DNA of 38,318 bases, taken from contig CABVRW010000002.1 in the NCBI GenBank assembly GCA_902500785.1, forward strand, positions 106,707 through 145,024, written 5' to 3'. Positions 1 to 38,318 of the stretch are shown here, piece by piece. How positions within the stretch are numbered: position 1 is the stretch's first letter; the number at the start of each line of letters is the position of its first letter. This DNA is from an uncultured Nitrospira sp. Its GTDB lineage: Bacteria > Nitrospirota > Nitrospiria > Nitrospirales > Nitrospiraceae. The translations under genes and the position numbers were made by a program. The notes beneath the pieces are model-generated. The model did no database searches. It was not told where the DNA came from and saw only the letters and a program-made list of their open reading frames with translations.

Positions 1-2
1 GC

Positions 3-1910
3 GCCGGCGAGGGAATTTTCGGCCTCGACCTGCAAGGTTGCGCAACCTTTGTCAACGCGACCGGGGCACGGATGCTCGGATGGAGTGCGGCCGAGTTGAT
101 CGGCAAACCCATGGCCCTCCTCCTCTACAAAACCGAGGACGGTTCTACGGCGCCCGCTTCAGACCCGTTCTGTCTCTCCTCGGCGCTTCGTGACGGCGCC
201 ATTCACCGCATCCAGAACGACACCTTTGTGAAGAAGGGCGGCGCTGTATTTCCAGTACAGTACGTCACCAGTCCCATCCGTGAGGCGGACCGGACGGTCG
301 GTGTAGTCGTGATCTTTCAGGACATCACCGCGCGCAAGCAGCAGGAGAGCTTACAGCAAGCACAACTCTCCGTCAGCCATATCCTCGCCCAGGCCGGGAC
401 CGTGGAAGAAGCCATCCCGTCACTCCTCCGCATCGCCGGCGAAATGGGGCCATGGTCCATGACGCTCTTATGGCACAGCGGGCCGATGGGAGACAGACTG
501 ACATGTCTGGGAAGCTGGGTTCGACCATCCCACGAATGGGATGAGTTTCTCACGGTCTGTCGCAACAGCGAATTTCCTCCGGGCATGGACTTCCCTGGAA
601 TCGCTTGGGCCACCAAACTCCCGCTCTGGATTCCGGATGTGTTGACAGACACCCGTTTTACCCGAGCACCCACTGCTTCCCGCCTTGGGATACGCGCGGC
701 CTGCATCGTTCCCATCCGGACCGGCAACGTGATTCATGGAGTGCTGGAGTGGTATACCGACACCCCGCGGGCTGCCGACAACCATCTGATCCACATCCTG
801 GCGGACACGGGCATGAAGATCGGACAATTCATCGATCGTGCGCGCGCAGGGCAAGCCTTGCGCGCAACCCATCACATGACCCAAAGCCTGCTGGCCAGCT
901 TACCTGGCGCGATTCTCCTGTGCGGGTGGGACTTGCACATCCAATATGCGAATACGCTCGCCCAACAGTATTTCTCGCTGTCCGGAGAATCCCTGATCGG
1001 ACGGCCTCTTTCCGAATGCCTAGCCCTCAGCCAGTCCGACCTCCAACATGTGGCGATGGAATGGACCGCGCTGCCGGCAGACTCAACCCACCGGCTGTCG
1101 GAACGTGAGTGCGAAGTTACGAATCGGTTGTATCGCTATCGATTTTTTCCGGTGGCGACTCCGGAGTCCTCGCAATATCAGATGGGCATCGTATTATGGG
1201 ATATCACCGAGGACAAGCGCCTCCAGGATCAGCTCATCCAGTCCGAAAAACTCTCCAGCCTCGGCACGATGGTGTCCGGTATGGCGCACGAGATCAACAA
1301 CCCGGCGCAGGCCATTCTCAGCATGGCTGAATTGATCCAGGAAGAAGACGACCCCGGCATGGTCAAGGAGTTCGCCGCCGATATCGTGGGCTATGCCCGT
1401 CACGTCTCCAACGTCGTGCGGGATTTCGCCGGATATGCCCGTTCGGCCGGCCGCGACGGAGAGACGGAAATCGATATGGCCGAGCGTTTGATGGAAGCGG
1501 TCAAGATGGTCAGACGAGGGCCGCATTTCGGCCAAGTGGAGGTCGTCACTCGATTCGAGTCCTCCGCGTTTGTTCGAGCGCGCAAGGGAGAGATCGATCA
1601 GGTCCTGGTCAACCTCATCAGCAACGCGACTCAGGCGATGGAGGGGGTCGGCAGCTTGACGTTAGGGACTGCTCAGGATGGGGCGTGGATCGACGTGACC
1701 ATTGCCGATACCGGTCCGGGAATTCCGGATTCCATCCGACCCAGAATTTTCGATCCGTTCTTCACCACCAAACCATCGGAGAAAGGGACCGGACTCGGAC
1801 TCAGTATCGTGCATAAGATCGTGACGAAGTATGCCGGAATCATCACAGTAGACAGCACCGCAGGCCATGGCACGACCTTCAGACTCCGGTTCCCGGCACT
1901 ATCCCAGTAA
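3..1910 (+). CDS. PAS-GAF-PAS sensor histidine kinase (5' end outside window)
   Basis: Two-component sensor kinase, predicted to autophosphorylate on His and pass phosphate to a response regulator that is not in the window. The frame is open from base 3, and the residues before the first ATG (base 72) already form a PAS core (GIFGLDLQG, then ARMLGWSAAELIGKP), so the true start lies upstream and the ATG at 72 is internal. Order: PAS; a GAF-like sensor (about nt 390-850); a second PAS (about nt 890-1210); HisKA with the phospho-acceptor His in GMAHEINNPAQA (His codon at 1287); HATPase_c with N-box NLISNATQAM and G-boxes DTGPGIPD and GTGLGLSI. No membrane segment is visible in this part. It is NtrB-like in its catalytic half. 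The signal is unknown. It is convergent with the next gene. Confidence 0.93.
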   Translation, partial: AGEGIFGLDLQGCATFVNATGARMLGWSAAELIGKPMALLLYKTEDGSTAPASDPFCLSSALRDGAIHRIQNDTFVKKGGAVFPVQYVTSPIREADRTVGVVVIFQDITARKQQESLQQAQLSVSHILAQAGTVEEAIPSLLRIAGEMGPWSMTLLWHSGPMGDRLTCLGSWVRPSHEWDEFLTVCRNSEFPPGMDFPGIAWATKLPLWIPDVLTDTRFTRAPTASRLGIRAACIVPIRTGNVIHGVLEWYTDTPRAADNHLIHILADTGMKIGQFIDRARAGQALRATHHMTQSLLASLPGAILLCGWDLHIQYANTLAQQYFSLSGESLIGRPLSECLALSQSDLQHVAMEWTALPADSTHRLSERECEVTNRLYRYRFFPVATPESSQYQMGIVLWDITEDKRLQDQLIQSEKLSSLGTMVSGMAHEINNPAQAILSMAELIQEEDDPGMVKEFAADIVGYARHVSNVVRDFAGYARSAGRDGETEIDMAERLMEAVKMVRRGPHFGQVEVVTRFESSAFVRARKGEIDQVLVNLISNATQAMEGVGSLTLGTAQDGAWIDVTIADTGPGIPDSIRPRIFDPFFTTKPSEKGTGLGLSIVHKIVTKYAGIITVDSTAGHGTTFRLRFPALSQ

Positions 1911-2001
1911 CAGGAACGTGCCATGGCCAAGGATCCTCCATTGCGAACACCGGTGAGGTTGAAGCGGAACGGCTGCAGATAAGGGGGATGGGCGAACGTG
2001 C

Positions 2002-2763
2002 TTAGGGCTGCGAGGGAGAGGAACCGGCCCGCTTAAAGACCGAGCGCAATCCGAAATAGGCGAACGAATCTTTCAGATTGGAATACAGGCGCTTGAACGC
2101 GCCCATGTCAGGATTGGTCACATACTCCATGGTCAACACGATCCGCTCCTCCTGCGCTCCGAGCGGCGTCACGGCATGCCACAGTTTGTCGCCATTGAAG
2201 ATCACTAGATCACCTGGTGCTGTAGCCAACTCACGATGCACTGGCTGCTTTCCCGGCACATCTTTGAAGAGGTCACAGACGAGGCGGCATTGCTGGGACT
2301 GATCGACCAACCCCATCAAGATGGTGTACCGAGCGCCTTTGTAATAGGACGTATCGTAGTGATATCCAATGTGGTCACCGGCTTCCGTGTAGTAATACAG
2401 GGCACAGGAGTGAGGATCGTTGTCGGGACAGAGCAAGAGATTGACTTTGGTCAACCGGTTGAGCAGCCCCCGAAAGGCCTCGGAGCGATACAGCTCGATG
2501 AACTGCGGCGCCTGCTCCCGTACCGCATAATAGCTAACACTACCGCCTTTTTTATGCCCGGGAATATAGTTGCGGTTCAATCCGGACTTGAGCACCTGGG
2601 CTTGCGAAGCCAATGTGGCCTCTACAAAATCGCGCGGCAAAAACTCCGGGATATACAGGAACTCGTTCTGGTCCCAATATTCACGCTCCAAGCGGTCGAG
2701 ATCCAACGCCGCGATCGCCCGCTCCATCACCTCGGTCACACTGCCTGTACAGGTTGGGCTCAT
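2002..2763 (-). CDS. 2OG-Fe(II) dioxygenase family protein
   Basis: Predicted non-haem iron, 2-oxoglutarate-dependent oxygenase. The iron triad is visible as His-x-Asp in HIGYHYDTSYY and a distal His in DKLWHAVTP, followed by the 2OG-binding Arg in ERIVLTMEY; the double-stranded beta-helix spans roughly residues 110-220. The best start is the ATG at 2763, preceded by a GAGGGA ribosome-binding site five to six bases upstream; a GTG at 2796 would add 11 residues but lacks such a site. No signal peptide, so probably cytosolic. It is the last gene of a long minus-strand run, 85 bases after lolA. Substrate unknown: prolyl-hydroxylase-like small-molecule or protein hydroxylation are both possible. 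Confidence 0.82.
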   Translation of the reverse strand: MSPTCTGSVTEVMERAIAALDLDRLEREYWDQNEFLYIPEFLPRDFVEATLASQAQVLKSGLNRNYIPGHKKGGSVSYYAVREQAPQFIELYRSEAFRGLLNRLTKVNLLLCPDNDPHSCALYYYTEAGDHIGYHYDTSYYKGARYTILMGLVDQSQQCRLVCDLFKDVPGKQPVHRELATAPGDLVIFNGDKLWHAVTPLGAQEERIVLTMEYVTNPDMGAFKRLYSNLKDSFAYFGLRSVFKRAGSSPSQP

Positions 2764-2848
2764 GCTTCCCTCGCCGAATCCTGATTCATCGTTCACTCAT
2801 GACATCCAGCGAGGCACAGGCCACGCCGCAGGATATTTTACCAGCTTC

Positions 2849-3571
2849 TTAGGGTCGGCTCAGCACCGGCGCTCTCACAATTTCTACATCGGCCGGCGCC
2901 TTGAAATCAAATAGGTCATCCTTCAGGCCGCTGTTCGACTTCAGCTCTGAAAACTCGAAGGTGGCGACATTCCCACTGACCTCGTGGAGCGCGATAGTCC
3001 TGAGAAAGTAGGTCTTCGGCTGCACTTCGATCACGATCTTCTGAATCGCGCGCTCCGGTTCGGCACGCCCCTGTTTCGGGGTCAAGGACACCAACAGAAT
3101 ACCTCCGGCCCCTCGCTCCTTGTTCGCCGTCGGCTCAATATCGAACTCCTCATCCAACTTGGCCATCCCTTGCAGCAACTGCAGCGGCGCCTGGGAGGCG
3201 GCCATATAGGTGAGCTTGCCGACCAGTACCTGCTTATGCTCCGGAACATACATTTTCACGTCGTCTTTGTTGACGTAAATTTCTTCTGTCGCCGGTTCGA
3301 TATAGTCCCACCGCAGACGTCCGGGTTTCTTGACATAGAAATGTCCCGTCGAGATCACAGGCGTGGAAAATCCTTCGATTCGGGTTTTCTGAGTAAAGGA
3401 GGCCTGTAAATCCTTGGTCTTTTCATACCGCGCTTGAATTTTCTTCACGACGTCTTGGACTTCCTGCAGCACCTGCGCGTCGACCGGTTGTTCATCGGCC
3501 CTCACCGATTGAGGAACGGCCACGCCGCCACTTAAACACAGTAGCGCAATGATTGAGAATATCCGCATCAT
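2849..3571 (-). CDS. lolA: Outer-membrane lipoprotein carrier protein LolA
   Basis: Periplasmic chaperone that takes lipoproteins released by LolCDE and delivers them to the outer membrane. The 240-residue product has an N-terminal signal peptide (hydrophobic IFSIIALLCLSGGVAV, cleavage probably near RADE). It then shows the LolA hallmarks: the LQASFTQKT segment, GHFYVKKPGRLRWDY, VNKDDVKMYVPEHKQV, and a C-terminal EFSELKSNSGLKDDLFDFK strand. The two possible ATGs (3571 and 3568) are adjacent; the stop of ftsK overlaps the first, so the two genes are translationally coupled. ftsK-lolA adjacency is also familiar from proteobacteria. The presence of LolA argues for an outer membrane with sorted lipoproteins, consistent with the several lipobox proteins in this window. 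Confidence 0.92.
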   Translation of the reverse strand: MMRIFSIIALLCLSGGVAVPQSVRADEQPVDAQVLQEVQDVVKKIQARYEKTKDLQASFTQKTRIEGFSTPVISTGHFYVKKPGRLRWDYIEPATEEIYVNKDDVKMYVPEHKQVLVGKLTYMAASQAPLQLLQGMAKLDEEFDIEPTANKERGAGGILLVSLTPKQGRAEPERAIQKIVIEVQPKTYFLRTIALHEVSGNVATFEFSELKSNSGLKDDLFDFKAPADVEIVRAPVLSRP

Positions 3572-5997
3572 GCCTCATCTCCACCGACCGGACCGCGACG
3601 GCCCAACACCTCTCGGCGCCCATCGCGGCCGGCCGCTCCGACCACGCCTTCCGACTCCATCTGCTCGATCATGCGCGCCGCCCGCGGATATCCCACACGC
3701 AGGCGCCGTTGGATCAGCGAGGCGGACGCCTGACCGGTCGACAACACCAGGTCTTTCGCTTGTTCATAGACCTCATCCTTGGCCTGTTCCTCTTCCGCCT
3801 CATCGATCTTGAGCGATTGCAATTCACGGCAGTAGGAGGGCAGCGCCTGTTTTTTCACGAATTCGACCACTCGCCGCACATCATCGTCCGACACATAGGA
3901 TCCGTGAATCCGCATCAATTTCCCGGTCCCTGAAGCGAGATACAACATGTCGCCGCGTCCGAGCAAGGCCTCAGCCCCATTGGCATCGAGAATGGTGCGA
4001 GAGTCGGTCTTGGAGGAGACTTGAAACGCGATACGCGCCGGAAAGTTGGCTTTAATGAGACCGGTCAACACATCGACCGACGGTCGTTGGGTCGCCAGCA
4101 CAAGGTGAATTCCCGAGGCGCGTGCCATCTGCGCCAACCGCGCAATTTTGTCTTCCACATCCTTCGGCGCCACCATCATGAGATCGGCCAACTCATCGAT
4201 CATCACCATGATATAGGGCAAGGGCTCCGGCGGACTCGGTCTCACCGAAGCGGTCGGTCCATTGTCGCCGGCCGGTTCGGCATCCTCTCCCCTCGAAAGC
4301 CGCTCTTCTTCAGGAAGAAATGTGAGCTCAACCTGCTCGGGCTTGCCGGATTGCCACACATCCAACACCGCCCCTTGCACTTCGGCAATCCGCCGATTGT
4401 AGGCATCGATGCTGCGCACCCCTGCCTCGGCCAGCAGCTTGTACCGTCGTTCCATTTCCTGGACCACCCACCCCAACCCGCGTGCAGCCGATTTGGGATC
4501 GGTGATCACAGGACGAAGCAGATGCGGAATGCCGTCGTAACTTTGGAACTCCAACATTTTGGGATCGATGAGGAGCAGTTTCACTTCATCCGGCCTGGCA
4601 CTGAACAGAATGCTCAACAACATCGTGTTTAAACTTACGCTCTTGCCGGCTCCGGTGGCGCCAGCGACCAGGAGGTGGGGCATCGTTTTCAGATCGGCGC
4701 TGACGGCGCCGCCGAAAATATCTTTCCCCAGCGCCAGACTGAGTTTGGAACGCGAGCGGGAGAAGGAATCGCTGGTGACGACTTCCTTCATCGACACCGT
4801 TTCGCGGTGAGGATTCGGCACCTCGATTCCGACGACCGATTTCCCGGGGAGCGGCGCCACGATGCGCAAACTGATGGCTTTGAGCGCCAAGGCCAGGTCA
4901 TCGGCCAGGTTCACGATACGCGCGACCTTGGTGCCCGGCGCGGGCTCGAATTCATACATCGTCACGACCGGCCCCGGACGCACCTCCGTCACCCGTCCTT
5001 CGATCGCAAAACTTTTCAGCGCTTTGGTCAGAATCTCGGATTGAAGCTTCAGTTCATCGTCGCTCAAACGGGCGAGAGGACCGGAGGGATCGCTCAGCAA
5101 TTCCTGCGGATCCGGCAACACATACCCGTCCGACACGGAAGGACTCGTCGCCACCGCTGCTGGCTCTTCCGCGGAAACCGCTCGCTTTTCGACCTTCATC
5201 GGGGGCTGAATCTTGGGAGGAATCACGGGAACGGCGATCTGCTCCACCGCTTCGGCCACCACTTGCACCTCGCGATCGAACGTCTGCTCTCCCGCCTCGC
5301 GTGACACACGCGGTTTTTTTTCACGGGGTCGCTTCGGCGCATCCTCCTGCTTTGCCGGCCACTCCGACAACAGCTCGGCCACCCGCTCACGCACGGCTCT
5401 CCACCAATCCGGAAGCCGCTGCAACAGCACCGTCAGCGATACAGGCACCGTAAACAGGAGCGCCACCATCAGGCCGGTGAGAATCACAATATGCGCGCCG
5501 GTGGTGGCGAAATATGATCGGATCCCATCGGCCAACACCTGGCCGATGAGCCCACCAGCCAAACCACGATTGACCCATCCGCTGGAAATCGTCGGAACAG
5601 CCGTCACTTCCAAATGGAGCAGCGCGCTCAAGAACACCATGGCCGCCAAGCCGCTCCCGGCATTCCTGAGTCGCATGGTGAGAGGGAGAGGCGTGAAACA
5701 GCGCGCACCGAGCAGTCCAAGCAGAATCGGAAAGAGATAGGCGGCGCCGCCGACCATAAAAAAACAGGCGGCCGCCGACAGCGCCCCCACCGACCCGATC
5801 ATGTTTTTGGGCTGATGGCCGGCTGCTCCGGATGCCGCCATCGATTTGGCGTCGCCGGGAACGAACGACACCAGACTGAGCAGGATCAAGAGACCGGCGG
5901 CGATCAGGAGAACCCCGATCACTTCGCGCTTCACATGAGAGGAACGGGAAGGGGCTGAGCGGGCGTCACCGCGCTTTGCCGTGGTGGATACACCCAT
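3568..5997 (-). CDS. ftsK: DNA translocase FtsK/SpoIIIE
   Basis: Septal DNA pump that moves chromosome termini apart during division and activates XerCD at dif. With the ATG at 5997 it has 809 residues. It shows about four membrane segments in residues 20-190, a Glu/Lys/Pro-rich linker (about 205-290), and a RecA-like motor with Walker A GATGAGKS (about 446-453) and Walker B IMVMIDELAD (about 596-605). A C-terminal winged-helix gamma domain (about 740-800, with GQASASLIQRRLRVGYPRA) is the type that reads KOPS. An in-frame upstream ATG (6081) would add 28 poorly conserved residues, so 5997 is preferred, although no strong ribosome-binding site is seen. Between the two Walker motifs is a Glu/Pro-rich loop (about 555-590) that looks longer than usual. 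Confidence 0.95.
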   Translation of the reverse strand: MGVSTTAKRGDARSAPSRSSHVKREVIGVLLIAAGLLILLSLVSFVPGDAKSMAASGAAGHQPKNMIGSVGALSAAACFFMVGGAAYLFPILLGLLGARCFTPLPLTMRLRNAGSGLAAMVFLSALLHLEVTAVPTISSGWVNRGLAGGLIGQVLADGIRSYFATTGAHIVILTGLMVALLFTVPVSLTVLLQRLPDWWRAVRERVAELLSEWPAKQEDAPKRPREKKPRVSREAGEQTFDREVQVVAEAVEQIAVPVIPPKIQPPMKVEKRAVSAEEPAAVATSPSVSDGYVLPDPQELLSDPSGPLARLSDDELKLQSEILTKALKSFAIEGRVTEVRPGPVVTMYEFEPAPGTKVARIVNLADDLALALKAISLRIVAPLPGKSVVGIEVPNPHRETVSMKEVVTSDSFSRSRSKLSLALGKDIFGGAVSADLKTMPHLLVAGATGAGKSVSLNTMLLSILFSARPDEVKLLLIDPKMLEFQSYDGIPHLLRPVITDPKSAARGLGWVVQEMERRYKLLAEAGVRSIDAYNRRIAEVQGAVLDVWQSGKPEQVELTFLPEEERLSRGEDAEPAGDNGPTASVRPSPPEPLPYIMVMIDELADLMMVAPKDVEDKIARLAQMARASGIHLVLATQRPSVDVLTGLIKANFPARIAFQVSSKTDSRTILDANGAEALLGRGDMLYLASGTGKLMRIHGSYVSDDDVRRVVEFVKKQALPSYCRELQSLKIDEAEEEQAKDEVYEQAKDLVLSTGQASASLIQRRLRVGYPRAARMIEQMESEGVVGAAGRDGRREVLGRRGPVGGDEA

Positions 5998-6096
5998 GCG
6001 GCGGATCGTAGCACAGGGAAAACGCCTTTTCAAACAAAGGGGCAATGTCGCGCAAGCCAATGACGCCCTGCCCATCACCACTCACAGCGCTCAGGG

Positions 6097-6900
6097 TCAC
6101 CCCGAATGGCGATCAAACGCGGCTGAGAGGGATTGGTACGCGTCCAATGTGAGCATCTCCGCTCTGGCTTGGGGCGGCACGCCGGCTGCCTCTGTCGCCC
6201 GGGCGATCCTTTCCGGAGGATACCCTTCATCGCGCAGAGAATTCACCAGCGTCTTGCGGCGATGGGCGAACGACGCTCGTACCAGTCGCCTGAATCGTTC
6301 GTGACGGATCGGATCGAACCCCTCGTGCGGTTTGATCGCGAGGTGGACAACCGCTGATCCGACGGTCGGACGCGGGCGAAAACAATTCGCAGACACACGG
6401 AAGGCCACCTCCACCTTCGCCGCCTCCTGGGTCAACACCGAGAGCACCCCGTAGTCCTCGCCGTTCGGTTTGGCCGCCAGCCTGAGCGCCACTTCCGTTT
6501 GCAGCATCAGCACCATTCGATCGAGATGAGCGCGTGCATCGAGCAGGGCAAACAAAATCGGCGTGGAGACATAGTACGGGAGGTTCGCCACCACCACCGT
6601 ATGCGGCGGCAGACTCTCGAATGGAAAATCCAGCGCATCCCCGATCCGAAGGTCCAAATTGCGGCAATGGCCGAGACTCTCCTGCAGATGGGGCTGCAAC
6701 TGCGGGTCGATTTCAACCGCAATGACTCGCCCCGCTTCGGCGCACAAGCCGGCCGTCAGCGCACCCCGGCCAGGCCCGATTTCCAGCACGGTGTCGTCCG
6801 AACGAAGCGCCGCCAGGGACACGATCTTGCGGACGATGTTCGGATCGATGAGGAAATTCTGACCGAGTCGCTTCAGGGCCGGAGGAAAGGAGGCAGCCAT
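6097..6900 (-). CDS. ksgA: 16S rRNA dimethyladenosine transferase RsmA/KsgA
   Basis: SAM-dependent enzyme that dimethylates two adjacent adenines near the 3' end of 16S rRNA (A1518/A1519 in E. coli numbering) during small-subunit maturation. The 267-residue product has every family hallmark: LGQNFLID (12-19), SAM-binding EIGPGRGALT (40-49), acidic EID (63-65) and the catalytic-loop motif NLPYY (106-110), followed by the helical C-terminal domain with FAHRRKTLVNSL. Start ATG at 6900. It lies 16 bases behind a small conserved unknown gene and near pdxA, recalling the pdxA-ksgA neighbourhood of enterobacteria. Length is normal. Confidence 0.95.
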   Translation of the reverse strand: MAASFPPALKRLGQNFLIDPNIVRKIVSLAALRSDDTVLEIGPGRGALTAGLCAEAGRVIAVEIDPQLQPHLQESLGHCRNLDLRIGDALDFPFESLPPHTVVVANLPYYVSTPILFALLDARAHLDRMVLMLQTEVALRLAAKPNGEDYGVLSVLTQEAAKVEVAFRVSANCFRPRPTVGSAVVHLAIKPHEGFDPIRHERFRRLVRASFAHRRKTLVNSLRDEGYPPERIARATEAAGVPPQARAEMLTLDAYQSLSAAFDRHSG

Positions 6901-6916
6901 ACTCTCGCGCGGCTTT

Positions 6917-7237
6917 CTACCCGGCGGCCGGAGGGGCCGCTGTCCGAAGGCGTTTGGCGAGCGTCACGAGAAAAGACCGATAACATTCCACCTCATCGGT
7001 GAACTCTTCGATCAGATCGTTGGTGAAGGCGATACCGGGATTTTTTCGCGCCAGCTCATCCGCCTCTTTTTGTCCGGCATGTTGTTGGAGCAAGGCTACC
7101 GTGCGGGTCTTCCAATGCCCCATGCGCTCAGCGCCTAAGGTGGTATTGAAGTCCTGAACGGCCCGTTTCGCGATCGCATCCAACTCCTTCACCTGCTGAT
7201 CGATCATCGTCGCCGCGGGAGGTCCTGTATCTGACAT
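6917..7237 (-). CDS. Small unknown protein between pdxA and ksgA (106 aa)
   Basis: I do not recognise the family. The product is short, soluble, mostly helical by eye and charged, with an Ala/Pro-rich C-terminal end (RTAAPPAAG) and no signal or membrane segment. The gene call is supported by a strong ribosome-binding site (AGGAG, eight bases before the ATG at 7237), by an 18-base gap from pdxA and a 16-base gap to ksgA on the same strand, and by codon use like its neighbours. Its placement suggests co-transcription with pdxA and ksgA, but no functional claim follows from that. Confidence 0.75.
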   Translation of the reverse strand: MSDTGPPAATMIDQQVKELDAIAKRAVQDFNTTLGAERMGHWKTRTVALLQQHAGQKEADELARKNPGIAFTNDLIEEFTDEVECYRSFLVTLAKRLRTAAPPAAG

Positions 7238-7255
7238 GAATGTGACTCCTCTTTC

Positions 7256-8290
7256 CTATCGGGACGTTTGTTTGACCGGTGACCAGGACTTGGCCAGACG
7301 GGCCGCCACCTTCACCGCCTCCAGCAGACTCCCATGCTCGGCAACCCCTTTGCCTGCAATATCGTAGGCTGTCCCATGATCCACTGAGGTCCGGATAATG
7401 GGCAGACCGACGGTTAGATTCACGCAGGTCCCGAAGGCGACCAACTTGAGAGGGATGAGCCCTTGATCGTGATACATCGCCACCACCCCATCATACGCAC
7501 CTCGGGCCGCCTTTCCGAACAACGTGTCGGCGGGGAGCGGATCACTGGCCTTGATGCCGGCGGCCCTGGCCAGTCGCACGGCCGGAGCAATGCTGGTCGC
7601 CTCTTCATTGCCGAACAGGCCATGTTCGCCGGCATGCGGATTCAAGGCCGCCACGCCGATCCTGGGACGCGCAATCCCGAAATACTTCGTCAGCCCAAGA
7701 TGGGCAAGACGGATTGCCTTCGCGATCCGGTCCGTGGTCAGCAACGGAGAGAGCGCGTTAATCGCCACATGCGTGGTGGTGAACATGATTTTCAGCGGCC
7801 CGCCGACAATCATCATTCCGAACTCTTTGGTCTGGGTCAGCTCCGCCAACAGCTCCGTATGCCCCGGATAGTGATACCCGGCCATGTTCATCGCTTCTTT
7901 GTTGATGGGCGCCGTGACGATCCCGTCCAAGCTCCCCGCCTGCGCCAATTCGACCGCCCGCTTGATACACGCGATAGAGGCGGCACCCGTCACCGCCGTG
8001 GCCACACCCATTCGAAACGTCGGTAATGGGCCCTCCAGCGGGTCCGCTACCGCCACCTGTCCGACCTTCAACCGCAAGCTGTTCGTCGGCTGAAACTCCA
8101 CTACCTGGAAGGGCAACTTCAACCAGGTGATCGTCCGCTCCATCACGCGGCGAGATCCGATGACGACCGGGCAACAGAGGCGTGTCAGGGCCTTGTCGGC
8201 CAAGGCCTTGGCGATCACCTCCGGTCCGATCCCGGCCGGATCTCCCATGGTAAGGCCCAGCAGAGGACGCGAGGCTCCCCGCTTGACCAT
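7256..8290 (-). CDS. pdxA: 4-hydroxythreonine-4-phosphate dehydrogenase PdxA
   Basis: Oxidises 4-phosphohydroxy-L-threonine in the DXP-dependent pyridoxal-5'-phosphate pathway. From the ATG at 8290 the protein has 344 residues. It opens with the family motif LTMGDPAGIGPE (13-24). The three metal-binding His residues expected from E. coli PdxA are visible as FTTTHVAI (H174), LNPHAGEHG (H219) and AMYHDQGL (H274), and the end carries RTSVDHGTAYDIAGKG. A second ATG at 8326 would add 12 residues and overlap the upstream exchanger gene by 11 bases; 8290 gives the usual spacing of the N-terminal motif and leaves a 25-base gap. Neither start has a clear ribosome-binding site, so coupling to the upstream gene is possible. 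Confidence 0.93.
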   Translation of the reverse strand: MVKRGASRPLLGLTMGDPAGIGPEVIAKALADKALTRLCCPVVIGSRRVMERTITWLKLPFQVVEFQPTNSLRLKVGQVAVADPLEGPLPTFRMGVATAVTGAASIACIKRAVELAQAGSLDGIVTAPINKEAMNMAGYHYPGHTELLAELTQTKEFGMMIVGGPLKIMFTTTHVAINALSPLLTTDRIAKAIRLAHLGLTKYFGIARPRIGVAALNPHAGEHGLFGNEEATSIAPAVRLARAAGIKASDPLPADTLFGKAARGAYDGVVAMYHDQGLIPLKLVAFGTCVNLTVGLPIIRTSVDHGTAYDIAGKGVAEHGSLLEAVKVAARLAKSWSPVKQTSR

Positions 8291-8315
8291 TGCCGTGCGA
8301 CGAGTGACGATGTTG

Positions 8316-9329
8316 TTACGAGCCATGCATATACAAGAAGAATGTGTATCCAAGGTACAGTAGTGCACTGCCGCTGAGCAACCAGGGCCGCCAATGCCCG
8401 GACCAGACCGCCTGAAGTAAACTGAATCCCATCGCGACGACGGCGAGGACCATCGTGGCCAGCGCCGTCGCCCCCAGGGTCCATTCAGTGCCGAGCAACC
8501 CGACAGAGACGGGAAACGTACCCTGAAACACCATCGCACCGGTCACGTTTCCGACCGCCAGGCGATCTTTCTTGCGGTACAGCCAGAGGAAGCTGTTCGA
8601 CATCTCAGGCAATTCAGTGGCCAGCGGAGCGATCAACAACGCGAGGATTAGCGGCGATACCTGCATTTCCGCTGAAATCGAGTTCGCCGCCGTCACAAAT
8701 AGATGGGCTCCGCCGACCAGGCCCAGCAACCCCACGAGTCCCTGCGCTCCGATCACCAGATAAGAGGGGTGGGAGGACCGGCGGGCGAACAATAGGGGTT
8801 CGAGATCACTGCTTCCTTCCACTTCCTCGTCTTCCGCTGAAAATTTCAGCTTCATGTAATAGACATACATCCCCAACAGCACCACGGCGACAGCGGCATG
8901 AAACAGCCGTGAAGGAATCATCGCGCAGATCAATGCGAGCACATAACTGATGAGGAAGAAGCTGATATCGACCCGGACTTCGCCGTAATTGAGCTTGAAG
9001 GTCGCCGTCCGTTTACCGAGCTTCGCGTAGAGCAACAACAACAGCGCGAGAATGGGCAGGACCAGCGTGCTCAGCATGAACGGCGCGCCGAGAATGGCGC
9101 CCAGACCGACTTCCATCTGCTCTCGCCCGGCCCCGAAGAAAATGGCGATGATCGGAATGGACGTCTCCGGAAGGGTCGTCCCGACCGCTGCGAAGACGCT
9201 CCCGACCGCGCCTTCAGAGATATTCAGGCGTTTTCCGAGCCACTCGATGCCGTTCGTGAAGAGATGACACCCAGTCAGGGTGATGACGACCGAGGCCACA
9301 AACAATCCTACATAGAGCAGGATCGTCAC
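8316..9329 (-). CDS. Na+/Ca2+ exchanger family (CaCA) antiporter
   Basis: Inner-membrane cation antiporter of the CaCA superfamily with about ten membrane segments. Both alpha-repeat motifs are present: GSVFAAVGTTLPETSIP in the N-terminal half and LIAPLATELPEMSNS in the C-terminal half, with their ion-binding Glu residues. These are separated by an acidic cytoplasmic loop (SAEDEEVEGSSDLEP). The start is uncertain: a GTG at 9329 begins directly at the first membrane helix, as in family members. A TTG at 9413 would add a charged 28-residue lead and overlap larC by 29 bases. I prefer 9329. Substrate could be Ca2+ or another divalent cation; the sequence alone does not decide this. Confidence 0.87.
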   Translation of the reverse strand: MTILLYVGLFVASVVITLTGCHLFTNGIEWLGKRLNISEGAVGSVFAAVGTTLPETSIPIIAIFFGAGREQMEVGLGAILGAPFMLSTLVLPILALLLLLYAKLGKRTATFKLNYGEVRVDISFFLISYVLALICAMIPSRLFHAAVAVVLLGMYVYYMKLKFSAEDEEVEGSSDLEPLLFARRSSHPSYLVIGAQGLVGLLGLVGGAHLFVTAANSISAEMQVSPLILALLIAPLATELPEMSNSFLWLYRKKDRLAVGNVTGAMVFQGTFPVSVGLLGTEWTLGATALATMVLAVVAMGFSLLQAVWSGHWRPWLLSGSALLYLGYTFFLYMHGS

Positions 9330-9384
9330 AAACGGCCCCGCAGGGAGTCTGCTCGGGACAGCGAGGCAGCGGCGGTGGCTGTCT

Positions 9385-10593
9385 TCACTTGCGCCCTTTT
9401 CCTTTTTTTCCAATTCGGGCTTGCTGCTGATACGCCGACAGGGCCTCTGCCAGAATATCTTTCACCGGACGCCCGCTCTGTTCGGCAATACGCTTACAAT
9501 CCTCATACTCGGGAGCGGCCTTGCTTTGTCCCGGCCGAAGGTCGGCCAGCTTGATCCGCACGTCCTGGCCATGAACCTGCACCGAGATAAACCGACGCGG
9601 CAACACCCGTCGCTGCACCTCGTGCGCCCGAACACCGAGCGCCGTCGTGTCGGCGAACAAGACCGCCAGCACGGCCTCCACCTTCTCCTGTGGAGCCAAT
9701 ACGGAGAGCATATTCCCGGGTCTTCCCTTTTTCATCGTGATCGGCGCCAGGGTCGCATCCACCGCTCCCGCGGCGAACACCCGATCGAACACGGTCTCGT
9801 AGACCTGCGGATTCAAGTCATCAATGTTCGTCTGCAACTCCACGATCGCTTCCATCAACCCTGCGACGGCCACTGCTTCGCCGACAAACACGCGTAACAC
9901 ATTGGGCCACTGCGCCGGATCGGCGGTTCCCGCCCCATACCCCACCCTGCCGACCCGCATCGAAGGCAAGCGACCGAATTCTGTGGCCAGGGTTCGCAGC
10001 AACGCCACCCCCGTCGGTGTGGCCAGCTCTCGTTGTGGACCCTCGGCATAGATCGGCAGCCCCACCGCCAAGGCAGCCACAGCCGGACCAGGCACGGGCA
10101 ACGATCCGTGGGCAGACGTAAGCGTGCCGGACCCCACATTGATCGCGGAGGCCGTCACACGCTGGACGCCCATGAGATGCCAACCCAAGACTCCGCCGAC
10201 CACATCCACGAACGAATCGATCACGCCGACTTCGTGAAAATGCACACGCGCCGGTTCGACTCCATGGGCCTTTCCCTCGGCAGCAGCCAACACATCGAAC
10301 ACCGCCTGGCTCCGTTCTTTGACAACCGGCGGCAGGCCGCTCTTGAGTAGAATCCGGCCGATTTGCGCCAACGTCAGCGGCGCGCGAAAGCCCTTCTCGA
10401 TCAGCACATCGACTTTTGTCGCCGTGAGCGCCCCGCGCTCGACCCGCTTCCGCGTCAGGCGAAACCCGTCGATCCGCAGCAGCGCAAGGCCGCGCACGAG
10501 ATCCTTGAAGGGCAATCCCGCATCGACCAACGCGCCCAGGATCATGTCGCCGCTGATGCCGGAGAAACAGTCGAAATGAAGATGCGTGGCCAC
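9385..10593 (-). CDS. larC: LarC, nickel-pincer cofactor nickel insertase
   Basis: CTP-dependent cyclometallase that inserts nickel into the pyridinium-3,5-bisthiocarboxylic acid mononucleotide (NPN) cofactor made by LarB and LarE. The family opening HLHFDCFSGISGDMILGAL is at the N-terminus, followed by VHFHEVGVIDSFVDVVG (His-rich), TPTGVALLRTLA and the C-terminal part with NIDDLNPQVYE and MKKGRPGNMLSVL. In Lactobacillus plantarum larC is split by a programmed frameshift; here one continuous frame covers both halves. GTG at 10593 is preferred because TAGGAG precedes it and it puts the conserved motif at the very start; an ATG at 10614 is the alternative. It heads the long minus-strand run. 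larB lies nearby; larA and larE are not in the window. Confidence 0.92.
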   Translation of the reverse strand: MATHLHFDCFSGISGDMILGALVDAGLPFKDLVRGLALLRIDGFRLTRKRVERGALTATKVDVLIEKGFRAPLTLAQIGRILLKSGLPPVVKERSQAVFDVLAAAEGKAHGVEPARVHFHEVGVIDSFVDVVGGVLGWHLMGVQRVTASAINVGSGTLTSAHGSLPVPGPAVAALAVGLPIYAEGPQRELATPTGVALLRTLATEFGRLPSMRVGRVGYGAGTADPAQWPNVLRVFVGEAVAVAGLMEAIVELQTNIDDLNPQVYETVFDRVFAAGAVDATLAPITMKKGRPGNMLSVLAPQEKVEAVLAVLFADTTALGVRAHEVQRRVLPRRFISVQVHGQDVRIKLADLRPGQSKAAPEYEDCKRIAEQSGRPVKDILAEALSAYQQQARIGKKGKGRK

Positions 10594-10763
10594 GTGACTC
10601 CTACGTTTCGTCATCGGGTGCGAGCGAGCGGCATCTTACCGGAGCCGCATCCAGACAGCAATCATTCCGCTCGTTCGTTGACAGCCTTGCAACGCTGTGT
10701 TATCCCCAATGAAGAGACGCATCCGACCAGTTCACCGGCCTGCTCCGTGCGACACCGATACCC

Positions 10764-11336
10764 ATGATCAATTCAACACCATCCATCCATACCACCGTCC
10801 GGCGCGCAACGAATGGAACTCGATTCGGCTTGCTGCTTGTGCTGAGCAGCCTCTTCTTGCTGGGAGGGCTGGGCCTGGACGCCCTGGCCAAACCCAAAGG
10901 GAAAAGCAGTGTCCCGCGCCCGGAGCCGGACCTAAAAATCCTCACCCTGCAAGCCGCACCGATGCCCTATCGTCCGCAGGACGGACCCTTTCATTTCATC
11001 GCCACAGTGCAATTGCCCAAGGAAGTCGACGAACAACTCATGCTGGAGGTCTCCGCTCTCGTCACCTCTTCGTCCATGACCTCGCTACGCTTCCTTTCGA
11101 TTCGGCAGCCGGTCAATGAGCATGTGCAAACGGACCCCAGCGCGGCAGGGGAAACGCCGCGCAAGCATGTGCATGTGGATCTGGTGTGGGACGGGTTGGA
11201 CCACAACAAACAACAGGTCCCGGTCGGGTCCTATGAATATGAAGTGCGGGTCAAATTACTGAGCAATGGAGAGAAGGGCCAACGCACCCAAATGTTGTCC
11301 TGGCCGAAACGCGGCAAGTTCGTCGTTCAGAACTGA
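10764..11336 (+). CDS. Secreted protein of unknown function between larB and larC
   Basis: The 190-residue product has a basic N-terminal stretch, then a hydrophobic segment (FGLLLVLSSLFLLGGLGLDALA, about 22-43) that is either a signal peptide or an anchor, and a beta-rich exported domain. The end GSYEYEVRVKLLSNGE and LVWDGLDHNKQQVPVG resembles the 'W-D-G-x-D ... G-x-Y-x-Y' layout of FlgD-like Ig folds, which is only a shape resemblance. It is transcribed against both larC and larB. A promoter-like TTGACA-17-TATCCC lies at 10678-10706. I assign no function. Confidence 0.75.
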   Translation: MINSTPSIHTTVRRATNGTRFGLLLVLSSLFLLGGLGLDALAKPKGKSSVPRPEPDLKILTLQAAPMPYRPQDGPFHFIATVQLPKEVDEQLMLEVSALVTSSSMTSLRFLSIRQPVNEHVQTDPSAAGETPRKHVHVDLVWDGLDHNKQQVPVGSYEYEVRVKLLSNGEKGQRTQMLSWPKRGKFVVQN

Positions 11337-11368
11337 TTCATCGAAGGGACAGCGCCGACCCATCCCAT

Positions 11369-12142
11369 TCAGCCTATCTGCGCGTCACACGACGCATCGC
11401 CCACCATGTTGATCCGATGCGCCAGGCAACCGGCCCCAAAGCCGTTGTCGATGTTCATCACTCCGACCCCGGCCGCGCAGGAATTCAGCATGGTCAACAA
11501 TGCGGCCAACCCGCCGAAGTGCGCGCCATATCCGCGGCTGGTCGGCACCGCAATCACCGGTTGCCGCACCAGTCCACCGACGACGCTCGGAAGCACGCCA
11601 TCCATCCCGGCCACCACGATGAGCGCGCGGGATCCATGCAATCGCTCCTGTTGGCCGAGCAGGCGATGGAGTCCGGCCACCCCCACATCGTACAAGGTGT
11701 CGGTCCGGCTGCCCATGATATCGGCCGTCACCCGCGCCTCCTCCGCCACGGGAATGTCGGCAGTGCCGGCGGTGACGATCAACACGGATCCCCGGCGCAC
11801 CAGTTTGGGCGGCGCAATGGCCACGACACGCGCCGCCTCATGATAGACCGCTCGCTTGCTGACCCGCAGCAGTGCGCGCGCGACCGACGGCTCCACTCGC
11901 GTGGCCAGCAGGGAGTTATTCTTCCGCAATAGGGTCTTGGCAATGGTCACCACCTGAGGCACGGTCTTTCCTTCGCAAAAGATCACTTCCGGAAATCCCT
12001 GTCGAAGCGCCCGATGATGATCGAGCGAGGCAAAACCAAGATTTTCATAGGGCAGCGTTCGCAACTGGTGGAGCGCGTCCGGCACGGCGATAGCGCCCCG
12101 CTGAACCTTGGTGAGCAACACCTGCAGCTGGTCCTGATTCAT
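11369..12142 (-). CDS. larB: LarB, pyridinium-3,5-biscarboxylic acid mononucleotide synthase
   Basis: Carboxylates and hydrolyses nicotinic acid adenine dinucleotide, the first step of nickel-pincer cofactor synthesis. The 257-residue protein carries a helical N-terminal part (VQRGAIAVPDALHQLRTLPYENLGFASLDHHR) typical of LarB. A PurE/AIR-carboxylase-like C-terminal domain follows with VTAGTADIPVAEEA, AGMDGVLPSVVGGLV and the end motif NIDNGFGAGCLAHRIN. The ATG at 12142 overlaps the gpsA stop (ATGA), so translation is coupled to gpsA; the longer frame reading upstream is inside gpsA and not used. It is separated from larC by the opposite-strand gene at 10764-11336. Confidence 0.92.
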   Translation of the reverse strand: MNQDQLQVLLTKVQRGAIAVPDALHQLRTLPYENLGFASLDHHRALRQGFPEVIFCEGKTVPQVVTIAKTLLRKNNSLLATRVEPSVARALLRVSKRAVYHEAARVVAIAPPKLVRRGSVLIVTAGTADIPVAEEARVTADIMGSRTDTLYDVGVAGLHRLLGQQERLHGSRALIVVAGMDGVLPSVVGGLVRQPVIAVPTSRGYGAHFGGLAALLTMLNSCAAGVGVMNIDNGFGAGCLAHRINMVGDASCDAQIG

Positions 12143-13149
12143 GACGGGCTTTTCTCCCCCTTGGCTTCTCGCTCCATCAGATCGCCGACCGCCTGGCGGC
12201 AGGACTTGTCGGCAAAGAGCACCGCGTTGACTTCCTGCACAATCGGCATATCCACGCCACATCGCATCGCGAGACCCAGCGCTGCTTTTGCCGTGCGCAC
12301 GCCTTCCGCCACCGCCTGCATGCTCGCGAGAATGTCCTGCAGACGTTCCCCCTTGCCTAGCCGCACTCCCACGGAGTGATTGCGGCTCAAGGGCCCGGTA
12401 CAGGTCAAGATGAGATCCCCGACACCGGACAAACCGTAAAAGGTTCGCGGATCGGCGCCCATCGCCACCCCCAGCCGAATCATTTCGGCCAACCCGCGGG
12501 TAATGAGGGCGGCGCGAGCGTTATGGCCGAGGTCCAATCCATCGACGACACCGGCAGCCAAAGCCATCACGTTTTTTAAGGCCCCGCCGAGCTGCACCCC
12601 GATCAGATCATCATCCGCATACACCCGAAAGCTCGGCGTCATGAACAGTGCCTGGATGGTCTTGACGACTCCGGCATCCTGCCCGGCCAGACAGAGCGCC
12701 GTTGGTTTCCCGCGACTGACCTCACTGGCAAAACTCGGCCCCGACAAAACCAGCCACGAGCCGTGCATAGGGGCAGGCAGCACATTCTGCATGACCTGCG
12801 TCATGAGCGCCAACGTGTCCTCTTCGATTCCCTTGGTGGCGCTGACCAAGGGGATGGGCTGCGGCAGCAATGCGCCGATCTGGCTCAGCACCGGCCTCGC
12901 CACATGCGACGGCACCGCGAAGATCAGGCAGTCGGCGCCCGTCACGGCATCGGATAACACATTCGTTGCGGATAAGGTCGCCGGAAGCTGAATGCCCGGC
13001 AAATACAGGGCATTCTCGCGTCGAACGTCGATCGCCTGAACGACCTCCGGCTCATGGGCCCAGAGACGGACGGGAATCTGTTTCTCTGCCAGATGCCGGG
13101 CTAATGCCGTCCCCCAGGCCCCGGCTCCGATAACCGCCACATGGTGCAT
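12139..13149 (-). CDS. gpsA: Glycerol-3-phosphate dehydrogenase [NAD(P)+] GpsA
   Basis: Reduces dihydroxyacetone phosphate to sn-glycerol-3-phosphate for phospholipid synthesis. The protein (336 residues from the ATG at 13149) has the nucleotide-binding GAGAWGTALA (8-17), SATKGIEEDT with the first conserved Lys (K106), SGPSFASEV, the catalytic GGALKNVMALAAG (K192), and the C-terminal GVGDLILTCTGPLSRN and RNHSVGVRLGKG. Other in-frame starts at 13161 (ATG) and 13173 (GTG) exist; 13149 fits the family N-terminus best, and none has a clear ribosome-binding site. A consensus-like promoter at 13238-13267 drives it, giving a leader of roughly 80 bases. larB follows with an ATGA overlap. Confidence 0.94.
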   Translation of the reverse strand: MHHVAVIGAGAWGTALARHLAEKQIPVRLWAHEPEVVQAIDVRRENALYLPGIQLPATLSATNVLSDAVTGADCLIFAVPSHVARPVLSQIGALLPQPIPLVSATKGIEEDTLALMTQVMQNVLPAPMHGSWLVLSGPSFASEVSRGKPTALCLAGQDAGVVKTIQALFMTPSFRVYADDDLIGVQLGGALKNVMALAAGVVDGLDLGHNARAALITRGLAEMIRLGVAMGADPRTFYGLSGVGDLILTCTGPLSRNHSVGVRLGKGERLQDILASMQAVAEGVRTAKAALGLAMRCGVDMPIVQEVNAVLFADKSCRQAVGDLMEREAKGEKSPS

Positions 13150-13237
13150 GGATAATGGCATCACACCCGCCACAACATCATGACATGGGAAAACAATTCC
13201 GCAGCTGGAATGAATGGCGCAGGCTTCATCGACGCGG

Positions 13238-13267
13238 ATTATAGGAAGGGGATTTGAAACCTGTCAA
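13238..13267 (-). promoter_or_regulatory. Sigma-70-type promoter of gpsA-larB
   Basis: Read on the minus strand, a perfect TTGACA (13267-13262) is followed after 18 bases by a perfect TATAAT (13243-13238). The predicted transcription start is near 13231, about 80 bases before the gpsA ATG. This is the best promoter match in the window. Confidence 0.75.
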
Positions 13268-13377
13268 CGAAGCGATCCGACGGCTCGGCCTCGAAGAGCC
13301 GGTGAGTACGCTCCCCTCGCCACTGGAATTCCTGCCGCCGCCGCGGTAGGCTGCGGCATGCTTGGAGAATTGCGGTC

Positions 13378-13734
13378 ATGAAACCCTGTCCAGTTTGTGG
13401 GCGTGCCCTGCCAGAAATCAACCGCTATTGCACCCACTGCGGAGCGGGCGTCGAGCCCGATACCATTCGGAGCGCCATTCCGACACCTCCCGGGTCGGCA
13501 AAGGAGCAGCTGAACCTGAATATCTTGTACGGCATGGTGATGGTGCTGATGGTCTCCCTGCTGATGCCGCCATGGGAATCGCCTCCCTCGCAACCGCCTG
13601 TCTTTCTTGGGTTTCATTTTATCCTCTCTCCTCCGCAACCGGATGCCATCATCAGCCGGCTGCTACTCACGATCGAGCTCACCACCACCGCCATTGCGGG
13701 CCTCTATCTTTCGTTTCTGTTTCGATCTCGGTAA
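13378..13734 (+). CDS. Small zinc-ribbon membrane protein
   Basis: The 118-residue product begins with a double CxxC zinc ribbon (CPVCG at 4-8 and CTHCG at 18-22), followed by a short linker and two hydrophobic segments (about 48-62 and 95-114), so it should be an inner-membrane protein with a cytosolic zinc finger. The pattern matches the general 'zinc ribbon plus transmembrane' class, whose members have no common function. The gene converges on the arginine dihydrolase gene with a 20-base gap. Start ATG at 13378; an AGGCTGCGGC-rich upstream gives only weak ribosome-binding potential. Function unknown. Confidence 0.75.
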   Translation: MKPCPVCGRALPEINRYCTHCGAGVEPDTIRSAIPTPPGSAKEQLNLNILYGMVMVLMVSLLMPPWESPPSQPPVFLGFHFILSPPQPDAIISRLLLTIELTTTAIAGLYLSFLFRSR

Positions 13735-13754
13735 GCGCGAAGGATCAGTGGGAA

Positions 13755-14555
13755 TCAGTTGAGGGCGAGCGTCAGGCATTTGGCTGCGCCGCCCGACTTC
13801 ATAAATTCGTCCAACTGAACGGGATGGGTGTGATAGCCGCGATCTTCAAGCAACTTGGTCGTGAGCGGACAATCAGCGGGAATCACGACTTGTTTGCCGA
13901 TACACACCGCGTTACAGGCAAATCGTACCCCTTCCTCTTCCGGCACTGCGAGCCGCCGATCCTCCGGAATCCGTTGGGCGATCGCCGCCTGGCCGTAGGA
14001 GTCGAACGCCGAGGGCAGGTAGAGCAAGTCACCGCCGCTGAGCGGACAAAAACAGGTATCCAGGTGATAGAACCGGCTGTCGATCAATTCGAGCGGAATG
14101 ATTTCTCGCTGAAAGATTTCGCTCAGCCTTGGAAACGCCCGGATGTCCGACCGCTGGTGGTATCCGCCGAACCAGGTATCCGCAAATCCTAACAGGTCAC
14201 CGGCTCCCTCGAAATAGAGCGACTGGTCGAGCGTCAACACCTCATACCCCTGCTCACGGAACCATCGTTCGAAGTGTGCTTCCTCTCGTTGTCGCTCCGG
14301 GTATCGGAACCGGCTCACCAACGCTCGACGACCGACGACCAGCCCCGCATTGGCCGTAAAGACCAAGTCGGGAAGGCCCTGAACGGGCTGCATCCGCTCA
14401 ATTCCTGCACCGACCTCCTCTTCCAACACCTTCATCAACGTCTGCCATTGTCCGACTGCACGCGCCGAGTCTACGCCGTTCGCCCGCCGCATCCAGGGAT
14501 TGATCTCGTAATCGATTTGAAAATAGTCGGGAGGACACACCAGAAACCGGCTCAT
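13755..14555 (-). CDS. argZ: ArgZ-type arginine dihydrolase (amidinotransferase fold)
   Basis: Predicted to hydrolyse arginine to ornithine, CO2 and two NH3. From the ATG at 14555 it has 266 residues and corresponds to the N-terminal half of the cyanobacterial fusion enzyme ArgZ/AgrE. Visible family residues: INPWM (18-22), DLVFTANAGLV (63-73; Asn69 matches the Asn71 that I recall as essential for the two-step hydrolysis in Synechocystis ArgZ), FEGAGD (115-120), RFYHLDTCFCPLSGG with His164, FACNAV, and the catalytic Cys260 in KSGGAAKCLTL. The start overlaps the stop of the ornithine cyclodeaminase gene (ATGA), implying coupled translation. Alternative: dimethylargininase or another member of the superfamily, less likely given the neighbour and the Asn. 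Confidence 0.87.
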   Translation of the reverse strand: MSRFLVCPPDYFQIDYEINPWMRRANGVDSARAVGQWQTLMKVLEEEVGAGIERMQPVQGLPDLVFTANAGLVVGRRALVSRFRYPERQREEAHFERWFREQGYEVLTLDQSLYFEGAGDLLGFADTWFGGYHQRSDIRAFPRLSEIFQREIIPLELIDSRFYHLDTCFCPLSGGDLLYLPSAFDSYGQAAIAQRIPEDRRLAVPEEEGVRFACNAVCIGKQVVIPADCPLTTKLLEDRGYHTHPVQLDEFMKSGGAAKCLTLALN

Positions 14556-15796
14556 GGGCGCCACCCGAGTTCACGCGCCAGTTCTTTGAGAAACGAGGCG
14601 GCATCCATCACCAGGCCGACGGCTTGGAAACTGCCACGATCAGCCAATTTCGTGGGCACGGCCGGATTCACATCGACGCACACCGTGGGAACGGTCGCCG
14701 GCAATAGATTGCCGGTGGCGATTGCGTGGAGCGTGGACGCAACCAACAGGGCCAGTCCGACTCCGGGAATTTCCGCGCGCATGGCCTGTTGCGCCATCAT
14801 GGAGTCCGTCAACACCCCAGGCAACGGACCATCGTCTCGGATGGTGCCCGCCATCACCATCTTCACCTCCCGCCGCACACAAGCCGCCATGATGCCGTCG
14901 GTGATCACTCCGGACCGCACGGCCTCTTGGATGCTGCCGATGGCCCGAATCCGATTGATGGTACGCAGGTGATGCTCATGCCCATGTGGCACTGAACGGC
15001 CGGCCGTCAACCCATACCCGAGCGACGTGCCGTAGAGCCCAGCCTCCATATCGTGCGCCGCCAAGGCATTGCCGCAGAACAGGAGCTGAATGTACCCCGT
15101 CTCGATCAACCAAGTCAGGGCCTCCCTTCCGCCCGCATGCACGATCGCCGGCCCGCCCGCCAACAGCACCTTGCCATCGGCGCGGCCCTGCCGGTGCCAC
15201 TCGCGCAACTTCTGCATCCGCCGAGCGATGTCGGCGATGACGGGATGGTGCGGCCGCTCCGATGACACCACGGATTCCATGAATCCGAACACGTCACGCT
15301 CGGTGGGACGCGCGAGGGGGGTCACCCTGATGCCCTCTCGCCCGATCACGATCAGATCCCCGGTGGTGACTGTTCCCATAGGAATGGTCCTGGCGCGGGC
15401 TTTGGCCGAATCGACACAGATGCCGAGATCCATTTCCATGCCCGCCACCTCCACCCACTCACCATCCAGACGAATCTGCGTCGGCAAATGTGTTGTCGCA
15501 TAGAACTGTTCGGGAAAGACTCCCGCCGCCGGAGCCGGCTCGAACCGGCAATCCGCTTCACGCTCGACGGCGGCGCCGTGGGGTTGGATGGCCTGGAGAA
15601 TCTCGGCCAACAGGCGACCGGACGGTGCTCGCACGACAATCCGCGCCTGAGACGTCGCCTCTCTCGTCGTCCCGATCGCGACGTCCTGCAAGTCAAAGGT
15701 ACCGCCCATCATCAGAATCGTGTCCAGGACCTTCGCCAGGATCAACGAATCGATAATGTGGCCCTGCAGGAAGACTGTTTCTTGCGATGCGGTCAT
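14552..15796 (-). CDS. Archaeal-type ornithine cyclodeaminase (TIGR00300 / LOR-SDH domain)
   Basis: Predicted to convert ornithine to proline with release of NH3. The 414-residue protein is the family found in methanogens and as the C-terminal half of cyanobacterial AgrE/ArgZ, unrelated to the mu-crystallin-type cyclodeaminase. Features: N-terminal region opening GHIIDSLILAKVLDTILMMGG; central VLLAGGPAIVHAGGREAL and LLFCGNALAAHDMEAGLYGT (nucleotide-binding part); GRSVPHGHEHHLRTIN; C-terminal VCVDVNPAVPTKLADRGS. ATG at 15796 places the conserved motif near residue 12; the frame stays open upstream but with unconserved residues. It lies 105 bases after truD and overlaps the arginine dihydrolase gene, so both steps are made from one mRNA. 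Confidence 0.87.
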   Translation of the reverse strand: MTASQETVFLQGHIIDSLILAKVLDTILMMGGTFDLQDVAIGTTREATSQARIVVRAPSGRLLAEILQAIQPHGAAVEREADCRFEPAPAAGVFPEQFYATTHLPTQIRLDGEWVEVAGMEMDLGICVDSAKARARTIPMGTVTTGDLIVIGREGIRVTPLARPTERDVFGFMESVVSSERPHHPVIADIARRMQKLREWHRQGRADGKVLLAGGPAIVHAGGREALTWLIETGYIQLLFCGNALAAHDMEAGLYGTSLGYGLTAGRSVPHGHEHHLRTINRIRAIGSIQEAVRSGVITDGIMAACVRREVKMVMAGTIRDDGPLPGVLTDSMMAQQAMRAEIPGVGLALLVASTLHAIATGNLLPATVPTVCVDVNPAVPTKLADRGSFQAVGLVMDAASFLKELARELGWRP

Positions 15797-15900
15797 GACC
15801 GGCCCACATGACTCGTGCCGACACCGAAGCGGATGCCTCGTGAGGGAGGAACCGTACTCCCTAAATTCTACCATCTATCGGGCAAAATGACCTGTGCGGG

Positions 15901-16953
15901 CTAGTCGTTTTTCTTCACAACTTCCCGCAGCACACTCGTCGCGTAGGAACCGGGAGGGAGCCAGAACGACAGCGTCAAGACAGCACCGTCCAGCGACCAG
16001 GACAGATCATTGAGACGAACCCGGAGCGCTCGTCGTTCGCCGCGGAATCCGCATTCGGCGCCGGCTTTCGACAAGAGTTCGGGAGTCGTTCCCAGCTCTG
16101 CCACCACGGCCCGTTCTATTTCTCCTGGATCGCCGGTCGCCCAGGGCGCGCGGGACCCGAAGAGCGGTCCCGTAGGGCTGATCTCGAACCGATCGGCTCG
16201 CGGCTGCTCGACCTCCGGCTGCTCCACCGGAAAGCAGGCCCCGTTCTCCGACTTCATCGCCCAGTCGCCCAGAAACACCCGATCGATACTTTCGATCCGT
16301 TTGGCGACGATGCGGTTGAACACATGGGACTGATACGCATTCATGAACCAGATGCGCTTATTGCGAGGCATCTTGTTCCGACGCGCAGCGTCCTGCAGCA
16401 ACTCGGCGCCCAATTGGAAATTCGTCCCCGATCGCCCTTGCCGTTGGGGGCCAAAATAGTTGGGCACACCCCGGCGCACCAATTCATCGAACAGCCGCTG
16501 CAGCGACTCTTCGCTGCCTTCCCGAACGTCTCGAATCACCAAGCGGAACTGATTGCCCGCATGATGCCCCTTGCGCAGCCGGTTGCGATGGCGCCCCAGG
16601 ACCTCCAGCGTGAGCAAGCGCTCGTCGAGGGGTAATGCCGCGACTGTTTCCGCCTTCACTCCGTGCAATGAAAGCATCTGTGTCGTCACGGCCTGCGCAT
16701 CCTTCAGACCGGCCACTCCGATGGTTTGGGCTTTCACATGGAGCTGGGATGCGAGTCGCAATACGAGATCTGGTGTGGATAGGCCCCGCTTTTTGACTCG
16801 AATATAGAGATGCTCACCGTCCCCGCAGGGCAGATAGAGGGGGCGCTCATCCACACAAAAATCATCGGGAGTACTGCGAATTCGGCCACCAAGAGCGGGC
16901 ACTGCAGCGGTGAGATAGGGGACCGTGTCATCGAGCCAGGACGGAATCGGCAT
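15901..16953 (-). CDS. truD: tRNA pseudouridine(13) synthase TruD
   Basis: Isomerises uridine 13 in the D-arm of tRNA-Glu-type substrates. The 350-residue protein has the TruD nucleophile motif GVAGLKDAQAVTTQ with Asp85 (Asp80 in E. coli), the substrate-entry motif NYFGPQRQGRSGTNFQLG, and RIWFMNAYQSHVFNRIV; the TRUD insertion domain lies roughly between residues 165 and 310. Start ATG at 16953 is preceded by AAGGAA five bases upstream. It is the first gene before the ornithine cyclodeaminase and arginine dihydrolase genes. A TATAAC -10-like box at 17025-17020 could serve it. Confidence 0.93.
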   Translation of the reverse strand: MPIPSWLDDTVPYLTAAVPALGGRIRSTPDDFCVDERPLYLPCGDGEHLYIRVKKRGLSTPDLVLRLASQLHVKAQTIGVAGLKDAQAVTTQMLSLHGVKAETVAALPLDERLLTLEVLGRHRNRLRKGHHAGNQFRLVIRDVREGSEESLQRLFDELVRRGVPNYFGPQRQGRSGTNFQLGAELLQDAARRNKMPRNKRIWFMNAYQSHVFNRIVAKRIESIDRVFLGDWAMKSENGACFPVEQPEVEQPRADRFEISPTGPLFGSRAPWATGDPGEIERAVVAELGTTPELLSKAGAECGFRGERRALRVRLNDLSWSLDGAVLTLSFWLPPGSYATSVLREVVKKND

Positions 16954-17018
16954 AGGGTTCCTTCTCGTTCTTCATGCGGCACAATTGCCGTGATGAGGGT
17001 AGGCACAGCGACCAGCCG

Positions 17019-17027
17019 TGTTATACT
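17019..17027 (+). promoter_or_regulatory. Extended -10 element upstream of the secreted-protein/phosphoesterase pair
   Basis: TGTTATACT fits the extended -10 pattern TGnTATAAT and lies about 40 bases before the ATG at 17066; no good -35 is visible, as expected for extended -10 promoters. On the opposite strand the same bases read TATAAC (17025-17020), a possible -10 for truD, so the two divergent genes may share one -10 region. Confidence 0.45.
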
Positions 17028-17065
17028 CGTAGGGAGCCGTCTACTACTTCTGCCATCATCCGTAT

Positions 17066-17743
17066 ATGATTCCAATGCCGACTCGATTTGCCCATAGGTG
17101 CTGCGCAGCGTGGATCCTATGCTGTTGGATCGCGATCGGCATCGCTCCATCGTCATCCAAGGCCGCGACCCGCTTGGTCGGCATCGACGTATTCGCTCAG
17201 TTCACACAACATATCGAACGCCAGGCCGACACCGACAAGCAGGCCTTTGCCGTGGCAAGCCAATGCATGAACTGGTTCTACAAACAGCAGCGACACAAAC
17301 CCGCTCCGCCCGCGGTGGAGCGTATCGCCTGGACTCTGCAGACGGATTCACGTTACATCGCAGCGGGCTCGTCGGACCAAGCGGATTCTGAATGCCGCGC
17401 ACGGTACCCGGGCGGAATCGACGCGGTCCGTACCGATTTCCAACGCACCCAAGCATTTCTCTCCCTCAGCCTGACTTTTTATGAGTTCGCCTTGGTGGGC
17501 GACGGCGACGACAACGCCACCTACAGCACCCGTGAGCTTCAGGACATCCTTCTGGCGCTCAACCTGGCCTCCGAACCATCGCTCGGGGCAGATGCCCACT
17601 TACGTTCACTCACATCTCAGTTCGATTCCCTGCACAAGGCCAGAGGTATGGAAGCGCTCATGACCGGCATGGGCAAACTGTACGACCAGGGCTACCGCGT
17701 CACCACTTCAGACAAGGACCACCTGAATCGAGTCATGAAATGA
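17066..17743 (+). CDS. Secreted protein of unknown function, coupled to a phosphoesterase
   Basis: The 225-residue product has a basic start, a hydrophobic signal segment (AAWILCCWIAIGIAPSSSKAA, about 14-34) and a largely helical exported domain with HIERQADTDKQAFAVASQCMNWFYKQQ and an acidic loop GDGDDNATYS. I do not recognise the family. Its last codons overlap the start of the metallophosphoesterase gene (ATGA at 17740-17743), so the two are translated together. The acidic loop is a possible metal-binding site, but this is only a visual impression. Confidence 0.75.
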   Translation: MIPMPTRFAHRCCAAWILCCWIAIGIAPSSSKAATRLVGIDVFAQFTQHIERQADTDKQAFAVASQCMNWFYKQQRHKPAPPAVERIAWTLQTDSRYIAAGSSDQADSECRARYPGGIDAVRTDFQRTQAFLSLSLTFYEFALVGDGDDNATYSTRELQDILLALNLASEPSLGADAHLRSLTSQFDSLHKARGMEALMTGMGKLYDQGYRVTTSDKDHLNRVMK

Positions 17744-18573
17744 TTCCGTCCTTGATGCGGTGGCAGGAGCTGGCGCGCGTCTGGATCGGCCACTGGCTCA
17801 GCCGTCCCTTCCATCATCTGTTCAATCTGATGCCGGGGATCGAAGTCGGTCTCTCTGCGCCGGCCATCACTCGCCTGCCGCTCATCCATGCTCCGCTGGC
17901 GGGGCGGCGCGCCGTACACCTGAGCGACTTGCATTTGGACCGGTATCGCCCCAGACACCGCGCCCTGGTCCGCACCGTCGCGGGCCTCCACCCGGACTGG
18001 ATCTTCATCACCGGCGATCTCCTGAATGTGCGGGACGGGCTGCCGCATGTGCTTCGTTTTCTGACGGAACTGCGGCGCCTGGCACCGGTCTTCGTCACAC
18101 TCGGCAACCACGACCACTATAGTGGTGTCCGCGTGGATGAATTCGCCGAAGAGTTCGACCGCCGCAAGGTGACGCTGCTGCTCAACCAAGTGACGTTTCT
18201 TCCGATGGAAACCGGCGACCTCGCCATCGTTGGTCTTGACGATCCGTCGCTGCACCGCGCGGACCTCCGCTGTATTCCCTCTCCGGAGGCCGGACGTTTC
18301 ACCCTCGTACTGGCGCATGCGCCCAATATCTTGGACCAACTCGCACCTCAACACCACGTGAACCTCACCCTCTGCGGGCACAGCCACGCCGGTCAGTGGC
18401 GGATCCCCTATATTCCGACGTTTTGGTTGCCGCCGGGCTGCCACGGACGAACGGAGGGCATGTATGCCAAGGACCACCACCGCCTCTACGTCAACCGCGG
18501 CCTTGGCTGGTCGGTCATTCCCATGCGATTGAATTGCACGCCTGAAATCGTGCTCCTCGAATGGGCCGCCTGA
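17740..18573 (+). CDS. Calcineurin-like metallophosphoesterase (YaeI-like)
   Basis: Binuclear-metal phosphoesterase. All signature blocks are present: DLHLD (D63-H65), GDLLN (D93), GNHDHY (N123-H124-D125) and CGHSHAGQW (GHSH). The 277-residue length and the motif CGHSHAGQWRIPYIPTFWLPPG match the YaeI/YkoQ group, several members of which act on phospholipid or pyrophosphate headgroups at the membrane. An amphipathic, aromatic N-terminal segment (WIGHWLSRPFHHLFNLMP) could bind the membrane. The gene overlaps the upstream secreted-protein gene by ATGA. Substrate not determined; UDP-diacylglucosamine hydrolysis or a general phosphodiesterase are open options. Confidence 0.88.
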   Translation: MIPSLMRWQELARVWIGHWLSRPFHHLFNLMPGIEVGLSAPAITRLPLIHAPLAGRRAVHLSDLHLDRYRPRHRALVRTVAGLHPDWIFITGDLLNVRDGLPHVLRFLTELRRLAPVFVTLGNHDHYSGVRVDEFAEEFDRRKVTLLLNQVTFLPMETGDLAIVGLDDPSLHRADLRCIPSPEAGRFTLVLAHAPNILDQLAPQHHVNLTLCGHSHAGQWRIPYIPTFWLPPGCHGRTEGMYAKDHHRLYVNRGLGWSVIPMRLNCTPEIVLLEWAA

Positions 18574-18611
18574 CCGATCGACTCGTCAGCCTCTTGCGCG
18601 GCCTCGCCCCA

Positions 18612-19256
18612 TCATCGGATACGCTCTAACGCCTCGCGGGCCCGGCTCCGCACGGTTTGATCCCAATCTTCCTTGCTGACCTCGATCAACTTATCTTTGG
18701 CCGCGGCGGCCCGCAGGCGACCGAGACCCAACGCCGCGCTGGAGCGCACGTAGGCATGGTCATCCTCCAACGCTGAGAGGAGATGAGCGACCGCCCGATC
18801 ATCGCCGATCACCCCCAAGTGGCTCGCCGCCATGCCACGCACCTGATGTTGTTTGTCGCCCAAGGCCCGCTTCAGCGTCGTCACAAACAATTCCTGAAGC
18901 TGAGGAGCGACTGCCTCAAGGCCGACGCGGCGGTACTCGTTTACCTCAATCACCGCGAATGCCAGTTTGAGTCGTGTCTCGGAGGAGGTCTGACTCTCGA
19001 ACAGCTTGATCAATCGCGCGCGCTCCCGAGTTCTCCTGCGTCGTGTCCTGATCTTTCCGATCAGCATCCACATCACAGCCAAGACCACCAGCGACAGCGC
19101 GGCCAGGGGAAGGGCCTGATCGATAATGAAGTCCTGCACGTCCAGGGACAGGCGCTTCCACACCCACACACCGGACACGACAAGACCCAGCAAGAGGAGA
19201 ATGGTGGTCAGATTGGCTTGGCCCGATTGTGCGTGACGCGGCATGGCAGGCGACAT
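18612..19256 (-). CDS. Membrane-anchored HEAT-repeat protein
   Basis: The 214-residue product has two N-terminal membrane helices (about 16-33 and 48-67), a basic stretch GKIRTRRRRTRERAR that should stay cytosolic, and then HEAT repeats (for example HQVRGMAASHLGVIGDDRAVAHLLSAL reading on into YVRSSAALGLGRLRAAAA). HEAT proteins are scaffolds for protein-protein contacts, so this is probably an anchored adaptor. Start ATG at 19256; a second ATG at 19244 is possible. It is convergent with the phosphoesterase gene and divergent from the MarR gene. Function not assigned. Confidence 0.82.
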   Translation of the reverse strand: MSPAMPRHAQSGQANLTTILLLLGLVVSGVWVWKRLSLDVQDFIIDQALPLAALSLVVLAVMWMLIGKIRTRRRRTRERARLIKLFESQTSSETRLKLAFAVIEVNEYRRVGLEAVAPQLQELFVTTLKRALGDKQHQVRGMAASHLGVIGDDRAVAHLLSALEDDHAYVRSSAALGLGRLRAAAAKDKLIEVSKEDWDQTVRSRAREALERIR

Positions 19257-19306
19257 GATAGGGGGACGGTCTGTTCGGCGTCAACGCAACCCTCGAGACC
19301 CGACTC

Positions 19307-19336
19307 TTGACAGCTACCCGATGCGACAACTAGGCT
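19307..19336 (+). promoter_or_regulatory. Candidate promoter of the MarR-hydrolase pair
   Basis: A perfect TTGACA (19307-19312), 18-base spacer, and a weak TAGGCT -10 (19331-19336). The expected start of transcription (about 19343) is only a few bases before the ATG at 19346, which would make the transcript nearly leaderless; no ribosome-binding site is seen there, which agrees. Confidence 0.4.
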
Positions 19337-19345
19337 GCGCGCGCA

Positions 19346-19804
19346 ATGGAAGTGCCCGACCTCAAAGACGATCCACACCTCAAGGTGCTGCGGCCCTTGG
19401 TCGAGACGTACCTCGCCTTCTGGCGCACCGACAGTCGCCACGTGCGTTCATTGCGGCTCACCCCCTCGCAATTCGACGTGATCGCCACTCTCGGGGACAC
19501 CAAGGGACTGACCTGCGCCGAGCTCTCTACCGCCACCTTGGTGACAAAGGGAACGTTGACCGGCGTGTTGGACCGTCTAGCCGCCAAAGGGTTGATTCGA
19601 CGAACACCGGTGGCCGATGACCGTCGAAGCACGCGCATTTGCCTGACCGACAAAGGCGACCGCCTGTTCAAGAAGACGTTCGCGGCCCACATCGCCTTTT
19701 TACGCCCCTTTTTCCAACGCGCGCTCACGACGGCAGAAGCTGAGCAATTGCGCATGCTGCTCCTCCGCCTCCAACGGAGCTTTCAGGAGAACCTGACCGC
19801 ATGA
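19346..19804 (+). CDS. MarR-family transcriptional regulator
   Basis: Winged-helix DNA-binding protein of 152 residues. The core is recognisable from LTPSQFDVIATLGD through AELSTATLVTKGTLTGVLDRLAAKGLIRRTPVADDRR (helix-turn-helix plus wing with the typical D-D-R-R-S), then LTDKGDRLF and a C-terminal dimerisation helix. It is followed by a hydrolase gene with an ATGA overlap, so the regulator probably controls that hydrolase and itself. MarR proteins usually respond to small aromatic or oxidant ligands; no ligand can be read from the sequence. Confidence 0.9.
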   Translation: MEVPDLKDDPHLKVLRPLVETYLAFWRTDSRHVRSLRLTPSQFDVIATLGDTKGLTCAELSTATLVTKGTLTGVLDRLAAKGLIRRTPVADDRRSTRICLTDKGDRLFKKTFAAHIAFLRPFFQRALTTAEAEQLRMLLLRLQRSFQENLTA

Positions 19805-20559
19805 TCCGGGTGACGGTGCTGGGATCGGGAACCAACGTTCATCCCACGCGCGCCGCGGCCGGATACTTGATTCAAACCGACCACACCTTTTTGCTCGACT
19901 TCGGTCCACGCACCCTCACCAATTTGATCAAAAGCGGCGTCGACCGACACCGGATTACACACATTCTGTTTTCCCATTTCCACGCCGATCATTTCGCCGA
20001 TTTCATCCCCTTCTTCTTTGACGCCGTCATTTTCTGCAAGTACCAGGGCGGCACCAGACCTCCGCTGACCCTGATCGGTCCGCATGGCACGACCACGCTG
20101 ATGCGAGCGATGATGACCACGTTCCCGAGTTTCAGTCGCACGCCGTTTCGCGTCACGATTCGGGAGGTCTCCGATCGGAGCTTCCGTCTCGGCGACACAC
20201 GCATCACACCCGCCACCGTCACCCATGCGCCCCGACTGCATTGTGTGGGGTACCGGATCGAGTACCGAGACCACGTCGTAACCTATTCGGGAGACTCTCT
20301 CTATTGCGACAATCTGATCCGACTCTGCCGCGAGGCAGATCTCGCCATCCTGGATTGTTCGTTTCCGGAAAACCGCCCGGGCGCCGGACATCTCCACGCC
20401 GGTCTCTGCGGCCGCGTGGCGCAAGAGGCCGGTATCAATCAGCTCGTGCTGTCCCATTTTTATCCGATTGCGGAACGATATGACGTCCGTGCGCAGGCGA
20501 GAAACTACTTCTCGGGACGGATTCGACTGGCACGGGACCTGCTCAAGCTGCGTAGCTGA
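19801..20559 (+). CDS. Metallo-beta-lactamase-fold hydrolase (RNase Z / AtsA-like)
   Basis: The 252-residue product has the di-zinc motif HFHADH (59-64 as SHFHADHF), a downstream YSGDS with bridging Asp, and a final His in LVLSHFYP. The opening VTVLGSGTNVHPTRAAAGYLI is typical for the RNase Z/arylsulfatase-like MBL branch. It is slightly shorter than canonical RNase Z (around 300) and I see no exosite arm, so a small-molecule hydrolase is more likely than a tRNA 3'-processing enzyme. Coupled to the MarR gene. Its stop codon is one base from the stop of the convergent gene. Confidence 0.87.
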   Translation: MIRVTVLGSGTNVHPTRAAAGYLIQTDHTFLLDFGPRTLTNLIKSGVDRHRITHILFSHFHADHFADFIPFFFDAVIFCKYQGGTRPPLTLIGPHGTTTLMRAMMTTFPSFSRTPFRVTIREVSDRSFRLGDTRITPATVTHAPRLHCVGYRIEYRDHVVTYSGDSLYCDNLIRLCREADLAILDCSFPENRPGAGHLHAGLCGRVAQEAGINQLVLSHFYPIAERYDVRAQARNYFSGRIRLARDLLKLRS

Positions 20560-20560
20560 G

Positions 20561-21421
20561 TCAGAGCCCCTCCTCTCGTTGCTCACAGCCCAGTATGTCG
20601 ATGAAGCGAGGCAGGCGAGTTTTTTTCAGCGGCTCGTCGAGTTTATTATAGATGGCCAGCAGGTTCTTGATCATGCGGGCCAAGATCGCGCGCGTCGGGC
20701 TTTTCTGCAGATACCGTTCTTCGAACCCGTAGCCGGCTTCTGTCAGAAACCGGGCGCAGTTCTTTTCCGTCAGCAGGGCGCCCCCGTTGAAACAATCGAT
20801 GAAGATCTTATACCGATCCGAATCGAACTTGACGAGGAAGTGGCCCGGCATGCCGATCCCCTGCACCGGCAACTGTAACCGTCGTCCGATGAGCAAATAC
20901 ACGGTGGAGAGGCTGATCGGGATTCCGGTTCGTCGGTCGATCACACAATTGAGATAACTATTCTCGAGCTCGTAGTAGTTCTTGGTGTTCCCTTTAAATC
21001 CCGCTTCCGTGAACAGATAGCGATTCAATGCTTTCACCGTCTCTTCGCCCGAGACCCGGGACCCGATCTGCTCCCGCACATCCTGGGCCATGCGATCCAA
21101 TTGCCGCTGATAGGCCTGGACGTCGAGCATCGGATAGGCGTAGCGCGCCAAGAGGAAGGCTCCCGTTTCAAGCTCGACTTGGTCCTCCGGAAGGGCGATG
21201 AGATCGCGAAGTTCTTCCTCCAGCTTGGTCCCGCGGATTTCTTCCAGCACGGTGACGATACGGTCGGCCATCTCCGGCTGCTCAATCTCCGCTTCCTGCA
21301 ACAGCGGCACGGCCGAGTCGCCGAAATCGATGAGTTTTCCGCTGATCGTCTTGACGATGCGTTCATCCTCATCGCCGAGGAGTCGAATCAATGCGCGGAT
21401 TTGGCTTTCATTCACGAACAT
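20561..21421 (-). CDS. SirB1-family transglutaminase-like protein
   Basis: The 286-residue protein has a helical, HEAT-like N-terminal part (DSAVPLLQEAEIEQPEMADRIV) followed by the SirB1/transglutaminase-like core: NSYLNCVIDRRTGIPISLS, LQLPVQGIGMPGHFLVKF and FIDCFNGG. These carry the Cys, His and Asp expected of the fold. The canonical family has a C-terminal TPR region; here the end (MIKNLLAIYNKLDEP) is the short version of it. Start ATG at 21421 is supported by GGAG seven bases upstream. It is 26 bases behind an ABC permease gene. Despite the name no biochemical activity is established for this family. Confidence 0.87.
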   Translation of the reverse strand: MFVNESQIRALIRLLGDEDERIVKTISGKLIDFGDSAVPLLQEAEIEQPEMADRIVTVLEEIRGTKLEEELRDLIALPEDQVELETGAFLLARYAYPMLDVQAYQRQLDRMAQDVREQIGSRVSGEETVKALNRYLFTEAGFKGNTKNYYELENSYLNCVIDRRTGIPISLSTVYLLIGRRLQLPVQGIGMPGHFLVKFDSDRYKIFIDCFNGGALLTEKNCARFLTEAGYGFEERYLQKSPTRAILARMIKNLLAIYNKLDEPLKKTRLPRFIDILGCEQREEGL

Positions 21422-21447
21422 GGTGGATCTCCGGTGCGCAACCGTGC

Positions 21448-22227
21448 TCACCCGATCGCCCGTCTGAAGGCGCGCGCGCCGCCATACAGGCACAAGGCGT
21501 CGAACAGCACCATCACCGCGATGACCATGCCGACGTGTGGCAAGGCTTCGGTCCATCCCTGGAGAATCAGCGGACGCACGGCATCAATGGCCCACGTCAT
21601 AGGATTGAACTGCGCCAAAAAACCCATCCAGCCCGGCATCGCCGCCAACGGCACCAACGCCGAGCTCAGGAAAATCATGGGCAAGGAGAGAAACCCGAGC
21701 ACCGAGAAGAAATCGCCGTGGCTCTTCACCGAAAAGGCCATCGCCATCGAAATGGCCGTCAATCCGACGCCGAACATCATCCCGATGAACAAGATCGTCG
21801 CCACGCCCAATAATCCGGTGACAGGCTGCACGCCGAACAGCCAGGCGACAGCGAGAATGACCAGGACTTGCAGCGACGTAATGGTGGTCACGAAAATAAA
21901 TCGGCTCAGGATCACCGACGTTCGGTGAATCGGCGTGGACATCAACCGTTCAAGAAACCCGTTCTCCTTATCGAAGAGGAGATCGACGCCGCCGGCCAAG
22001 CCATTGTTGAGCACGGTCATGACGACCACGCCGGCGGTCAGGAAACTGATGTAGCTCGACGCCTGTGTCACCTGCATGTCGGCGGCGCGCTGGAACAAAT
22101 TACCGAAGAAGATCAGCCAGAACAGCATCGGCTGCACCAGGGTAAAGAGCATGCTGAACTTTTCACGGCTCAGCCGCAACACCCAGCGCATCGTCAACGC
22201 TCGAATCTCCTGCCAATATTCTTTCAT
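21448..22227 (-). CDS. ABC-2 type transporter permease
   Basis: Inner-membrane export permease of 259 residues with six hydrophobic segments and the ABC-2 hallmarks: TLVQPMLFWLIFFGNLF, LDLLFDKENGFLERLMSTPI-like loop (here VDLLFDKENGFLERLMSTP), GLTAISMAMAF, and AMPGWMGFLAQFNPMTWAIDAVR near the end. It pairs with the ATPase encoded 110 bases upstream, as in DrrAB-like and NodIJ-like exporters. Start ATG at 22227 with a GGAAGAGCGGAG purine tract before it. The intergenic gap holds a long inverted repeat. Substrate unknown. Confidence 0.93.
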   Translation of the reverse strand: MKEYWQEIRALTMRWVLRLSREKFSMLFTLVQPMLFWLIFFGNLFQRAADMQVTQASSYISFLTAGVVVMTVLNNGLAGGVDLLFDKENGFLERLMSTPIHRTSVILSRFIFVTTITSLQVLVILAVAWLFGVQPVTGLLGVATILFIGMMFGVGLTAISMAMAFSVKSHGDFFSVLGFLSLPMIFLSSALVPLAAMPGWMGFLAQFNPMTWAIDAVRPLILQGWTEALPHVGMVIAVMVLFDALCLYGGARAFRRAIG

Positions 22228-22249
22228 CGCTCCGCTCTTCCTGTTTCCC

Positions 22250-22319
22250 GTTCAGTGTTCAATTCTCGATTAAAGGCACGGGGAGACTGCGCCGGGAACA
22301 TCGGGAATTGAACCTGAAC
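22250..22319. repeat. Long imperfect inverted repeat between the two ABC exporter genes
   Basis: The left arm 22250-22270 (starting GTTCAGTGTTCAATTC) and right arm 22300-22319 are reverse complements except for one extra base at 22256 and one mismatch, leaving a 29-base loop. In the minus-strand mRNA this gives a stem of about 20 pairs between the ATPase stop and the permease start. No T-tract follows, so it is not an obvious intrinsic terminator. Confidence 0.7.
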
Positions 22320-22337
22320 CCTTCCCGCCCCTCTTGC

Positions 22338-23309
22338 TCACCCCTGGCTCTCCTGTTGAACGTCATCCTTAATGGACCGCCCGGTGTGCGCGATGAACAC
22401 ATCATCCAACCGCGGCCGGTGATAATCGATGAACTCCAGTTGGCAAGTCAGGCGGTTCGCCGCCTCAAGAATGGCCGGCAAGGCCTTCTCGGGGGAATCA
22501 ACCCGAATATCGAGCCCGGTCTTCGTGGTGGTGACGGCGCGAATGGCCGGCAGATTCTTCACAGCATCCGCCAACATCTCGACGCGATCGTGCTCCCGCA
22601 CCGTCAGCGACACCAGATCCCCGCCCAATCCGACTTTCAACTCGGCCGGAGCCCCCAAGGCCTTGATCCGTCCCCCATCAATGATGGCGATCCGGTCACA
22701 GAGCTGATCGGCCTCATCCAGATAGTTCGTCGTCATAACAACGGTAATCCCTCGCTCCCGCATGGCTCGCACATGGTCCCAAATGCGGAGGCGGCTTTGT
22801 ACATCCAGGCCAAGCGTCGGCTCGTCTAAAAAAAGAACCTTCGGATCAGGCAACAACCCGCAGGCAATATCCAGTTTCCGCTTCATGCCGCCGGAATAGG
22901 TCTTGGCGGGACGATCGGCCTGCTGCTCGAGTTCGACGAGCTTCAGCAATTGGGGGATGCGCGCGGAGGCCTCGTCGGCGGACAGATGATACAGGTTGGC
23001 CAACAACTCAAGATGTTCCCGCCCGGTCAGGAACCGATCGATGGCCCGCTCCTGAGGCACGTAGCCGATGGTCTGCCGGACGCGGTCCGCATCCTTCACC
23101 GAGTCCATTCCGAAAATGGTGGCTGAACCCGATGTGGGATGGAGGAGGGTGATCAGGATGCGAAGGGTCGTACTCTTTCCCGCGCCGTTCGGTCCGAGCA
23201 ATCCGAAAATCTCCCCGGCATAGACTTGAAAGGAGAGGTCATCGACGGCTCGTACCTTCTCATACGTTTTCCCGAGATGGGAGACCTCGATCGCGACTGG
23301 CCGTGACAT
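22338..23309 (-). CDS. ABC exporter ATP-binding protein (DrrA-like)
   Basis: Cytosolic ATPase of 323 residues. Motifs in order: Walker A GPNGAGKS (39-46), Q-loop GYVPQERAIDRF, signature YSGGMKRKLD, Walker B VLFLDEPTLGLD, and the switch His position reading VVMTTNYLDEAD (Asn in place of the usual His, which is common in DrrA-like proteins). The C-terminal third is the DrrA-type regulatory extension ending with FIDYHRPRLDDVFIAHTGR. The ATG at 23309 shares its A with the stop of the LON-domain gene (TGATG); the ATG at 23318 is an alternative. It works with the ABC-2 permease downstream. Confidence 0.93.
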   Translation of the reverse strand: MSRPVAIEVSHLGKTYEKVRAVDDLSFQVYAGEIFGLLGPNGAGKSTTLRILITLLHPTSGSATIFGMDSVKDADRVRQTIGYVPQERAIDRFLTGREHLELLANLYHLSADEASARIPQLLKLVELEQQADRPAKTYSGGMKRKLDIACGLLPDPKVLFLDEPTLGLDVQSRLRIWDHVRAMRERGITVVMTTNYLDEADQLCDRIAIIDGGRIKALGAPAELKVGLGGDLVSLTVREHDRVEMLADAVKNLPAIRAVTTTKTGLDIRVDSPEKALPAILEAANRLTCQLEFIDYHRPRLDDVFIAHTGRSIKDDVQQESQG

Positions 23310-23998
23310 CAGCCCCACCCTCCGGTGGCCCGCCGCTCCGCCAGCTTGAACTGGATTAAATCACTCAGCCGACGGGCCTGTTGCGGCACATGTTCCGCCT
23401 CCAGCAAAAACTGTTTCTCCAGTGGGGTGCAGTCGAGGTAGGTCGAGAGGGAATTCACAAACACCTCGTCGGTCACATCGGGCCGAACCAGACTGTGAAG
23501 CGGTGAAGCCTCCTCATCCGCCTGGAGATATTCGCCAAGCACGTCCATCAGATACCGGCGCAAGGCCGGCTCCATGGATAAGGATCCGCCCCGCGGCTTC
23601 AGCGTAACACGGGCTTCGCGGTAACTTTTTTCGTAAAACTCTTCATGGATGTCGTACCGTTCAAGACCTTGGAGGAGTATATTCGAACGGCCATCGGGCA
23701 ATGCCTGCACACTGGCCAGCCGCCCGACACAACCGACCGAAAAGATCGGCGGGTTCCTCTCGTACTGTTCTTCCCATCCCTCTTTCAGCAACGCCATACC
23801 AATGCATTGCCCTCCTGCCGCCGCATCCGCTACCATCTGGCGATAGCGTGGCTCGAAGATATGCAGCGGAAGATAGGTTTTGGGAAAGAACACGACGTTG
23901 GGAAGAGGAAACAACGGGATGCGCTCCGGAACGGGAAACGGCTGGGCCTTTCCCGACAACTCCCGGTTCGACTGCTCACGTTCCGGTTCAAGAAACAT
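23309..23998 (-). CDS. LON substrate-binding-domain protein
   Basis: Stand-alone LON N-terminal (PUA-like) domain of 229 residues, without the AAA+ or protease parts of Lon. The family pattern is clear: IPLFPLPNVVFFPKTYLPLHIFEPRYRQMV, then IGMALLKEG, VGCVGRLASVQALPDGRSNILLQGLERYDI, and a helical C-terminal part. Stand-alone LON proteins are widespread and poorly understood; a role in protein quality control is only inferred. Start ATG at 23998. A promoter at 24004-24033 would start transcription at or just before the ATG. The next gene (ABC ATPase) overlaps by one base. Confidence 0.9.
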   Translation of the reverse strand: MFLEPEREQSNRELSGKAQPFPVPERIPLFPLPNVVFFPKTYLPLHIFEPRYRQMVADAAAGGQCIGMALLKEGWEEQYERNPPIFSVGCVGRLASVQALPDGRSNILLQGLERYDIHEEFYEKSYREARVTLKPRGGSLSMEPALRRYLMDVLGEYLQADEEASPLHSLVRPDVTDEVFVNSLSTYLDCTPLEKQFLLEAEHVPQQARRLSDLIQFKLAERRATGGWG

Positions 23999-24003
23999 GG
24001 CTC

Positions 24004-24033
24004 ACGATAGCTGATGCTTTGCAAAATTGTCAA
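24004..24033 (-). promoter_or_regulatory. Promoter of the LON/ABC/SirB1 operon, likely leaderless
   Basis: On the minus strand a perfect TTGACA (24033-24028), 18-base spacer, and TATCGT (24009-24004; four of six). The predicted start of transcription falls at about 23998-23997, on the ATG itself, and there is no ribosome-binding site upstream. A small dyad (GCGGC-AGT-GCCGC, 24043-24055) lies just upstream of the -35. Confidence 0.5.
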
Positions 24034-24177
24034 CGCCGCCACGCGGCAGTGCCGCTGTGATGATGATCAGAAAACCCTCATGAATACTGGTGTTCCGTTC
24101 GTTGCTCACTCAAAATCGACACCGGACCTCCGGCATTCCCCGCTCGCGCGAACCAGGCAACGGCCGGGGAGTCTTGC

Positions 24178-25317
24178 ATGATCCCATCACGCACTTCTCG
24201 ACTCGCCGCCTGGCTGATCATCGTGGGGCTCCTATCCTTCGCGGCATATGCTCTCCTGACGGGCGCCCAGGCGCACTCGTTCGACGTCGCCGCGCCGGGC
24301 TATCACTATCGATTTCCTGAGGATCATGGCGCGCACGAAGGGTTTCGCACTGAATGGTGGTATTACACCGGCCATCTCACGACAGGCAGCGGCCGACAAT
24401 TTGGCTTTCAACTCACCTTTTTTCGCCGAGGCATTCCTCCGGGACAAGTCCGGACGCGGCCCTCAGAGTGGTCGATTCAACAGCTCTACCTCGCCCATTT
24501 TGCCGTGACAGACCTTGAGGGAAACCGATTTCTCTTTGCCGACAAACTCAGTCGTGAAGGTCTCGGAAAAGCCGGGGCGGAGACAGACCGACTGCACGTG
24601 TGGATCGACCACTGGTCAGTCTCAATGGACGATCCCCCATCGTCACGCCAGAGACTCCAAGCGGCGACCGAAGGATTCGCGATCGATCTTCAAGTGAGCC
24701 CCCGAAAACCCCCCGTGCTGCACGGGCGAGAGGGCATCAGCCGCAAAGGCGTCGACCCTGAGCAGGCGTCCCACTATTACTCACTCACCCATCTGACGAC
24801 CGAAGGGCAGGTTCGCATCGGCACCGAGACGTTTACCGTCAGCGGGCTCAGCTGGATGGATCACGAATTCGGCTCAGCCGACCTGGGCCGGGATGTGGTG
24901 GGATGGGACTGGTTCAGCCTGCAGCTGAGCGACTCGACCGAGCTGATGTGGTATTCCTTGCGGCGCGCCGATGGCTCAGTCGATCCGGTGTCAAGCGGCA
25001 CATTGGTCTTTGCCGACGGACGAACCCAGTCGCTCACCGCGCAGGACCTCACCATTGAACCACTCTCACATTGGACAAGCCCGCAATCAAAGGCACGGTA
25101 TCCGCAACGTTGGCGAATCGCTGCGCCCAGCATGGGACTCAGCCTTGACGTGCGATCGCTGCTCGCCGACCAAGAATTGAACACGGCGCATAGCACTCGC
25201 GTCACCTACTGGGAAGGGGCCGTCTCTGCTACGGGACAGGCCCAGGGTGCGGCCGTGACGGGACGCGGGTATGTCGAAATGACGGGATACGCCGAACGCT
25301 TCGCCCCGCGACTGTAA
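24178..25317 (+). CDS. CrtC/AttH lipocalin-like secreted protein
   Basis: Double-lipocalin protein of 379 residues related to hydroxyneurosporene synthase CrtC and AttH. It starts with a signal segment (LAAWLIIVGLLSFAAYALLTGA, about 9-30). The family's opening FPEDHGAHEGFRTEWWYYTGHL and QLTFFRRG follow, then HYYSLTHLTTEG, and the C-terminal LSWMDHEFGSADLGRDVVGWDWFSLQL, whose acidic/aromatic motif is the most conserved part of the family. In other bacteria such proteins sit next to ABC permeases (AttEFGH); here no AttEFG-like genes adjoin. Carotenoid genes are absent, so 'carotenoid hydratase' should not be inferred. Function: probably lipid or isoprenoid handling in the periplasm, unproven. 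Confidence 0.87.
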   Translation: MIPSRTSRLAAWLIIVGLLSFAAYALLTGAQAHSFDVAAPGYHYRFPEDHGAHEGFRTEWWYYTGHLTTGSGRQFGFQLTFFRRGIPPGQVRTRPSEWSIQQLYLAHFAVTDLEGNRFLFADKLSREGLGKAGAETDRLHVWIDHWSVSMDDPPSSRQRLQAATEGFAIDLQVSPRKPPVLHGREGISRKGVDPEQASHYYSLTHLTTEGQVRIGTETFTVSGLSWMDHEFGSADLGRDVVGWDWFSLQLSDSTELMWYSLRRADGSVDPVSSGTLVFADGRTQSLTAQDLTIEPLSHWTSPQSKARYPQRWRIAAPSMGLSLDVRSLLADQELNTAHSTRVTYWEGAVSATGQAQGAAVTGRGYVEMTGYAERFAPRL

Positions 25318-25366
25318 CCGCGCTTTCCCGCGCCAGGATGCGTGACCTTGACTCATTCGTCACACT

Positions 25367-26440
25367 ATGGTTAGGTCTGCCGCCATTGTGATGTCAGTAC
25401 GAAATCGAGTGCCGATCATCCTCCGAAGATGCGTCTGTCTGGTCGGCCTGTTCCTCCTGGCCTGCGGGACACGCGAATCGGCCGTGGTCTCGATCGCCCT
25501 CCATCCGTCGAATCCCAACATCGTCTATGTCGCCACGAACGACGCCGTGCATAAGACTCGCGACGGTGGCGCGACCTGGGAGCAGTTCCAGGCGTTCACG
25601 GCTCGCCGCGTCACGACCCTCGCCATCGATCCGAGACTCCCCGCCACCGTCTATGCCGGCACGATGGGCGATGCCATCTACAAGAGCCCCGACGGCGGCC
25701 AGCATTGGCTGCCGCACAATGTGGGCTTGAAGGAACATGTGTCCTTCGTCAATGAAATCATCTTTCATCCCGACAATACCGAACTCATCTATCTGGCCAC
25801 GACGGTCGGCGCATTTGTCAGCAAAAACGGAGGGCGCGAGTGGGAAGAACGGATGGCGGGGATGAAGGAGGTGCACATCGTCACCTGTATCGCCATGGAT
25901 CACCGGCACCCTCGCGTGTTGTATGCCGGGACGACGGGCGGCACCTATCGCAGTGAGAATGCCGGCACGACCTGGCAGAAGAAGAACAGCGGGCTCATTC
26001 CTGACGAGGTGCTGAATGCCGCCATGGCGCTCGGGGTGAATATGTTGGCCGTCGATCCGCTGAATTCCGACATTGTCTATGCCGCAACCACCAAGGGGCT
26101 GTTTCGATCCACCAATCGGGCCGACTACTGGGAGCAGATCGGACAGGGCCTCTCGAACCAATTCATCAGCACCTTGGCCCAGCATCCGACGAATCCCAAC
26201 GTTCTGTACATCGGCGGGCCGGACGGTGTGCTCAAGACAGTCGATGGCGGGAAAACCTGGCACCCTCGCAACCAGGGGCTCACGACCTTGAATGTGCGCA
26301 CCATCAGCCTCAGCGTGAGCGATCCGCAGCGGCTGTACCTCGGCACAAACGGCAGCGGGTTGTACCGGTCGATCGACGGTGGAGAACAGTGGACACCGAT
26401 CCCCCTCACCAATCACGTGCAGGCTGCGCCGGCGCCATAG
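25367..26440 (+). CDS. Seven-bladed BNR/YCF48-like beta-propeller lipoprotein
   Basis: Exported protein with a lipobox (LFLLAC, Cys about residue 33 from the ATG at 25367; about 25 from the ATG at 25391) followed by a beta-propeller. I count seven copies of the blade pattern 'x-x-DGG-x-x-W': TRDGGATW, SPDGGQHW, SKNGGREW, SENAGTTW, STNRADYW (degenerate), TVDGGKTW and SIDGGEQW. Each is paired with a 'P-x-x-xY-x-G/A-T' strand such as NIVYVATN and VLYAGTTG. This fits a closed seven-bladed ring. Similar proteins include YCF48/HCF136 assembly factors and sialidase-like folds; no catalytic residues are evident, so a binding or assembly role is more likely. Confidence 0.85.
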   Translation: MVRSAAIVMSVRNRVPIILRRCVCLVGLFLLACGTRESAVVSIALHPSNPNIVYVATNDAVHKTRDGGATWEQFQAFTARRVTTLAIDPRLPATVYAGTMGDAIYKSPDGGQHWLPHNVGLKEHVSFVNEIIFHPDNTELIYLATTVGAFVSKNGGREWEERMAGMKEVHIVTCIAMDHRHPRVLYAGTTGGTYRSENAGTTWQKKNSGLIPDEVLNAAMALGVNMLAVDPLNSDIVYAATTKGLFRSTNRADYWEQIGQGLSNQFISTLAQHPTNPNVLYIGGPDGVLKTVDGGKTWHPRNQGLTTLNVRTISLSVSDPQRLYLGTNGSGLYRSIDGGEQWTPIPLTNHVQAAPAP

Positions 26441-26459
26441 CGTCTTCCGGGGAACACCG

Positions 26460-27068
26460 ATGCCGATCATCTTGCTCGTCAGACACGGAGAAACGGAGTG
26501 GAACCGGTCTGGTCGAGTGATGGGAGACCAACCGATCCCCCTCAACCAGACCGGCGAACAACAGGCCCGCACCTGCGCCGAGATCTTGTCCCGCACTACA
26601 ATTGCCGCTATCTACACCAGCCCCGTCTTGCGCGCGGTGCAGACGGCCGAGATTCTCCGTCAGCCGCAAGACATCCCGCTGCGTCAGGTTCCGGGGCTGC
26701 GTGAGATCGGCGTGGGCGACTGGATCAATCGCTATTGGCAAGAATTCGCCGAGGACCCGGCAAAGCGAGAATGGTACACCCACCCGGACCGAGCCAGACC
26801 CTCCGGCGGAGAAACGTTACGGGAGGTACAGCAGCGAGCGGTGGCGGCGGTGGAACAGGTGCTCGACCCCGCGCAGGACACTCCTCTGGTGTTCGTGTCC
26901 CATGGGGATGTCATCCGGGCGATTCTCGCCCATTACTTGCAACTAGACCTGGCGACTCTCCGCCATGCGCGCATCGATCACGTCGCGGTGAGCGGACTGG
27001 ACCTGACAGGCTCCGCAGCCCAGCTTCTGTTCCTCAACCATCTCCCGGGGTTAGACCGACTCCTCTAA
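26460..27068 (+). CDS. Histidine phosphatase (phosphoglycerate-mutase-like)
   Basis: The 202-residue protein has the catalytic motif LVRHGETEWN at residues 5-14, the second-His block FVSHGDVIRAIL, and the acidic/Arg residues RLREIGVG-like (here GLREIGVGDW) and GGETLREVQQR. It belongs to the GpmB/CobC/PhoE branch of cofactor-independent-type histidine phosphatases; gene context gives no clue to the substrate, so the symbol is left open. The ATG at 26460 sits directly before the conserved strand; the frame extends upstream but overlaps unconserved sequence behind the propeller gene, from which it is separated by 19 bases. Confidence 0.88.
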   Translation: MPIILLVRHGETEWNRSGRVMGDQPIPLNQTGEQQARTCAEILSRTTIAAIYTSPVLRAVQTAEILRQPQDIPLRQVPGLREIGVGDWINRYWQEFAEDPAKREWYTHPDRARPSGGETLREVQQRAVAAVEQVLDPAQDTPLVFVSHGDVIRAILAHYLQLDLATLRHARIDHVAVSGLDLTGSAAQLLFLNHLPGLDRLL

Positions 27069-27252
27069 CAGTCCATCGGTCATCTCTCGCCCGCAGAAAA
27101 GAGCCTACGGCCTATCACTCATCGCACAGGTCGAATAGCAACCGGGCGCCTTTTCTGGCCGCTAACGCCAACGGCCACACGGTCTTCTCTCCAACGAGAT
27201 ACGTTTCACGCTTCACGGTCCTTTACAAATTCGCCGACGAACACCCCGCGTG

Positions 27253-27741
27253 TCAGTGGGCGGCAGGAGTGGGCGGGGCCTCCGCTTCTTTCCCGTAGTA
27301 GCGGCTGCCATACCGCTTCAATTCCCCAGACAACGCCGTCCATTCCTCGGCCGTCAACAGCGCCTTCATTTTAAAACGGAGGCCCAGCATCTTCGCGGAC
27401 GAACGCATCCGGTTGTTATTCAGCTCGTCGAGAATTTTCGTAAACGCTTCCGGCGATGCCGAATAGTTCGCATTCAACTCGTAGAGCGCGCGATGGGACT
27501 GGCGGTGTTGCTCCCGTGCCGACTTGATCTCGGTGATCATCTCTCCCATCACCACATTCACCTGTTTGGCGGCTTCGGGATTTTTGACATGTTTTTCAAT
27601 CAGACCGCTCACATCCTGGGAAGCCTTGCTCCAGTAGTAGCCTCCTTCACCCTGCCCATAACTCCCGTGGTGGTGGGAGGAGCAACCGGCCAATCCGGTT
27701 ACACACACGCCAATCAAGACAACCAAGGATCGATATGTCAT
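27253..27741 (-). CDS. Spy/CpxP-like periplasmic lipoprotein
   Basis: The 162-residue product has a signal peptide with lipobox TGLAGC (Cys near residue 20), a His/Gly/Tyr-rich spacer (SSHHHGSYGQGEGGYY), and a helical domain with a LTAEEWTAL motif near the end. This recalls the LTxxQ-type Spy/CpxP/ZraP chaperone or metal-sensor family. Start ATG at 27741 is well supported by GGAGG five bases upstream; an in-frame upstream start lacks support. The His cluster next to the lipid anchor could bind metal. No partner sensor or regulator is adjacent, so a stress-chaperone role is tentative. Confidence 0.8.
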   Translation of the reverse strand: MTYRSLVVLIGVCVTGLAGCSSHHHGSYGQGEGGYYWSKASQDVSGLIEKHVKNPEAAKQVNVVMGEMITEIKSAREQHRQSHRALYELNANYSASPEAFTKILDELNNNRMRSSAKMLGLRFKMKALLTAEEWTALSGELKRYGSRYYGKEAEAPPTPAAH

Positions 27742-27850
27742 CACGTCCTCCATATGAAGAAAAATATATGACTCGCATGAAAACGCATTGCACCGCGCGC
27801 CGTCCCTGCCGTAAGCTTCCCGAAATCAGGACAGGGCCGAGGAGACCGAC

Positions 27851-28207
27851 ATGGGCGCACAGAACGACCACCGACACGGAACAGGTCCGGTGGAGTCGCT
27901 GCGGAACGAATTCCGAGAACACCTCGACGTATTTTACGGCCGATTGAAGCTGGCCGCTCCCTATGACAGTGTGGAGAAAGCCCTGGGGGCCCTCACCACG
28001 AGGCTCACTACCTTGCCGCCGGAAGCACTCCAGGAGTTGACCACGGATGCGACACGGCGATGGGCGTACTTCCGGCAGGCATTCGTCGAGTCTGGATTGA
28101 GCTCAAAACATCGCGGGATCATTGCCGGCCTGGCACGATCCGGAGCGGCGTTGAACCTGCCGCCTGAATACGAGCACTTGCTCGATCTCTATCGCTCGAC
28201 CCGCTAA
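27851..28207 (+). CDS. Small unknown soluble protein (118 aa)
   Basis: No recognised family. The product is mostly helical, acidic-to-neutral, with no signal or membrane segment, and ends GAALNLPPEYEHLLDLYRSTR. Support for the gene: a clear ribosome-binding site (GAGGAG, six bases before the ATG at 27851) and codon use like its neighbours. Its TAA stop interlocks with the TAG stop of the convergent gene in the four bases CTAA (28204-28207). It is divergent from the Spy-like lipoprotein gene. Function unknown. Confidence 0.7.
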   Translation: MGAQNDHRHGTGPVESLRNEFREHLDVFYGRLKLAAPYDSVEKALGALTTRLTTLPPEALQELTTDATRRWAYFRQAFVESGLSSKHRGIIAGLARSGAALNLPPEYEHLLDLYRSTR

Positions 28208-28968
28208 GCGGCCCCTGCACGCTCCACCGTCACGGCCCGCAGTTCCGTATACACCTGCATGAGCCTGGTATTTTCGATACGGTAGGCCACTGTAATCGTC
28301 AACAGGCCGAAGGCGACGACGATCAATCCCACACCGGTCACGCCGACCCCCAGCAGCACGCTTCCCAAGGTTTCGAGTCCTCCTTGCAGCACATAGGTCA
28401 CCAGGAATCCGAGCGTCCCAAAGCCCACGAGACTGAACCAGAGAAAGGTGAGGATCGAAGACGACCAGGGCATCCGTTTCGTGCACACCAGCCGCAGCCC
28501 CTCGGATTCCGGCACCCATTGGATGGAACCTTTCAACGGCCAGGCGGTGCGGAACCGCAGGGAAAAGAGGTGATAGGTCGGCCTGAGGACCATTCGATTC
28601 GCTTCGGGAAAGACGCGCGCAACACCGTGCGGCAAACTCAAAAAGCCATTCGTGTCGAACGCGCGCAATAGCTGGGGAACGGTCAGCGCGCCAAACTTAT
28701 CCTGCACTTCCCCAATGCCGTACCCATAGCGGCTGGCATCGGACGAAAGACGAGCAAAGTACATCCAGTCGCCGACAATCAGTCCGACAAACAACACGAT
28801 GGCAAAGGCACCGGCCAAGATCATAGCGGAAACTTCCCACAGGGCTTGCCGGAGAATCAAGCCCGGACCGAAGTCAGGGCATTCAACAAGCAGAGGAATT
28901 TGTTGACTCCCCATGAGTGCTTTGGCTACATTAAGCCCGTTCTTGTCCGGCGGGTGAGGACGAGTCAT
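28204..28968 (-). CDS. Unknown membrane protein with three hydrophobic segments
   Basis: The 254-residue product has membrane helices at about 43-66 (EVSAMILAGAFAIVLFVGLIV), 168-192 (SILTFLWFSLVGFGTLGFLVTY) and 202-225 (VLLGVGVTGVGLIVVAFGLLT). A soluble segment of about 100 residues lies between the first two (residues about 67-167). I recognise no family. Start ATG at 28968; no convincing ribosome-binding site. It is convergent with the small gene at 27851-28207 with overlapping stops, and divergent from the methyltransferase gene. Confidence 0.72.
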   Translation of the reverse strand: MTRPHPPDKNGLNVAKALMGSQQIPLLVECPDFGPGLILRQALWEVSAMILAGAFAIVLFVGLIVGDWMYFARLSSDASRYGYGIGEVQDKFGALTVPQLLRAFDTNGFLSLPHGVARVFPEANRMVLRPTYHLFSLRFRTAWPLKGSIQWVPESEGLRLVCTKRMPWSSSILTFLWFSLVGFGTLGFLVTYVLQGGLETLGSVLLGVGVTGVGLIVVAFGLLTITVAYRIENTRLMQVYTELRAVTVERAGAA

Positions 28969-29076
28969 CCGGTTGCGGTCCCGCCTTCATAGATTTTTCC
29001 ACGCCACACTTTCTCATCGCCGTCACTGCTGAACTGCAGCGTGTGTGGTGGGAAAGGCGTGATTTTCGGAGGGACG

Positions 29077-29763
29077 ATGGATATCGCCAAAGTCGAGCGA
29101 GTGTACACGAGCTATTCCGGCGTCTACGATCATATTTTTGGGAAAATCTTCCATGAGTCCCGGGAAGCCTGCGTGCGCAACCTCAGAATCCGGCCAGAAG
29201 AAAAAATTCTGGAGGTCGGCGTGGGAACCGGCATCGCTCTGGAGTACTACCCGAAAAACTGCGAAATCATCGGGATCGACCTCTCCTCAGGGATGCTAGC
29301 GAAGGCACGACAGCGTCAATCCCACTATCACCTGGACCATGTCCGTCTCATGTTGATGGATGCAGGGAGAATGGAGTTTGCCGACGACAGCTTCGACACC
29401 GTCATGGCGGCATACGTCGTGACGGCCGTACCGGATTACCGCAAAGTCGTGAACGAAATGATTCGGGTCTGCAAACCAGGCGGGCGCATTATCATGCTGA
29501 ACCATTTCAGCAACGGGAACAAGTTGATCGCGGCCGTGGAAAAAGTCATTTCTCCTCTGTGCAAACATATCGGCTTCCGCACCGACCTCTCCCTCAATAC
29601 CGTGCTCGAAGGCACCGACCTCCATGTCGCCCGCAAAGAAAAAGTCAATCCGATGAAATTCTGGCACTTAGTGGAATGCGTCAATCGGAAGGGCGAAAAG
29701 AACGCCAGCATGAATGGCAATGTGAACGGCAACGGAAACGGAAAACACGGATATCACATCTGA
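29077..29763 (+). CDS. SAM methyltransferase, phosphatidylethanolamine N-methyltransferase-like (PmtA)
   Basis: Class I methyltransferase of 229 residues. The opening YTSYSGVYDHIFGKIFHESRE is like bacterial PmtA, which methylates phosphatidylethanolamine toward phosphatidylcholine. SAM motifs follow: ILEVGVGTGIALEYYP (motif I), IGIDLSSGML (post I), FDTVMAAYVVTAVPDY (motif II) and CKPGGRIIMLNHF (motif III). ATG at 29077 is preceded by GGAGGGACG; a GTG at 29041 would add 12 residues and is less likely. The C-terminal tail is odd: a run of Asn-Gly repeats ending in KHGYHI. Alternative: ubiquinone/menaquinone-type methyltransferase, less likely given the N-terminus. Confidence 0.85.
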   Translation: MDIAKVERVYTSYSGVYDHIFGKIFHESREACVRNLRIRPEEKILEVGVGTGIALEYYPKNCEIIGIDLSSGMLAKARQRQSHYHLDHVRLMLMDAGRMEFADDSFDTVMAAYVVTAVPDYRKVVNEMIRVCKPGGRIIMLNHFSNGNKLIAAVEKVISPLCKHIGFRTDLSLNTVLEGTDLHVARKEKVNPMKFWHLVECVNRKGEKNASMNGNVNGNGNGKHGYHI

Positions 29764-29800
29764 GCGGCAGACTTTCGACTGACTCTGCCATTCGGCGAGC

Positions 29801-30607
29801 CTAAGGCGTGCGCCTGAGTGCGTGCCAATTCGCCCATTCTTCGTGCGTCAGAAACGCCTGCCCCACGAGACAAGTCCCGACATAACAGTGCGTGATCAAG
29901 TCGGTGACCAAACTCAGCAGCCGGCCACCCGATCGACCGGCTGCGTGATGAGATTGCAGGTGCATGCCGAATCCGGCGCCGTCGATCGGCCCATACGTCT
30001 GCACCACCAGAGCCCCTGCCTGACAAGCAGTCCCATCGGTAGCCGCCACCAATTCGCCCTCCCAACACATGGTCTGGTGGCGTATTGTTTGACGCGCTAC
30101 GGCTCTCCAAATGCACGGCACCCCTGCCTGATCCAGCTGAGAGAGTAGCCACGCCACAGTGGGCGCCTCACCGGAATCGGCCTGAAAGGTCCACTTCGCC
30201 ACCATGTCGCTCATCTCCGCATCACTGTACGGCAACGACACTTCTTCGAGCCTGGCCTCTTCGCACACTACATACAGATCACCGTGACGATCAAACCAAA
30301 ACCGCAATTTCCCTTCGTTCAATTCCACCTGGATCACGCCCAGAGACGACCAGTCACTGCCGTCCTGTTCGAAGATGCACAGGTCGGAGACCCCCTGCAT
30401 CGTGAGTTTGGCGACCCGAAGGATGCCCTGCGCGTCATACCGCACGACGATCGTCGCTGTACTACCCGCCATGATCTCAAGGCCGGACTCCTCGTCGAAG
30501 ATCCGACGCTTCGACACATGCACATCGGTCACCTGCCCGCCACGAAACCCCTGCGTATGGGTCAGAAACCAACGCAGGTCTTCCACTGTCCTGATTGAAC
30601 GAGTCAT
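29801..30607 (-). CDS. Unknown protein (268 aa)
   Basis: I do not recognise the family. The protein is predicted soluble, mixed alpha/beta, and rich in Trp and Cys for a cytosolic protein (for example VPCIWRAVARQTIRH, MCWEGELVAA, THCYVGTCLVGQAF). The central part resembles two tandem beta-strand blocks, with no motif I can name. Start ATG at 30607 has GAGG four bases upstream. It is convergent with the methyltransferase gene; the 37-base gap contains a weak dyad (GGCAGA...TCTGCC). Because no homology can be claimed, the call rests on length, codon use and the ribosome-binding site. Confidence 0.65.
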   Translation of the reverse strand: MTRSIRTVEDLRWFLTHTQGFRGGQVTDVHVSKRRIFDEESGLEIMAGSTATIVVRYDAQGILRVAKLTMQGVSDLCIFEQDGSDWSSLGVIQVELNEGKLRFWFDRHGDLYVVCEEARLEEVSLPYSDAEMSDMVAKWTFQADSGEAPTVAWLLSQLDQAGVPCIWRAVARQTIRHQTMCWEGELVAATDGTACQAGALVVQTYGPIDGAGFGMHLQSHHAAGRSGGRLLSLVTDLITHCYVGTCLVGQAFLTHEEWANWHALRRTP

Positions 30608-30965
30608 GAATCCTCGAGTCCTTTCACTGTCGCGGCGTCAACGACCTCCGTGCTCACCTCACCATATCATGTCGGAAATGCTGATGAGCGGACGCAGTAA
30701 GGAAGCAGACAACGAGAGACAATTTCTTGCCGCTGTGAGGAGGCCGCGGAAGCACTTCATTGACGCTGACAATAGGGGGAGAATGTTCCACGGTGGACTG
30801 GAAACAGAACAGACTCAGGATCCTCAGAAAGGCGGGCCGACAACGCCACAGAGAGGTCCGCGACGGGCGGAATCGCTATACCGCTCGGTCGCCTTCGGGA
30901 ATGCCGAGAAGTGGTGGCGGTCCTATCTTGGGAGCGCGCCGTTGACAGGAATGTTCGGTGTCTCG
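30608..30965. other. 358-base region with no convincing gene
   Basis: Between the unknown gene (30607) and the small coiled-coil gene (30966). A plus-strand open frame runs across it but also reads antisense through both flanking genes and has no ribosome-binding site or family features, so I treat it as non-coding. I see no strong hairpin with a T-tract. A TTGACG-like -35 (about 30653) lies on the minus strand without a good -10. Confidence 0.5.
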
Positions 30966-31169
30966 TTAGAAGAGGGCTTGTTGCTGCTTAACTTCCGCCA
31001 ATCGGCGCTCCAACTCCTCCACACGTTCCTGGAGTCGTTGATTGTCGAGACGGAGCCGATCGAGACGATCCAACAGTTGCTCGCGTTGGATATTCGTCCA
31101 TTTCAGCGTGCGCCTCAATCCGGCCAGCTCTAGCTCCGCCTGCTGCCCCTGCTCTAACCCGGAACCCAT
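30966..31169 (-). CDS. Tiny coiled-coil protein (67 aa)
   Basis: Almost the whole product is a heptad-repeat coiled coil with Leu and Arg/Glu in register: LAGLRRTLKWTN, EQLLDRLDRLRLDNQRL, QERVEELERRLAEV. It looks like a free-standing leucine zipper with no other domain. GAGG seven bases before the ATG at 31169 supports translation. It lies 152 bases after the Wzt gene on the same strand. Its job cannot be read from the sequence; a homodimer, a zipper partner of a larger protein or a modulator of the exporter are all possible. Confidence 0.65.
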   Translation of the reverse strand: MGSGLEQGQQAELELAGLRRTLKWTNIQREQLLDRLDRLRLDNQRLQERVEELERRLAEVKQQQALF

Positions 31170-31321
31170 GCGTACGCCTCAGTCGATCGCCATCCGGCGG
31201 TGGTATGGCAAATCGTAACGCACTCTTGGTCCATTGCGGAGCGATTAGTGATTTATCAACAGCGATCGGCCACGAAAGGAGAGCAGCGAAATCGGCGGGA
31301 TGAACAGGCGTCCGCAGAGAG

Positions 31322-32623
31322 TCAGCTCGCGCGGGCACGGGATGGCCATGCGTCGGCCGAGAGCCCCTCGCCGGACTCCCAGCGATAGTGAATTAAGACC
31401 CCGTTGGCTTCCCATCCCGGCGGGCAAAGTTTTCCTGTTCCATAGTAGTCGGCGTCAAGTACGGAGAACGGCGCAACATTCTTGATCCAATCCTGGGCAT
31501 GACCATTGGACTCGATATAGGACTGAAAAAAATACGCCCCCCCTGTCAACGGCAGCTCAGGTATGATGAAATCAACATATCCCTCACCACGCAAGGTCAA
31601 CGGCTTCGGGTCGACGATGTCGGTCGACAACACGAACAGATCTTGCGCCTTCCGTCCGTTCACAGAAATGCTGACACGACAATTCCTAAATTCTTTTCCC
31701 TTTGCGCAACGGTAGGACATGCGAATAATGATATCGCGACCGGTGATCGCCGCCGCGACGGGATGCCTATCGCCATCCAGCACCTCGATCCTGGTGAGCA
31801 GGATCTCGCCAAGCCCCTCTCGATCCTGGCGCGCGTGAATCTCCGTTCCGGCTAGATTTCGAATCGCATCGGCATACCCCTCAACGACCTCGTGGGTGTT
31901 GCCGATCTTTGCGACACGCCCCTTTTCAAGAAGAATCGCGCGTTCGCACAGCCCTTCGATCACGGTCATATTGTGGCTGACGATCAGCACCGTCCGTCCG
32001 CTTCGGCTCACTTCTTCCATTTTCCCCAAACACTTCTGCTGGAAGCTGGCGTCGCCGACAGCCAGCACCTCGTCCACGATCAAAATCTCCGGTTCGAGAT
32101 GCGCGGCGACCGCAAAGGCCAGCCGCACATACATGCCGCTCGAATAGCGCTTGACCGGCATATCGATGAAATCTTCCACGCCTGAGAAGGCGACAATTTC
32201 ATCGAACTTTCTCCGCACTTCTTCACGCCGCATGCCTAACATCGCTGCATTCAGGAAAATGTTTTCCCGACCGGTCAACTCGGAATGAAACCCCGTGCCC
32301 ACCTCAAGCAGCGAACTGACACGCCCATAAATATCCGCCGTCCCTGTCGTCGGCTGCGTGATCCGGGAGAGGATTTTGAGCAACGTGCTCTTCCCGGCCC
32401 CGTTATGTCCGACGATGCCCAACACTTCGCCTCGCTTGACTTCGAACGAGATGTCTTTCAATGCCCAAAACGAGGCATCCGACTCCGACTGGCCGGCTCC
32501 CCACCGCGTCAGGCTTCGGAGACGATGCATCAGATGATCGCGAAGAGTATTGTGTTGGACGGTCCCGGCTCCGAGCCGGTAATTTTTCGACAGGCGATCG
32601 GCTGTAATGGCAACGTCACTCAT
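31322..32623 (-). CDS. wzt: Wzt-type polysaccharide ABC exporter ATPase with C-terminal carbohydrate-binding domain
   Basis: ATPase of the O-antigen/teichoic-acid-type exporter. The 433-residue protein has Walker A GHNGAGKS (72-79), the ABCA/Wzt-typical RVSSLLEVGTGFHSELTGREN, signature YSSGM (160-164), Walker B ILIVDEVLAVGD (180-191) and switch His in VSHN. After about residue 270 follows a beta-sandwich-like extension (EVLDGDRHPVAAAITGRDI ... FVLSTDIVDP ... GYVDFIIPELPLTGGAYFF) typical of Wzt C-terminal domains that recognise the end-cap of the polysaccharide. The ATG directly abuts the stop of the permease gene (TGAATG). Glycosyltransferases are not in the window. Confidence 0.93.
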   Translation of the reverse strand: MSDVAITADRLSKNYRLGAGTVQHNTLRDHLMHRLRSLTRWGAGQSESDASFWALKDISFEVKRGEVLGIVGHNGAGKSTLLKILSRITQPTTGTADIYGRVSSLLEVGTGFHSELTGRENIFLNAAMLGMRREEVRRKFDEIVAFSGVEDFIDMPVKRYSSGMYVRLAFAVAAHLEPEILIVDEVLAVGDASFQQKCLGKMEEVSRSGRTVLIVSHNMTVIEGLCERAILLEKGRVAKIGNTHEVVEGYADAIRNLAGTEIHARQDREGLGEILLTRIEVLDGDRHPVAAAITGRDIIIRMSYRCAKGKEFRNCRVSISVNGRKAQDLFVLSTDIVDPKPLTLRGEGYVDFIIPELPLTGGAYFFQSYIESNGHAQDWIKNVAPFSVLDADYYGTGKLCPPGWEANGVLIHYRWESGEGLSADAWPSRARAS

Positions 32624-33481
32624 TCAGATCACGTCCGCAAACGTTCGTTCCATCGAGCGGAAATAGATCAATCCTCCGATGAGGATGACGAACACCACTC
32701 CCAAACTCGGCAGAAACATCACAAAATCTACCTGAAAACCGGGGATGAGCGCCCACCGGAATCCCTGCACCACGCTGACGACCGGATTCAGCGCATACAG
32801 CGCCCGCCAAGACTCCGGCACCTTGCTCACGGGATACAGGATCGGAGACACAAACATCCCCAGTTGGATCAACATCGGCAGGATATGCCCGACATCCCGG
32901 TACCGCACATACAACGCGGAGATCCAGAGCCCTGCGGCCAGCGTAAACGTTGTAGCCAGACCGGCGAAGAGCGGCAAGAACAGGATACGCCAGGTCGGGA
33001 CGACTTCATACCAGGCCATGAGACCTAAGAACGCCACGAACGCCAAGATCAAATCGACCAAGGGCGACATCGTCGCAGAGAGGGGCAGAATGAGGCGAGG
33101 GAAATACACTTTGCTGATGAGCGGCGCTTCCCCCACTAGACTCGTTCCTCCCCTGCTCAACGCCTGAGACACATAGAACCAGGGTAACAGCCCGGCATAG
33201 AGGAACACCGGATAAGGAGACCCGTCTGACGGAATTTTTCCCATGACACTAAATACGGCCGTAAAAATGAGCATGGTCGCGACCGGCTGAAACATGGCCC
33301 AAGCCACCCCCAGCAAGGTCTGCTTGTATCGCACCGTTACATCGCGCCATACCAAAATATAAATCAGCTCCCGATAGTGCCAGAGGGAGGCCAGATCCAA
33401 ATCCAAGAGACCCTTGGCAGGCTGGATACGAACATGGGGCAACAGGCCCACAGACCGCTGGTCGACATTCAACAGAGACAT
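32624..33481 (-). CDS. wzm: Wzm-type polysaccharide ABC exporter permease
   Basis: Inner-membrane permease of 285 residues with six hydrophobic segments. Family features: ELIYILVWRDVTVRYKQT and LLGVAWAMFQPVATMLIFTAVFS at the N-terminus, YAGLLPWFYVSQAL, VYFPRLILPLS, and LQLGMFVSPILYPV near the end. It forms the channel with Wzt for export of undecaprenol-linked polysaccharide. The gene directly precedes wzt with no spacer. Start ATG at 33481. Upstream on the minus strand a perfect TTGACA (33622-33617) has only a poor -10 at 17 bases, so the promoter is unclear. Confidence 0.92.
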   Translation of the reverse strand: MSLLNVDQRSVGLLPHVRIQPAKGLLDLDLASLWHYRELIYILVWRDVTVRYKQTLLGVAWAMFQPVATMLIFTAVFSVMGKIPSDGSPYPVFLYAGLLPWFYVSQALSRGGTSLVGEAPLISKVYFPRLILPLSATMSPLVDLILAFVAFLGLMAWYEVVPTWRILFLPLFAGLATTFTLAAGLWISALYVRYRDVGHILPMLIQLGMFVSPILYPVSKVPESWRALYALNPVVSVVQGFRWALIPGFQVDFVMFLPSLGVVFVILIGGLIYFRSMERTFADVI

Positions 33482-33867
33482 GGTAATCTAGCGACTCCTG
33501 GCAATTTTCACGCCGACACAAGCGCGCCGCCGCATATGCTTCCGCTTCACCGTATAGGGGGCGCAACTATGACAACATGGCGCTGGGCTCTACCTCAAAC
33601 CGAACAAAACCCTTTATGTCAAACTTATCCATCGCGGTCAACAATTCCGCTGTTCCGTGCGCAGCAAGGAACCCGTCCCTGGAAAAGCTCCGCGCCAAGG
33701 CTAGTGCTAGACGGAGGGCACCGGATCATGCAGAAGCATGAACGAGGTATAGCTCTTCACTACCTTTACTGATCAGCCACTGCGCTCACAAGCCCGCTGA
33801 ACTGAGTGATCTGTATGAGGGAAGGAAAACAGGTACGCGAACAGTCGAACGATGCGGAAAGACTCGG
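33482..33867. other. 386-base region upstream of wzm without a convincing gene
   Basis: Holds the putative control region for wzm: a TTGACA at 33622-33617 (minus strand) followed 17 bases later by TTTGAG, a poor -10. Short open frames here show no ribosome-binding site or recognisable motif. No intrinsic terminator is evident for the lipoprotein gene that ends at 33868. Confidence 0.4.
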
Positions 33868-34419
33868 TTACGGTGCAAGCGGGACAGGATTCGAAGCAGC
33901 GGGCAGTTCCTCATCGGAGACATACCGAATCGCCAACCCGGACATGTGGAGCATCCATCCCTGTCCGCCACCCGCTCCCTGAGTGAAACTCCACGCGTCC
34001 ATTCGAAAGGGGTTCCAGTACCCGCTGCGGTATGAGCTACTCGACGTCCCGACCGGCACCCCTGTGCCCATGGTCGATTGAAACGTGGGGCCCCGATCCG
34101 AAAGGCGCCGCACATCCGCTTCCCCAAGGACCACCGCATCGGCCCCCAACTCTTTCGCCCGTGCCAGGATGCGATCGCGCAACGTCTCTTCGCTGGCATA
34201 TTCACTGGTCGCAAAAATACGGGCGATCTGCACGTGCCCGTGATTTGGCTCGCGCTGCAACGTCGTCACGGCCTCTCCTCCAGTCCGAGGCTCGAAAGCC
34301 TTGCTCGTCAACGGATCGACCTGCACGGAGACACAGGCGTTCGACAGCGCCAGAAGGAGAATCACCACAAGGCAGGAAGCCTGTCTCATTGCAGCGCTGA
34401 TCCGATTGCTTTTTTCCAT
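33868..34419 (-). CDS. Lipoprotein of unknown function
   Basis: The 183-residue product has a signal peptide with lipobox LSNAC (Cys near residue 29), then a small alpha/beta domain with HVQIARIFATSEYASEETLRDRILARAKELGADAVVLGEADVR. This segment resembles the YbjQ/RcsF-like or DUF4156-like fold in which an ILxxAxxLGADAV helix-strand is typical. After it comes a long Gly/Ser/Pro-rich, low-order tail. Start ATG at 34419 has AGGAG about nine bases upstream. A perfect palindrome lies 48 bases upstream of the ATG and may control it. Function unknown. Confidence 0.78.
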   Translation of the reverse strand: MEKSNRISAAMRQASCLVVILLLALSNACVSVQVDPLTSKAFEPRTGGEAVTTLQREPNHGHVQIARIFATSEYASEETLRDRILARAKELGADAVVLGEADVRRLSDRGPTFQSTMGTGVPVGTSSSSYRSGYWNPFRMDAWSFTQGAGGGQGWMLHMSGLAIRYVSDEELPAASNPVPLAP

Positions 34420-34466
34420 CGGTCCACTCTCCTACTGACTTCGTCTCAAGCAACTCCCATATTGAC

Positions 34467-34488
34467 GGTTGACTCGGCCGAGTCAACC
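34467..34488. promoter_or_regulatory. Perfect 22-bp palindrome (candidate operator)
   Basis: Two 11-base arms, GGTTGACTCGG and its exact reverse complement, meet with no spacer. It lies between the stop of the DUF1499 gene and the start of the lipoprotein gene. On the minus strand the arm contains TTGACT, which could be a -35, followed 17 bases later by AATATG. There is no T-tract after it, so an operator for a dimeric regulator is likelier than a terminator. Confidence 0.65.
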
Positions 34489-34584
34489 ACCAAACACCCG
34501 AGATATGATGGTACCGATCGCCAGCCATGGCGTCAACCTCGAATAGCCGACATGACAATACATTCTATCTTGTCATGAATGCGA

Positions 34585-34947
34585 CTACAGTTTCCCTTCG
34601 ACTAGCTTGCGAATGTCCTCCATGCGTCGGCGATTCACTCCCAGGTCACTATAACCGGTCCGGGAAGCCGACCGAAAATGGATCGTCTTGGCGACATCAT
34701 CAAGGACGAATTCTACATCATCGACGAATCGCAGCAGTAAGCTGGTAAATTCATAGTGGAGGTAGGCCTCGGTCTCTTCGACAAGTTCGGCGCGTGGCTG
34801 TAGGCCCAGAATAGTTTTCAGTGCCTCTTTTGCCGTCGCTTGGTTTTTCTGGTATCGGTATGGTGCGATCCCATGTCCCTGATCGGATGCCTGGGTCGAC
34901 ACACAATTAGGGCTTGAGGGGCAAGGCTGTAGTGATTTAACCATCAT
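34585..34947 (-). CDS. DUF1499 family protein
   Basis: The 120-residue product matches DUF1499 by its characteristic blocks: CPSSPNCVST near the start, IAPYRYQ, YLHYEFTSLLLRFVDDVEF and the highly conserved IHFRSASRTGYSDLGVNRRRM at the end. Members are found in cyanobacteria, proteobacteria and plants, and no function is established. There is no signal peptide in this copy, so it is probably cytosolic or peripheral. Two ATGs (34947 and 34944) are adjacent. A TAGAAT box at 34974-34969 (minus strand) could be its -10; no matching -35 is seen. Confidence 0.88.
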   Translation of the reverse strand: MMVKSLQPCPSSPNCVSTQASDQGHGIAPYRYQKNQATAKEALKTILGLQPRAELVEETEAYLHYEFTSLLLRFVDDVEFVLDDVAKTIHFRSASRTGYSDLGVNRRRMEDIRKLVEGKL

Positions 34948-35490
34948 GGCGTCATCGACAATAAACGGATTCTACAGACCTCAGGACCGGCGCTATACAC
35001 CGGAATAGCACAAAACAATGTCTCAACATAACCGAAAGCGTCTCCCGAGGACAAATCACGTCAGCCAAAGTGCCAGGGGAGCAGTCCTGTCACATGGGCG
35101 GCTGACCAAACCTATACTCCAGAAGCAAGCTGCGCACCTACTCACCAAACTCTAATGAGAGCCACCTCCCCAGGCAACTGCGGCACCGCAGACACAAGAG
35201 GACAGGACGCGGCTCTCGCGGATGGGCCGTAGTAGCGTCACGACCGATACGCCGGATACCGGTTGCAGTCGAGCAGCGCAAGCGTCCAGGCTTATCGGGT
35301 GAGACCAGAGGATTTCACATTTGTCTCACCTTTCCCGCAATCGCACCGGCGTATCCTCTCCCCTTCGACTACCCGAGCACTTCAGATGCCCGCTTCCAGA
35401 ATCCGAGCTACGGCCTCCGTCATGTCCCCGCACCATTCCGTTGATTGCCGGAGTGATCCTGCGGTACCCTAGCCTCTTGCTGATCCCAGG

Positions 35491-35521
35491 TTGACGGCTC
35501 CCAGCCGCTCGCGCATTGTAC
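35491..35521 (+). promoter_or_regulatory. Weak promoter candidate for dapL
   Basis: TTGACG (35491-35496; five of six) followed after 18-19 bases by ATTGTA/TTGTAC, a poor -10. If used, transcription would start near 35527, exactly at the base of the hairpin at 35526-35543. Confidence 0.35.
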
Positions 35522-35525
35522 ACAG

Positions 35526-35543
35526 CTGAGCGCCGACGCTCAG
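35526..35543 (+). promoter_or_regulatory. Stem-loop in the dapL leader
   Basis: CTGAGCG, loop CCGA, CGCTCAG: a perfect seven-base-pair stem eight bases upstream of the AAGGAG ribosome-binding site. No T-tract follows, so it is likelier a 5'-end stability element or a translation-control hairpin than a terminator. Confidence 0.5.
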
Positions 35544-35565
35544 GTCAACAAAGGAGTCTTCTCGC

Positions 35566-36741
35566 ATGGCCGGTTTCCCGATCGAAGTCGCAAGCCGCAT
35601 TAAGACACTGCCCCCCTATTTGTTCGCCGCCATCGACAAGATGAAACAAGAGGCCCTCGCGCGGGGAGTCGATATCATCAATCTCGGTATCGGTGATCCG
35701 GATCTCCCGACGCCCACTCCGATCATCGACAGCCTGGCCCAAGCCGCCAAGGATCCGAAACACCACCAATATCCGTCGTATGAAGGCATGTTGTCATTTC
35801 GCAAGGCCGTGGCGAATTGGTACCGGCGCCGATTCAATGTGACACTCGATCCGGCCAATGAAGTGTTGACCTTGATCGGGTCGAAGGAAGGGATCGGCCA
35901 TATCCATCTCGCCTTCGTCGATCCCGGAGACATGGTGCTGGTGCCTAGCCCGGGATATCCGGTCTATCCCGTCGGAACCAGCTTCTGCGGCGGCCTGTCC
36001 CACATCATGCCGCTCACCAAAGCCAACGGTTTTCTGCCCGATCTCAATGCCATCCCGAAAGATGTGGCGAAGAAAGCCAAGCTGATGTGGCTGAATTCGC
36101 CGAACAACCCCACCTCGGTCATCATGAGTAAAGACTACTTCAAACGTGTGGTGGAATTTGCCCAGGAAAACCACATCATCGTCTGTCATGACGCCGCCTA
36201 CTCGGAGATTTTTTACGATGGGCAACGTCCGGCCAGTTTCCTTGAGATCGACGGGGCAAAGAATGTCGGCGTCGAGTTCCATTCCCTGTCCAAAACCTAC
36301 AACATGACCGGCTGGCGCATCGGATTCGCCGTCGGCAACAAGGATGTGTTGGCGGGACTCGGCAAGGTGAAGAGTCAATTGGACTCAGGCGTGTTCGAGG
36401 CGGTGCAGGCGGCAGGGATCACCGCGCTCGGACTGGATGATTCGGTGACCGACGGACTGCGAAAAATTTATCAAGAACGGCGCGACACCCTCGTCCCAGG
36501 CCTGAAGAAACTTGGCCTGGACGTCGATCCTCCCCCGGCCGCCTTTTATATCTGGGTGACGGTGCCCAACGGCTACACCTCCGCCTCGTTCACCGCCCAT
36601 CTCTTGGAAAAAGCCGGCATCGTGACCACGCCGGGGAACGGCTTCGGTGCGCCCGGCGAAGGCTACATTCGCATGACGGTGTGCACCACGAAGGAGCGCC
36701 TGGCAGAGGCAGTTGAGCGAATCAAGAAGGTTGGTTTTTAA
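35566..36741 (+). CDS. dapL: LL-diaminopimelate aminotransferase (DapL)
   Basis: PLP-dependent class I/II aminotransferase that converts tetrahydrodipicolinate to LL-diaminopimelate in one step, bypassing the succinylase/acetylase branches of lysine and peptidoglycan synthesis. The 391-residue protein shows NLGIGDPDLPTP (39-50), IGSKEGIGH, the NSPNNPTS block, HDAAYSEIFYDG, and the PLP lysine in HSLSKTYNMTGWRIG (Lys243), with the substrate-binding Arg in GYIRMTVC. Start ATG at 35566 with AAGGAG nine bases upstream. The sequence resembles the DapL2/MTH52-type branch more than the plant/Chlamydia type, from memory of motifs; another aminotransferase specificity cannot be excluded. Confidence 0.87.
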   Translation: MAGFPIEVASRIKTLPPYLFAAIDKMKQEALARGVDIINLGIGDPDLPTPTPIIDSLAQAAKDPKHHQYPSYEGMLSFRKAVANWYRRRFNVTLDPANEVLTLIGSKEGIGHIHLAFVDPGDMVLVPSPGYPVYPVGTSFCGGLSHIMPLTKANGFLPDLNAIPKDVAKKAKLMWLNSPNNPTSVIMSKDYFKRVVEFAQENHIIVCHDAAYSEIFYDGQRPASFLEIDGAKNVGVEFHSLSKTYNMTGWRIGFAVGNKDVLAGLGKVKSQLDSGVFEAVQAAGITALGLDDSVTDGLRKIYQERRDTLVPGLKKLGLDVDPPPAAFYIWVTVPNGYTSASFTAHLLEKAGIVTTPGNGFGAPGEGYIRMTVCTTKERLAEAVERIKKVGF

Positions 36742-36754
36742 GGCGCCTGTTCCC

Positions 36755-36782
36755 TGCTCAATTGGGATTATGTCATTGAGCA
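36755..36782 (+). repeat. Inverted repeat between dapL and folK
   Basis: TGCTCAAT and its exact reverse complement ATTGAGCA flank a 12-base loop, 14 bases after the dapL stop. There is no T-tract, so it is not a classical terminator; an intercistronic mRNA-stability hairpin is possible. Confidence 0.5.
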
Positions 36783-36839
36783 ACGGCCCGGCATTGACGT
36801 CGATCGCCCGCATTGAACTTAAGCCTTGTCAGGATCACG

Positions 36840-37403
36840 ATGGCCACTGCATTCATCGGCTTCGGCTCCAACCTAGGAAACCGGATCGACTTTTGTGACC
36901 GAGCCGTGACGCTGCTGAGCCTCCTCCCCCACTCACGACTCGACGCGGTGTCTTCGCTCTACGAAACCGAACCGCTCGACGACGGCGCTGCCCCGGGCCC
37001 CGCCTGGTTCCTGAACGGCGTCGTACAGATCGAAACGAACATTGCACCCCATAGCCTGCTGGAAATATGCCGTGAAATCGAGCGGGCCCTGGGGCGGGAC
37101 CAGGACAACCGCAAGGGGCCTCGCACCCTCGATCTCGACCTGCTGCTGTATGATGACTGCGTGCTGACCGAGTCGGCGTTGAGCGTGCCCCATCCGCGAC
37201 TTCATCAGCGCCGATTTGTGCTCGTCCCATTGGTAGAGCTCGATCCCGACCGACGACATCCGGTGCTCGGACAACGCCTGGACGACCTCCTATCACAACT
37301 CACCGATCCATCAATCGTTCGACTGCTCAATCCTCAGCCGAATTCCCGTTATGGATCACGACCTGCCTGCAGTTCACCGCCGGCAGCCGAGCCTCACGCG
37401 TGA
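36840..37403 (+). CDS. folK: 2-amino-4-hydroxy-6-hydroxymethyldihydropteridine pyrophosphokinase
   Basis: Transfers pyrophosphate from ATP to hydroxymethyldihydropterin in folate synthesis. The 187-residue protein begins ATAFIGFGSNLGNR, has the signature RDQDNRKGPRTLDLDLLLYDD with the metal-binding Asp pair, and VPHPRLHQRRFVLVPLVE. ATG at 36840 has AGGA six bases upstream; a TTG further upstream (36813) is not needed. The stop overlaps the GTG start of panC (GTGA), so the two are translationally coupled. Confidence 0.94.
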   Translation: MATAFIGFGSNLGNRIDFCDRAVTLLSLLPHSRLDAVSSLYETEPLDDGAAPGPAWFLNGVVQIETNIAPHSLLEICREIERALGRDQDNRKGPRTLDLDLLLYDDCVLTESALSVPHPRLHQRRFVLVPLVELDPDRRHPVLGQRLDDLLSQLTDPSIVRLLNPQPNSRYGSRPACSSPPAAEPHA

Positions 37404-38269
37404 AGATCATCCGCACCACCTCGGCCATGGCCGATTGGAGCCGCCGACTCCATCGTGAAGGTGTCACCATCGGGTTTGTTCCGACGATGGGAGCCTTACA
37501 TGAGGGGCACCGCGCCTTGATCCGTGCCGCCCGCTTGGCTTGCGATGCCGTTGTCGTGAGCATCTTTGTGAACCCGACGCAGTTCGGACCCACGGAAGAC
37601 CTCTCGAAATATCCACGCCAACTTCGACTCGACCAGGCGCTCTGCCGGAAGGAAGGTGTGGACGTAGTCTTCGCCCCCACCACAGAGACGATGTATCCTG
37701 CCGCCTCCCAAACCGTGGTCACGGTCCCGGCGATGGCGCGACGTTGGGAAGGCGAGGCGCGACCTCACCACTTTCAGGGCGTGGCGACGATCGTCACTAA
37801 GTTACTCTCCCTCGTCCAGCCCGACAACACATGGTTCGGGCAGAAGGATTATCAGCAAGTCGCTCTGGTGCAACAACTCGTGAAGGATCTCAATCTGCCC
37901 GGGGATGTGGTCGTCCATCCGACCATGCGAGAAGCCGACGGGCTCGCGTTAAGTTCGCGCAATGTCTATTTGTCGCGGCCCCAGCGGCAAGCGGCCCCTG
38001 TGCTCTATCGCGCGCTCCAGGCTGGAGCAGCGGCTATTCGCGCCGGCGAACGGCGCGGCACGCATATCCAACGTCACATGACTCGCGTCGTGGCAGCGGA
38101 ACCCCTGGCGACCATCGAGTATCTCTCAGTCTGCAATCCCAACACCCTCGAGCCCTTGTCCGCACTCCACCGCCAGGCAGTCCTCCTCGGAGCCCTTCGC
38201 ATTGGTCCGGTGCGTCTGCTCGACAATGTGTTGATTTCGTTCCGCCGCCGACCCTCGCGTCAAATGTAG
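37400..38269 (+). CDS. panC: Pantothenate synthetase (pantoate-beta-alanine ligase)
   Basis: ATP-dependent ligase that joins pantoate and beta-alanine. The 289-residue protein has the adenylation motifs PTMGALHEGHRAL (His34 and His37), SIFVNPTQFGPTEDLSKYPR, WFGQKDYQQVALVQQL and the KMSKS-like LALSSRNVYLS, all in the correct order. The start is GTG at 37400, overlapping the folK stop by GTGA. The family length is normal. No panB or panD follows within the remaining 49 bases. Confidence 0.95.
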   Translation: MKIIRTTSAMADWSRRLHREGVTIGFVPTMGALHEGHRALIRAARLACDAVVVSIFVNPTQFGPTEDLSKYPRQLRLDQALCRKEGVDVVFAPTTETMYPAASQTVVTVPAMARRWEGEARPHHFQGVATIVTKLLSLVQPDNTWFGQKDYQQVALVQQLVKDLNLPGDVVVHPTMREADGLALSSRNVYLSRPQRQAAPVLYRALQAGAAAIRAGERRGTHIQRHMTRVVAAEPLATIEYLSVCNPNTLEPLSALHRQAVLLGALRIGPVRLLDNVLISFRRRPSRQM

Positions 38270-38318
38270 TGCTCCCCTGAAATCAAGCCACGTGGGTTAC
38301 TTGTTGGGCGCGGTATTG

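Follow-up and report, generated by a model that had tools for sequence, protein, structure and literature searches.

Do two overlapping genes of a Nitrospira genome encode, as separate proteins, the arginine-to-proline enzyme that cyanobacteria produce as a single fused polypeptide (ArgZ/AgrE), and which cofactor would its second half use? We examined this question in the window, meaning the whole 38,318-nucleotide stretch of DNA analysed, which belongs to a 3.9 Mb genome whose nearest relatives are Nitrospira spp. Judging from gene content and homology, we regard it as likely that the pair is a two-protein ArgZ/AgrE that would convert arginine into proline, with a cyclodeaminase most likely using the nickel-pincer nucleotide (NPN). 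The link to this nickel cofactor, absent from an earlier note on the same DNA, is the most interesting feature of the locus.

A split ArgZ/AgrE gene pair

Both genes are intact minus-strand ORFs that neighbour and overlap each other in the window. The first (14552..15796) encodes a complete 414-aa ornithine cyclodeaminase of the TIGR00300 or 'LOR-SDH' type with an N-terminal Saccharop_dh_N domain; another in-frame ATG is present upstream at 15874, and homologues align from 15796. The second (13755..14555) encodes a 266-aa ArgZ-type arginine dihydrolase, and the stop of the first gene and the start of the second share an ATGA (14552..14555) at which translation of the two may be coupled. In profile searches, the cyclodeaminase scored 457.2 bits against TIGR00300 over residues 7–410, exceeding the curated cut-off of 410.8, while the pair also gave a PF21570 match (E 5e-95) and Arg_dihydro was the best match of the 266-aa protein (E 1e-88). 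The earlier note had read the genes as separated, order-reversed halves of ArgZ/AgrE joined by an ATGA overlap, and had assigned the partner of the dihydrolase to TIGR00300; with intact ORFs, and with family matches far beyond chance, both readings hold.

The 414-aa protein contains the N-terminal LOR/SDH domain as well as the two ArgZ-like domains of the C-terminal part, and comparison of its structural model with known structures showed 38–44% identity and Z scores of 33–39 to the C-terminal parts of ArgZ/AgrE and to M. maripaludis 3c2q. Both domains of AgrE (Anabaena alr4995) and ArgZ (Synechocystis sll1336) have full-length homologues in the pair, with the active-site residues of the dihydrolase kept. 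Unlike AgrE/ArgZ, however, Nitrospira has two proteins, with the cyclodeaminase gene first, the ATGA overlap in place of a single polypeptide, and lar genes nearby; bifunctional ArgZ (NF052231) has both domains in one polypeptide, whereas here a stop codon divides them between two ORFs. The stand-alone archaeal TIGR00300 proteins (M. maripaludis 3c2q, MJ1480) are likewise separate and have the same domains, 3c2q being 44–45% identical to the window protein; the Nitrospira gene is coupled to an ArgZ-type gene.

Surveying genome collections for split and fused forms, as the earlier note had proposed, we found the dihydrolase gene directly downstream of the cyclodeaminase gene in 73 of 110 loci, always with the cyclodeaminase first, and no fusion of the two among the 110. 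Hosts of this order include Nitrospirota, Planctomycetota and Armatimonadota. An ATGA or GTGA overlap is usual in the Nitrospira family, and gene order and overlap are retained across Nitrospira relatives, the cyclodeaminase of Ca. N. defluvii being 91% identical to the window protein; elsewhere, the spacing between the genes ranges from a few bases to about 250. Since the split order recurs so widely, it is no oddity of one Nitrospira genome but a second, widely distributed arrangement besides the fusion of cyanobacteria. Three long actinobacterial ORFs (G320, G323 and G569) were considered as ArgZ fusions and rejected: G323 and G569 owe their extra length to sequence unlike ArgZ, the surroundings of the G320 gene gave no ArgZ match, and at G569 a separate ArgZ-like gene begins downstream. 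At three cyclodeaminase loci without ArgZ (L035, L050 and L076), the neighbours include no recognised arginine enzyme.

An Rfam scan of the whole window gave no match. Elsewhere in the window, positions 2002–2796 encode a 2-oxoglutarate/Fe(II)-type oxygenase whose best Pfam match is the halogenase HalD (E 2e-9).

Substrate of the dihydrolase and fate of proline

Alignment of the 266-aa protein to the crystallised ArgZ/AgrE chains places Asn69 on the Asn (equivalent to ArgZ Asn71) at which the PDB 6juz construct differs, and Cys260 on the Cys (ArgZ Cys264) at which 6jv1 differs, while His164 is the invariant His of HLDTCFCP, and Glu116 and Asp120 are kept as well. The Asn/His/Cys set named in the earlier note is therefore correct as to its residues; taken alone, it would suit a dimethylargininase too, as ddaH proteins share all three. 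The protein scored 297.1 bits against the NCBIfam Arg_dihydro model (NF052232), below its cut-off of 450, and 240.9 bits against the next-best model, the mycobacterial-type dimethylargininase (NF045659), below its cut-off of 300. It is no certain member of NF052232, and is grouped with that family only as an enzyme predicted to work like one. Because it falls below both curated cut-offs, the substrate assignment rests on residues, gene context and tree, and the arginine-to-proline route put forward earlier, although still the best reading, is weaker than originally stated.

According to this reading, the 266-aa enzyme would use Cys260 as its nucleophile to hydrolyse arginine, releasing ornithine, CO2 and two NH3, after which the 414-aa enzyme would deaminate and cyclise ornithine to proline and NH3; the two enzymes may also form a physical complex. 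Proline could then be oxidised to glutamate by PutA, encoded elsewhere in the genome, where a proline dehydrogenase domain is found in a 1012-aa, PutA-sized ORF outside the window. The presence of PutA is a further likeness to the Anabaena pathway, in which it carries proline on to glutamate (PMC8262935). In the earlier note, the ammonia set free was proposed as a possible internal source for a nitrifying lineage.

We consider it very improbable that the first enzyme is instead a dimethylargininase or a citrulline-forming deiminase, leaving the cyclodeaminase to obtain ornithine from another source. Such an activity would be in line with the 241 bits to the dimethylargininase model, the sub-threshold Arg_dihydro score and the common Asn/His/Cys set, and the stand-alone actinobacterial ddaH proteins (NF045659; Rv2323c type) belong to the same fold family. 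Nevertheless, the Nitrospira protein is 46–47% identical to cyanobacterial ArgZ/AgrE as against 34–43% to ddaH-type proteins, and it carries the ArgZ-type motifs FEGAGD (the FEGxGD motif of the ArgZ type), HLDTCFCPL and KCLTL, whereas ddaH has NEGxGD and KCC in place of FEGAGD and KCL; these motifs, together with the higher identity, favour a dihydrolase. The ddaH sequences also form a clade of their own with 100% support, although the same tree gives no clear order to the deeper splits between Nitrospirota proteins, ddaH and fused ArgZ, and in many genomes the dihydrolase gene overlaps that of an ornithine-consuming enzyme. Finally, the ddaH label is itself doubtful, since Rv2323c, annotated as ddaH, is required for growth of M. 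tuberculosis on arginine (PMC4569260). In M. ulcerans, the Rv2323c-type ddaH gene (L122) overlaps rocD, which encodes an ornithine-consuming enzyme; this overlap hints that the Rv2323c-type group may also yield ornithine rather than citrulline.

Improbable as well, if somewhat less so, is a chiefly biosynthetic pair that would make proline from ornithine, the dihydrolase setting the ornithine supply rather than degrading arginine. Proline is indeed the product of the pair, and archaeal homologues of the cyclodeaminase have been discussed as a route to proline. However, the genome has two full-length proC paralogues (G000:C8:55282 and C42:28715, both outside the window), which rules out the cyclodeaminase as a substitute for ProC in proline synthesis, and nearly every genome of the order encodes ProC, with or without the cyclodeaminase. 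PutA, by comparison, tends to vanish together with the cyclodeaminase: among genomes of the sampled part of the order in which both genes were scored, it is missing from four of six without the cyclodeaminase and from one of 45 with it (Fisher 3e-4, ignoring phylogeny). This pattern speaks for a breakdown of arginine to glutamate like that of Anabaena rather than for proline synthesis.

The lar genes and the cofactor of the cyclodeaminase

Two genes of NPN biosynthesis lie downstream of the pair on the same strand. LarB (11369..12142), the pyridinium carboxylase/hydrolase of the pathway, scored 285 bits against NF033503 (cut-off 175), and LarC (9385..10614), the nickel insertase, comprises LarC1 and LarC2 parts, with 187 bits against TIGR00299 (cut-off 90) and 139 bits against NF052512 (cut-off 50); with LarE encoded elsewhere, the NPN pathway of the genome is complete. 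In the Nitrospira family, the order is truD, cyclodeaminase, dihydrolase, gpsA, larB, larC and a Na/Ca exchanger, and in 53 of 56 genomes LarB is encoded 3–6 kb from the cyclodeaminase, thus within 10 kb. The conserved neighbours truD (15901..16953, minus strand, upstream of the cyclodeaminase) and gpsA (glycerol-3-phosphate dehydrogenase; 12139..13173, minus strand, overlapping larB) are probably outside the system. A zinc-ribbon ORF on the opposite strand (13378..13734, plus) separates the pair from gpsA-larB, making a single operon unlikely, and another plus-strand ORF sits before larC. Outside the Nitrospira family, no lar genes were seen beside the cyclodeaminase in the examined flanks of neighbouring families and other phyla. 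The Na/Ca-exchanger-type gene that follows larC (8316–9413 in the window) has a relative adjoining a planctomycete cyclodeaminase (L035:8722-9930), possibly by coincidence.

NCBIfam release 20 names TIGR00300 'ornithine cyclodeaminase, nickel-pincer nucleotide-dependent', and our literature search found no published demonstration of NPN in the family. According to a December 2024 study, larB, larE and larC occur in the absence of larA in about 15% of genomes; many cyanobacteria likewise carry larBCE and lack larA, NPN likely being used there in an unidentified protein of a fold distinct from LarA (PMC11796402). As the known organisms with ArgZ/AgrE are cyanobacteria, this statement fits TIGR00300 as an NPN client, which would share its cofactor and its LarB/E/C supply with the lactate racemases of the LarA family. 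We saw no sequence-family match between the cyclodeaminase and LarA, and LarA was absent among the 50 structural matches listed for the cyclodeaminase model.

We then compared the distributions of these genes, in counts that ignore phylogeny. Among 246 Nitrospirota genomes, LarB is present in 71 of 71 with the cyclodeaminase, and the cyclodeaminase in none of the 53 that lack LarB (Fisher 9e-10), although these cyclodeaminase genomes all belong to one class and the counts are therefore not independent. The Actinomycetota are the better test: across 296 genomes, LarB occurs in 43 of 47 with the cyclodeaminase compared to 142 of 249 without it (p 1.5e-6), while the cyclodeaminase is not associated with LarA (p 0.18). 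LarB was also above cut-off in 46 of 50 cyclodeaminase genomes from a mixed set of further phyla; a Planctomycetota-rich set was uninformative for the cyclodeaminase versus LarA, LarA being common there. In a survey of LarB, LarA and TIGR00300, 116 Nitrospirota genomes have LarB but neither of the other two, showing that LarB is kept for other uses and suggesting yet another NPN-using protein.

Against a role for nickel, the pair could follow the same arginine-to-proline pathway with a plain NAD(H)-dependent cyclodeaminase, the lar genes serving LarA or another client and lying close by through inherited synteny. We judge this unlikely. PDB 6lrg is described as AgrE in complex with ornithine and NAD+, and the closest other fold of the cyclodeaminase domain is the NAD-binding deoxyhypusine-synthase fold (Z 17–18). 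The genome itself encodes a LarA homologue (G000:C8:22616-23191, outside the window), LarB is frequent in genomes without the cyclodeaminase, and the lar linkage is confined to a single family, where gpsA, the zinc-ribbon ORF and the plus-strand ORF before larC interrupt it. Conversely, cyclodeaminase genomes are rarely without LarB while LarA shows no association with the cyclodeaminase, LarB occurs without LarA in 57 of the 71 cyclodeaminase-bearing Nitrospirota, and the curated NCBIfam description names NPN dependence. NAD+ from an expression host lacking lar genes could, moreover, occupy the site of NPN, which is derived from nicotinic acid adenine dinucleotide. Our preferred reading thus remains that the cyclodeaminase most likely uses NPN, made by LarB, LarE and LarC, instead of the NAD+ seen in the crystal of its homologue; its nickel dependence is probable and no firmer, because the counts take no account of phylogeny and the crystal structure has NAD+ bound.

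Homologues of LarA were found in 11 of the 15 genomes sampled from the genus, but most other members of the family with LarB and the cyclodeaminase lack them. Outside the window, a 355-aa open frame (G000:C38:9995-10219) has weak similarity to the Rossmann domain of the cyclodeaminase, with similar matches in many Nitrospirota; it is probably deoxyhypusine-synthase-like.

Implications for NPN clients and nitrite oxidisers

On balance, we favour the view that the TIGR00300 cyclodeaminase, and with it the C-terminal half of cyanobacterial ArgZ/AgrE, is the sought NPN client outside the LarA family, and that the split module of Nitrospira is linked to larB and larC. What is new here is modest, namely the split form of an already known enzyme pair and genomic support for a cofactor assignment that answers a recently raised question. 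That answer is implied by the name under which TIGR00300 is curated, and independent genomic support for it now comes from the Nitrospira locus, with larB and larC beside the gene throughout the family and LarB in nearly every cyclodeaminase genome. If TIGR00300 is an NPN client, at least one further client would still be to find, given the 116 Nitrospirota genomes that have LarB but neither LarA nor the cyclodeaminase. Since the two halves are naturally separate in Nitrospira, NPN loading and assay of the cyclodeaminase by itself need no cutting of a fused enzyme. If the proposal is true, the use of arginine by these nitrite oxidisers would depend on nickel.
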